Below, piece after piece: positions 1 through 48,300 of a stretch of 48,300 nucleotides of DNA. Source of the DNA: Candidatus Gottesmanbacteria bacterium RIFCSPHIGHO2_01_FULL_40_15 (GTDB lineage Bacteria > Patescibacteriota > Microgenomatia > 2-02-FULL-39-11); assembly GCA_001779115.1 (NCBI GenBank), contig MFJF01000001.1, positions 1 to 48,300 of the forward strand, given 5' to 3'. The position numbers were made by a program, and so were the translations under genes. Under the pieces are notes generated by a model, which did not search any database, was not told where the DNA came from, and was given only the letters and a program-made list of their open reading frames with translations. Numbering within the stretch: position 1 is the first letter of the stretch; the number at the start of each line of letters is the position of its first letter.

Positions 1-213
1 CTAATCCCCGTAAAAGTCTGCGCCGTAAACGGACTTTTAACATGCCCCAACTGTCCCCAGGAAAAAACGGAATATTTCACCGCGGACAAAGTCCCGACTA
101 AAACATGTTTCTTCAGGCCGCCCCATGAATGTGAGGAAGCTAAAAAACTGTCGGAGGGAAAATCAGACGAAGAAAAAAAGCAACTCCTTGCCAACTGTCC
201 CTTGACCAACTGA
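1..213 (+). CDS. C-terminal end of a probable class A penicillin-binding protein (5' truncated by window)
   Basis: An open frame runs from base 1 to a TGA at 211-213 and encodes the last 70 residues of a larger protein. The visible part has a cysteine pattern (VCAVNGLLTCPNCP, then TEYF, then TKTCFF) that resembles the extracytoplasmic tail of bifunctional transglycosylase/transpeptidase PBPs, where a motif of the type CxxSGxLxTxxCP is followed by TEYFxxGTxPTxxC. The end is charged and Lys/Glu-rich. If correct, the protein polymerises and cross-links peptidoglycan outside the membrane. No catalytic domain lies in the window, so the family call rests on the tail only. It is followed after 30 bp by the next gene, which appears to have its own promoter. 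Confidence 0.5.
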   Translation, partial: LIPVKVCAVNGLLTCPNCPQEKTEYFTADKVPTKTCFFRPPHECEEAKKLSEGKSDEEKKQLLANCPLTN

Positions 214-224
214 ACCTTAGTTAA

Positions 225-233
225 TGATATAAT
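225..233 (+). promoter_or_regulatory. Extended -10 promoter (TGaTATAAT) for the 244 gene
   Basis: TATAAT lies at 228-233, preceded by TG at 225-226 (extended -10). A TTGACC at 202-207 is 20 nt upstream, too far for an ideal -35. The start codon at 244 is only 10 nt after the box, so the transcript would have almost no 5' leader. This is inferred from sequence only. Confidence 0.5.
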
Positions 234-243
234 TTAAGAAAAT

Positions 244-855
244 ATGTCATTACCGTCTCCTGATATTAAAGCCAATACTCCTCCACCTCCTCCCGAAGGT
301 TCAAAAATTACATTCACCGGAGTCGATTTTTCTAATTTTGGCCGCGATCTCAGGAATAATCTTCCTAAAATGGCTAATCCTGAAACTGCTTCGTGGGTTA
401 GTGGACAATTTGATGAAAAATTTCGCCCGATTTTAACGGTGATAATGTCAACTGCTAAAAAAGTATACGGTGAATTTACCGAGTCCGGCATGGCTTCTCA
501 GGACCTTTTATTTAAAGCTATTAAAGTAATTACCGGTATCGGTCCTTCTGAAAAAAAACTACAAAAACTACTGTTGGATAGATATACGGGAATCAACCCT
601 AATCCCGATCCGTTATCACCCGGAGTAACCATAGAATTAGAAGAAAAAACTCTAAATCAAATTGCCGAAATAATCGGCACATTGATAATCCATCACGGTA
701 TAAATGATCGGCCCTTGAAAGAAATCAATCCTTTACGGGGAGAATTGGGAATTAAACGGGGAAAACTGTCTATAACAGATCCTGACCAACTTAAAGCCTT
801 GGATACTATTCTGCTAACTTTAAGAAATAATGAAGTAAATCCCCAAACCCAATGA
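244..855 (+). CDS. Hypothetical protein, 203 aa
   Basis: I do not recognise this protein. It has a proline-rich N-terminus (PPPPPEG at about residues 14-20), no signal peptide and no clear membrane segment, and reads as a soluble, mainly helical cytoplasmic protein. A short stretch around residues 95-112 (ITGIGPSEKKLQKLLLD) could be mistaken for a helix-hairpin-helix, but the evidence is too weak to call one. The start is the ATG at 244, 10 nt after an extended -10 box and without a Shine-Dalgarno sequence, consistent with a leaderless message. It is flanked by a PBP tail upstream and is convergent with the PRPP-synthetase-like gene, whose stop is 43 bp away. Function is unknown. Confidence 0.7.
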   Translation: MSLPSPDIKANTPPPPPEGSKITFTGVDFSNFGRDLRNNLPKMANPETASWVSGQFDEKFRPILTVIMSTAKKVYGEFTESGMASQDLLFKAIKVITGIGPSEKKLQKLLLDRYTGINPNPDPLSPGVTIELEEKTLNQIAEIIGTLIIHHGINDRPLKEINPLRGELGIKRGKLSITDPDQLKALDTILLTLRNNEVNPQTQ

Positions 856-898
856 ATTTATGTTAATAAATTCAATGCCGGCCTGTCAATACGGTAAA

Positions 899-2167
899 TT
901 ATTTCTCTTTTAAATCTGCAATATATATTATTCCGCTCTTTAATTTTCCGGTTATTCCGTCATAAAAATTATATCCTTCAAATGCCGGAGCTATATTCCC
1001 CTTTGTAAACTGGTATTCTATAACTTTCTTCTCCGGACCGGGATTATATAAACACCTTTTGACTAATTGGTAATCCTCATCGGTTGCCTTATCTGCCGCC
1101 ATTTTTATTAATGCGGCAATCGGTTTGGCCAATGATTGAAGTCTTAATCTTGGATGAAGTACCTGGGGATTTAAAGGATCAACAATCTTTTTGTAGTTTG
1201 GTAAAGAATCCGTCGTATAAATATAATCTAATATTCTCTCATCCAGGGCATGCAGTAATATTTCAGGAGAAGAAAAAACCGGATGTGTTGCGCAAAAAAC
1301 AACTTCTCTTGCACCGGCCGCTTTTACTGCCGAAGTGTCTTCAATAGCCGTCCGGCCGGTATCCATCATATCATCGAAAAAAATCACTCTTATTCCCTTT
1401 AAAAAATCATAATTCTTTTTCTCAACCGATCCGTCCTTTTTAATTAGGTAAACTCCTTCTATCTCAACCCTGTTAGGTTCAGGCCTTGTTTTCTTAATAA
1501 AGATTAATTCTTTTCCCAACACTTGAGCCATTTGTCTTGCTTTGGTAATGCTCCCGAAATCCGGTGCTGCAACAAATGTTTCATCATCAATTAGGCCGTC
1601 TTCCTGGAGTCTATCGGTAAATAGTGGCATTGCCGTTATAGAAATCACTTCCGGAATATTTTTTCTGCCGTTTACATTTTTCAGTTTGTTCAGTGTGATT
1701 ACATCATGAACATCCCAAACAGCATATACTGATATTTTTTTATAAGAATGTGTCCTGACATCTCTGATATATTGTTCTAATGCCGTAACACCGCCGAAAT
1801 GTTTTTTCGGATTGCTGTCCCTTCCTTCAAACATTGTAAATATTGTAATTATCTCTCCTTTAAGTCCGGTTTTGGGACTGGCAACTGTTTCCAAAACATT
1901 CCATGCATCTGCATAATACCTTCCCAATGATGGAGTCACAGCTTCAACAATAACTCCTCCAAATGAACGGTTATCAGGATGAATTCCGGCAAGCAGAGTA
2001 CTGTCAGCCAGTCTTTTTTGAAATTCATCGGCAACCAGAGGAATTGTTAAAACGTTATTTCCAAGTTCCTTTCGAATTCCTTTTATAAGTTCAGGATTCG
2101 ACGGTGCCTGCCGTTCTAAATCTAAATGGAAAAAGGCAAACTTACCCGTCTCTAAATCATTGGACAT
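899..2167 (-). CDS. prs: Ribose-phosphate pyrophosphokinase family protein (PRPP synthetase-like), divergent
   Basis: The C-terminal half carries the PRPP-binding loop of type I phosphoribosyltransferases and PRPP synthetases, DDMMDTGRTAIED at about residues 265-277, followed by KAAGAREVVFCATHPVFS, the usual next strand and ATHPxFS turn. Upstream lie AAPDFGS near residue 198 and KKTRP, matching the APDxGSxKRA and KxRP elements, and VWDVHDV corresponds to the family's DLHxxQ region. At 422 aa it is about 100 residues longer than typical Prs (about 310), with divergent N-terminal and C-terminal parts. The expected role is ATP plus ribose 5-phosphate to PRPP for nucleotide and cofactor synthesis. 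It is the last gene of the competence-type operon, 47 bp after the preceding stop. No Shine-Dalgarno sequence is evident. A regulatory PRPP-synthetase-like protein without full activity is the main alternative. Confidence 0.75.
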   Translation of the reverse strand: MSNDLETGKFAFFHLDLERQAPSNPELIKGIRKELGNNVLTIPLVADEFQKRLADSTLLAGIHPDNRSFGGVIVEAVTPSLGRYYADAWNVLETVASPKTGLKGEIITIFTMFEGRDSNPKKHFGGVTALEQYIRDVRTHSYKKISVYAVWDVHDVITLNKLKNVNGRKNIPEVISITAMPLFTDRLQEDGLIDDETFVAAPDFGSITKARQMAQVLGKELIFIKKTRPEPNRVEIEGVYLIKKDGSVEKKNYDFLKGIRVIFFDDMMDTGRTAIEDTSAVKAAGAREVVFCATHPVFSSPEILLHALDERILDYIYTTDSLPNYKKIVDPLNPQVLHPRLRLQSLAKPIAALIKMAADKATDEDYQLVKRCLYNPGPEKKVIEYQFTKGNIAPAFEGYNFYDGITGKLKSGIIYIADLKEK

Positions 2168-2214
2168 ATATATTTAGCGAAGGCAGGAGTGATCTTGAGG
2201 AGGATGGACTTAGT

Positions 2215-3108
2215 TTAAATTCCGACCCGTTCCCTGTCAACTGTTTCCGCAACAGTTCTTCCAGAATAAATAATTTCCTGAATTTCATCTTGGTTCTCAA
2301 AAGGCACCAATCCCATTGCTTTTAATGCCAGTAAAGTCATGTCAGGAATTTCATCGTGTAATTTCTGAGTATAGTGGATATGCGTTTGATCTCCATTATC
2401 GGATTCCAAAGGCGATTTTGAACTTTCCACTTTTCCGGTTTGCATATCAACAGCTTTAGTCATGGTTTTTTCCGAAACTTCATCAGGCTTTAATAATTTA
2501 CTGATTCGGCTTCCGACACTTCTAATTAGCCTATGTATCATTTTTTGGCGGTCGTTATTTTCAGGAACAGGTTTCCCTGTAATAAAATCAACTTCTTCTT
2601 CCGGTCCTAATCCGTTTGTATGTCGATTTATTCCGGCCTGATTTGAATCAATGTAAGCTGTTTCCTTGGCTTTTTCGATTTTTTCTGCCTCATCTGGTAC
2701 TGGTAATTTTTTCAAAACCGGATTAAGCCTTTTAGAAAGGCCTTTTTTAAAATTAACTCTGTCTTCTTCCGGTAATACAATTGGAACCGGTTCTTCATTG
2801 CTGTTACCGTTTACGAATATCCGAAAATTAGTCAGATTAACGGTTTCTCTTAAAAGAATCACTCCATCAGCGTGGCTTAAAAATCCGATCAAATCCTGCA
2901 GATTTTTCAATTCTCCCGATTTGTCCCGTTCACTGAAAAAATTCCTTAATTGATTTCTTTTTTCATCCATCGGCTTGATATCATTTTTATCTTCTTCGGA
3001 CGGTGCAAATGCAACTGAATCGAAAAGCCATCTTCTTGCCTTATAAAGCGGCAAAACAATTTTTGGGCTTTCCCCTGTTACGGATATTGGTGTTTCCATT
3101 ACATCCAT
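2215..3108 (-). CDS. Hypothetical protein, about 297 aa
   Basis: I do not recognise a family. The protein is soluble-looking and highly charged. A moderately ordered N-terminal region, with a strand-like segment HADGVILLRE at about residues 88-97 of the proposed start, is followed by a long Lys/Glu/Asp-rich, probably flexible C-terminal half. The open frame extends upstream to an ATG at 3204, but that would overlap the end of the ComEC metallo-beta-lactamase gene by 83 bp. The ATG at 3108 leaves a 13-bp gap and is preferred, although neither start has a good Shine-Dalgarno sequence. Its position between the comEC and prs-like genes suggests co-transcription with the DNA-uptake cluster; no function can be assigned. 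Confidence 0.6.
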   Translation of the reverse strand: MDVMETPISVTGESPKIVLPLYKARRWLFDSVAFAPSEEDKNDIKPMDEKRNQLRNFFSERDKSGELKNLQDLIGFLSHADGVILLRETVNLTNFRIFVNGNSNEEPVPIVLPEEDRVNFKKGLSKRLNPVLKKLPVPDEAEKIEKAKETAYIDSNQAGINRHTNGLGPEEEVDFITGKPVPENNDRQKMIHRLIRSVGSRISKLLKPDEVSEKTMTKAVDMQTGKVESSKSPLESDNGDQTHIHYTQKLHDEIPDMTLLALKAMGLVPFENQDEIQEIIYSGRTVAETVDRERVGI

Positions 3109-3121
3109 AGGTCTTACAATT

Positions 3122-4039
3122 TCAATTATTCCATACAATCCCGTCGGTGGTAAAGCGGATCTCTCCGTCAGTGTCTGTCCTGTATATCTTAATTTTTCGC
3201 TCATCTAAAGTAAGAAGGGCTTCTTTGGTCGGGTGTCCCCAGGGATTTTTCCCGACGGAAATAACCGCCGCCTCCGGTTTAATTTTATCCAAAAACTCGG
3301 TCATTATGCCAGTCTTTGATCCGTGGTGGGGAAATTTAAGCACCTCAACATCGGGAAGTCTGCCTGCTTGAAGCAATAACGGTTGCACCTTAATATCACC
3401 GTCTCCGGTAAAAAGAGCGTCAAATTCCCGGTATTTCAGATGAAGAATATAAGAAAAATCATTTAGATTTATCTTCGTTGACAGTCCCAAAACGTGGCTT
3501 CCCGGTTGATTAATATTTGCTGCCATAATTTGGCCTCCTGCCTCTGTATCAAGGCTTTGGGCTGCCCAGTTTCTGTCAGGCCATAAAACGTTAAACCGCA
3601 CCTCATCCAGGGAAAAATAATCTCCCCGGTACAAATTTTTATACGGTATTTCATTACCGGCAATAAGCTCCACCAATTTTTTATAACCCTCCGACTGGTT
3701 TCCGACGGCTCCTATAACAAAATATTTCACACTATAACGTTCCAGTACAGATATTAAGCCCTGCAGATGGTCTTTTTCCGGATGGGTAAGAACAACTATA
3801 TCTATCGTCCTGTCATAAAAGGGCATATTACTGCCAAGACAAGACAAAACTTTATCATTGGGTCCGCCGTCAATCAGAAGATCGCTGCCGCCGGGAGTTT
3901 TAATATATACCGCGTCTCCCTGGCCCACATCACAAAAAATAAGATGCAGTTTCCCGTCCGGCTGGCTGAAAATATATGTAAATAAAAGAACCAATCCGAA
4001 AAGTAATCCTGATAGGAAATATTTTTTGGAAAATTTCAT
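3122..4039 (-). CDS. comEC: ComEC-type metallo-beta-lactamase domain protein (stand-alone)
   Basis: After a hydrophobic N-terminal segment (about residues 8-25) comes the metallo-beta-lactamase fold found at the C-terminus of ComEC/Rec2: a strand with FCDVGQGDAVYI, LLIDGGP, then the metal-binding THPEKDHLQG (HxxxDH), later FTGDGD and the FPHHGSKTG motif, ending with a WGHPT element. In ComEC this extracytoplasmic domain is proposed to degrade or handle one DNA strand during uptake. Here it is its own gene of about 305 aa, directly after the channel-domain gene. The frame could start at a TTG at 4054, overlapping the upstream stop. The ATG at 4039, 4 nt after that stop (TAGttatATG), is preferred. 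The family call is strong; activity is not shown. Confidence 0.87.
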   Translation of the reverse strand: MKFSKKYFLSGLLFGLVLLFTYIFSQPDGKLHLIFCDVGQGDAVYIKTPGGSDLLIDGGPNDKVLSCLGSNMPFYDRTIDIVVLTHPEKDHLQGLISVLERYSVKYFVIGAVGNQSEGYKKLVELIAGNEIPYKNLYRGDYFSLDEVRFNVLWPDRNWAAQSLDTEAGGQIMAANINQPGSHVLGLSTKINLNDFSYILHLKYREFDALFTGDGDIKVQPLLLQAGRLPDVEVLKFPHHGSKTGIMTEFLDKIKPEAAVISVGKNPWGHPTKEALLTLDERKIKIYRTDTDGEIRFTTDGIVWNN

Positions 4040-4043
4040 ATAA

Positions 4044-4847
4044 CTAGAATTCAACTGACGCCATGGGAAATTTAGCCAGAAATTTAACTACCGTCAAAAG
4101 ATACGTTAAAGGTACCCATGTCATCCATCCGGCAATTTTACCCACAGGCAAAAAAATCCAGCCGGTAATTGCAGTTATAAATCCAAGTACCATAATCGGT
4201 TGGATTGTCCATTCAATCAGAAGATTGGCAATTGGTGATATTAAGGATAACCTCCGGAAATTAAATAAAATAACCGGCAAAGTAAAAATTTGGGCCCAAA
4301 GCGTCAGTCTTAAATTTTCATATATTGGCCATAGAAAGCTTCCCCATGCTTCTTTCCGGTATTGGCCGGTACCTTTCTTATTTGCCGTAATCAGTCCCAA
4401 AGTTGCCAAAAATGACAGTTGAAAAGAAAGATTTTTAATTAAGCTCAGATCCATTAAAAGCATTAATATGGAGGTCAAAATTAAAGATAGCAGAGCGAAA
4501 TATCGTCTGCCAAAATAAACTGCAACAAGTGACATACTGCCCATTATGGCGGCCCGGACTATTGTCGGACCGGGACCGACAAACCGGACAAATAATCCTA
4601 TAAGACAAATTGTCAAAAGACTGGAAAATTTCCGGCCAAAAATTAAGGTGACCTTGGCCGTCAGATTAGTCAGAATAGTGATATTCATCCCCGACAGGGC
4701 AATTATATGAAGCGTACCCGTATCAACTAAGGCCCGGTAAAAAGAGCCGGAAATGTTTGATCTTATTCCGAATAATATCCCGTTGAGAAGTCCCGCTTGA
4801 GGTTCGGGCAGAAGTGAATTTATTACCTGGGAAAAAGGATTAAACAC
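4044..4847 (-). CDS. comEC: ComEC competence (channel) domain membrane protein
   Basis: This 267-aa polytopic membrane protein matches the competence domain of ComEC. The N-terminal part has LLPEPQAGLLNGILFG and the diagnostic HIIALSGMNITI (about residues 47-58), followed by roughly six hydrophobic helices with GPGPTIVRAAIMG. ComEC forms the inner-membrane channel for transformation DNA. The usual N-terminal OB-like domain (DUF4131) is absent and the metallo-beta-lactamase domain is in the next gene, so the normal single protein (about 700-800 aa) is split and reduced. The start is a GTG at 4847 that overlaps the previous stop by 8 nt (GTGTTTAA), which suggests translational coupling. Confidence 0.88.
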   Translation of the reverse strand: MFNPFSQVINSLLPEPQAGLLNGILFGIRSNISGSFYRALVDTGTLHIIALSGMNITILTNLTAKVTLIFGRKFSSLLTICLIGLFVRFVGPGPTIVRAAIMGSMSLVAVYFGRRYFALLSLILTSILMLLMDLSLIKNLSFQLSFLATLGLITANKKGTGQYRKEAWGSFLWPIYENLRLTLWAQIFTLPVILFNFRRLSLISPIANLLIEWTIQPIMVLGFITAITGWIFLPVGKIAGWMTWVPLTYLLTVVKFLAKFPMASVEF

Positions 4848-5607
4848 TTAAAATTCTGGATAAAAATTGAAGTCTTCTCTTCTTGGATAACCGGGAAAAT
4901 ACCATAAATTGCCGGGCTATAAATGTTCCGATTATTCCCGTAAATACCATTGAAACAAGGATATTCAAGGGATAATAAGCCAGTTTTAAATTATCACTTC
5001 TGTAAATTCCCGTTAAAACCAGAAGCATGGCCAGTGTAATTAAAAAAAGTGGTTTATTGTATCCCCCGAACCAGGTATTGGTATAAAAAATCATTTTTGT
5101 TGCTGAAAATCCTCCCAAAGTTCCCGCCATTATAATAAATAATATTGAAAATTGTGTTAATTTATCTGTCATCGGGTAATTTATCTCCAAAAGCGCCAGG
5201 GTAAAAAGTACCATGTAAACACAGACAAATGTAATGTAATGGCTTAATTTTCCGTGGAAAATCTCATTAATATAATAAATTTTGGATTGGGTATTCCTTC
5301 TAATGTATCGTGAAAGAACTTTCCCGACAAAATGAACGCTCATTCCCACAAAAGCATATATTAAAAAAAGTGCGCCTACCCCCAATAACTGGACATCCTC
5401 AAAATCAAGAATATTTATTCTTGGCCTGATCATGATATTTTTAACAATCATTGTCAGGCCGAAATAAAAAATAATCGGAAATACAAATATGTTCAGCCAG
5501 TCAACCACGGGAATATTTTTAATGACTCTTTGCTCAAGCTTTGGCCGCCGGTAAGAAACTACGGCAATAAATGAAACTAGGGAAATCAGAAGAATGCCGG
5601 TTAGCAT
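4840..5607 (-). CDS. Polytopic membrane protein of unknown function in the competence operon
   Basis: The protein has 255 aa with about seven hydrophobic helices (for example residues 4-20, 36-58, 72-95, 120-142, 150-168, 183-200 and 213-233), separated by short basic loops; the C-terminal tail is Arg/Lys-rich. I do not recognise a family, and it does not look like the missing ComEC N-terminal OB domain. It sits between comEA and the ComEC channel gene and overlaps the latter by 8 nt, so it may take part in DNA uptake or in type IV pilus-related assembly; this is inferred from context only. The start is the ATG at 5607, 25 bp after the comEA stop. Confidence 0.7.
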   Translation of the reverse strand: MLTGILLISLVSFIAVVSYRRPKLEQRVIKNIPVVDWLNIFVFPIIFYFGLTMIVKNIMIRPRINILDFEDVQLLGVGALFLIYAFVGMSVHFVGKVLSRYIRRNTQSKIYYINEIFHGKLSHYITFVCVYMVLFTLALLEINYPMTDKLTQFSILFIIMAGTLGGFSATKMIFYTNTWFGGYNKPLFLITLAMLLVLTGIYRSDNLKLAYYPLNILVSMVFTGIIGTFIARQFMVFSRLSKKRRLQFLSRILSV

Positions 5608-5632
5608 TTACCAAATATTGTAAATTGTTAAT

Positions 5633-6289
5633 TTATATTGTCAACTTGTCCTTAATTTTATTATAAAGGCTTTCTCCGATAACTTTTTTTGACTTGAGCT
5701 CTTCAATGGACTGGTATGGCCTTCCGTTAATAATTTTTTCCGCGTAAACCGGTCCTATCCCCGGCAAGCTTTCAAGCTCGGATTGGGTAGCGCTGTTAAT
5801 ATTAATTAAGTCTGCCGTTTGTCCGCTTGCCGCAATACTGTATATTGATTGATTTTCTCCCCCGGCTGCATTACCGGCAACGGAATCCTTGGTATCACCG
5901 GTTTTTGGAATAAATATTTTACCCCCGTCAATTAGTTTTGCCGCTTTATTCAAATTCTTCTCCATCCAGCCAAGATCAGCTTCCTCGGTCAATCCCCCGG
6001 CTTTCTCAATTGCATCCCAAATTCTCTCACCTTCGTTAAACTCATATACGCCTGGCCTTAAAACACTTCCTTCAATATCAGCTTTAATCGCAAATCCTGC
6101 AGATACGCTCGCGTCAGTTGAAAACAATACATTACCCGTCTCTGTTGAAGGTTTAATAAGTAACGCCAAAGATATTCCGGTTAAAAAGAAACCGGAAATA
6201 GAAAGAACTAGGGGAATTTTATAAAATGACAGGAAGTTTTGAAGCTTCTCCGTGTTAATGAAGGGACTTTCATCTTCTTTGGCAGGCAT
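5633..6289 (-). CDS. comEA: ComEA-like DNA-binding competence protein (SLBB + helix-hairpin-helix)
   Basis: The protein has 218 aa: a short cytoplasmic N-terminus, one membrane anchor (about residues 26-46), an SLBB-type domain (about 68-130, with GSVLRPGVYEF and AGGLTEEAD), a linker, and a C-terminal ComEA-type helix-hairpin-helix domain (about 160-218) with INSATQSELESLPGIGP followed by AEKII. In transformable bacteria ComEA binds incoming double-stranded DNA outside the membrane and hands it to ComEC. It is the first gene of the minus-strand competence operon. An AGAGGA element shortly before the ATG and a promoter at 6314-6343 support this start. Confidence 0.9.
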   Translation of the reverse strand: MPAKEDESPFINTEKLQNFLSFYKIPLVLSISGFFLTGISLALLIKPSTETGNVLFSTDASVSAGFAIKADIEGSVLRPGVYEFNEGERIWDAIEKAGGLTEEADLGWMEKNLNKAAKLIDGGKIFIPKTGDTKDSVAGNAAGGENQSIYSIAASGQTADLININSATQSELESLPGIGPVYAEKIINGRPYQSIEELKSKKVIGESLYNKIKDKLTI

Positions 6290-6313
6290 ATTTCCTCTTT
6301 CCGTTTACAGACT

Positions 6314-6343
6314 AGCATAGCCGGTATCACTTTGTCTAATCAA
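6314..6343 (-). promoter_or_regulatory. Candidate sigma70-type promoter of the comEA operon
   Basis: On the minus strand TTGATT (6343-6338) and TATGCT (6319-6314) are separated by 18 nt. They lie about 25 nt before the comEA start, leaving room for the AGAGGA ribosome-binding site. The call is from consensus matching only. Confidence 0.45.
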
Positions 6344-6368
6344 CTTAACATCTTAACTACAAATATGA

Positions 6369-6398
6369 TTATCTATTAAGTAATATATAAATAGATAA
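6369..6398. repeat. Perfect 9-bp inverted repeat in the 164-bp gap before comEA
   Basis: TTATCTATT (6369-6377) and AATAGATAA (6390-6398) are perfect inverted copies around a 12-bp AT-only spacer. A smaller inverted repeat, AACCTtttAGGTT, follows at about 6398-6410. It is too AT-rich for a standard terminator and lacks a clear T-tract. It could be an operator or a weak transcript-end hairpin for the 6454-7732 unit. The rest of 6290-6453 holds only the comEA promoter. Confidence 0.4.
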
Positions 6399-6453
6399 CC
6401 TTTTAGGTTAATTTACTTGAGGATATTTTCAGAAGAAACTTCTCTCACCCGGA

Positions 6454-7239
6454 CTAATCGGTAACAACAACAACACATGCTCCGTTCCGGCATTCATACC
6501 CGGCAGCACATTGGTAAATTCTGACATCTGGTTCGTATACTATCCGGTTTCCTGTCATTTCAAAAGAATCTTCTGGCTGTTTCGGATTGCAGTAATTCTC
6601 CTCAACCTGGTTTAACCCCTCAATGCACTTGTCAAATAAAGTTATTAACCCTTCCCCGGTCGGATTGGAATAGGTAATGCTGCCTCTTTTAAAATAATTC
6701 AATCCGTCACTGTCCAGACAACCATTGGGTAATATACATTCGTCATTCATAAAAGATCCGGGACAAAGTGTTGTCATAGTCAAGCTGGCAGGAGATCTGT
6801 AAGGTGTCGGTGTCGGTCTCATTGCGTAACTGGGAATTGAATAGCTGATGCAATCATAACCTTTCCGGTGGGATGTGCTCGAACTGGAATTACTATATAT
6901 AACGCCTCTTTCAGGTCCCGACTTTTCGGTATCCGCGGAAAACTCCGTGCATAATTTATATTGCGTTGAACTGATGACTGCAAAGTCGTATTCCTTTCCG
7001 CTTTTGGGATCGGATAATTTAATATTTGACGGCAAAATTCTTAAATTAACAGGTAAAACTTTCTTATCCCTGTAATAATTTTCAATTGCGTATTTGATCG
7101 TATTGAAATCGTTTAATCTCTGTTGGTCAAGCTTTATCAGTTTTTCACTGAAAGGACTGCCTGTCAGGGACAAACCCCCGATTATAAATACGGCCGTCAG
7201 AACGCCCAAAGCGGCAATAAAAATATAGTATTTACGCAT
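6454..7239 (-). CDS. Pseudopilin-like exported protein, about 261 aa
   Basis: An N-terminal membrane segment (about residues 5-25 from MRKYYIFIAALG) is followed by a helix with RLNDFNTIKYAIENYYRDKK, then PSNIKLSDPKSGKEYDF and YKLCTEFS. That order resembles the N-terminal helix and beta region of small type II/IV pilin-like proteins common in CPR genomes, although a prepilin peptidase G-F/T site is not clear. The C-terminal half has a Ser-rich linker, a TPTP segment and about eight cysteines, suggesting a disulfide-stabilised external domain. The open frame extends to an ATG at 7266, but the ATG at 7239 overlaps the preceding stop by 8 nt (ATGCGTAA) and has a purine-rich stretch upstream, so it is chosen. 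It is co-transcribed with the DUF5671-like gene. Confidence 0.65.
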   Translation of the reverse strand: MRKYYIFIAALGVLTAVFIIGGLSLTGSPFSEKLIKLDQQRLNDFNTIKYAIENYYRDKKVLPVNLRILPSNIKLSDPKSGKEYDFAVISSTQYKLCTEFSADTEKSGPERGVIYSNSSSSTSHRKGYDCISYSIPSYAMRPTPTPYRSPASLTMTTLCPGSFMNDECILPNGCLDSDGLNYFKRGSITYSNPTGEGLITLFDKCIEGLNQVEENYCNPKQPEDSFEMTGNRIVYEPDVRIYQCAAGYECRNGACVVVVTD

Positions 7240-7732
7240 AAGCTTTCCGTTCTTCTTTAATTTCATTTAAAAGATAAGCAAAAATAATTGAGGCTACTCC
7301 CACCGTTGCCGCGAAATGAAGAAGAAAATTTAATGTGACGTTCCCGCTTAAAAAATTATAAATTATCGATGTAATATTGATAAGAACAATGATAAAAGCC
7401 ACAATCATCGTAAAATAAATAAGCCTTTTCCTTGAAGCTAAATGCCTAACATCCGGATTTTTCTGGGCTCTTTTTTTCACTCTTAAGAAAAAAAAGGAAA
7501 ATAAGGGATAGGACACAATAAGTGATGCCAGATATCCTCTCACCAGATATTTGGAAACATATCTTAAAGCGTTTGTATTTTCAGCTGCCGGGGAAATTCC
7601 GTCAATAAACTGGTGGAGCATTAATGTAAAGGCAATTGCAAAAACATAAAGGCTGATAAAAAGAAGGATATGCTCAAAAGTATCCCAAAGACTCTCTTTT
7701 ACCGGCAGGTTGACGACTTTATCTTCAGCCAC
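7232..7732 (-). CDS. DUF5671-like membrane protein
   Basis: The protein has 166 aa and about four hydrophobic helices. It begins with a short soluble N-terminus and a helix in SLYVFAIAFTLMLHQFIDGI, which resembles the conserved start of DUF5671 proteins widespread in CPR bacteria. Function is unknown for the family. The start is GTG at 7732 (GTGGCTGAAGAT), 6 nt after a TATGAT -10 box, so the mRNA would be leaderless. An ATG just upstream is in another frame. The next gene overlaps its stop by 8 nt. Confidence 0.65.
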   Translation of the reverse strand: MAEDKVVNLPVKESLWDTFEHILLFISLYVFAIAFTLMLHQFIDGISPAAENTNALRYVSKYLVRGYLASLIVSYPLFSFFFLRVKKRAQKNPDVRHLASRKRLIYFTMIVAFIIVLINITSIIYNFLSGNVTLNFLLHFAATVGVASIIFAYLLNEIKEERKAYA

Positions 7733-7738
7733 AACTCT

Positions 7739-7768
7739 ATCATAAGATGAAAATCAAACCCGTGTCAA
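7739..7768 (-). promoter_or_regulatory. Promoter TTGACA-18-TATGAT, leaderless configuration
   Basis: On the minus strand TTGACA (7768-7763) and TATGAT (7744-7739) are spaced by 18 nt, with the GTG start of the DUF5671-like gene 6 nt downstream. It is one of the clearest promoters in the window and lies in the 58-bp gap after the 532-aa gene. Confidence 0.6.
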
Positions 7769-7790
7769 ATAAATATTACATGAGGGGAAA

Positions 7791-9389
7791 TTATACCTGG
7801 GCAATTTCATCAGTCAGTCTTACGGCTTTCACATCAGGATTAACCAGTTCCAACATAATCGAAAACGGATCATCAGGAATAAAATTTGTATCCGGTAGTG
7901 GTTCAGTTAACAGCAGAAAATTAGTTCCGTGGTCCATCGCGTCAAATGCAGCCACCTGTATTCCCGATCCAACCGGAGTTGTTCTGATTAATCTTCTGGC
8001 GGCATCTGTAGATGTGGCAAACATTATATCCTTTCCGCAACCGACCGGATAAGGATATTCATCTAAATTAAAAACGATATAGCGGAATAATTCCGCCACT
8101 TTTATACCCCTGACCGCTTCATAATTACGTATTTCATCCAAACCCTGATGCAAATGTACAAATCCCCTGATTCTTGGAAGATTAATATTTCCTCCGGGAT
8201 CAATTTTAAAACCTGATCCGTTATCATGCCGGCTCACTCTTACGGCCCCGGAATATAATATTGCTGCTGACATCTCATCAAATTCAATCGAAGGGCCGAC
8301 AATTCTGTCTCCTTCAATACCTAATGAGTATCTCCGGAAGGAATCTAAATTTAAAGGATCATCTTCCTTAGGTGAATAATCGGCATTTGGCACAATCGCT
8401 ACCGGAATAGTATCTTCTCTTTGTAAATTTGTCTTATCAATATTAAAACGACCGGATTTGGAAGAAACTATGACTCCGTCAAACACCCCCATCCGGTATG
8501 CCGGAGGTGGTGTAATATTATATGCGTGAGCGGCAATAGCGCTTTCTGATTGACGGCTCCATCCCATAATTCTTTCAATAAAATTGGCTCTCTCGTCAGT
8601 GGCTATGTCTCTGATAACAAAAGGTTTATCAATATAACCCCAACCGGCCAGAGTCCGTGAAGCGTTGGCAATGTGTTCGGCAATTCCATAGACTTCCCAA
8701 TCAGATCTGGTGACGGCGTTTTCCACTTTATCAAATCTGCCTGATTCCCTGGCACAGGCATGAGTCACCAGTCTGTCTCTTAGTCGATCAATCGCTCCTT
8801 CCCTTCTGGCATTTTCAATTGCCAAACCGCCTTCCATTGTCCCTAAAGCGTAATAATCAGCATTTCCATCATTTCCGCTCTTAATTATCAGTATTTTCAG
8901 AGCGCCTAATCTGGCCATTAACATTCTGGTAATCTTCTCTGACTCTCTCTTAGGCAAGTTTCGTATATCCTCATCAATAGTCACTGCCAGAGTATAGTTT
9001 TTGGCAAATGCATCAACGTCATATTTTTTACCTGCCTGTATGATTAATGGAGTTATCTCTTTCACCCTTTCGAATAAACTTCCTTTCCCTTTTGGAATAT
9101 CATGAAAACCGATTATTAAATCCGTATTTTTATCAGGTAATTGCGGTAATTTATGCCCTTGTGTTGTAATGGAATGAGTCAGAGATTGCTTGAGTTCCTT
9201 CTGCAATGAATCGGTTGGCTGTCCGGTTTTTAAATCAAAATCAATCTGAACAGCCCGGTACCACCAGCATTTTTCAATCTTTCTGGGATGGGAAGCTACA
9301 GTTTCAGTGAATACTCTTACAGGTCTCAGAATATCTGTTGGTGATGAAGTAAAACCCCGGTCGGCATTATAAAATGCTTCAATACGCAT
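7791..9389 (-). CDS. Hypothetical protein, 532 aa, co-transcribed with leuS
   Basis: The protein is large and soluble-looking, with no membrane segment or signal peptide, and I cannot assign it to a family. Visible blocks include a Trp-rich strand (KCWWYRAVQIDFDLKTGQP, about 41-59), LIIGFHDIPKGKGSLFERV (about 90-108), LALVTIDEDIR-type strands, a central helical part with THACARESGRFD, and a C-terminal region with RIRGFVHLHQGLDEIRNYE and ATSTDAARRLIRTTPVGSG. A His/Asp/Glu-rich centre and ordered alpha/beta texture suggest an enzyme. It starts 2 bp after the leuS stop and so belongs to the leuS transcription unit. It has no resemblance that I can see to known tRNA-editing or aminoacylation factors, though the context makes a translation-related role possible. 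Confidence 0.75.
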   Translation of the reverse strand: MRIEAFYNADRGFTSSPTDILRPVRVFTETVASHPRKIEKCWWYRAVQIDFDLKTGQPTDSLQKELKQSLTHSITTQGHKLPQLPDKNTDLIIGFHDIPKGKGSLFERVKEITPLIIQAGKKYDVDAFAKNYTLAVTIDEDIRNLPKRESEKITRMLMARLGALKILIIKSGNDGNADYYALGTMEGGLAIENARREGAIDRLRDRLVTHACARESGRFDKVENAVTRSDWEVYGIAEHIANASRTLAGWGYIDKPFVIRDIATDERANFIERIMGWSRQSESAIAAHAYNITPPPAYRMGVFDGVIVSSKSGRFNIDKTNLQREDTIPVAIVPNADYSPKEDDPLNLDSFRRYSLGIEGDRIVGPSIEFDEMSAAILYSGAVRVSRHDNGSGFKIDPGGNINLPRIRGFVHLHQGLDEIRNYEAVRGIKVAELFRYIVFNLDEYPYPVGCGKDIMFATSTDAARRLIRTTPVGSGIQVAAFDAMDHGTNFLLLTEPLPDTNFIPDDPFSIMLELVNPDVKAVRLTDEIAQV

Positions 9390-9391
9390 CT

Positions 9392-12040
9392 TTATATCAC
9401 AAAATTAATCAGTTTGCCGGGTACAAAAACAGTCTTTTTAATTTTTTGTCCTTCCAGATATTTACTGACTCTTCCGCTTTTCCTGGCTTCCTTTTCGACT
9501 GTTTGCTGTTTTTTTGCTTCCAAACTGGCTATTTTCAGGCTGTCCCGTAACTTACCGTTAACCTGGATTATTATGACTGTCTTTTCCTCCTTCAGATACT
9601 TCGGATCAAAAGAAGGCCAAGGATGGATATGGATCGAATCCCTCCCCAACGCCAAATTATTCCACAACTCTTCCGTTATGAAGGGGGCAAACGGCGCCAA
9701 TAGTAACAGAAGGTTTTTAATATAAATTAAATCCAGATTTAACATTTGAGATTTGACATTTGATATTTCATTGACATACTCCATGATGTGGGCAATTGCC
9801 GTATTGTATTTAAGCGCGGCAATATCGTCGGTCACTTCCTTAATCGTCTTATGCATGGAACGTGTCAATGTGTCTTGAGCCCGATGATTATCGGAAGAAG
9901 TAACTCTCAATTTATTTGTGCTCGTATTCGCAAGAAATACTTCACTTTGGTTCAGGACCACCTCACTCCCGAGTCGCCAAACACGATTAAGAAAACGGTG
10001 CATCCCGGCAATTCCTGTATCCCGAAAATCTCCTCCCTGGTCAAATGGACCTAAAAACATCAAATATGTACGAAGTGTATCAGCTCCGTATTTGTTGATA
10101 TAGGCGTCGGGAATAACAACATTTCCCCTGGATTTACTCATTTTGGCTCCTTCGGCAATAATAAGTCCGTGGGCATAGAATTGCTCAAATGGTTCCTCAA
10201 AATCCAAATATCCGAAATCCTTTAAAGCCATTGTAATAAACCGGGCATACAAAAGATGCAAGACTGTATGTTCCGCGCCTCCGGTATACTGGTCAACCGG
10301 TAACCATTTTTTGGTAATATCAGGATCCCAGGGTATATTTTTACCGTCGCTTTCTTTGTTAACTGACGGATATCTTAAAAAATACCATGAACTGTCTAAA
10401 AACGTATCACAAACATCGGTTTCCCGCAGTGCCGGTCCTTTGCAATTTGGACATTTTGTTTCTACAAACGATTTGACTTTTGAAAGGGGTCCCTTACCTG
10501 TTCCCTCCGGTTTCCAGTCGGATACATCGGGAAGTTCAACAGGCAAATCTTTCTCAGCAACCGGATACCAACCGCCCTGTGCTGGAGCTGTTGAAGCACA
10601 TTTTTTACAATAAATCATCGGAATCGGCGCTCCCCAATATCTTTGTCTTGATATGCACCAGTCTCGTAAACGGTACGTAGTCACCCTCTTGCCCCACCCC
10701 TTCTCTTCTAAATAATCCATAATTTTTTCTGTCGCTTCATGAATATCCATCCCGTTTAAAAATTCCGAATTGACCATTGTTCCTTCTTCTTCCTGAACCT
10801 GTTCTTCACGGGTAATTTCCGATTTGTCTCCGTTTTTCCCGACGACAACCCTGATAATCTTCAGTTTAAATTTATTGGCAAACTGAAAATCCCTTGCGTC
10901 ATGCCCCGCAACCCCGACGACCGCTCCGGTGCCGAAATGTCCTAAAACGAAATCGGAAATAAAAATGGGCATTTTATAATCGTTCAGCTGGTTTACCGCG
11001 TAATATCCGGTAAACACTCCTGTTTTCTCTCTCCCCTCGGCAATCCTCTCCATCTCCGACTTCGCTTTAGCCCTTTTGACATATTTCTCAATCTCTGTTA
11101 GCTTTGAGCTTTGAGTTTTAAGCTTTGAATTTAGGAGGGTAGCGACGAAATCGTGTTCCGGAGCAACAACAACGAAAGTCGCACCGAAATTAGTATCCGG
11201 TCTGGTTGTAAAACAGGTAATTTTCTCTTTGGTTGGTCCGGTATCTGAAAGGATAGGATAAGTAATATTTATTCCTTCTTTTCTGCCGATCCAGTTTCTT
11301 TGGCCTACTTTTACTTTCCCGCTCCATTTGAATGACTCCTTAAAAGTATTTTGGTACAATTTCTCGCCGTAGGCTGTTATTTTGAAAAACCATTGCTCCA
11401 TCTCCCTTTTCTCAACCAAAGATTTACACCGCTCGCAGTGTCCGTCTATCACCTGCTCATCGGAAAGAACTGTCTTGCATGATGGGCAGAAATTAACCAG
11501 CGATTTTTTCCTGTATGCCAATCCGTGTTTAAACATCTGGATAAAAATCCATTGAGTCCGTTTGTAATAATTAGGATCATAAGTTTCCAGTGTATTTTCC
11601 CAGGCGAACCCGTTACCCGTAGCATGCAATTGCCGGTAAAAGTTTTTCTCACTGACAATAGCCTGCTCCTTTGGGTGCCTGCCGACCTTTAAGGCATAAT
11701 TTTCACTGTGGATCCCGAAGCCGTCCAGCCCGATCGGTTCAAAAACTTCAAAACCCTGCATTCTTTTGAAACGGCCGTAAATATCGGCACCCGTAAACGC
11801 GTAAACGTTACCCACATGAAGGCCTTCAGCCGAAGGATACGGAAACATCATCAGGTTATAAAAAGGTTTACGGGCGCGTTTTAAATCCGGCTGGTAAATT
11901 CTGACCTTCTCCCAATAGTGTTGCCATTTACCTTCAAATGACGTTGGATTAAAAGCCTGTTTACCCCGTGAATGCTTTAGCCTTTTACGGGGCCATTTTT
12001 TTTCAAACCCGGTCGGATTATATTTAATTTCTTTATCCAT
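9392..12040 (-). CDS. leuS: Leucyl-tRNA synthetase
   Basis: This class I aminoacyl-tRNA synthetase of 882 aa charges tRNA-Leu. The HIGH-type signature is FPYPSAEGLHVGN (HVGN at residues 75-78). A zinc-like cysteine cluster CPSC...CERC follows near 185-208. The CP1 editing domain carries TTRPDTNFGATF and GTGAVVGVAGHDARDF, with the editing Asp retained. KMSKS lies in GAKMSKSRGNVV near 631, followed by the anticodon-binding and C-terminal domains. Length and order fit bacterial LeuRS. Unusually, the N-terminus contains two copies of a YNPTxFExKW-type motif (residues 7-16 and 30-39); the usual enzyme has one. No good Shine-Dalgarno sequence precedes the ATG. The gene is preceded by a leader ORF and an intrinsic terminator 15 nt before the start, which suggests attenuation control. 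Confidence 0.97.
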   Translation of the reverse strand: MDKEIKYNPTGFEKKWPRKRLKHSRGKQAFNPTSFEGKWQHYWEKVRIYQPDLKRARKPFYNLMMFPYPSAEGLHVGNVYAFTGADIYGRFKRMQGFEVFEPIGLDGFGIHSENYALKVGRHPKEQAIVSEKNFYRQLHATGNGFAWENTLETYDPNYYKRTQWIFIQMFKHGLAYRKKSLVNFCPSCKTVLSDEQVIDGHCERCKSLVEKREMEQWFFKITAYGEKLYQNTFKESFKWSGKVKVGQRNWIGRKEGINITYPILSDTGPTKEKITCFTTRPDTNFGATFVVVAPEHDFVATLLNSKLKTQSSKLTEIEKYVKRAKAKSEMERIAEGREKTGVFTGYYAVNQLNDYKMPIFISDFVLGHFGTGAVVGVAGHDARDFQFANKFKLKIIRVVVGKNGDKSEITREEQVQEEEGTMVNSEFLNGMDIHEATEKIMDYLEEKGWGKRVTTYRLRDWCISRQRYWGAPIPMIYCKKCASTAPAQGGWYPVAEKDLPVELPDVSDWKPEGTGKGPLSKVKSFVETKCPNCKGPALRETDVCDTFLDSSWYFLRYPSVNKESDGKNIPWDPDITKKWLPVDQYTGGAEHTVLHLLYARFITMALKDFGYLDFEEPFEQFYAHGLIIAEGAKMSKSRGNVVIPDAYINKYGADTLRTYLMFLGPFDQGGDFRDTGIAGMHRFLNRVWRLGSEVVLNQSEVFLANTSTNKLRVTSSDNHRAQDTLTRSMHKTIKEVTDDIAALKYNTAIAHIMEYVNEISNVKSQMLNLDLIYIKNLLLLLAPFAPFITEELWNNLALGRDSIHIHPWPSFDPKYLKEEKTVIIIQVNGKLRDSLKIASLEAKKQQTVEKEARKSGRVSKYLEGQKIKKTVFVPGKLINFVI

Positions 12041-12055
12041 ATATCTCTATCATAC

Positions 12056-12082
12056 AAAAAAATCCTCTCTTGGCGAGAGGAT
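12056..12082 (-). terminator. Intrinsic terminator in the leuS leader
   Basis: On the minus strand the RNA would read AUCCUCUC, a GCCAA loop, GAGAGGAU and then a run of U. This is an 8-bp perfect stem (12082-12075 with 12069-12062) followed by U7 (12062-12056). It ends only about 15 nt before the leuS ATG, so it must be conditional if leuS is expressed from the upstream promoter. Confidence 0.75.
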
Positions 12083-12130
12083 AATATTTTTCCCACGCTC
12101 CTTCCTCGCCTTTAAGCGATTTCCGGAAGG
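12062..12130 (-). promoter_or_regulatory. Putative ribosome-mediated attenuator of leuS (alternative hairpins)
   Basis: Four pairing segments are visible in the minus-strand RNA. Segment 1, CCUUCC (12130-12125), pairs with GGAAGG (12105-12100), and UCGC (12119-12116) with GCGA (12109-12106), giving a hairpin that hides segment 2. Segment 2, GGCGAGG (12110-12104), can instead pair with UCUCGCC (12078-12072), the 5' arm and loop of the terminator (segment 3). Segment 3 with segment 4 (12069-12062) forms the terminator. So 1:2 with 3:4 means stop, and 2:3 means read-through. Leader codons 27 and 29 (both CUU, Leu) lie just before or within segment 1, and the leader stop codon lies immediately before segment 2. 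A ribosome waiting for Leu-tRNA would free segment 2; one that reaches the stop would cover it. The pairing is seen in sequence; the mechanism is inferred. Confidence 0.6.
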
Positions 12131-12213
12131 GTAAGTGAAGACTTAAAAGTCTGAAATCCCATATCGGCCCGATTTAATCGGGACTGGTATTGGGATGATA
12201 ATAATCTTTTCAT
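12112..12213 (-). CDS. Putative leuS leader peptide, 33 aa
   Basis: A short ORF begins ATG AAA AGA TTA TTA (MKRLL) and ends with SSLTLPEIA and TAA, 71 nt before leuS. It has five Leu codons in 33: TTA at 4, 5 and 13, and CTT at 27 and 29. It begins about 10 nt after a TATAAA -10 box, in the same near-leaderless arrangement as other genes in the window, and its stop codon sits exactly before the proposed antiterminator segment. The peptide itself has no recognisable domain. I read it as a regulatory leader peptide; the alternatives are a small real protein or a chance ORF. Confidence 0.55.
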   Translation of the reverse strand: MKRLLSSQYQSRLNRADMGFQTFKSSLTLPEIA

Positions 12214-12223
12214 TTTGATCTAT

Positions 12224-12251
12224 TTTATATCCTCTGCAAGGAAAAAATCAA
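12224..12251 (-). promoter_or_regulatory. Candidate promoter of the leuS leader transcript
   Basis: On the minus strand TTGATT (12251-12246) and TATAAA (12229-12224) are spaced by 16 nt. The predicted transcription start falls about 4 nt before the leader ATG at 12213. Confidence 0.5.
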
Positions 12252-12346
12252 ATAATTATTTTTTAACCGAATAAAAATATTTTAAAACCGCTTCCCTGTC
12301 AGTAAAGCTCACCAATGTCAAGATTAAAATGCAGCACCTGCTATGT

Positions 12347-12352
12347 TATACT
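12347..12352 (+). promoter_or_regulatory. -10 box TATACT, leaderless start for the 12361 gene
   Basis: TATACT lies at 12347-12352, 8 nt before the ATG at 12361. No convincing -35 hexamer is present at 16-18 nt spacing. It is divergent from the leuS leader promoter, about 100 bp away. Confidence 0.45.
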
Positions 12353-12360
12353 GACTTCCG

Positions 12361-12921
12361 ATGTTCACAAAAACCGCCAAACACTCAATAATGCTTGTTA
12401 TCGCTCTTTTATTGACTTATTTTTGGATAAATCACGCTATTTTATCAAATTTTTCCCTCCAGTTAACCGCTTTCCTGATAATCTTCCTCATTTTGGCACA
12501 CCGTTTACTAAAAACACAAAATTTTCTCTTAACCGAATCGGTTATCTCAGGGATTAGCGTTGTTCTTATTACCGCTTCAACAGGCGGTCTTGCCAGCCCT
12601 TTTTTCTTTCTCAATCATTTCCTCCTCTTTGAGCTTTCACTCCTCTTGGAACCCTCAATTGTTATTACTTTAACACTATCACTAATGACCCTTTATATAT
12701 TCAGTCATCGTGTTGCGCCTTCATTTCATGACTTAACTCTTCTTCTCTCGTTTTTATTCATGACACCTATAGCCTATTTTACAGGTAATATTTATAACAG
12801 AATCAAAAACCAGAAAAAAGAAATAAAAGTTCTTTCGGAAAAAATTGAAAATCTGGAAGAAGAGCTGACTCACGAAGAATTGGAGCGCCTCCGCCGGGAA
12901 CATTTTGCTCTGCCTGCCTGA
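12361..12921 (+). CDS. Multi-pass membrane protein with C-terminal coiled coil (sensor-like, no kinase)
   Basis: The protein has 186 aa. Five or six hydrophobic helices span residues 8-145, followed by a charged helix (about 148-182: KNQKKEIKVLSEKIENLEEE) that looks like a coiled coil. The block STGGLASPFFFLNHFLLFE resembles the TGGxxSPF segment of the multi-pass input domain of some sensor histidine kinases, but the protein ends after the coiled coil and no kinase or output domain follows. It could be a stand-alone sensor, a membrane tether or a remnant. The ATG at 12361 sits 8 nt after a -10 box without a Shine-Dalgarno sequence, so the message is probably leaderless. Confidence 0.65.
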   Translation: MFTKTAKHSIMLVIALLLTYFWINHAILSNFSLQLTAFLIIFLILAHRLLKTQNFLLTESVISGISVVLITASTGGLASPFFFLNHFLLFELSLLLEPSIVITLTLSLMTLYIFSHRVAPSFHDLTLLLSFLFMTPIAYFTGNIYNRIKNQKKEIKVLSEKIENLEEELTHEELERLRREHFALPA

Positions 12922-13119
12922 AATTTCCGGTTTCTCCTAAAAAGAGACTGCTGTAACAGTCTAAACCGTTAATTACTTCACTGAATTAGCAGTCAAAAAT
13001 CTAATCTGCCAACCTACCGCCTTCGCGTTATTACAATAAGATAATCTGTTTTCGAAGAAAGAATTTTTCTGATATGTCTTATAGACTTTTTACGGGTTCT
13101 GTTTTAGTCTGAAAATAGA
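12922..13119. other. Intergenic region with a small inverted repeat and a promoter
   Basis: AGACTG (12945-12950) and CAGTCT (12957-12962) form a 6-bp hairpin 23 nt after the preceding stop, without a T-tract. TAGACT (13082-13087) and TAGTCT (13105-13110), spaced 17 nt, form a plausible promoter 9 nt before the next start codon. I see no gene or RNA here. Confidence 0.4.
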
Positions 13120-13851
13120 ATGATCTTTAATCTCTTATTTTTGACTTTTTCACTGTTGTCCTTTTATTTGGGCTCTCCTCCGGTAATGGCCCAGGATATG
13201 AACTCAGAAAATTATATTTTGCAGGGAGGAAACTTCAATATTGCCGGAGGCAATAAATCCTCTTCGGGATACCGCCTTATCGATCTTGTTGGACAAACAT
13301 CTGCCCAGGTTTTTTCCTCAAAAGGATACCTTATCCAATCGGGATTTAACAACCGTGCGGCTGGTTCCTCCCTGATTTTTTCCATATCACCCCTCGGAGT
13401 TAACTTCCCTGGTCTGGTACCCAATTTGCCGCAAACTCGGGATCTTCTGATAACTGTAAAAAGTGGCAATTTCCCCGGATTTGCTGTTTATTTGGCTGAA
13501 GATAAACAGCTGTCATCGGAAACTAACGCCGTAATTCCCGATACTGTCTGTAATGCCGCCAAAGATGCTCCCTGCAATAAAGACTCAGCCGGTCTCTGGA
13601 ATTTATCGGATTCATACGGATTTGGTTATCAGTTGGAAGGAAAAAAGATACCTGAAGATTTTAAAAAACCAGGCTTTTTTCGTCCTTTCGCCTCACTTAA
13701 TAAAAATGAGCTTGCTTCCCTTATTATGGAAACAGCAGAACAAAATTCAGAGCAAAATGCCAGAATGATACTGAAAATTAATGTCTCCCGCACACAGCCG
13801 GTGGGTATCTACAGTAATAATTTAAATTTTACAGCCCTGCCGGGTATTTAA
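13120..13851 (+). CDS. Exported protein, 243 aa, unknown function
   Basis: A clear signal peptide (about residues 1-24, ending PPVMAQ) is followed by a segment with the pattern ENYILQGGNFNIAGG...SSGYRLIDLVGQTSA...SKGYLIQSGF, a repeated strand-turn unit seen in many predicted secreted proteins of CPR and related bacteria. The remainder is beta-rich (ISPLGVNFPGLVPNLPQTR; LKINVSRTQPVGIYSN) and resembles an immunoglobulin-like exported domain. A pair of cysteines in VCNAAKDAPCN may form a disulfide. It lies 3 bp before the next exported protein gene and is probably translationally coupled to it. No enzymatic motif is seen; a surface or periplasmic-side structural role is likely. Confidence 0.7.
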   Translation: MIFNLLFLTFSLLSFYLGSPPVMAQDMNSENYILQGGNFNIAGGNKSSSGYRLIDLVGQTSAQVFSSKGYLIQSGFNNRAAGSSLIFSISPLGVNFPGLVPNLPQTRDLLITVKSGNFPGFAVYLAEDKQLSSETNAVIPDTVCNAAKDAPCNKDSAGLWNLSDSYGFGYQLEGKKIPEDFKKPGFFRPFASLNKNELASLIMETAEQNSEQNARMILKINVSRTQPVGIYSNNLNFTALPGI

Positions 13852-13854
13852 TCG

Positions 13855-15843
13855 ATGCTGAAACATCTTTTTTATTGCCTCTTATTGCAATTATTTCTGA
13901 TTATTCTCTTTTCAGTTTTCCCCCGTGTCAGGTCTGAAGTATCAGCTCAGTCACTTTCATTAACTGTAGAACCTCCGGTTACGGAAATTATGATCAAACC
14001 GGGACGCTTCGTCAGTCAAAAATATACTCTGAAAAACCAGGGTGAAGACACACTGATGAGTGTTGTCCTGTCGGGATTTAATGAGAATGGCCTGGCTGAT
14101 ATAAATAGCCATGATATGGTTATAGACTGGATAAACCCCGTCTCAGCTAAACTTTCCTCCGATATTACACCTGACACGCGGGATCTGAAAATAATTTCCC
14201 CGGTAGTTTCCCGGGACCTGTCAACCGTTTTGTTGATCGATCCCTTTCTTCTGCCGAAAAACGGTCGTCTGGATCTTATTCTCAATATCAGTCCAGCCAA
14301 ATCAACAAAAGAACAGGATTACTATATGGCACTGGTATTTTCTTCAAATCCGAAATTTCCGGCCCGGGAAAACCGGAGCCAGTTTAATCAATCTCTGGCC
14401 GGTCTTCTATTGGTAACAGTAACTGAATCAGGTTTGAAAAAAATTGTGGAAATTCCGGAATTTAACCTTCCCGTTATTCATGATTCCTTTTCCCCACTGG
14501 AGGTTGACATACAGGTTAAAAACTCCGGTCAGACATATTTCCGCCCCAACGGCAATTTGGTAGTTATAGGACCGGTCGGACAGGCTAAATTCCCTTTAAT
14601 CCCCCGGGTTCATTTAGTCGGCCAAAGCCGTCCGCTCCTTCTGGAAGGCATGAGTGAAAATAAAATATCCGGCTTTTTTCTGGGTAAATATCAGGTTAGG
14701 CTCGATTTCGTCCTTGACGAAGGTAAAATAAAAATAATCCGGGAAAAAACTTTATTTGCCCTGCCTTGGAAATTGGCAACTCTAATCATATCAACTGTTT
14801 TATTAATAACACTAATGAATAAATTGAAATCACGTTATAAATCTTCTGATTTGAAACATTCCAAGAAAGTTCAGACAAAAAAAACCCGCCGGAAACATAC
14901 TTTGTCATTGTTATTGCTGTTGGAGTTGCTGCCGGCGCTTTTCCTGAACTGTCAGCTTTTCTTTCCCCGATCTGTCTTTTCAGCCAATAACCCGTCCTCA
15001 AATATTCCTGTCAAAGCTAAACTGGGTTTTCGCTCCTACGTCAGAATTTACGGTTATACGTCACCATATACTATTGTAAAAGCCGAAGCTCCCAGAACTT
15101 ATGGCACCGCGGTCTCGGATAATAACGGATTTTTCTTTCTTGATAATCTGGCTGTTCCCGATAGGGTTAATGAAATTTGTCTTGAATCATTGGACGCTGA
15201 AAACAGATCCGGTTTCCCGGTTTGCCTGCCTGTACCTCAGGGAAAAATTAAAAAAAATCTCGGACCGGTTTTTCTTCCTCCGACCTTATCTCTTTCTCAT
15301 AATCTGTTTTATGTCGGCCAACAGGCCTTCGCCTCAGGACGAACATTACCGTACCAGACGGTTAAAATTGCTCTATTTGAAGCAAAATCCGATCGGTCCC
15401 GTCTTTCTAATTTTACTATAGGACAAGTCTTTGCTTATAAATTACCGGTTTTAACTACTGTCTCCGATTATGAAGGTAGATTTAACTTTACTCTTCCGAC
15501 GGGAAAAGTTTCCGCATTCCGATTGTATGCTGCGGGAGATTATAAGGATAATCCGATTCCGAAGAGTCAAACTATATACTTCTATATAAATCCACTATCA
15601 CACTTTTATTTTCAACGGCTCTTACCGCTCATTCTTTGGACAATAACATCGGGCGCTATTTGTGTTGCACTTTATTTATATGACAAAAAAACCGGAACAA
15701 TAAGTTCTTTACTCAAAGAAATAAATTATTTTCTGTCTGATTTTATTGATAGGAAATATGCACCGTTTGGGGTAAAACTGCGTTTGAAACGGAAACGTTT
15801 ATGGTATAATCTCCGGGCTTTGCTGAAGTTGCGTCAAAAATAG
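13855..15843 (+). CDS. Two-part membrane-anchored surface protein (possible gene fusion), 662 aa
   Basis: The protein looks like two exported membrane proteins joined head to tail. Part one has a signal segment (about 5-25), an extracytoplasmic beta-rich region beginning LSLTVEPPVTEIMIKPG that resembles the DUF916/cell-surface family N-terminal fold, and a membrane helix (about 302-320) with a basic cytoplasmic stretch KKVQTKKTRRKH. Part two starts with another hydrophobic segment (about 345-365), then Ig/CnaB-like or carboxypeptidase-regulatory-like beta domains (VRIYGYTSPYTIVKAEAP; TAVSDNNGFFFLDNLAVP), a final membrane helix (about 588-610) and a Lys/Arg-rich tail. It starts 3 bp after the previous stop. 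Its last 101 bp overlap the convergent gene on the other strand. Function is unknown; surface anchoring or scaffold is likely. Confidence 0.7.
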   Translation: MLKHLFYCLLLQLFLIILFSVFPRVRSEVSAQSLSLTVEPPVTEIMIKPGRFVSQKYTLKNQGEDTLMSVVLSGFNENGLADINSHDMVIDWINPVSAKLSSDITPDTRDLKIISPVVSRDLSTVLLIDPFLLPKNGRLDLILNISPAKSTKEQDYYMALVFSSNPKFPARENRSQFNQSLAGLLLVTVTESGLKKIVEIPEFNLPVIHDSFSPLEVDIQVKNSGQTYFRPNGNLVVIGPVGQAKFPLIPRVHLVGQSRPLLLEGMSENKISGFFLGKYQVRLDFVLDEGKIKIIREKTLFALPWKLATLIISTVLLITLMNKLKSRYKSSDLKHSKKVQTKKTRRKHTLSLLLLLELLPALFLNCQLFFPRSVFSANNPSSNIPVKAKLGFRSYVRIYGYTSPYTIVKAEAPRTYGTAVSDNNGFFFLDNLAVPDRVNEICLESLDAENRSGFPVCLPVPQGKIKKNLGPVFLPPTLSLSHNLFYVGQQAFASGRTLPYQTVKIALFEAKSDRSRLSNFTIGQVFAYKLPVLTTVSDYEGRFNFTLPTGKVSAFRLYAAGDYKDNPIPKSQTIYFYINPLSHFYFQRLLPLILWTITSGAICVALYLYDKKTGTISSLLKEINYFLSDFIDRKYAPFGVKLRLKRKRLWYNLRALLKLRQK

Positions 15844-16174
15844 CTTTACCGTATTGGTCGGTCATCTGTTGTACCGGGTCGATTTCAATCTCATCAGGAG
15901 CTATTATCAACGTTTTCTGCCCTGAAACGCCCAGTCCCTGACTGTCCAACAGAAATACTGTAATGCGGATGGCAGTTTCTCCGTCAGCTAATGCGGAAAT
16001 TGGCGAAGCAAAAATATAAGAATTGTCCTTTGAAAAAATACTGCTGTATCTTGTTCCTGACCCGGTTGCCCTTCCTGAAGTAGACAATCTGTCGCGGGTA
16101 ATTGAAATTGCGGTAATTATTATAATGAGCGACAAAACTATACCGGCTATAATATAAGGTTTAAGGAGTTTCAT
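15743..16174 (-). CDS. Membrane-anchored Ig-like (invasin/Big_1-type) protein, about 143 aa
   Basis: One N-terminal membrane anchor (MKLLKPYIIAGIVLSLIIII) is followed by a single Ig-like domain of the bacterial Big_1/invasin type: ISALADGETAIRITVFLLD, LGVSGQKTLIIAP, and the typical closing TDQYGKAIFDATSAKPGDYTI. It is probably displayed on the outer face of the membrane. The open frame extends to an ATG at 16240, but the ATG at 16174 starts a standard anchor and lies 6 nt after a weak -10-like box. Its C-terminal 33 codons are antisense to the end of the 13855-15843 gene, and the domain match continues through this overlap, so the overlap seems real. Confidence 0.75.
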   Translation of the reverse strand: MKLLKPYIIAGIVLSLIIIITAISITRDRLSTSGRATGSGTRYSSIFSKDNSYIFASPISALADGETAIRITVFLLDSQGLGVSGQKTLIIAPDEIEIDPVQQMTDQYGKAIFDATSAKPGDYTINVSVSNAVLPQTVHISYQ

Positions 16175-16489
16175 AATCTTATTCTGGCAGATAAGGAATA
16201 TGGTAGTCAAGTTTTGATCAGGCTGATGCTTAATATACAAAATGTCCTATAATAATAAGCCTAAAGAAGAATGATACTGTATTATATAATTTGGATCATA
16301 ATACAATGTTTTATACTTGCCCGAGCGTAAGAAGGAGAAATTATATTCTTTTGTAATAAAGAAAGTCTTCAAAGAACAAAAAAGATTGTCCTAATAACCC
16401 AAAATCAGTGTACCCTTTTTTTAGCAGTTATGATCGTCTATTTGCTAATATAAATATTAATCTATCTTCAAAAATTATTTTAAATATTA

Positions 16490-16561
16490 CCGAAAAATCA
16501 CCAAAAATAACTATTAGCTGCTGTTAGACCTATAGTACATGGATTTTTGGCGATATTTCTT
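16490..16561. repeat. Imperfect 19-bp inverted repeat
   Basis: CCGAAAAATCACCAAAAAT (16490-16508) is nearly the reverse complement of ATTTTTGGCGATATTTCTT (16543-16561); 15 of 19 positions match. The 34-bp spacer is itself rich in short repeats (CTATTAG, GTTAGACCTATAG). It could form a cruciform or an RNA hairpin. There is no T-tract on the plus strand directly after it. Confidence 0.55.
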
Positions 16562-16816
16562 TTGGTTTTTAATTATTAATTATTACTGTCCCATAATACT
16601 ATATTATATATATAGATATATTTAAGATTATTTAATCTATGGGGTATCCTCGATTTTTTCCGCAAAAATTAAAAATTTCTGTTTTGCTTGAAAAAAATAA
16701 CAGATCATACTATATCATTAATCGGAAAATCAAACAATGGAATATCTGATATCAAAAGATATATTAAGCATGCGTATAAATAAATGCGGGAATTCGTGAA
16801 ATGTGTCAGTCCCCCA

Positions 16817-16846
16817 CATATCTTCCTCATTCTCCCATATCTTCCT
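16817..16846. repeat. Two direct repeats of CATATCTTCCT with 19-bp period
   Basis: CATATCTTCCT occurs at 16817-16827 and again at 16836-16846, each preceded by a CCC-rich stretch. The 19-bp period is close to two helical turns, and the second copy ends 27 bp before the -35 hexamer at 16874. This is the position expected for an activator site. Confidence 0.55.
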
Positions 16847-16873
16847 ACTATACATTAAATAGGTCAATTCCTA

Positions 16874-16902
16874 TTGACAAACTTATTACTATTGTGTTTA
16901 CT
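16874..16902 (+). promoter_or_regulatory. Promoter TTGACA-17-TTTACT, leaderless start of the giant gene
   Basis: TTGACA (16874-16879) and TTTACT (16897-16902) are spaced by 17 nt. The ATG at 16910 is 7 nt after the -10 box, so transcription would begin at or next to the A of the start codon. Confidence 0.6.
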
Positions 16903-16909
16903 TTAATTA

Positions 16910-19900
16910 ATGAGTATATCACAATATAATTTATCTAATTTTGAGGCTAATTTTTATATCTATCTTAAAAATCTGAGTATTTCCCGCATAGTAAAAAAAA
17001 GGCTTAAAAATGACTTTAAAGACTATCTTACTGTACTGCGGTTATCTTTTCCCGCATATAATCTCGGGAATTTCAACAGGCTGTTTACCGCAAATATATT
17101 GCAAACTGTTTTGAAGCTGAATCGGAGAAAAAATAAAAATATCAAGAGGTGGTCTCATTTTAAGGAAATTCTGCTCTCCTACAAAGATCATCTTAATCGT
17201 CAAGAAAATATATATCAATCTACAGCAAATAACAGCCTAAGTGACTCAGAAATCTTTTCAGAATATCTTAAATCTCTTACTAAGAAAAAATTATCCTCAT
17301 CTACGTATCACAATTACAAAGCTGATATTAAACAATTTATTGCCTATATTTACTCACGTCAATTAACCCTGGACTTTATCAATTCTTCCTCTACCCTGGC
17401 TGATTTTTTAGTTTATTTAAAAAATAATCTTAAATTATCTGATCAATCAGTTTCCAGAAAATTATCAGCTTTAAATTCATTTAAATTATGGATAAAAGAA
17501 GCTGGAAAAGAATTTAATTACCTTCAAATATTATCCGAAGAAATCCCGAAAATAAATGAATCCGGCCTTAAAATTCCGATCGGGAAAACAACTCCTGAAA
17601 GTTTATACTCCGACCCCCAATCGAATCCGGCTGTTTCTTCAGTATCTCCTCCTTCTGCTTCCCCGTTAACTTCATTTTTCTATTCTTTTATTTTGCTCAT
17701 CCTTTCAGTATCATTAAGTATCGGAATATATCAACAGTTCTTCAAGGATACTCCGTCACCTCAAGCCTTTCCGGCTCAACCGGTCAGACCGGGTCGGGTA
17801 CTAAATTTTCAAGGAAGACTGACTGATCAGACAGGAAATCCGGTTTTCGATAAAACCTCTATAAAATTCCGTATTTGGGATAAAGATTCAGGAGGATTGG
17901 AACTTTATGATTCTGATTTCTGTTCCATAACTCCCGACCAAAATGGTATTTTCTATATCTTATTAGGATCAACGTGCGGCAAAGAAATTGACAGTAGTGT
18001 TTTCTCAGAAAACCTTTACACTTATCTCGGAATTACTGTCGGAAATGATGAAGAAATGCGTCCCAGACAACAAATCGCCTCAGTAGGCTATGCACTAAAC
18101 AGTGAAACTTTACAGGGCTTGCCTCCGCAATCACCGGCCGGTATATCAACAATACCGTTTATTGATAAAGAGGGCCAGATGTTAATCAGTGCTCCCGGTC
18201 CGATGATCAGATCAACATCGGGCACTTTCACTTTGGAAGGAAGAAGTATTAATTTTCAAACAGGTTCGGGTTCGGGAGGTTCCATCAGTTTTTCTCCTGA
18301 CGGCAATGGGACCGTTAATCTGAATTTGGGAGGATTCTCACCTGCCTCCGGATCCGGATTCCTCAATGTCCTGGGGCCTAATATTATTTCAGGCAGTTTA
18401 ATTTCTGCTATAGGATCAACTCTGACTGCCGGATATAAACTTATAGAACTTTCTTCAGGTAATCCCTCGACCGGTAAATTTTCCGTAGATGCCGGCGGAA
18501 ATACTATCATTTCCGGAGATTTAAGTATCGGCAACCACCTCCATTCAACACCTTCCGGTACTCTTGTAAATTCACCTCTTAGTGTAAACGGCCAGATTTA
18601 TGACGGTGGTCTGGGAATTTACGCAACAAGCGGCCGCAGAATCCCTGTTGCTTTTGACTTTACTAAAGATACCGTTATTGAATTTGATTTCAAATCAGCA
18701 TCAAACAAGATCGAAATACAAACAAATATAAATGAAGAAGGTTTAAAATACTACCTTTTTACCTGGGCTGCGACAGGTGCTATGACGATCGAGAAATGTA
18801 ATCCGGCTTGCACTCAACTAACCTCCTCTACTCTTTCTTTTACCAATGACACCTGGCACCACGGTTTTATCAGCTTTTCAGGCAGTAATATAAAATGGGA
18901 TCTCGATAAAGGCGGAAAAACAATAACCGCATCAGTAAATTCAGATGTGCCTAAAATTTCAGGAGGTTACACCGCCTTTACTTCCGGATTTCGGGCCATA
19001 TCAAATCTTCGGTTTTCCCCGACATCTGATCTCATCTTATCTTCCGGAAATGCCGCTTTGGGAGGCCGGTTAACGGTCGCAGACCATATTGTCACTTCTG
19101 GTCAGATTCAAACAGGCAGCTTTTCTTCGGAGCCGCAGGCATCAGGCAACGGAGCTTTGTATTTTAACTCCACAGACGATAAGCTTTATTATTACAACGG
19201 CACAGATTGGACTTCAACCAACTTGGGTGACACCGGTCCGACCGGAAGCGTCGGTGCCACAGGTCAAACCGGCCCTACGGGAAGCGCCGGTTCAACAGGC
19301 GCGGTCGGCCAAACCGGCCCCACGGGACCGGAAGGAGAATCAGGTCCGACAGGTTCAACTGGTCCCTCAGGCGGAACAGGCACAACAGGGCAAAGTGGTC
19401 CGACAGGCTCAACCGGAGCTACCGGTCCGGCCGGACCGGGAGGTGAAACTCTGCTCTACTATTCAGGTTCGGGAGAATCCGCGTTTCTTTATCCGAATAC
19501 CGACTACTCATATGATCTGGCCATGAAAGGCCTTATCCTGGGCTACAGCGGTGCTGCCGGAGCCACCATCACAACCGGGGATACCAATGAAGGCCTGGTC
19601 ATCGACCCTGACGGAACAGGCTCTGTCAGTATAGTTGGGAATACGGATATTGAAGGGTATCTGACAATTGACACTGATCCTTCCGGAGCATTTAACGAAA
19701 GTCTTTGTCATAGCGGTGGTGACGGAGATACAAATGATCTGAAATTAGGAGACTGTATAGCCGGAGGAGCTGATCTGGCCGAATATTACGGTGCCTCACC
19801 GGATGTTGCTGCCGGTGACATTGTCGTAATTTCAGCTGAAGGCTACCAGATTGATAATAAAAAGTTAGGCCGATCTTCAAAAGCATTTGTTGCCAAATCA

Positions 19901-22039
19901 TCAGTACCATATCAAAAAGATATAATTGGCATCGTTTCTGCAAATCCTTATTCTGAAATACTCTCCGAAGGCGTCTTTGAAAATGATGAAAACCCTGTTC
20001 CCGTCGCCCTGGCCGGACGTGTTCCTGTCAAATTCTCTTCGGAAAATGGTCAGGTAGAAAAAGGTGATCCGGTAACTTCGGGAAGCATTCCCGGATTCGC
20101 CATGAAAGCAAATGAAACCGGGCCGGTTGTCGGTAAAGCATTGGAAAGTTTTAATTCTGACTATTCCCAACTATCCTGTCCTGATGGCACTCCCTCCCGT
20201 ATAAAATGCGGTGAAATTTTGGTTTTGCTCAATTTGAGCTTCTATATTAAAACCCTTTCCCAGGATGAACTCAGCCGGTATACCCTGATAGCTGGTGGGT
20301 ACTCTGGCCAAAGCACTCTCAATTCCTTGAAGGAAGTTGCTGCCGGTGTTATGGACTCTGCCGCCGGTGTACTCTTTTCCCTCAAAGCTTCTTTTGAATC
20401 ACTTACTGCCGGGGATATTGAAGCGGAAAAACTTACTTCGGCCATTATTGAGTCGGATGAAATTTTAACGCGAAACTTAAAAACTGATGTTATTTCACCA
20501 CTTTCTGATAATGGGGAAGTAATAATTGAAGGCAATTTGGCAGTTTATAACGAAAATGGCACCATTTCAGCAATACTTGACCGTCAGGGTAATCTTAACA
20601 CTCAAGGTAATATCACCGCCGGTTATGCTACTTTTAGATCACTCCTTGAGGCTGAAAATGCTTCCGTTGCCGGATTATTAAACACAGCCTCACTGAGAGT
20701 GGAAAATGCTACTGTTACCGGAACTCTCCACGCTGACGATATCCGTTCAACCCGTCTTGATAATCTGCAAAACTCATTCGGCAGTCTTTTGGAAAAATTA
20801 AATGAAATTGCCACAGCATCCGCCGCTCTGCCTGCCCCTTCTCCAAAAACGGGCGTACCGGCACCGACCGTGTATCTTTCTCCGACTATAAGTCCGCCAT
20901 CCGATACGGCATTTCCCAAAGAGACGGGATTTTCAACGCTCTCCGCCTCATTGCTTGTTCAATCTGATAAGTCCGGTTCGGACCGGTATATTTCCGACCT
21001 TGTCACAGCTTCTCTGCAAAATACGGATAATCTGCTTACGTTAAACCAAAGAATTGAGGATTTCCTGAAAAATTCTTCCTCAGTGCTTGACGATACTTAT
21101 AAGAAGTTTCCCTTATCGGATTCACATTCTTCCATAAATGTGGATTCACCGGTTGAAATTGACCCCGCTATGCTGAAAAACCTCACCGTTACCGGAGAAT
21201 CTTCTCTTGCCGATACATCAATAGCCGGCCAGCTTCTGATTGACGGATCCTTAATATTGGAAAATAGCAGTATAAAAGCTTTAGAAACTTTATATCTTTC
21301 TTCCGAAAAAACAATTGATCTTATGGGAGGAAAAGTTTTAGTTGACGAAAACGGCAATCTAACCGTTAAAGGTGAAATACTGGCTGAAAAAGGAATAAAA
21401 ACCAATACCGTTAGCGCCTCCGGCAACCTTAATATTAATTTGGCCCCGTTGCCTTCTGAAACGCCTGCAGATTCTTCTTCCGGGCAATTTGATTCATCAC
21501 CCATAAAGGATCAATCTGGTCAGGCTGCTTCGGAAAGAATAGGAGGCTTTGGAAAGCTTCTTATTAATAATTCTTCAATTACGGTGGCAGCCATTGACGG
21601 ACAGGGAAATGCCAAGTTCTCGGGTGATCTTCAAATTGATAAAAATGCCAGTGTTAAAGGCGCCTTAAGCACCTCGAAATTATATCTGCAAAATTCGCAG
21701 GATAGTTCCGGTAATCCTGAAACTATATCCGCGGCCGAAAATTTTCTGCAAAATAATATTAATGCTCCCGGCCTTAATGCGTCGGGTTCGATAGGTTCGG
21801 CAGTCATTCCCGCTTCCAACCGGGAATTCGTCATCTTCACCGACAGTCTTTCCCAAAACTCGCTTATCTACCTGACTATTACTTCAAAGGTACAAAATAG
21901 AACATTATATCTGGCAAAACAAAAGTCCTGTCAGGAGGATACCGCTGCCGATTCTGTTTCCTGCCGGCCTTACTTTACTGTTGCGCTCGATATTCCTTAT
22001 GAGAAAGATATTTCATTCAATTGGTGGCTGGTCAATTAA
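16910..22039 (+). CDS. Giant surface protein: recombinase-type SAM-like domain, TM anchor, collagen-like and phage-appendage-like exterior (1709 aa)
   Basis: Residues 1-100 are Lys-rich and helical. About 115-205 matches the N-terminal SAM-like core-binding domain of tyrosine recombinases ([40 protein letters not shown]). No catalytic recombinase domain follows. A membrane helix lies at about 254-274, after which the protein should be outside. About 290-400 has [16 protein letters not shown]...[19 protein letters not shown], a module common in large surface proteins. About 585-700 looks LamG-like. Residues 773-844 are 24 Gly-X-Y triplets. About 950-1085 ([52 protein letters not shown]) resembles phage neck/tail appendage or Peptidase_G2-like domains. 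The rest is beta-repeat rich, ending in a domain with [15 protein letters not shown] and FNWWLVN. It is likely a fibrous adhesin or surface stalk with a cytoplasmic, possibly DNA-binding, foot. Confidence 0.8.
19226..19441 (+). repeat. Collagen-like Gly-X-Y repeat tract (24 triplets)
   Basis: The tract encodes [12 protein letters not shown] and so on, dominated by GPTG, GSTG and GATG triplets without interruption. Thr in the Y position is typical of bacterial collagen-like proteins, which form triple helices without hydroxyproline. The tract is GC-richer than its surroundings and opens a long spurious frame (19089-19526). Confidence 0.9.
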
Positions 22040-22069
22040 GTCTTTCCGCTGCTCATATATTAAATAAGG

Positions 22070-22075
22070 TATAAT
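22070..22075 (+). promoter_or_regulatory. -10 box TATAAT 6 nt before the 22082 start
   Basis: A perfect TATAAT lies at 22070-22075, with ATG at 22082 and no Shine-Dalgarno sequence. No convincing -35 is seen. A leaderless transcript separate from the giant gene is likely. Confidence 0.5.
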
Positions 22076-22081
22076 GAAAAA

Positions 22082-22381
22082 ATGCTAAATCAGATAAAAA
22101 AAGACCCTTTTATTCCGGTAATTCTTGTTCTCACTTTTATGCTGTCTATTATGATCACTTCGTTTGTTAGGGGAAAAATCTATAAACCGCTTCAATATAA
22201 AAATTCTTCCAATGTCCTGGGTCTTTCCACATTTCATCCGCTCCCTCCTGACTGCCGGCCAGGCAGTTGCGGCTTCTGCGCAAATTGCGGTTCAAATCCG
22301 GGAATAAGTTGCGGACCTTTATCCCGGTGTTCCCAAAAAGACGAAAATTACTACTGCCGGTTTGACTTCAATTGTCAATAA
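22082..22381 (+). CDS. Small membrane-anchored cysteine-rich exported protein, 99 aa
   Basis: An N-terminal membrane segment (about residues 11-30) is followed by a short linker that contains NVLGLS and then a 40-residue tail with eight cysteines (DCRPGSCGFCANCG...SCGPLSRC...YYC...NC). An even number of cysteines outside the membrane suggests a disulfide knot. No known toxin or metallothionein signature is clear. It sits directly after the giant surface gene, 42 bp away, with its own -10 box. Function is unknown; a cell-surface partner of the neighbour is possible. Confidence 0.6.
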   Translation: MLNQIKKDPFIPVILVLTFMLSIMITSFVRGKIYKPLQYKNSSNVLGLSTFHPLPPDCRPGSCGFCANCGSNPGISCGPLSRCSQKDENYYCRFDFNCQ

Positions 22382-22415
22382 AATAGGGCAATAATAGACC
22401 TGTTGAGCCAATAAC

Positions 22416-24245
22416 ATGAGGCTATATAAACTGAAAAGTTTACCTGATTCCTTAATAACCGCTGTTTTTACCTTTTTCATACTGAGCTTTCCCTTGTTAT
22501 TTCTTAATCTCACTTTCGAACCGGCCGAACACAGCAAACTTCTATCGTTAATTTTAATTTGCAGCCTGCTGCTTTCTCTGATGTCATTAAACATTCTGAA
22601 GGTAAAAAAAGTTACGCTTGTCAAAAGCACTTACGCGATACCGCTGATTTTGATTACCGCTTTTTACCTGTTAAGCTCGATTTTAGTCTCGCCTAATATA
22701 TTTCTGACTCTCAATACTTCCCAATCAACATCATCTTGGCTGGCTCTTCTTTTCCTTTATTTAACCCTCACGGGATTTTTTTCATTTAATGACCGGTTCC
22801 GGAAAACCACACTTATTCTGATTTCCGCAGGAACATCACTTGTAGCTCTCTATCAGTATTTAATGTATTTGCGCTATATACCGTTTAATCTTATTCTGCC
22901 GACCGGCAATCTGCTCTCTTCAGCAGTTTTTTTCTCGGTTGTCATTATCTTAACCATTGCCAATTTAACCGTACTGATAAGTAAAGAAAAAGATAATCTG
23001 GTTCAAACTATCAAAAAAAATATCATCCTGCTTCTGTCATTAGTAATCCTCATCCCTGCGGATATGCTTCTTATTCTCCATCTTCTTTCTGATCAAAAAC
23101 CGATTCTTCTTCCGCACACCATTGCCTATTCCATAGTCGGCCAAATAATAAACCATCCAAAAACTTTCTTATTAGGAGTCGGGCCGTCTAATTTCATTTC
23201 CGCTTTTACTTTAGGCAAACCCCTTTCAATAAATTATTCATCTCTTTGGAATATTACTTTTACCAGTTCTTCTTCATTTTTCACGACACTGATTACGGAA
23301 ACAGGAATTTTAAACGGTATTATTTTCCTGTCTGTTGCCGTAATATCGATCTGGCGTGTCAGAAAATTCAGATATTTGGACCGCTTTCCTGCCCTTTTTG
23401 GATTGAATATCCTGCTTATATTACTGATAATATTTCCGGGTAGTCTTTCTCTTCTTATTCTTCTGGTTATTCTTTTATCGCTGTCGGCAGACGTTAATAA
23501 TAAAAAGACTGTCAGTCTTAAAAGAATTGGTCCCCTAATCTATTTTCTGCCGGTTTTGTCAATATTTATATCCTTCTTAATAATCTATTTCACCGCAAGA
23601 GCCTATTTAGCTGAAAGTTTTTACCGTCTGTCATATAACTACCTGGATAAAAATGACGGAACAAATGCTTATAATTATCAAAGAAAGGCCGTCAGCCTTA
23701 ATCCTTATATCGATAAATACCATTTGGCTTTATCCCAAAGCTCAATCATTCTGGCTGATGCCATGGGCAAAAAAAAGGATTTATCCCAAGATCAAAAACA
23801 GATGATACCCAAGCTGGCTCAACAGTCAATTGAAGAAGGCCGGATGAGTATTAGTCTTAACAAAACCAATGTTTTTAATTGGGATAATTTGAGTAAAATT
23901 TATTCGGCTCTTATTAATTTTGCCGCAGATTCTGACCGCTGGGCAATTGAAACCGCCAAACAAAAAGTAACTCTTGATCCCAAAAACCCCAATAACTGGC
24001 TCAATTTAGCTCTTATATATAACAAACTGGAAAATTATGATGATGCGGAAAAATCGCTTCTCCGGGCTATCGAACTAAAAAATGATTTGCCCGGCCTCCA
24101 TTATCAATTAGGATTAGTCTATAAAAATAAGAATAATTTAGGGAAAGCCCGGAGCTATTTTGAAAAAGCCTTAAACATGCTGCCTGAGGATAGTCCCGAT
24201 TACATAAAAGTCGAAATGGAGTTAAAAACATTTGCCTCTCCTTAG
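22416..24245 (+). CDS. O-antigen ligase/polymerase-like membrane protein with C-terminal TPRs, 609 aa
   Basis: About ten membrane helices fill residues 10-400. The segment LGVGPSNFISAFTLGKP (near residue 253) followed by TSSSSFFTTLITETGILNGI matches the periplasmic-loop region of the Wzy_C (O-antigen ligase) superfamily, where a GxGxxxF element precedes an HNxxLxxxxExG-like stretch; here the His is replaced by Ser. The C-terminal 150 residues form tetratricopeptide repeats (NWLNLALIYNKLENYDDAEK; LHYQLGLVYKNKNNLGKARS). Such proteins polymerise or transfer lipid-linked glycans to acceptors, which suits the neighbouring glycosyltransferases. The start at 22416 lacks a clear Shine-Dalgarno sequence. 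Confidence 0.75.
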   Translation: MRLYKLKSLPDSLITAVFTFFILSFPLLFLNLTFEPAEHSKLLSLILICSLLLSLMSLNILKVKKVTLVKSTYAIPLILITAFYLLSSILVSPNIFLTLNTSQSTSSWLALLFLYLTLTGFFSFNDRFRKTTLILISAGTSLVALYQYLMYLRYIPFNLILPTGNLLSSAVFFSVVIILTIANLTVLISKEKDNLVQTIKKNIILLLSLVILIPADMLLILHLLSDQKPILLPHTIAYSIVGQIINHPKTFLLGVGPSNFISAFTLGKPLSINYSSLWNITFTSSSSFFTTLITETGILNGIIFLSVAVISIWRVRKFRYLDRFPALFGLNILLILLIIFPGSLSLLILLVILLSLSADVNNKKTVSLKRIGPLIYFLPVLSIFISFLIIYFTARAYLAESFYRLSYNYLDKNDGTNAYNYQRKAVSLNPYIDKYHLALSQSSIILADAMGKKKDLSQDQKQMIPKLAQQSIEEGRMSISLNKTNVFNWDNLSKIYSALINFAADSDRWAIETAKQKVTLDPKNPNNWLNLALIYNKLENYDDAEKSLLRAIELKNDLPGLHYQLGLVYKNKNNLGKARSYFEKALNMLPEDSPDYIKVEMELKTFASP

Positions 24246-24247
24246 TT

Positions 24248-25273
24248 TCACTTAACAATGGCAAACACCGCTCCGGAAAGGATAATAAGATATAAAATCC
24301 AACCGGTAAAAAATGACTTTACGGCAAAAAGTGTTCCTTCCTCTCTTGCTGAAAATAATAGAAATTTTCTGACCCCCCAAAGATGCACTAAAAGAAATAA
24401 AATAAATCCGGCAGCCGTTAAAAGAGACCAAAATCTTAATCCGAAGATTTGGAACAGGATATATAATCCCAAAAAGAAAGCTGTCAAACCGGCCGATATT
24501 GTCGTTAGTGCTTCCTTGGAGGTAGTCGCCACCGGGTCAAATTTTTTTCTTTCCCGGTATATCTTGCTCCAAAAATAACTTCGCCAGAAATATTTTTTGG
24601 CAATCGGCAGAAAATCCTCAAACTCATGCCTGACCATAACTTTGGGATTAAATACAACAGCGTATCTTCGGGCAATTCTGTAAGTCAGTTCAATATCTTC
24701 TACCAGTGCCGTTTTATATGTCGTATCAAAGCCCTTAAGTCTTAGAAATAAGGATCTGTTTATGGCGGCAATCCTGGTCGAAAAAAGATAATAGTAATTC
24801 CGGGGATCTCTTTCGTTAATCCAGTAACTCCAGTCTCTTAATGCTTTAAACTTTGGAAAAAATTTTCTGTTTTTCTGGGTTCGGGTCCAGACGCCGGTTA
24901 GGGCAAATAGGTCCGGATCTTTCTTAAATGAACTGATTACCTCAAAAAGCGTATTTTTATATAGATAAACATCAGCATCCAAAAAAAGGGCAATTTTCCC
25001 GCGGGCGTATTTTACTCCTATATTCCGGGCTTTTGCCGGACCGCAATTCTCTTTTAAGGAAATTATTTTTACCCCGGAAGTATTTTTCCTTTTCGCAAAT
25101 CTCGCAATAACTCTTTTAGCTTCCGGCAAAGTTTGATCAATGGAAAAATCATCAACTAGACAAATCTCTATTTCATTTAAATCAACGCTTTTTGAATTAT
25201 AAATGGACGTGAGTAATCCGCCGATCTTTCCCTGGCTGTTATAGGCCGGGATGATAATGGAAAGAAACGTCAT
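24248..25273 (-). CDS. Family 2 glycosyltransferase with C-terminal membrane helices, 341 aa
   Basis: A GT-A fold domain occupies residues 1-230: FLSIIIPAYNSQGKIGGLL, the nucleotide-binding VDD (40-42), CGPAKARNIGV, the DXD motif FLDADVY (Asp 99 and 101) and the acceptor/base region ALVEDIELTYRI near 188. Two or three membrane helices (about 255-340) follow. The enzyme probably transfers a sugar from a nucleotide donor to a lipid or another acceptor at the inner face of the membrane. Its stop codon is only 2 bp from the stop of the convergent 22416 gene. The start region faces the 25312 gene, 38 bp away. Confidence 0.88.
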   Translation of the reverse strand: MTFLSIIIPAYNSQGKIGGLLTSIYNSKSVDLNEIEICLVDDFSIDQTLPEAKRVIARFAKRKNTSGVKIISLKENCGPAKARNIGVKYARGKIALFLDADVYLYKNTLFEVISSFKKDPDLFALTGVWTRTQKNRKFFPKFKALRDWSYWINERDPRNYYYLFSTRIAAINRSLFLRLKGFDTTYKTALVEDIELTYRIARRYAVVFNPKVMVRHEFEDFLPIAKKYFWRSYFWSKIYRERKKFDPVATTSKEALTTISAGLTAFFLGLYILFQIFGLRFWSLLTAAGFILFLLVHLWGVRKFLLFSAREEGTLFAVKSFFTGWILYLIILSGAVFAIVK

Positions 25274-25299
25274 GCTGAAAATTCCAACCCATCTTAAGC

Positions 25300-25305
25300 T
25301 ATAAT
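25300..25305 (+). promoter_or_regulatory. -10 box TATAAT 6 nt before the 25312 start
   Basis: A perfect TATAAT at 25300-25305 lies 6 nt upstream of ATG 25312, in the 38-bp gap shared with the divergent GT2 gene. No Shine-Dalgarno sequence is present. Confidence 0.5.
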
Positions 25306-25311
25306 CAATTT

Positions 25312-26967
25312 ATGTTCAAGTATAAAAATTGTATTTTGCTTGGCATCTTGCTCTTTTTCCTCACCTTTTCCTTTTACCCGACCGTCTATGAAATACGCCA
25401 GTCACCGCGCCTAAAGGTCAAAAACCGGAATTTTATCCTGGAACACAACTATTACTGGCCTGATTTTAACCTCTATCTGTCCAAAGTCAGGCAGGGTTAT
25501 GAAAACAGATGGCTGGCGGTTGAAAAATATACCTCGGAACCCCACCGGGGCTCCCTTATTCAGATCTTCTATCTCTATATGGGAAAAATCGGTATGAGTT
25601 TGGGTCTTCAACCCAATATTGCCTACCAGCTTGGCCGGATAATACTCTCGCCGCTCCTTTTAATAGTTATTCTTATGTTGGTCCAGTATTATTTCCGCGC
25701 TCCTTTATGGCAGATTCTTGCCTTTGTCATAACTCTTGTCTCCGGCAGTTTTTTGAAAATCAGCCGGATTGACGGCACTTTAAGATTGGAGCGCTTCATG
25801 GAATGGTGGTCAAATATTGATTCCCTCCAGCGTATTACTTTTATTCCCCACATTCTCTTCGGTCAGGTTATTTCTTTTTATCTCCTTTTCCGGATAACCC
25901 TGTCAAAAAATCCCCTAAAAAAAAGCCGGCTCCTTATTTATATAATTCTGGCAAATCTCGTCGGATTAGTTTTTCCTCCCAGCTTGATTACCCTCTTGGG
26001 TGTCTTAATCCTGCTTCAAATAATTGAGTTTATAAAAAATCCGAAACCTGTTTCTCAAAAAGTAAACCTTTTGCTTTCATCACCCGAATTGCGGTTTATT
26101 CTATTCTCTCTTCCTTCACTTTTATACCTTTATATTACCACCAAAATTATCCCCTGGTCTGCCCTGGTAGAATTTCACCGTACCCATCCGATGATGATTC
26201 CTTTTGATCAGTATGTTCTGGGCACCGGCCCGGTCATATTTCTTGGATTTTTGGCCGGAATTTTGGCAATTATCAGTAAGGAAAAAAGATTTTACCCGAT
26301 GATTCTCTGGGTAGTTGTTACTTTCCTGTTTGCCGCGCTGTTTTCGGTTGTTAAGGAACAAAGTCCTCTCCGCTTCACCCAAACAGGACTCTTTATTCCC
26401 TTAGGCATATTGGGTACTTATTTTATGTACCGGCTTGCCGGTGTAATCAACTTAAACTTCTATAGGTATTTGATCTTTTTTTTAATTGTTCTGTATATCG
26501 GATCAAACTTATTCGTTATGAAAATGAGCTTAAATTGGCAACTTTCTTTCATTAATCAAAGGGTTGGTGCTGACATTCCCGCAGTACCCTTTCCTCCGCA
26601 AACCATGTATCCGCTGACCGAGTGGATGGACGCTATAATTTGGCTGAAAAATAACACCGGGAATGAAGATGTTGTCCTGGCGGAAATAACAGCCGGGAAT
26701 TTTATTCCGGCTTATTCCGGCAACTTTGTCTATTTCGGCCAAAGTAATACCGTTGATTACAACCGGAAAGGTGATGAAGTTAACCGCTTCTTCACCGCTC
26801 AAATGACCGACAGCCAGGCCGGGATTTTCCTCCGGAATGGCCGTATCGGTTACGTTTTCTTCGGAGTCCAGGAAAAGGAAAAGTTGGGCTGGAAAAATCT
26901 GGAAGAATATTATCCCTTTTTAAAACCGGTCTTTAAGAACAATTCTGTTGTTATTTACCGGATTTAA
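25312..26967 (+). CDS. GT-C-type polytopic membrane glycosyltransferase-like protein, 551 aa
   Basis: The protein has about eleven membrane helices. The first extracytoplasmic loop has NYYWPDFNLYLSKVRQGYEN, an Asp-containing loop as expected of GT-C enzymes that use polyprenyl-phosphate sugars. The C-terminal soluble region has MDAIIWLKNNTGNEDVVLAE and IPAYSGNFVYFGQ. It is clearly paralogous to the 37020-38648 gene: both have an xxYLSxxRQGxxxW loop, a SLIPH/TFIPH segment, an xxPAYxxxxVYxG segment and the same C-terminal layout. Substrate is unknown. It starts 6 nt after a TATAAT box and its stop is 1 bp from that of yggS. Confidence 0.75.
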   Translation: MFKYKNCILLGILLFFLTFSFYPTVYEIRQSPRLKVKNRNFILEHNYYWPDFNLYLSKVRQGYENRWLAVEKYTSEPHRGSLIQIFYLYMGKIGMSLGLQPNIAYQLGRIILSPLLLIVILMLVQYYFRAPLWQILAFVITLVSGSFLKISRIDGTLRLERFMEWWSNIDSLQRITFIPHILFGQVISFYLLFRITLSKNPLKKSRLLIYIILANLVGLVFPPSLITLLGVLILLQIIEFIKNPKPVSQKVNLLLSSPELRFILFSLPSLLYLYITTKIIPWSALVEFHRTHPMMIPFDQYVLGTGPVIFLGFLAGILAIISKEKRFYPMILWVVVTFLFAALFSVVKEQSPLRFTQTGLFIPLGILGTYFMYRLAGVINLNFYRYLIFFLIVLYIGSNLFVMKMSLNWQLSFINQRVGADIPAVPFPPQTMYPLTEWMDAIIWLKNNTGNEDVVLAEITAGNFIPAYSGNFVYFGQSNTVDYNRKGDEVNRFFTAQMTDSQAGIFLRNGRIGYVFFGVQEKEKLGWKNLEEYYPFLKPVFKNNSVVIYRI

Positions 26968-26968
26968 C

Positions 26969-27688
26969 TTACTTAAATATTGCCGATCCTATCCTTATCA
27001 TGTCGCTACCCTCGGAAATTGCTTCTTTCCAATCATTGCTCATACCCATTGATGTCAGTAAATCGTACTTCTGAGCCAATTGCTTCAACCTCCCAAAATG
27101 CGGCCGGACATCCTCAGGATTATCAGAATAAGGCGCCATGGTCATAAGGCCTTTTAAATTAAGATTGTCCATTTTTCTTATTTTTTCAATTACCTCTCCG
27201 GCTTGATCCGGAATAATTCCCTGTTTTGTCTTCTCACCGGAAACATTAACCTGAAGATATATAGGCACAACTTTCACTGCCCTATAATTTACAGCCTCAG
27301 CTGTCGCCAAATTGTCAAGGGAATGAATTTCGTCAAATATTGACAATGCTTTGTTTATCTTGTTCTTCTGTAAAGTCCCGATCATCACCGGTGTATATTT
27401 CCCGTCAAACCCCGCCCCTAGTGATGATAGATATCCGAATTTCATAAAAGCTTCCTGGACGCGGTTTTCTCCGATAATGGCGGCTGCCTTCTTTTTTTTA
27501 TTAATAAGACTAATAAATACTGCCAGTTTTTCGCCGGATATGTATTTAGTGGCAAATAAAACCTCTATCTTTGCCCGGTCACGGCCGCAATTTACGGCTG
27601 CCTTTTCAAATTCGTCATTAAATAAATCCAGTTTTTTTCCGGTTTCCTCCTCCCAGTCTAAAATCGAAGTTTGAGCTTCCTTAACCAT
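26969..27688 (-). CDS. yggS: YggS/PROSC-family PLP-binding protein
   Basis: The 239-aa protein has the alanine-racemase N-terminal-like fold of the YggS/YlmE family. VLFATKYIS contains the PLP lysine (Lys48), followed by IGENRVQEAF, VNVSGEKTKQGI, LKGLMTMAPY and TSMGMSNDWKEAISEGSDM, ending IRIGSAIF. These proteins bind pyridoxal phosphate and help B6 and amino-acid homeostasis; most lack strong enzymatic activity. The start at 27688 is fixed by a perfect AGGAGGTGA 6 nt upstream, located inside the end of the preceding gene (31-bp overlap). It is the last gene of a minus-strand operon of membrane glycosyltransferases, an unusual setting with no obvious functional link. Confidence 0.92.
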   Translation of the reverse strand: MVKEAQTSILDWEEETGKKLDLFNDEFEKAAVNCGRDRAKIEVLFATKYISGEKLAVFISLINKKKKAAAIIGENRVQEAFMKFGYLSSLGAGFDGKYTPVMIGTLQKNKINKALSIFDEIHSLDNLATAEAVNYRAVKVVPIYLQVNVSGEKTKQGIIPDQAGEVIEKIRKMDNLNLKGLMTMAPYSDNPEDVRPHFGRLKQLAQKYDLLTSMGMSNDWKEAISEGSDMIRIGSAIFK

Positions 27689-29382
27689 ATAAGTTCACCT
27701 CCTAAAATTAATAGTCCGGCTATAGTAATCATATTGGCAACTTTTTCAGTTTGGCTGTAAGAAAAATAAAGTTTAACAAGATGTCGGCCTGCCGGTATCT
27801 GTATTTGCATTCTTCCGTTTGGATCATTCCTTATTGCTGCCTCTTTATTGTCAATTATTGCCTTCCAATTCGGAAAATAAAAACTGTTAACTGTTAAAGT
27901 ATTATCACTTGGAGAACTGTATTCAACCGACAATTTCTCAACCCCCGTTTCCTGTCTGTTAATTTTAACTGGCTGTAAAAACTCAAACTTTTCAGGTAGT
28001 TTCCCCGTTTCCAAATAATTTTTTTCAACTTCAAGTATATATGGTATGGAGACATTAACCGGTAAAAACTCCGCCGTTGCCATATTTTTTAAAGTTCCCG
28101 GTGCCAGTAAAAATGTCTGCGGCTGGGAAAAATAATCGTCACCGAATGGAAAAATCTCAACCCAGGCTTTCGTATAGGGATATCCGGCAATTACGGCCAA
28201 TATGACAATAATAACAGCCGCCTGACGTCGGCCGAAAAATAATAACCCGGCAAGCAATGATCCCAAAAAGGTAACAGGAGAAAGCATCCGGAAGGGATAA
28301 ACAATAAATTTTAAAAACGTTAATTTTGACCAGATAAAATCAGACTGCAATGTCGTCAGGAAAAGGCACAAAATAAAAAGTATATACAAAGCTAAAAGAA
28401 ACACTTTATTGTTTCCGGTATTTTGCCCCTTTCCGTTAAATGGCGTCTTTCGCCTGCGGGTCAACAAATAAATTGCCGGAAAAAGTAAAATTAAAAAAAG
28501 AATGGGTAATCCGGCGGTGAAATCATAATATTTGGCAATGCCTGTCTTTATCGTCTCAAGGGAAGTCATAAGCTGAATCTCCAAGGATTTGTAATATGAT
28601 CCCCTCATCCCCATTTCCTTACTGATAAGTGAGGGATAAGCCGTCAGATTATTTAAAAAAATTGCCGGCAGGGTAAAAAAACTGCTTATAATTGAGGCTG
28701 ATATGAATGAATTTATATATAAAAGCATAGGCGCTAGAGTAAACCGGTAAAGAGTTGCCCCCAACAATAAAAGGATTGGCGTATAAATAAGAACGGAAAC
28801 GTTATGGGAAAGAATAAATAAAAACCAGCTTAAGGTTAGAAGTACAAAGGGAATTGCCTTCCCTTGAGTCTCTTTTAATCTTAATGCCAGATATAAAATA
28901 AGGGGCGGATATACAAAAGCGGTCATTTCTCCCCAACCCTCATACAGATAAATTGTCAGCAAATGATAAGGAGCGTATGTATAAACAACCGCCGCAATAA
29001 TACCGGCTGTTTTCCCCCGCAGCTTTTCGGCTAAAAGGAACATAAAAATAAACGACATTACCAAAGTCAGCCCCTGGTAAATCTGCACTGAGGCTCTGAT
29101 ATCGAATCCCGACAGTTTAAAAATCGAAGTAACGTAATAAGGCAAAAGGTAATTGAACAAAAATATCGGCGAACCGAAATTCAATGCCTGATCCGACAGC
29201 CACCTCACTCTCAAATTTCCTTCAGTTAGGGATCTGGTAAATGACATCAGCCGGAATTTATGGGCCAGCCCGTCAGCCGTACCGTATACATTCGGTGAAA
29301 AAAGCGGCAGCATGACCGGTATCAATATCACGGTACTTAAAACCAAAATAAGTATTCGCTTTTTGTCCCGGATATTTTTCAT
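27658..29382 (-). CDS. YfhO/PTPS-related-domain membrane protein, GT-C-like, 574 aa
   Basis: This large polytopic protein begins with one helix and a loop carrying GTADGLAHKFRLMSF...GNLRVRWLSDQALNFGSPIF, characteristic of the 6-pyruvoyl-tetrahydropterin-synthase-related membrane family (PF10131-like). About eleven more helices follow, then a C-terminal beta domain with VNSFYFPNWKAIIDNKEA and IPAGRHLVKLYFSY, as in YfhO-like proteins. Members are predicted lipid-linked-sugar glycosyltransferases. The start overlaps the preceding stop by 4 nt (ATGA). A perfect Shine-Dalgarno sequence for yggS lies inside its 3' end. Confidence 0.8.
   Translation of the reverse strand: MKNIRDKKRILILVLSTVILIPVMLPLFSPNVYGTADGLAHKFRLMSFTRSLTEGNLRVRWLSDQALNFGSPIFLFNYLLPYYVTSIFKLSGFDIRASVQIYQGLTLVMSFIFMFLLAEKLRGKTAGIIAAVVYTYAPYHLLTIYLYEGWGEMTAFVYPPLILYLALRLKETQGKAIPFVLLTLSWFLFILSHNVSVLIYTPILLLLGATLYRFTLAPMLLYINSFISASIISSFFTLPAIFLNNLTAYPSLISKEMGMRGSYYKSLEIQLMTSLETIKTGIAKYYDFTAGLPILFLILLFPAIYLLTRRRKTPFNGKGQNTGNNKVFLLALYILFILCLFLTTLQSDFIWSKLTFLKFIVYPFRMLSPVTFLGSLLAGLLFFGRRQAAVIIVILAVIAGYPYTKAWVEIFPFGDDYFSQPQTFLLAPGTLKNMATAEFLPVNVSIPYILEVEKNYLETGKLPEKFEFLQPVKINRQETGVEKLSVEYSSPSDNTLTVNSFYFPNWKAIIDNKEAAIRNDPNGRMQIQIPAGRHLVKLYFSYSQTEKVANMITIAGLLILGGELIWLRKLKLRF
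27695..27703 (-). promoter_or_regulatory. Perfect Shine-Dalgarno sequence of yggS
   Basis: AGGAGGTGA on the minus strand, 6 nt before ATG 27688. It is the only full-consensus ribosome-binding site noticed in the window, and it is contained in the coding sequence of the upstream gene. Confidence 0.85.
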
Positions 29383-30941
29383 AAATTCACTTTATAGATA
29401 ACCATTGTCTTATTGTCATAAACAGGTTCAAAGATTGGAAACTGCCTGAAATAATTATTGGCCGAATACAAAAGCAAATGGCTTATCCTGTATTTTTTCA
29501 AAATCATCGAAACTTCATCCCCGGATGCCTTCCCGTCTATTAAGGAAAAAGCATCTCTGACCTTCTCGGAGATATTGATGGTAAACAGATCGAATCCGAA
29601 AACTGTTTTCCGGCCGGTAAGTCCCGGAAAGGGTTCATTATAAGGCCATTGCACCAGAAAAATATCCTGCGGTGTTGAAATGTCACGTGCTTTTATAATT
29701 GCCAGGTACACGTTCTTGGGAATGTAGTAATAACTGTTATTTATCTTAGGGGTCAAAAGATCCTTGTACTGCACGTAATAAGTAGGTAGAAGTGAAGCGC
29801 AATAAATAATTATAATAAATACTAAAATAAATACTTTTATCCGTTTGAAACGGGAGGAAAGAAAAATTATTCCCTCGGTTGCCAATACCGCAATTGGTAT
29901 ATAGACTTGCGATGGCCAAAACCTGGCGTTGGAAATCCTTATTTTCTCGGGAACTCCGGACAGGTAGAAAAAGACTGCAAAAGATAAGAAAATAAAAACC
30001 AAAAGTCTTGCCCAGGAGGGTTTCCGCCAATACTGCCAGATACCCAATATCGCCAAAATCACGATAAGCCCTGAATTATAAAATAACCATAAAGGTGTCA
30101 TTTTAAGTTGTTGGGCTGATTCCCAAGCTGAAGATAATAAGTAAGGACTGACGGAAAAAACCGATTTTACGTAAATTGCCGGTAAGACCCCGGCCAAAAG
30201 AAGAATTACCCCCGGAACCAGATACTTAAGTTTTTTCATCAATCCTCCTGCAACTGATGCTGCCAGTGTTGTCAGACCCCAAGTCACCGGATTAATTGAA
30301 GAAAGTAAAAATCCGCTTGCTGCCAGTAATGACAAATCAAGCTTTTTTTTGAATCCATTTTTTACCCAAAAAACTGTTAAGAGAAGGATATAAGTGCCTA
30401 AAGAATAAGCGATTAAATGATGAGGTGTCGGACCGAACCGTGCTAAAGATATACCCAGGTTATACCAGTGGGTCCAATATGAAAATTCCCATCCTCCTCC
30501 CGCTTTGGGTAATATCTGAAACATCGAATTTGAAGTTATAAAAAGAAAAAGCGCCAGTAAGCGTTTTCCCCAATTCTGGGGAAAAATCTCCCGTAATAAA
30601 AAATATGACACAACCAAATAAACACCCAAATAAACGGCTACTGCAACCTGGTAGGCTAAAATCACATCAAGTCCAAGTCCGGTCAATATCCGGCCGGTTA
30701 AAACATTCTGCCATCCGACCAGAACCGGTTTGAGTTTCTCCGGGGTAAAAAGCATGGTCGAAGATAAAAAATTGTAAGTCCCCTGGGCAAATTGAGACAG
30801 ATAATAAAAATAATCGGAAGGCCAGTGAACTGTACCCAGATAAACCATGTTGGGAGGTGTCGCCAGCTTGCCTACAATATACTGCAGTTCAATCCCAAGT
30901 ATGGCTGTCAGAATAAGGATAGTTACAATTATCCCTTCCAT
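29379..30941 (-). CDS. GT-C-like polytopic membrane protein, 520 aa
   Basis: The protein has about ten to twelve membrane helices. After the first helix comes a loop with VHWPSDYFYYLSQFAQGTYN, comparable to the acidic first loop of the 25312 and 37020 paralogues but more distant. The C-terminal soluble segment has STPQDIFLVQWPYNEPFPGL and MILKKYRISHLLLYSANNYF, typical of the closing domain of these proteins. A sugar-transferase role using lipid-linked donors is likely. It is the second gene of the minus-strand operon: 30 bp after the previous stop, with a 4-nt overlap with the next. Confidence 0.7.
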   Translation of the reverse strand: MEGIIVTILILTAILGIELQYIVGKLATPPNMVYLGTVHWPSDYFYYLSQFAQGTYNFLSSTMLFTPEKLKPVLVGWQNVLTGRILTGLGLDVILAYQVAVAVYLGVYLVVSYFLLREIFPQNWGKRLLALFLFITSNSMFQILPKAGGGWEFSYWTHWYNLGISLARFGPTPHHLIAYSLGTYILLLTVFWVKNGFKKKLDLSLLAASGFLLSSINPVTWGLTTLAASVAGGLMKKLKYLVPGVILLLAGVLPAIYVKSVFSVSPYLLSSAWESAQQLKMTPLWLFYNSGLIVILAILGIWQYWRKPSWARLLVFIFLSFAVFFYLSGVPEKIRISNARFWPSQVYIPIAVLATEGIIFLSSRFKRIKVFILVFIIIIYCASLLPTYYVQYKDLLTPKINNSYYYIPKNVYLAIIKARDISTPQDIFLVQWPYNEPFPGLTGRKTVFGFDLFTINISEKVRDAFSLIDGKASGDEVSMILKKYRISHLLLYSANNYFRQFPIFEPVYDNKTMVIYKVNL

Positions 30942-30971
30942 AATATTGCGTTTTCATTTATCGGCCTGGGT

Positions 30972-32540
30972 TCAATTGAGACGGACCATTATATTTAATG
31001 CCGGCAGTTTCGGATCAACCATTGCCGGATCACTCGTAAATTTTTCCTGGATTTTACGTGTATGTAAAATTGGTAATACTTCAAGTCTGTCGGTTATACC
31101 GATATGCACATATTTCGTTCCCCGCCGGATAAGTTCACTTTCAATTTCCGGAAAATTAAAATTCAGAGATTGCTCATATTGTCCGTAAGGGAGGCAGCAG
31201 AAATAATAACCGTTGGGATAAAACACCGTCTCCCCGGTCAGATCAAATACAGGCTCATTTTCAGGAATTCCTGATAAAAATCCTTCAATCTTTTTGAGTG
31301 CTGGCTGGTTTGTCCATTGTGATTTAGACTGATACATGAGTTTAGAAAGGTAAAAACTGCAGCCGATCACCAAAAGGTAAATTGCCGTCCTTACCCCGAT
31401 TTTAAGATTTGGCATCTGCGGAAAAAATCTGCCTGCTTTTTCAGCAAACACCCTGACCAAATCGGCAAAATAAAATGCTACAAAAGGTGAAACCGGAATC
31501 AGATACTGAAGGTGTTTCAGGGGAAATATTTTCACAAATGCATACAGATTGACGAATAAGGATAAGGAAAACACAAATTCCCGGATATTTTTATCGGCCT
31601 CATCATAAGATAAGGAGGATATGAAATTTTTAATCCCCCAGACTGTTCCCAGAACATAAACAAAAAGATTGGAAAGAAGAATTCTGTTAAGTCCCGGCAT
31701 ACCGTAGAAAATATCATTGGGATAAAAAAAGATATCCGGCCTCATGTAAAATCTCAAAGCCAAAGTCCGGGTTACATCGCTTGCCAGTTTGGAAATTAAG
31801 TAAACAGAAAGGGTTATGTTGCCGCTTAAAAAAAGTAATACCCCGACAACTGCCAGATTAATCCCCATTCCTGCCCCCATAAATAGCATGTGTTTTATAA
31901 AAATAGCTGATTTAGGCTTCTTTAGTGTTAAAAACTGGTGGATCAGTATAAGTGCAACCGGTACCAGGAAAAAAACAGTTTTCGGAACTACCGCCAGGCT
32001 GGCAGTGAAAAAAAATCCGGTGAGAAAATAATATACGGCCTTCTTTTTTTCATTTGCCAAAACAAAAAGGTAAAGCCCGGTAATGGATAATAAGGCCGCC
32101 AAAAGATCGGGTCTGATTTCCAACAGTTTGTCGGAAGGCAGGGGTAAATAAATAAATATTACTAAAGTCAAAAGTGCGGTCAGGAGTCCTCTTAATTTTC
32201 TGGCCCATAAAAATAAAATGGCATATGTGGCCATTTGCACCAGAAAAATGAAAAATCTGACGGCAATAACGGCCTTTACGGTTCTCCCGAAAATTGACAT
32301 TATAAATGCCACCGGCAATAAAAAATAAGGAGGAAATATATAAAAAAAGTCGGTATAAGGTTTTTCTCCTGTCAGAAAGCTATATCCCCAGTGAAGATGG
32401 GCAAATTCATCGGCGTCAAAATAGCGTGTCAAAGTAAGTTTATAGCGGAAAAATATCAGGATTAAAATGGTCGGAAGGCACAAAAATATTAATAAAAAGT
32501 AGGCAATTCTTGCATTTTTAGCCTCTTTCATAAACCCCAT
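30972..32540 (-). CDS. GT-C/PMT-type membrane glycosyltransferase-like protein, 522 aa
   Basis: After the first helix the loop RYFDADEFAHLHWGYSFLTG and YTDFFYIFPPYFLLP carries the acidic DADE and DFF...P features of ArnT/PMT-like GT-C enzymes. EIRPDLLAALLSITGLYLF follows in the fourth or fifth helix region, with about ten helices in total. It is a divergently oriented paralogue of the adjacent 32569-34041 gene, which has DIDELFH, MDFF and QIRPDNLMM at the same places. The ATG at 32540 is used here; ATG 32531 (MKEAKN) is also possible and would give a more usual 12-14 nt distance from the -10 box. It is first in the operon that ends with yggS. Confidence 0.75.
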   Translation of the reverse strand: MGFMKEAKNARIAYFLLIFLCLPTILILIFFRYKLTLTRYFDADEFAHLHWGYSFLTGEKPYTDFFYIFPPYFLLPVAFIMSIFGRTVKAVIAVRFFIFLVQMATYAILFLWARKLRGLLTALLTLVIFIYLPLPSDKLLEIRPDLLAALLSITGLYLFVLANEKKKAVYYFLTGFFFTASLAVVPKTVFFLVPVALILIHQFLTLKKPKSAIFIKHMLFMGAGMGINLAVVGVLLFLSGNITLSVYLISKLASDVTRTLALRFYMRPDIFFYPNDIFYGMPGLNRILLSNLFVYVLGTVWGIKNFISSLSYDEADKNIREFVFSLSLFVNLYAFVKIFPLKHLQYLIPVSPFVAFYFADLVRVFAEKAGRFFPQMPNLKIGVRTAIYLLVIGCSFYLSKLMYQSKSQWTNQPALKKIEGFLSGIPENEPVFDLTGETVFYPNGYYFCCLPYGQYEQSLNFNFPEIESELIRRGTKYVHIGITDRLEVLPILHTRKIQEKFTSDPAMVDPKLPALNIMVRLN

Positions 32541-32543
32541 GAT

Positions 32544-32555
32544 ACTATATATAAT
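32544..32555. promoter_or_regulatory. Overlapping divergent -10 boxes
   Basis: The sequence ACTATATATAAT provides TATAAT on the plus strand (32550-32555) and TATAGT or TATATA on the minus strand (32549-32544 or 32551-32546). It lies between the starts of two divergent paralogous genes. Confidence 0.45.
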
Positions 32556-32568
32556 CCTTATTATTAAA

Positions 32569-34041
32569 GTGGAAAAAATACCAATTAAAAAGGTTCCTTT
32601 AAAAGTAATCTTCTTCCTCGGTTATATCATAACAATTCTTATCCTTCTCAAATCGGTCATAACAGGCGGTATCGGCTATATGTATGATATCGACGAACTG
32701 TTCCACATCCAGTTGGTCTGGCTTTATGCCAAAGGTTTTATTCCCTTCATGGATTTCTTTACTATCCATTCACCCCTTTTCCATAAATTGATCGTTCCGT
32801 TTATGAGTAGTTTCGGCTTTAAATATGAATCTGTTTTGAATATCAGAATTATTATGTCGGCAATTTTTATTTTCCGCCTTATAATTACATTTCTTATCGT
32901 CTTTCGCCTCTACAGCCTTCCGGTTGCTCTTATATTCTTGCCGCTTTTTCTGCTTGATCCCCTGAGCAATTTCTCGGCCATGCAAATTAGGCCTGATAAC
33001 TTAATGATGCTGTTTTTTATTTTGGGATTGTTTTTTCTGGTTTTTGAAGAAAAACGGTTGACATTTTACCGGCTTTTCACCTCCGGCCTCTTCTTTTCAC
33101 TCTCAGTTCTCACCAGTTTGAAAATCGCTCCTTCCGTATTACTTATAACCGTCTTCCTCTTTTTTACCGGAAAATTGAATAAGAAAACACTGTTGGCAAC
33201 AATAGCCGGACTTATTCTTCCTGCTCTTATCTTTATCCTCTACTTTTCTCTCCATAATCTCCAAAACGAAATGATTCAACAATTAATTTTGGATGCAAGA
33301 ACTGTCAACAGCGCCATTCTTAATCCCGGAAAATTGTCCGCTTATTTTAAACCGGATAATATTTATTTATATACAAGACCGGGTAAACCGCTTCTCTGGT
33401 ACTTTCTTATAAGCTTGCCGATACTGTCTTTATCGGGGTGGCTTTTAAATCTTTATCGACTGGTAAAAATTAATATAAACCGTTTTCAACTTCTTTTGAG
33501 CTTAATTTTCATTTTCCAAATATTTTTTACTCTGTCGGTCCGGTCAGTATTTATCCAATATCTTTTGCCCGTCAGCTGGCTGGCTTCTCTCTATTCTGCT
33601 TATCTTCTTAATTTCCCTCTGAATTTAATAACAAACAACTCCGTTAAAAAAATTTATGCCTCACTGATTACCGCGGTTTTATTAATTCTAATATCTTTAT
33701 CAGTCGATATTAATTACCGCCGGGCCAAATATGATAATCCCCAAACCGGAGAAAATCTAGAAAGACTTTGGCGGCAAATCCCCGAAAACCAATATGTCTA
33801 TCCCAATCTGCTATTCCGTCCTCCGGTTTACCCGCTTACCTATGGAGTTTTTATCGGTGATATCCCGCCGGCTCTTCTTTCCCGGTTCCCAAAAATCTCA
33901 TACAGCCTTGAAAAACATCAGGTAAAATATTTGCTGGTTACCGAATATATATTGGGTTTTCATCCCAAAGAAGCGCAGGATTATATAAGGAAAAATTACC
34001 AAAAAGATCCCGTCAGCGGTTTTTGGCTAAGAAAAAATTAA
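32569..34041 (+). CDS. GT-C/PMT-type membrane glycosyltransferase-like protein, about 490 aa
   Basis: The first extracytoplasmic loop reads YMYDIDELFHIQLVWLYAKG followed by FMDFFTIHSPLFHKL, an acidic GT-C-type loop. QIRPDNLMMLFFILG and about ten helices follow. It is a paralogue of the divergent 30972 gene, so the two probably arose from duplication with inversion or are old paralogues. The open frame begins at ATG 32539, but that start lies upstream of a TATAAT box (32550-32555). GTG 32569 (VEKIPIKK) is 13 nt after the box and is preferred. Its 3' end overlaps the convergent 34013 gene by 29 bp. Confidence 0.72.
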   Translation: MEKIPIKKVPLKVIFFLGYIITILILLKSVITGGIGYMYDIDELFHIQLVWLYAKGFIPFMDFFTIHSPLFHKLIVPFMSSFGFKYESVLNIRIIMSAIFIFRLIITFLIVFRLYSLPVALIFLPLFLLDPLSNFSAMQIRPDNLMMLFFILGLFFLVFEEKRLTFYRLFTSGLFFSLSVLTSLKIAPSVLLITVFLFFTGKLNKKTLLATIAGLILPALIFILYFSLHNLQNEMIQQLILDARTVNSAILNPGKLSAYFKPDNIYLYTRPGKPLLWYFLISLPILSLSGWLLNLYRLVKININRFQLLLSLIFIFQIFFTLSVRSVFIQYLLPVSWLASLYSAYLLNFPLNLITNNSVKKIYASLITAVLLILISLSVDINYRRAKYDNPQTGENLERLWRQIPENQYVYPNLLFRPPVYPLTYGVFIGDIPPALLSRFPKISYSLEKHQVKYLLVTEYILGFHPKEAQDYIRKNYQKDPVSGFWLRKN

Positions 34042-35317
34042 AGATAACAAATAAGCCGAAACCGCCAAATAGGATAATCAGAGGATAAACGGGCAGTGAG
34101 TACCTCTCCTCGGTACTGGAAAATGCATTGGCAACAGTTGTGTAGAAAATGGGAAAACCTGTAAATAAAACTAACCCTTTACCCTTAATAAAATTATTAA
34201 TTGTTTGAGCTTTTGACCAAAAAATAAAGCCCATTGCGGCCAAAAACAAATAAATAACATTCCCCCAGTATGAAATAATGGAAAGTATGGGAGTTTGCCC
34301 GTTATTATAAGGAAAAATCATGTGTTTCTCCCAGATATACCACATTTTTTCAATTCTCCAGATAATAAATTTTACCGGATTATTCTTTATTTCTTCTAAA
34401 GCCAATCTGAAAAATAAGTCCCGTGTGGTTTTTCTTTTTTCAGGAGTATCCTTCCGGTATGAATACTCATTATAAGCCCATCGGACTTCTTTGGGATAAT
34501 CGTCCATTGAAACCGGAATTTTTTTTGATCTCTTGACAAACATGCTTATATAAAAATTTTCAATCGATAATCTGTCCACATCCATTAAAGAAATTTCACT
34601 ATACCATTGGTAATTGCCCCATACCGTATAAATAAACGGGATACAAAAACCGATGCTGAGGAAAAATAATAAAATCCATCTGAAATCTTTGACAAACCGT
34701 TTTAATACATAAAAAAGCATCAGGAATAACATGAATATGGAGAAAAAATAGTATACCGGTCTGACCTGTGGTATAAAACCAAGAATTATACCGGTGAAAA
34801 ATACTAAAATTAAAGAACGTGATTTTAAAAAAGTAATGCTTAAAAAATAAAGTGAACTGAATAAAAATGCCGCTAACACCTCGGGCAGCATCACCCCGGT
34901 AAATCCGGATGTAAACGGATTAAAAAGGTAAAGGATGTATGAAATAAGCGCTTTTGTATAACTTCGGAATAATGCGCCGGCGGTGCCAAAAACCAAAAGT
35001 GCTGATATTGTATCCAGGACCGCCTGGGCTAATTGAAAATTATTAAATCCTAAAAAAAGTCCGTTATTTGATATTTTATCAATCACTAGAATAAACAGCG
35101 GATAACCGTAAATTCTGAATGAATGCGCGTATAATCCGTAGACTTTCATTAAATTAGCGTAATCCCGGTATTGTAACTGGTCAAACGCGAACGGTTGGGG
35201 AAAAATCTTAATTAAAAGCAATCGGTATAAAAGTCCTGTAAGAAAAAGAAGTATTATAATAAGAAACCTTTTTTTCTTGGAAGAAAATTGCTTTTTAATC
35301 CCGGATTTCATACTCAT
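34013..35317 (-). CDS. GT39-like membrane glycosyltransferase, 434 aa
   Basis: After the first helix the loop has IFPQPFAFDQLQYRDYANLM and HSFRIYGYPLFILV. The DQLQYRD motif with its two acidic residues resembles the catalytic first loop of ArnT/PMT-type enzymes. About nine helices follow, with LFNPFTSGFTGVMLPEVLAA and IPQVRPVYYFF. It shares these blocks with the 41660-42949 gene (HDQLQYRD, YRLYGYP, QINPFTATYSGLML, LVQVRSTNLYF), a clear paralogue about 6.3 kb away. The start overlaps the GNAT gene's end by 23 bp; ATG 35311 is an alternative. It is last in the 38648-34013 minus-strand operon. Confidence 0.78.
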   Translation of the reverse strand: MSMKSGIKKQFSSKKKRFLIIILLFLTGLLYRLLLIKIFPQPFAFDQLQYRDYANLMKVYGLYAHSFRIYGYPLFILVIDKISNNGLFLGFNNFQLAQAVLDTISALLVFGTAGALFRSYTKALISYILYLFNPFTSGFTGVMLPEVLAAFLFSSLYFLSITFLKSRSLILVFFTGIILGFIPQVRPVYYFFSIFMLFLMLFYVLKRFVKDFRWILLFFLSIGFCIPFIYTVWGNYQWYSEISLMDVDRLSIENFYISMFVKRSKKIPVSMDDYPKEVRWAYNEYSYRKDTPEKRKTTRDLFFRLALEEIKNNPVKFIIWRIEKMWYIWEKHMIFPYNNGQTPILSIISYWGNVIYLFLAAMGFIFWSKAQTINNFIKGKGLVLFTGFPIFYTTVANAFSSTEERYSLPVYPLIILFGGFGLFVIFNFFLAKNR

Positions 35318-35870
35318 AATAATTCATCAACTCACCCATGAATTCAAAACTCTCGGTAAGTTTGCAGCCGGTTTTCATGTAAAACGCATTGGCCGGCAGC
35401 CTGTCATAAACGCTTATTTTGAATTTTTTTATTCCCTTTTTCTTCATATCCGAGGCGGTTATTTTTAGAAGTTTTTTTCCTATTCCCTTCATCCGGTGGT
35501 TTCTGTCAACGGCAATGGACAGAAGTTCTGCACGTTTACTTGAAAATCCGGGATAGGCGATGATTTTAATGAATTTTACCGTTTTTAACGGATGAGTAAT
35601 TATGTACCTCAATAATACAATTACGAAGCCTAATAGATCCTTTTTTAATATTCGGGAATTTAATCCTTCCGTGTTTACGCTGTAACTTACAAATCCTCTG
35701 ACTTTTCCGTTTTCTTCTTCAACATAGGTCACCAAATCAGGAGTCTCTAAACTGGCACGGTAAAATTTCGTCAGGAATTCCTCCCCCAGTTCAGGTAGGA
35801 AACCGGATAATTCATTTCTATGCAAGTTAACCACTTGATCAATTTTTTGATCTGTTAACGGTTTAATCAT
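35295..35870 (-). CDS. GNAT-family N-acetyltransferase
   Basis: A single GNAT domain of 191 aa is present. Motif A is LLSIAVDRNHRMKGIGKKLL, with the acetyl-CoA pyrophosphate loop R/Q-x-x-G-x-G at residues 126-131, and motif B is ISVYDRLPANAFYMKTGCKL. Acceptor specificity cannot be read from the sequence. The start overlaps the stop of the DegT aminotransferase by 8 nt (ATGATTAA), so the two are translationally coupled, which suggests that it N-acetylates the amino sugar made by that enzyme. Confidence 0.88.
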   Translation of the reverse strand: MIKPLTDQKIDQVVNLHRNELSGFLPELGEEFLTKFYRASLETPDLVTYVEEENGKVRGFVSYSVNTEGLNSRILKKDLLGFVIVLLRYIITHPLKTVKFIKIIAYPGFSSKRAELLSIAVDRNHRMKGIGKKLLKITASDMKKKGIKKFKISVYDRLPANAFYMKTGCKLTESFEFMGELMNYYEYEIRD

Positions 35871-37008
35871 TTGATTTGCCTTCCGGGAAAAACTTATTTA
35901 TTTCCGAACATACGTATTCAACCTCCCCGTCAGTCAACTCCGGAAAACAGGGCAAAGACAGCTCTTCAAGGCAGGCTCTCTCGCTCTCGGGAAAATCACC
36001 TTTTTTGTACCCCAGGTATTTAAATGATGGCTGCAGATGGATCGGTTTTGGATAATGAATTCCTGTCCCGATCCCCTTTCTTTCCAAATATGACTTCAAC
36101 TTATCTCTTTTTTTACTTCTTACCGCGTATAAATGATAAACATGCCTGGCATATTCTGCTTCTCCCGGTACAACTATCCTTTTATTTAATTTTGCATTTT
36201 GAATTTTGACTTTATATAAAGATGCAATTTCCCTTCTCCTTTCATTCCATCTGTTTAGATATTTCAGTTTAACAAGTAAAACAGCTGCCTGTAGTTCGTC
36301 CAGACGGCTGTTCCTGCCCAAAACCGTACTCTTATATCTTTTTTCTTCCCCGTACATCCTTAACAGTCTGACCTTCCTGTAAATATCTGTGTTGTTGGTT
36401 ACAACCATTCCTCCGTCTCCTAGGCAGGAAAGGTTTTTTGTCGGATAAAAAGAATAACATCCGGCATCCCCGACTGTCCCTGTCCTTCTCCACCCGTTAT
36501 GCCCAAACCGGATTTGTGCTCCGTGCGCCTGTGCGCAATCCTCAATAATTTTCAATCCGTGTTTTAATGCATGAGGGGCAATTTTGTTTAAATCAGCCGC
36601 CTGACCGTAAAGATGGACCGCTATTATTGCTTTGGTTTTCCCCGAAATAGCCTTTTCAATTTTATCCGGATCAATATTGAATGTTTCAGGATTTACATCA
36701 ACAAGCTTGGGTATTGCTCCGATTGTTGTAACCGAAAATGCCGTCGGATAGGAATTAGCCGGCATTATTACCTCATCCCCGGAAGACACTCCGGCTGCCG
36801 TTAAACTCAAAGATAAGGCATCGGTACCCGATGCCACTCCCACTGCGTACTTTACTCCCAGATACGAGGCAAATTTCTCCTCAAATTCAAGAACATTTTC
36901 TCCCAGTATGAATCTGCCTCCGCTCATTACTTTATCAATGGCTTTTATTAACTCTTTTCCGATATTCCCAAGTTGTCTTCGGGCATCAAACACTGGTACG
37001 GTTCTCAT
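35863..37008 (-). CDS. DegT/DnrJ/EryC1/StrS-family sugar aminotransferase
   Basis: The 381-aa protein is a PLP-dependent aminotransferase of the DegT family acting on nucleotide-linked keto-sugars. Visible motifs are ASGTDALSLSL (60-70), a PLP-stacking/phosphate region EDCAQAHGA (156-164, Asp157 to the PLP nitrogen), and FYPTKNLSCLGDGG with the Schiff-base Lys191. The C-terminus has YHLYAVRS and GIHYPKPIHLQP. It most likely makes a dTDP- or UDP-4- or 3-amino-deoxy sugar, which the coupled GNAT gene would acetylate. It begins 11 bp after the stop of the GT-C gene upstream and is second in that operon. Confidence 0.93.
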   Translation of the reverse strand: MRTVPVFDARRQLGNIGKELIKAIDKVMSGGRFILGENVLEFEEKFASYLGVKYAVGVASGTDALSLSLTAAGVSSGDEVIMPANSYPTAFSVTTIGAIPKLVDVNPETFNIDPDKIEKAISGKTKAIIAVHLYGQAADLNKIAPHALKHGLKIIEDCAQAHGAQIRFGHNGWRRTGTVGDAGCYSFYPTKNLSCLGDGGMVVTNNTDIYRKVRLLRMYGEEKRYKSTVLGRNSRLDELQAAVLLVKLKYLNRWNERRREIASLYKVKIQNAKLNKRIVVPGEAEYARHVYHLYAVRSKKRDKLKSYLERKGIGTGIHYPKPIHLQPSFKYLGYKKGDFPESERACLEELSLPCFPELTDGEVEYVCSEINKFFPEGKSND

Positions 37009-37019
37009 TTTCAGTAATT

Positions 37020-38648
37020 CTAAATTTTTGTTTTATAAATAACAATGTGTTCCTTCCGGAAAACAGGAGCCATAAATTCGGAATATATTTCCGGCAGCGG
37101 TCCGCTGTCCCAAAACACATATTCAATTCTATTATTCCCTAATATTTTTTGGACTTCATCCCGGTTCATATCTTTTTCATAGAAAAACCTGTTTGACAAT
37201 GCGTATTTGCCCCAAAAATCAGCAGTTGATACTTCATGTCCGATATAGACTTTATTATGGGTATATGCCGGAAGTAATGTTCCGATATTAAAGGGAATTA
37301 AAACATTGGAAAATTCTTCCGTGTTTCCGTTAAGATAGTCAGCTGCTTCAAAATAAATTGTCGGGATAAACTCATTGTTATTATAATTGGTAATTTTAAC
37401 ATCTCTTTCCCGGTAATTTTTTAAGCTGATAAAAGTATTCGGCAAAAACAAAAGAAACAGAAATAAAGCAGGAATCAATTTATTATGGAATTTACCAATA
37501 ATCAGCCTGATTGCCATTATTGCCGCAATCCCGCCGAAAACATAGGGAGCCCCGTAAACAAACCGGATCTTGTTAATTGTTAAAATCCCGCCGGCTGACA
37601 GTAGATAAAGAATAATGGGCATCATACCGATTAATAAAAGAAATATCTTCTCAAAAGTCGGTTTTAATATCGTATTTACAAAAAGAATAAGCATGAGATA
37701 CGGAAGAGTCCCGTATGAAGACAAAAATATGAAAAACTGGTAAGGAAAACGCTCAGCGTGGTATGTGTTGTATTCCCAGATAAGGTTATCGCTCCAGGGA
37801 TGGCCCAATAATTTAAGCTGAAGATAAACAAAAGCCTGCGTCAGGACAGACAAAGCCAGAATAATAATAAGTCCTGTTAAAATCTGCCTGTTAAAAAATA
37901 CCTGAATTTTGTTTTTTTTCAGGGGTTTTATTGCCGATAAATAAATTATTGCCGGAAAAATTATACAAGCGGCAATAACCGAAACCAAAAAGATAAATCC
38001 CGGTACGGCGAAAAATAAATTGGCCGTTCCGGTAATAAGTCCGCAGATTATAGCCGGTTTAATCTTCTTTTGGCGCAGGTACAGAATAAAATAAAAAACA
38101 GTTCCGATTAATAATGCGCCGGTAAAAAAATGATGAGGAATAAGGCTTAATCGGTGATAAATATCCGTATTCGTCCACCAGCCGTATGTCGTTGTTATTT
38201 TTTTATCAAATAAATAAAATGTGAAATCGGGCAAAGGTGCCGCCAGGTATATAATCAGAAGTGTAGGTATCATCCATTTTTCAGGTAAAAGTAAACGGAT
38301 TAGGCGGCAGGTATAAAAGTAAAAGATAATAAGCGAAACAGTTATCGCACCGTAATAAGCGTCAGAATCGGAAATCCCGGTAATTCTGGCAATTTTGCCC
38401 AAAAATAAATAAAACAAATGGACCCTGCTTGGATTAGTTTTCTCGGTTGTATATTGGTCAACCTCTGCCCAATTACCCCTTCCTTGCCTGATTACCGACA
38501 GATAATAATAGTAATCTTCAAAAATCCGGTGGACTTTCGTGTAGGTTTTTCCCGGAGGGACGGCTTTAATCCTGTTAATTACCGGTAAATATAAAATCGT
38601 CAGAAATATCGTCAGGAAAAAAATATGCCAAAAAATCCGCTTCATCAT
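37020..38648 (-). CDS. GT-C-type polytopic membrane glycosyltransferase-like protein, 542 aa
   Basis: The protein has about eleven helices. The first loop reads HRIFEDYYYYLSVIRQGRGNW, and further blocks RLSLIPHHFFTG, LIPFNIGTLLPAYTHNKVYIG and NRIEYVFWDSGPLPE match the 25312-26967 paralogue. It is probably an undecaprenyl-phosphate-sugar-dependent transferase of unknown specificity. The start is either of two adjacent ATGs (38648, 38645), preceded by AGAAAGGA, a moderate Shine-Dalgarno sequence. A minus-strand TATAAT at 38696-38691 and GATAAT closer to the gene are candidate -10 boxes. It is first in the operon with the DegT, GNAT and 34013 genes. Confidence 0.75.
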   Translation of the reverse strand: MMKRIFWHIFFLTIFLTILYLPVINRIKAVPPGKTYTKVHRIFEDYYYYLSVIRQGRGNWAEVDQYTTEKTNPSRVHLFYLFLGKIARITGISDSDAYYGAITVSLIIFYFYTCRLIRLLLPEKWMIPTLLIIYLAAPLPDFTFYLFDKKITTTYGWWTNTDIYHRLSLIPHHFFTGALLIGTVFYFILYLRQKKIKPAIICGLITGTANLFFAVPGFIFLVSVIAACIIFPAIIYLSAIKPLKKNKIQVFFNRQILTGLIIILALSVLTQAFVYLQLKLLGHPWSDNLIWEYNTYHAERFPYQFFIFLSSYGTLPYLMLILFVNTILKPTFEKIFLLLIGMMPIILYLLSAGGILTINKIRFVYGAPYVFGGIAAIMAIRLIIGKFHNKLIPALFLFLLFLPNTFISLKNYRERDVKITNYNNNEFIPTIYFEAADYLNGNTEEFSNVLIPFNIGTLLPAYTHNKVYIGHEVSTADFWGKYALSNRFFYEKDMNRDEVQKILGNNRIEYVFWDSGPLPEIYSEFMAPVFRKEHIVIYKTKI

Positions 38649-38690
38649 TCCTTTCTGAAAAGAAAAATTTATTATCTCTTTACTATTTAT

Positions 38691-38698
38691 ATTATATT
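38691..38698. promoter_or_regulatory. Divergent TATA-type -10 region
   Basis: ATTATATT contains TATAAT on the minus strand (38696-38691) and TATATT on the plus strand (38693-38698). The plus box is 13 nt before ATG 38712; the minus box leaves a leader of about 40 nt for the 37020-38648 gene. -35 elements are not clear. Confidence 0.35.
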
Positions 38699-38711
38699 TA
38701 TTTGAGAAACC

Positions 38712-40061
38712 ATGGCTTTTAAAAACACTTTACTGTTTCGCTTATTTCCCTTTATCCTTCTTTTTATCCTTGCAGTTTTAGTCCGCTATCAATATTGGAC
38801 CGTTCATCCTGTTCTCTTTGCTTCTCCGGATACTTACGGTTATTATATTGCCGGCCAAAGGTTGATTACCGAAGGAATTATAACCGATGATGCCAGACCT
38901 CCTTTTTACTCCCTTATTCTTATTCTTCCTTCTTTTTTAAAAGGCAGACCCGAAACACCGATACTGTCAGCGGATTTCTTTGCTGATATGCGGATTATCA
39001 TTCTTTTTCAGTCATTTTTGGGACTATTATCACTTGCGGTTCTTTACCGTATTTTGAGTATTTTGAAATTCTCACGGCTTGTTTCTTGTCTTTTTACTCT
39101 CTTTACCGGTCTCAATATCATGATTTTTTCCATGGAGAGGATACTGATGACTGAAACCGTTACCGCATTTTTGATTCTTCTCTATACTTTGACTTTTATT
39201 AATTTGATAAAATCCTGGAGTTATAAGAAATTAACTGCCCTCTTTTTTCTGCTGATACTTATTTTTCTGACTAAACCGATTTACATTCTTCTTCCTGTTT
39301 TCAGTTTTATTATAATAATTCTTATTTTCGGAAAGAAAAAAATCATTCCGGCTTCGATTCCTCTGCTTTTTTTTGTTTTGCTCGTTTTTTTATACAGCAG
39401 TCTCAATTACGTCCGTTATGGCTATTATGGATTTTCCAGAACCATTGACTTTAACCTCCTGGGAAAAATTTTAACCCAGAATCTAAATATTGAACCCTCC
39501 CGGGATAATTATTACTATCCTTACCTTTCCCGGTATGTTTCGGCGGGCAAAGAGCCTCAACCGTACCGCTTTATGGAGTCTGTTAATCCTCTGTATTATC
39601 TGGATAAAAAGAAAATGAATAATCTCCAGCCGCTTGTAAGATCAGTCATCACCGCAAATTTTCCGGTTTACTTATATAAATCCCTGTTGGAAATTCCGAT
39701 TGCCATGGTACAACCCAATCTGGAAGTAATTGAAAAACCCGGTTCGGGATCACTTGCCCATATCATTGTTTCCTTTTTAAAATTCTTTTACGAAAAAGCT
39801 CTTTATATAACACTCCTGGCAATTCCTTCTGTATTTTTAATCTCCCTAAGTTTTATTAAGCAAAAAAATTCTGATAACTCTGTTTGGATAATAATTGCCA
39901 TGATAGCTTTTTATCAGGTATTTTTTACGGAAATGTTCGGATATGGGGAATTCGGCAGGATCATATCAGTGACACAACCCCAAATTTATCTCCTTGTTCT
40001 CGGCTTTCTCCTAAAAAAATTTCCCCTTAATATTTTCAGATTGCCGCTTGATAATGACTGA
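38712..40061 (+). CDS. GT-C/PMT-like membrane glycosyltransferase, 449 aa
   Basis: After one helix the loop FASPDTYGYYIAGQRLITEG and DDARPPFYSLILILP carries the acidic-aromatic PDT-Y...RPP-Y pattern of dolichyl-phosphate-mannose-type (GT39/83-like) enzymes. About nine helices follow, with a conserved RILMTETVTAFLILLYTL block. Compared with the other GT-C genes here it is shorter and lacks the large soluble C-terminal part. The start is the ATG at 38712. The stop overlaps the next gene's ATG by 8 nt (ATGACTGA). Confidence 0.75.
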   Translation: MAFKNTLLFRLFPFILLFILAVLVRYQYWTVHPVLFASPDTYGYYIAGQRLITEGIITDDARPPFYSLILILPSFLKGRPETPILSADFFADMRIIILFQSFLGLLSLAVLYRILSILKFSRLVSCLFTLFTGLNIMIFSMERILMTETVTAFLILLYTLTFINLIKSWSYKKLTALFFLLILIFLTKPIYILLPVFSFIIIILIFGKKKIIPASIPLLFFVLLVFLYSSLNYVRYGYYGFSRTIDFNLLGKILTQNLNIEPSRDNYYYPYLSRYVSAGKEPQPYRFMESVNPLYYLDKKKMNNLQPLVRSVITANFPVYLYKSLLEIPIAMVQPNLEVIEKPGSGSLAHIIVSFLKFFYEKALYITLLAIPSVFLISLSFIKQKNSDNSVWIIIAMIAFYQVFFTEMFGYGEFGRIISVTQPQIYLLVLGFLLKKFPLNIFRLPLDND

Positions 40062-41706
40062 TAAAATTGTAAAAAACTGTTTCCGGATAGGTTTCATCAC
40101 AATAATCTTATCCTTACTTTACTTCCTGATATTTTCAGCTGTTACTTATCCCGTCATAAAATTTTTCTCTTCGCATTTTTTTACCGGAAACACTGACGGT
40201 TTTCTCCATATCTGGAATCTCTGGTGGATAAAAAAGGCAATAACCCAACTTCATACTGGTATTTGGTATACCAATTTTCTGAATTTCCCCCATGGAGTCT
40301 CCCTTCACGGGCATACTCTCAATCCGTTTAACGGTTTTCTGGCTTTATTTCTTTCAAATTATTTTTCCCAAATCCAGTCACATAATATTATTATCATCTT
40401 CACTTTTGTTTCCGCTGGTGTCACTGCTTTTTGGCTTGCCTTCTATTTTTCCCGGTCTTTCTGGGCTTCATTTATCGGAGGATTTATTTACACTTTTTCC
40501 AGTTATCATTTTTCCCATGCCATGGGACATATGGAACTTATCTCTATTGAATGGATCCCGCTGTTTGTTCTTTTTTGGTTTCTCCTGCTGAAAAAACCCG
40601 GTATTTTCTCTGCCCTCGGATCAGCCCTTTCGCTTTACCTGGTATTTTTATGCTCCCACTATTATTTCATCTATTCAATAATTATCGCCGTTATAATACT
40701 TATCTGGTTTATTGTTAAAACGCGCGGTTTTATTCTCTTGAATAAAAACTTTTATATTCCGTTATCGGTTTTTATTATTGTCTTTATTGTTACTTCTGGT
40801 CCGCTTATCTATTCATATTTCATTTTGCTGAAAAATGATGTGCTAATGGGTTCACATATACCTGAATTCAACTCGCTTGATCTTTTTGGTCTTATTATTC
40901 CCGGCGGCCAGTGGCGGTTTGCCGAAATTACCAAATTTTACTGGTCCCGTCTTGCTTCCGATAATATCAGTGAAGACAGTGTTCATATCGGCATTTCAAC
41001 CGTTATAGTTCTTGTCTATCTTCTGATTAACAGGAAAAAAATAAAATTCCCTTCCCTTTATCTCTGGCTTTTTATTTTTATTTTCTTTGCTGTTGTGAGT
41101 CTCGGACCGGTCCTTCACATACAGGGTCTGACGATTCCCTTGCCCTTAATGCCTTATGTTTTACTGGAAAAAATATTACCTGTTCTTTCCGGTTCCGGAG
41201 TTCCCCTTCGCCTGACTCTGATAGTCTATCTTTCTCTTTCCGTACTGGTGGCCATAGGTATTAAAGAGTTGGCTGCCGGAAACACTTATGAAAAAATCTT
41301 ATTGCTTTTTGTAATAATTCTTCTTTTTATTGAATATTTACCAAAGCCGATTTCTATTACCAAAGTTGCGATTCCTAAGTACATAAATACTTTAAAAGAT
41401 TTGCCTGACGGCGCGGTTATCGACGGGGTATCCGACCGTTATCAAATAATGTATAACCAGACGGTTCACGAAAAACCGATGGCTTTCGGCTATACATCCA
41501 GGGTTCCGATCAGCGTTTGGCAGAAAAATAATCATTTGTCCGAACTGATTAGACTTCGGGATTACACTGCACTCTGCCGTCAGTATAATTTCCGGTATTT
41601 CTTAACAGACAGTGTCGTTGATAATTATTCTGCTTCCGTAAAATATGATGACGGCCGGATTAAAATTTATGATTTTTTCGGGGAAAAAAATAAGTGTGCC
41701 GGATAA
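40054..41706 (+). CDS. YfhO/GT-C-like polytopic membrane protein, about 550 aa
   Basis: The first loop has FTGNTDGFLHIWNLWWIKKA, followed by FLNFPHGVSLHGHTLNPFNG, GGFIYTFSSYHFSHAMGHME and IEWIPLFVLFWFLLL. This arrangement (acidic D near the first helix, Asn-rich second loop, SxYHFSHxxGHMEL helix) is typical of a large family of predicted membrane glycosyltransferases related to YfhO. About eleven helices precede a C-terminal soluble region with LPDGAVIDGVSDRYQ. The open frame also has a TTG at 40048, but ATG 40054 gives the 8-nt overlap seen elsewhere in the window. The 3' end overlaps the convergent 41660 gene by 47 bp. Confidence 0.75.
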   Translation: MTDKIVKNCFRIGFITIILSLLYFLIFSAVTYPVIKFFSSHFFTGNTDGFLHIWNLWWIKKAITQLHTGIWYTNFLNFPHGVSLHGHTLNPFNGFLALFLSNYFSQIQSHNIIIIFTFVSAGVTAFWLAFYFSRSFWASFIGGFIYTFSSYHFSHAMGHMELISIEWIPLFVLFWFLLLKKPGIFSALGSALSLYLVFLCSHYYFIYSIIIAVIILIWFIVKTRGFILLNKNFYIPLSVFIIVFIVTSGPLIYSYFILLKNDVLMGSHIPEFNSLDLFGLIIPGGQWRFAEITKFYWSRLASDNISEDSVHIGISTVIVLVYLLINRKKIKFPSLYLWLFIFIFFAVVSLGPVLHIQGLTIPLPLMPYVLLEKILPVLSGSGVPLRLTLIVYLSLSVLVAIGIKELAAGNTYEKILLLFVIILLFIEYLPKPISITKVAIPKYINTLKDLPDGAVIDGVSDRYQIMYNQTVHEKPMAFGYTSRVPISVWQKNNHLSELIRLRDYTALCRQYNFRYFLTDSVVDNYSASVKYDDGRIKIYDFFGEKNKCAG

Positions 41707-42949
41707 TATAAAAAAAATAACCGGCAAACATTAATACATATGGATAAAGCGGCAGTGAAAATCGCTGTTCGGAAACTGACAGAACATGGACCAGTGCATA
41801 ATATCCTGTCATTAAGGTAACACCGGATACGAAAATTAAAGCGGTCTCGCTTTTGGTTTTCTTTAGCCTTGTAATAAATCCCAAAAGTCCCGCTGCGGCG
41901 CTAAAAAGAATCGTTCTGTTTAACCATAACAGAAACACGCTCAATGTCTTATTTTCAGGCTCGGTAAAATAATAAAGAGTTTCTTTATCGAATATATACC
42001 ACATCTTTAAAAGTGCCCGTTTCAGGTAAAAAACCGGTTTTGATTCTATCTCAGAAAGTGATAACTTCAGATATTTTTCAGCCATTTCTTTTCTTTCTTC
42101 CTTGTCTTTAGGAGCAAATGAGAATTCACTGTAAATTTGCCCTACCTGATACGGATAGCTGCTGTTTTCCGTAGGATGAAGAGGCCACCTGTCAACATAA
42201 AGCGACAGGTAGAGCTGTTGAACGAAAAAATTATCAACAGTCATCAGGGAAAATTGGTTGAAATATTTAAGATTACCAAAAATATTGTAAACAAACGGTA
42301 AAAAAAAGAAGAATATGCCGGCAATAATTGCTGCCGCCTTCCATCTGAAACTATCAATTATAGACATGCTTTTATAAATTATAAATGGCAAAATCATTAA
42401 GGCAAAATATAAATTGGTTGATCGCACTTGGACCAGATACCCGGTTAAAATAGTAATTATTGACAGCTTAACAAGAGTCAGTTTCTTCCAAAAACTGACC
42501 AGCAGGTAAAAAATAAGTGCCGTAAAAAATATTGCCGCCGTCTCAGTCAGCATCAGTCCGCTATAAGTTGCGGTGAAAGGATTAATTTGGTAGAGGATAA
42601 ATCCCGTAAATGCCGCGGCCCGGTTTTTAAATATTTTTTTCCCGGTAAGATATACCAGAGAGCCGGTTGCTATATCCATAATGATCTGAAATATGTAAAT
42701 GCTCCATTTAGCGTCAGGTCCAAAGAGAAGAAAAAACGGTGCGATTAGAATTGGGTATCCGTAAAGCCGGTAAGTTTGGGCGAAAAGCCCGTTATTGGCA
42801 ATTCCAATGGCAAAATCCCTGTATTGCAGTTGGTCGTGTACCAAAGGTTGCGGGACAAAAGTAATAAGTATTAGCCGGAAAATAAATCCCGCCGCCAAAC
42901 CGGTCACGATGAGGAAAAATTCCTTTCTGTTGTCTGTTTTTCCTGTCAC
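41660..42949 (-). CDS. GT39-like membrane glycosyltransferase, 429 aa
   Basis: It has the same architecture as the 34013 paralogue: first loop VPQPLVHDQLQYRDFAIGIA and TYRLYGYPILIAPF, then YQINPFTATYSGLML, GYLVQVRSTNLYF and about nine helices, with VSEQRFSLPLYPYVL near the end matching STEERYSLPVYPLI in the paralogue. A shared acceptor or donor is likely. The start is GTG at 42949 (GTGACAGGA), 10 nt after a minus-strand TATAAT, without a Shine-Dalgarno sequence. It is monocistronic and flanked by plus-strand genes on both sides. Confidence 0.78.
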   Translation of the reverse strand: MTGKTDNRKEFFLIVTGLAAGFIFRLILITFVPQPLVHDQLQYRDFAIGIANNGLFAQTYRLYGYPILIAPFFLLFGPDAKWSIYIFQIIMDIATGSLVYLTGKKIFKNRAAAFTGFILYQINPFTATYSGLMLTETAAIFFTALIFYLLVSFWKKLTLVKLSIITILTGYLVQVRSTNLYFALMILPFIIYKSMSIIDSFRWKAAAIIAGIFFFFLPFVYNIFGNLKYFNQFSLMTVDNFFVQQLYLSLYVDRWPLHPTENSSYPYQVGQIYSEFSFAPKDKEERKEMAEKYLKLSLSEIESKPVFYLKRALLKMWYIFDKETLYYFTEPENKTLSVFLLWLNRTILFSAAAGLLGFITRLKKTKSETALIFVSGVTLMTGYYALVHVLSVSEQRFSLPLYPYVLMFAGYFFYIIRHTYFFPRKNHKF

Positions 42950-42958
42950 TTTTTAGGT

Positions 42959-42965
42959 TATTATA
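42959..42965. promoter_or_regulatory. Bidirectional -10 box between two divergent genes
   Basis: TATTATA provides TATTAT on the plus strand (42959-42964; ATG 42973 is 8 nt away) and TATAAT on the minus strand (42965-42960; GTG 42949 is 10 nt away). The two genes have only 23 bp between start codons, so both transcripts would be leaderless and their promoters would share five bases. Confidence 0.55.
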
Positions 42966-42972
42966 GTCATAA

Positions 42973-44490
42973 ATGTTAATTCTCCACAAACCTGCATTGG
43001 TTCTTTTCATTCTGTTAACTGCTATCTATTTTGCCTCAACATCGGGAGGAGTTAACAGCGGTGACGGATCATCTTATGCTTTGACGAAATCCCTGGGAGA
43101 AAGTCTGACGGTTGAAATTGACCGTTTTAAATCATTCACCTATGATGTCGATTTCGCGCGGGTTAAGGGCCATTATTACCTTGATCGGGAACCCGGTTTG
43201 TCTTTTTTAAGTCTTCCCTTCTACGTCTTGGCCAAAATCCTTTCTCCTTTTGCTTTCCCTCCCTATGCCGGCACTAATCCTGTTGTTGACAGTGAAAGTA
43301 TCCTACAATCCCTGACTTATCTGACAACGGCCGTTTTCGGCTCTTTGGCTGTTGTTTTTCTCTTTCTTATTTGCCGGTCTTTTGGTGCGTCAAAATGGAT
43401 TTCTTTTTTATCCGCTCTCGTTTTTGGTTTGGGTACGCTTAACTGGAAATATTCCGCCGGCTATTTCCGGGAACCAGTCCTTACTTCATTTCTTTTGGCA
43501 TCCGTTTATTTGTTAATTCTCCCTCTGCCATTAAAGAAGTTAAAATCGGGTTTTTGGGTCAAGGCAATCTCCGGTTTTCTCTTCGGAATGGGACTGTTTG
43601 CCGATTACTCCAAGTTTTATCTTTTTCCCTTCTTTCTTCTTTATCTTTTTTTCAGGAATATATCGCAGGTAAAATATGCTGTATCCGCTTTTTTATTAGG
43701 GGTAAGTGTTCCTTTAATATTTATCTTTTCTTACAATTTCAGGGTTTTTAACAATCCGTTTACTAATCCTCATTTGCATAAAACATATTTCCGTTGGATG
43801 AGTGATCCTGCCCTTCTTTTCTCCATTCCGCTTATTCCGGGAATCCGGACTAATCTGATAAGTAACGGGCCGATTGCGGAGGATGTTCTTGTTTTTTTTA
43901 AAAATAACCCGTCCGTTGCCGAACAATATGCCGTGGAACTTTACCATACCTGGATGTACAAAGGAATTCTGGTTCAGACCCCATTGTTAATTTTGGCGAT
44001 ATTCGGCTGGTTTTTTATTTTCCGAAAAAAGTTTTGGGAAAGTCTGCTTTTTATTATTTGTGCCGTATCAATATTTGTGTCAACTTCCAAATTGACGGTT
44101 TTTTGGGGTTCAATCAATCAGGACGGCCGGTATTTCTTGCCCGTTGTTGCCCTCCTTTTTCCCGGATTGGCCGTTTTCATTAATGAGTCATTAAAAATCA
44201 GAAATCGGTTTGTCAGAAATTTATTAATTCTGGTTACCGTTTTTTTGTCAATTATTTCCGTATATAATGGCTGGTATTCCAACATTACCCAATTTGCGCC
44301 TAAAAATACCGGATTCTATCGTTTTAACTATTCATCTCTTTCATCTCCGTTATTCTCTTTAAATAATCTTAAATTGATACTGATAAATACCTTCCCTAAT
44401 TTTCTTAATACGATATTTCTTATTCCCTTATATGCATTTATTTCTCATATACCGGTCAGGATATTTAAGAATATCAAAACCCGTTCTTGA
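42973..44490 (+). CDS. GT-C-like polytopic membrane protein, 505 aa
   Basis: After one helix the loop SGGVNSGDGSSYALTKSLGE and VKGHYYLDREPGLSFLSLP carries the GDG and DREPG features of a GT-C-like family found in many bacterial genomes. About eleven helices follow, and FWGSINQDGRYFLPVVALLFPG near the end matches the DGRYFLP motif often found in these proteins. A lipid-linked-sugar transferase is likely. The start is the ATG at 42973, 8 nt after a TATTAT box. The next gene begins 3 nt after its stop. Confidence 0.72.
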   Translation: MLILHKPALVLFILLTAIYFASTSGGVNSGDGSSYALTKSLGESLTVEIDRFKSFTYDVDFARVKGHYYLDREPGLSFLSLPFYVLAKILSPFAFPPYAGTNPVVDSESILQSLTYLTTAVFGSLAVVFLFLICRSFGASKWISFLSALVFGLGTLNWKYSAGYFREPVLTSFLLASVYLLILPLPLKKLKSGFWVKAISGFLFGMGLFADYSKFYLFPFFLLYLFFRNISQVKYAVSAFLLGVSVPLIFIFSYNFRVFNNPFTNPHLHKTYFRWMSDPALLFSIPLIPGIRTNLISNGPIAEDVLVFFKNNPSVAEQYAVELYHTWMYKGILVQTPLLILAIFGWFFIFRKKFWESLLFIICAVSIFVSTSKLTVFWGSINQDGRYFLPVVALLFPGLAVFINESLKIRNRFVRNLLILVTVFLSIISVYNGWYSNITQFAPKNTGFYRFNYSSLSSPLFSLNNLKLILINTFPNFLNTIFLIPLYAFISHIPVRIFKNIKTRS

Positions 44491-44493
44491 ACA

Positions 44494-46227
44494 ATGTTTA
44501 TTTTTTTATTCAGATTATTCTTCTTTTTTTCAATAATCCTTTTTGCTCTCCGTAAGGGTGTTTCTTTCAGTCGCAAAATTACCGCCTTATTCCTTTTTTC
44601 GGTTTATTCTCTGGCCTTTCTGTTATCTCCGTATTGGCTTATATTTATTCAATCGGATAAACGCGTGTTTGCCGTTATTACTCTTCTGTTTATTGGTTTG
44701 TTTTGGTCTTATCACTCATCCGGATCATTCAAAATCAAAAGAAAAATTCCTTATCTTCTGCTCATTGTCTTAATTCCGGTCATTATCATTAATTTGCCTC
44801 CTTTGTCCGCCGATATCGCTTATCGGGGGGATGAAGATTACCATTTGACAAGACTGATGGGCTTGACCGGATATTTTGAGCAGTTCAAAACCGGTTCTCT
44901 AAATCTCAAGCTGTTATCGGGCGAAAAACTTTTCCGGTACCCCTACTTAGCCAATTGGTTTTCTTTTTTTCTGTCTTACCCCAATTTGTATGTTCACACA
45001 TCCTTAATCAGAATTTTGCCGTTTTTTTCACTGTTTCTTTGGCTTTACTATGTTACTGCCCGGCTTCACGGATTAAAAATAAATCCGGCAGTTATCTTTA
45101 TTTCCGTTTTTCTTATTGCTTCGCTTCCCTTGGTCTTTTTTTATTCGTCTCTTTTATATCTGGAACTTCCGGCAGTATTTCTTATCACAGTCGTGCTCTT
45201 CAATTTGCCTATACTGATAAACTCTCCCGTAAACCAACTCGTAAAAACACCATCCTGGTACGCCCTTCTTATATCCGGATTTATAAAAGAAACAGTCTTA
45301 CCCGTTACGGTTGCCTTAATCATTTTAAGACTGGTTAAAATTATATTTTCGGGGCCGCTGCTGTTAAAAGAGGCAAAAATTATATTCTTTCTCATGCTCC
45401 CCTATTTTATTTTTCTTTTTTTCCATATATCATCAGGTTTTGCAGCCTCCCGTTACACTTTAAATTTGACCGCTCTATTAACTCCCGAAAACTATCTTAT
45501 TTTGGCAAACTCTTTTTTTTCCCAGTTCGGCTTTTTCTTGATATTGGCGGTTTCCGGTGCTGTTGTTCTCTTTATAAAAGACAGGCGGTTGTTTTTATCA
45601 TATTTTCTTGTGGCTTTAATTATTTTTCTCTTTTTCCTGTCATATTCCGAAAAATATCTGGGTTATTCCCGCTGGAATCTCTACCTTTTACCCGTCTTCA
45701 TCGTATTTTTCATCCGTTTAATTAGCCTCATACCGGTCAAATTTTCGCTTTTGCTTCTGTCATTATCGGTGACCTCTAATCTGCTCCTATCCCCTGTTAA
45801 TCCGGACGGCAGCCGCCGTCCTAACTGGGGATCTCCGCTTATTGATACCGCCGAATACAGCTACCCCTACCAAAAAGCTCTGATCTCGCTTAAAGATTCA
45901 AATATATCCTCTGTAATTCTTGCCGGCATTTATTATCCTTATGACGGTTTTTCCTATTACTTCCGTAACCTTGACTATCATCCGTACATGAAATACGAGT
46001 TTTTTCCCGGCCTGGCAAGCCCGGAAGAGGAAGAATCAGTGTTTACCGGTTTTTTGTCAGCTTATGCTTCAGGAGCCTCATCTCTTCCCCAAAATGCCGC
46101 CATTCTTTATCATTCCCAGAAAAATCTGAATGTTGACAATTCTCTCCTGAATAACGCGGGTTTGGTGGTTGATAAAAAAATAAGAAATATTGAACATTCT
46201 CTTTATATCCTAAAAAGTAATAAATGA
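44494..46227 (+). CDS. GT-C/GT39-like polytopic membrane protein, 577 aa
   Basis: Three or four N-terminal helices precede an acidic loop, IAYRGDEDYHLTRLMGLTGY, reminiscent of the GDEDxH loop of GT39/ArnT-like enzymes. EKLFRYPYLANWFSFFLSYP and about eight more helices follow, then a soluble C-terminal region with YSYPYQKALISLKDSNISSV. Compared with neighbouring paralogues the catalytic-type loop is displaced about 80-100 residues toward the C-terminus by the extra helices. It is coupled to the genes on both sides: 3 nt after the previous stop and a 4-nt overlap (ATGA) with the SGNH gene. Confidence 0.72.
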   Translation: MFIFLFRLFFFFSIILFALRKGVSFSRKITALFLFSVYSLAFLLSPYWLIFIQSDKRVFAVITLLFIGLFWSYHSSGSFKIKRKIPYLLLIVLIPVIIINLPPLSADIAYRGDEDYHLTRLMGLTGYFEQFKTGSLNLKLLSGEKLFRYPYLANWFSFFLSYPNLYVHTSLIRILPFFSLFLWLYYVTARLHGLKINPAVIFISVFLIASLPLVFFYSSLLYLELPAVFLITVVLFNLPILINSPVNQLVKTPSWYALLISGFIKETVLPVTVALIILRLVKIIFSGPLLLKEAKIIFFLMLPYFIFLFFHISSGFAASRYTLNLTALLTPENYLILANSFFSQFGFFLILAVSGAVVLFIKDRRLFLSYFLVALIIFLFFLSYSEKYLGYSRWNLYLLPVFIVFFIRLISLIPVKFSLLLLSLSVTSNLLLSPVNPDGSRRPNWGSPLIDTAEYSYPYQKALISLKDSNISSVILAGIYYPYDGFSYYFRNLDYHPYMKYEFFPGLASPEEEESVFTGFLSAYASGASSLPQNAAILYHSQKNLNVDNSLLNNAGLVVDKKIRNIEHSLYILKSNK

Positions 46228-47354
46228 AAAAATTATTTACCCGGTTATCATTATTCCTGCTGTCCTTTTTTGTTGCGTTTCTATTGGGAGAAATCATTTT
46301 GTCATACGCCGGCAACAGATATATAACCGGAGACTCTAAGGAAATATTGGTTGCCGACCCTATCCTCCATCATAAATGGCGGCCTAATCTGACATATTTG
46401 GATAAAGCCAGAAAAATTCCTTATCTGATTGAAACCAATTCTCAATCTTTCATTGAAAAAAAGGATATTAAAATAAAAAAACCCGGCGGAACTTTCCGCA
46501 TATTCTTTATCGGTGATTCAAATTCTCAGGGAGTAGTTAATTTTGGTAAAAAAACCGCCGATATTATCGAAAATGAACTCAATCTGCCGCTAAAAAACAA
46601 AAACCGGAGTGTGGAAGTCATAAATAGCAGTACTTCAAGTTATGCCATAATCCAGTATTATCTGCTGGTTAAATACATATTGCCTGTTTATTTTCCCGAT
46701 CTGGTCATCATCAATATTGATATGACTGATATCCCTAATGACTATGCCTACAGAAAATTGGCTGAATTTGACAAAAAGGGTCTGCCTGTTGCCGTCAAAC
46801 CTTCCTCCGGTCAAGCACTTCTTACACCCCGCGGTTTAATTAATCCTTCCGGAAGTAATTTTTTTGTCCGCCTGATCAATAGATCAAAAATCTTATCCAT
46901 GGTTTACGGTTTGTATTTAAAAACCTTTTCACTTGACCGCTTTGAGGATGTTTCCAATATCGTTGATACTTCAGCTGACTGGTTAAGTCTCAATTGGACG
47001 CCCGGCATTCAACAAAATGTCAACTGGTCGCTTAACCTGCTTCTGGAATCTGTAAAAGAATTAAGAAAGAAAAATATTGCTTTTTATGTGACGAGCGTGC
47101 CTCACTATCATCAGTATACGGGCCTTTGGTCGGATAAACCCCACCAAGTTCTTTCTCAATTAAGTTCCCAAAACGGTTTCCCTTTTCTTAATTCGTATCT
47201 TTCACTAAAAAAGTATATAAATACTGTTTCACAGGATGTTTTTTATTGGCCTAATGATCCGACACATTTCAATGAAGAAGGCAATAAAATCTGGGCCGGG
47301 GCTCATCTTGACTTTATCCGGAAAAATAACATTATCCCTCCCGGATTTAAATAA
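46224..47354 (+). CDS. SGNH/GDSL hydrolase-like exported protein, 376 aa
   Basis: An N-terminal membrane anchor (about residues 7-28) is followed by an SGNH-type fold: block I FRIFFIGDSNSQGVVN with the nucleophile Ser99, a conserved VEVINSSTSSYAIIQYYLL segment, DLVIINIDMTDIPND, and block V NDPTHFNEEGNKIWA with Asp345 and His348. This suggests an esterase or O-acyl-transferase/deacetylase acting on a glycan outside the membrane. The DxxH pair and Ser are all present, so activity is plausible. It is the last gene in the 42973-47354 operon and starts within the previous stop (ATGA). Confidence 0.85.
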   Translation: MKKLFTRLSLFLLSFFVAFLLGEIILSYAGNRYITGDSKEILVADPILHHKWRPNLTYLDKARKIPYLIETNSQSFIEKKDIKIKKPGGTFRIFFIGDSNSQGVVNFGKKTADIIENELNLPLKNKNRSVEVINSSTSSYAIIQYYLLVKYILPVYFPDLVIINIDMTDIPNDYAYRKLAEFDKKGLPVAVKPSSGQALLTPRGLINPSGSNFFVRLINRSKILSMVYGLYLKTFSLDRFEDVSNIVDTSADWLSLNWTPGIQQNVNWSLNLLLESVKELRKKNIAFYVTSVPHYHQYTGLWSDKPHQVLSQLSSQNGFPFLNSYLSLKKYINTVSQDVFYWPNDPTHFNEEGNKIWAGAHLDFIRKNNIIPPGFK

Positions 47355-47402
47355 TTTTCGATCAATAATAATGAGTTCCCGACTGTTACTCGTTCAAAGG
47401 GA

Positions 47403-48300
47403 TTACCAGTATTTATTCCTGTACTTTAGATAATAGCCGATTGTTTTTTCGATTCCTTCCGTAAGTTTCGTCTTCGGTGCCCACCCGTATGTTTTTTTAA
47501 TCTTTTCGTAGGATGCGATATAATCTCCTATTTCAATTTTCTCCCGCTCCTCGGGAAACGGTACAACGGATACCCTGCCCATTTTCGCTGTCTTGACGGC
47601 TGTTTTGACAAACTCTGATAGAGACACCGGTATTCCGCCCAGATTATATGCTTCTCCCCATCCTTTTTCGCTTCTCCCGGTCAGATATAAAGCTTCAACC
47701 ACGTCGTCAATATAATTGACATCCCGTATCTGGTTGCCGGTCCCGTAAAGCTTAACTTCCTGCCCTTCCAAAATTAGTCTGATAAACCAGTTTAATACAC
47801 CCTGGCGGGAATGTTTCATCTGATGCCTGGGCCCGAATGTATTGGTCATCCGCAGGGAAACCGTTTTAATTCCGTATACTTTTGTATACATCAGATGGTA
47901 TTTTTCAGCCGCTATGCTGTTAATTCCGTTTATATCGGTCGGCTCCTGCGGATGGTCTTCGTCAACCGGCAAATATTTGGCTTTACCGTACTGATTTCTG
48001 GTTCCCGCAAAAACTATCCTGACATCTGGGTTATATTTTCTGACTGATTCAAGAAGGGACAATTGTGCCCGGCAGTTTATTTCAAGATCCGTCATCGGAT
48101 CTCTCATTGAATCAACATGGGATAATGTTCCAGCCAGATTAAATATTAAATCTTGTCCGCCGACCAGTTTGTTCATTTGCCCGGTATCTCTTACATCGGC
48201 AATAATGACCCTGACTTTGTCTTTAACGGGATTAATATTAAACAAATTTCCCCCGTATCCCGGTATTAGGCTGTCAACTATAACAATCTTTGCTCCCTCC
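47403..48300 (-). CDS. NAD-dependent epimerase/dehydratase-like SDR protein (5' end outside window)
   Basis: The frame is open to the window edge. It has GAKIVIVDSLIPGYGGN, so the N-terminal Rossmann GxxGxxG motif lies outside and the TTG at 48245 is not the start. Visible features are IIADVRDTGQM, DLIFNLAGTLSHVDS, RIVFAGTRNQYG, RMTNTFGPRHQMKHSRQG, YGTGNQIRDVNYIDDVVEA and the C-terminal GWAPKTKLTEGIEKTI. These define an extended SDR acting on nucleotide sugars. At the position of the catalytic YxxxK it reads NGINS (before IAAEKYHLMY), so both Tyr and Lys appear replaced. It may be a reductase-like or epimerase relative with altered chemistry. It converges on the SGNH gene. Confidence 0.85.
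   Translation of the reverse strand, partial: EGAKIVIVDSLIPGYGGNLFNINPVKDKVRVIIADVRDTGQMNKLVGGQDLIFNLAGTLSHVDSMRDPMTDLEINCRAQLSLLESVRKYNPDVRIVFAGTRNQYGKAKYLPVDEDHPQEPTDINGINSIAAEKYHLMYTKVYGIKTVSLRMTNTFGPRHQMKHSRQGVLNWFIRLILEGQEVKLYGTGNQIRDVNYIDDVVEALYLTGRSEKGWGEAYNLGGIPVSLSEFVKTAVKTAKMGRVSVVPFPEEREKIEIGDYIASYEKIKKTYGWAPKTKLTEGIEKTIGYYLKYRNKYW

Follow-up and report, generated by a model that had tools for sequence, protein, structure and literature searches.

The window, that is, the whole 48,300-nt stretch of DNA analysed here, carries on its minus strand the leuS gene for leucyl-tRNA synthetase (9392-12040, 882 aa), identified in a profile search by a match to TIGR00396 at 868 bits and by the leucyl editing domain PF13603. 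An intergenic region of 320 nt separates leuS from a plus-strand ORF of 186 aa (12361-12921), and as this neighbor is divergent from leuS, the terminator at 12082-12056 described below would be usable only by a transcript begun inside the intergenic region. A gene near leuS shows a weak match, under the cut-off of the model, to a CPR pilus protein, which agrees with a CPR lineage, as do the small sizes (0.5-1.7 Mb) of the class genomes compared and the Patescibacteria groups among the named leuS matches.

The leader elements that the initial annotation had proposed are all present on the minus strand of the intergenic region. The promoter of the leader, P1, consists of TTGATT (12251-12246) and TATAAA (12229-12224), the latter overlapping TAAAAT (12227-12222), and the same pattern, TTGATT...TATAAAATAGAT, is found in the related genome G011. 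Downstream lies a leader peptide ORF of 33 codons (12112-12213, stop codon TAA at 12114-12112), which has related leaders in eight other genomes. Its product, MKRLLSSQYQSRLNRADMGFQTFKSSLTLPEIA, contains leucine residues at positions 4, 5, 13, 27 and 29, of which Leu27 (CTT, 12135-12133) and Leu29 (CTT, 12129-12127) form the sensing region (12127-12135) as judged from simulated ribosome positions. In computed folds, segment 1 (12116-12130) pairs with segment 2, GGCGAGGAAGG (12100-12110), located directly 3′ of the leader stop codon, through CCUUCC (12130-12125) with GGAAGG (12105-12100) and UCGC with GCGA. The GGCGAGG stretch of segment 2 (12110-12104) has an alternative partner in the terminator (5′ arm and loop), and both masked folding and co-variation point to this segment 2:3 helix as the antiterminator. 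Segments 3 and 4 form the intrinsic terminator itself, an 8-bp hairpin AUCCUCUC-GCCAA-GAGAGGAU (12062-12082) followed by a U7 tract (12056-12062), the first U of which also closes the stem; the tract ends 15 nt upstream of the leuS ATG at 12040. Right after it, 8 nt upstream of that ATG, the sequence contains a candidate second promoter, P2, with the extended -10 element TGTATGAT (12049-12054). The element is identical in G011, and -10-like boxes are also found after the terminator in G018, G005, G138 and G270. The frequent occurrence of such a box between the terminator and leuS suggests a basal promoter past the switch, and P2 may serve basal leaderless expression of leuS.

Compared with 200 dinucleotide shuffles, the leader folds more stably than every one of them (z = -3.6), and 12143-12062 more stably than 199 of 200 (z = -3.0). 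When the 5′ end was trimmed to mimic a ribosome, the full set of segments folded into the protector hairpin and the terminator (-28.6 kcal/mol), masking of segment 1 led to the antiterminator (-14.9 kcal/mol), and additional masking of segment 2 restored the terminator (-12.1 kcal/mol). The alternative pairing in the window sequence by itself is not significant (p = 0.14), its significance being derived from the relatives. In simulations with the ribosome edge set at an assumed 13 nt past the start of the A-site codon, the probability of the terminator is 0.96 with the ribosome at codons 1-25 and 32-33, and 0.57-0.71 at codons 26-28, of which codon 27 (Leu) gives 0.57. Values under 0.1 are confined to codons 29-31, with 0.07 for Leu29. 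Leu29 is therefore the predicted sensor and Leu27 a partial one, and Pro30 or Glu31 in the A site would release the terminator as well. The proposal that stalling at leucine codons leads to read-through is accordingly borne out by the simulation for Leu29 and in part for Leu27, while Leu4, Leu5 and Leu13 are predicted to be inert.

Among 124 leuS upstream regions with a readable start from the same class, the same device is present in nine, the window included, and these are spread over seven families. Besides the window genome (G000), the leaders are MKRFLSFLLLNFA in G011, MKFLSLLLLQVA in G005, MKFLFSLLDLNLLLLEK in G018, MTKDLLLFPKNP in G035, MNIFTQLILLETLK in G196, MQNKSLLTSLLLKKHI in G138, MKKFLLTTVLLLMK in G034 and MFIKKALLLLN in G270; the G005 leader was missed by the scan rule given below and was added by hand. 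Two further scan matches upstream of leuS, in G033 and G163, proved not to be Leu leaders and were left out. The eight leaders other than that of the window have 11-17 codons and 3-8 leucine residues. In all nine the ORF starts 6-12 nt past a -10 box, the antiterminator strand begins at the leader stop codon, and a U-tailed terminator lies 22-33 nt from the stop; the Leu cluster is mostly 9-24 nt upstream of the stop codon, most commonly at -15. The relatives thus retain the architecture, the leucine codons near the stop, the position of the stop codon and the alternative pairing, in agreement with the earlier proposal of classical leader-peptide attenuation and its expectation of what an alignment of relatives would reveal. 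The distribution is patchy, as the device is missing from six of the nine genomes in the family of the window whose upstream DNA could be read. No convincing Leu leader was found among 80 leuS loci of the named genome contigs.

The nine leaders are so divergent that their MAFFT alignment does not permit pairs to be counted by column, and co-variation was therefore assessed by comparing cognate with non-cognate pairing. While the leader sequences diverge widely, the 2:3 complementarity is retained, with -15.2 kcal/mol for cognate partners against -10.2 kcal/mol for exchanged ones (permutation p = 5e-5). The 2:3 pairing is also stronger than in shuffled spacers (Fisher 1.3e-9, scan matches at leuS plus G005). 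The 1:2 protector helix is seen in the folds, but its co-variation across the leuS leaders is weak (p = 0.011), so that of the helices expected to co-vary, 2:3 and 3:4 are better supported than 1:2. The simulated switch is likewise shared. The terminator probability is 0.92-0.99 in the untranslated leaders, except for 0.27 in G270, it is 0.91-0.99 with the ribosome at the stop codon, and with the most effective Leu codon of the cluster in the A site it drops to at most 0.08 in eight of the nine, with 0.43 in G138 (Fisher 3e-8 against shuffled spacers).

The amino acid specificity of such leaders was addressed with a scan whose criteria disregarded the encoded residues, and which required a terminator, an ATG-initiated ORF of 6-40 codons with its stop codon 5-70 nt upstream of the terminator, and a -10 box 4-12 nt upstream of the leader ATG. 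In the 124 leuS, 77 ileS and 73 pheS upstream regions it retrieved 10, 8 and 15 leaders, respectively, 33 in total compared to 0.75 per shuffled scan, and their content of Leu, Ile and Phe residues follows the identity of the downstream gene (chi-square 73, p = 4e-15). When three or more identical residues among five are required, there are seven Leu leaders at leuS, seven Ile leaders at ileS and six Phe leaders at pheS; a cluster of the cognate amino acid is present in 20 of the 33 leaders and a non-cognate cluster in none, with 0.125 per scan in the shuffles. The leader of the window itself falls short of this strict rule. Examples are MLNQIIIIK at ileS in G138 and MSRANKFFFFFFNLAQAGDGSVV at pheS in G017, and the 0.8-Mb genome G018 has Leu, Ile and Phe leaders together with the Trp leader MVGKIKEMILSWWGKLTGK. 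The latter, with two adjacent Trp codons and a terminator, is found upstream of tRNA-Trp (CCA anticodon) and trpS (L479, G018:C5), where a simulated stall at the Trp codons did not release the terminator. Ile-run leaders, MLNQIIIIK among them, occur upstream of ileS at loci L259, L269, L411, L412, L416, L420 and L265; the simple antiterminator switch of the leuS type is absent from them, and past their stop codon there is an independent hairpin. In the window's genome, a Phe-rich ORF MMGQTENFFSFYFTPELVGLVCLVKR is followed by a terminator and then by pheS (L288/L351, G000:C13, about 21600-21850), a probable Phe attenuator with its antiterminator strand within the ORF. No leader with a terminator was found at the valS and thrS loci of the nine genomes.

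The same upstream regions are informative about translation initiation. A TANNNT motif peaks sharply 6-7 nt upstream of the start codon in the 124 leuS, 77 ileS and 73 pheS regions and Shine-Dalgarno-like motifs are nearly absent, from which it follows that messages of the class probably start at or beside the start codon and that leaderless messages are probably the rule for these three genes. The leader ORF in the window begins at leaderless spacing from its -10 box, as the initial annotation had suggested when it considered an attenuator on a leaderless message, and the P1 transcript would be expected to start 0-4 nt upstream of the leader ATG. For the leuS leaders found by the scan, the -10 box is mostly 6-8 nt upstream of the ATG, and 12 nt in G196.

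Taken together, the leuS leader appears to be a ribosome-mediated transcription attenuator which senses charged tRNA-Leu, a reading to which we assign a probability of about 0.87. It is supported by the sequence elements, their conservation, the 2:3 co-variation and the specificity for the cognate amino acid, and from these we infer the transcription starts, the ribosome stalling, the read-through and the role of P2. The locus has a leader ORF with cognate codons, an intrinsic terminator between this ORF and the gene and, according to computed folding and co-variation, an antiterminator partner exposed by a cognate stall and covered at the stop codon, each a feature of ribosome-mediated attenuators. 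In the proposed mechanism, RNA polymerase would initiate at P1, at or no more than about 4 nt from the leader ATG, and a ribosome would translate the leader. When Leu-tRNA is scarce, the ribosome would stall with its A site at Leu29, or at Leu27, so that segment 1 is covered. Segment 2 would then be free to pair with the terminator's 5′ arm and loop, and the polymerase would continue into leuS. When Leu-tRNA is plentiful, it would reach the stop codon and cover segment 2, and the terminator would form; the same outcome would be expected in an untranslated leader, where segments 1 and 2 would pair with each other. P2, located beyond the terminator, would supply basal leaderless leuS mRNA.

The window copy has a peculiarity which bears on whether it is still functional. 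A dispersed palindromic repeat of about 60 nt with the core CCCGATTAAATCGGG is inserted in frame within the leader ORF (12134-12194), which accounts for its length of 33 codons. Two more copies are present in the same genome (G000:C31:15396-15451 and G000:C7:35285-35339), and across the window's family there are related copies, with numerous occurrences of the core. The repeat is absent from the leaders of G011 and G005, and the ends of the ORF flanking it, MKRLLSS... and ...SLTLPEIA, correspond to MKRFLS... and ...SFLLLNFA in G011. With only two Leu codons left near the stop, against 3-5 within 24 nt of it in the other leuS leaders, the window copy is poorer in Leu than any of the other eight, and together with the repeat this raises the possibility that it might be decaying. 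It could then be a relic, an attenuator that the insertion and the disappearance of the Leu run have disabled; leuS would in that case be driven by P2, in line with the -10-like box between the terminator and the gene. However, the insertion has preserved the frame, the antiterminator and the terminator are both intact, the simulated switch still operates at Leu29, and the terminator stem has undergone a compensatory change relative to G011, from CCUCCC:GGGAGG to CCUCUC:GAGAGG. The copy therefore looks maintained and such a relic is unlikely; it is a weak, repeat-interrupted member of the leuS leader set.

Two other explanations are very improbable. That a constitutive terminator, such as one ending a small RNA, should lie behind a chance ORF with no regulation involved would agree with the frequency at which short ORFs arise by chance and with the lack of significance of the alternative pairing in the window alone, but it is hardly credible given the excess of real leaders over shuffled scans at leuS, ileS and pheS, the cognate amino acid in 20 of 20 clustered leaders and the 2:3 co-variation. 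In a T-box riboswitch, uncharged tRNA-Leu would bind the leader and stabilize the antiterminator without any need for leader translation. T-box-like motifs with CTCGTCC-type terminators are indeed seen at leuS of Firmicutes in the named set, and T-box-like sequences are found elsewhere in the class, yet in the window no match to RF00230 was obtained at the gathering threshold or at E<=5, the leader lacks the UGGNACC motif, and what is conserved is a translated ORF with cognate codons beside the switch, which makes a T-box at this locus very improbable. The Rfam search as a whole, at gathering and relaxed thresholds, returned nothing in the window. The T-box-like sequences of the class, such as AAGGTGGTACCGTGA, lie upstream of synthetase genes at L264 (G035 ileS), L282 (G035 pheS), L308 (G000 serS) and L462 (G123 trpS), the first three of them under the Rfam cut-off or unmatched, and the class seems to have T-boxes as well as leader attenuators.

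Attenuation of leuS by charged tRNA-Leu would also fit the metabolism of the cell. No HMGL-like protein was found in the window's genome, which is reported as 100% complete, so leuA (isopropylmalate synthase) is missing and leucine cannot be made by the usual route; the switch would therefore signal the external supply of leucine. More broadly, we lean, with some reservation, towards the view that throughout this class of small-genome, probably CPR bacteria, whose cells would be unable to make these amino acids, cognate leader-peptide attenuators on leaderless messages generally set the levels of synthetases (Leu, Ile, Phe and Trp), acting next to T-boxes and replacing the attenuators of biosynthesis. 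Very little is known about gene regulation in uncultured CPR bacteria, and here the sequence by itself points to the signal, leucine charging, as well as to the gene and the mechanism. Such a switch further implies ribosomes that initiate at the extreme 5′ end of the message and a coupling of transcription and translation.

The leuS leader shares with the trpL and pheL/pheST attenuators of Proteobacteria the cognate codons near the stop, which in trpL are about 12-18 nt upstream of it, the three alternative helices as predicted by folding and the U-tailed terminator. Leaders of the E. coli trpL/pheL type use Shine-Dalgarno sites and most of them control biosynthesis, whereas the gene in the window encodes a tRNA synthetase and its initiation looks leaderless. 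With T-box riboswitches (RF00230) it has in common the control of synthetase genes by charging state via a terminator, but not the tRNA-binding RNA features. Similar in architecture are the classical leuS attenuators predicted in Streptomyces avermitilis and S. coelicolor (Seliverstov 2005, PMC1262725), which likewise combine a Leu leader ORF, an antiterminator and a terminator upstream of leuS; these belong to Actinobacteria, and the word leaderless is absent from that paper. What is new is consequently the CPR setting. A literature search with few subscription journals in its scope found no paper on attenuation for either Patescibacteria or the candidate phyla radiation, and the window leuS attenuator is probably the first CPR member of its kind. 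Leader ORFs that begin, or are discussed as beginning, at the 5′ end of the mRNA are those of trpL in Sinorhizobium meliloti (PMC7298713) and ilvBNC in Corynebacterium glutamicum (PMC11857589), which share the leaderless leader ORF with the window, although both regulate biosynthetic operons and come from other phyla.
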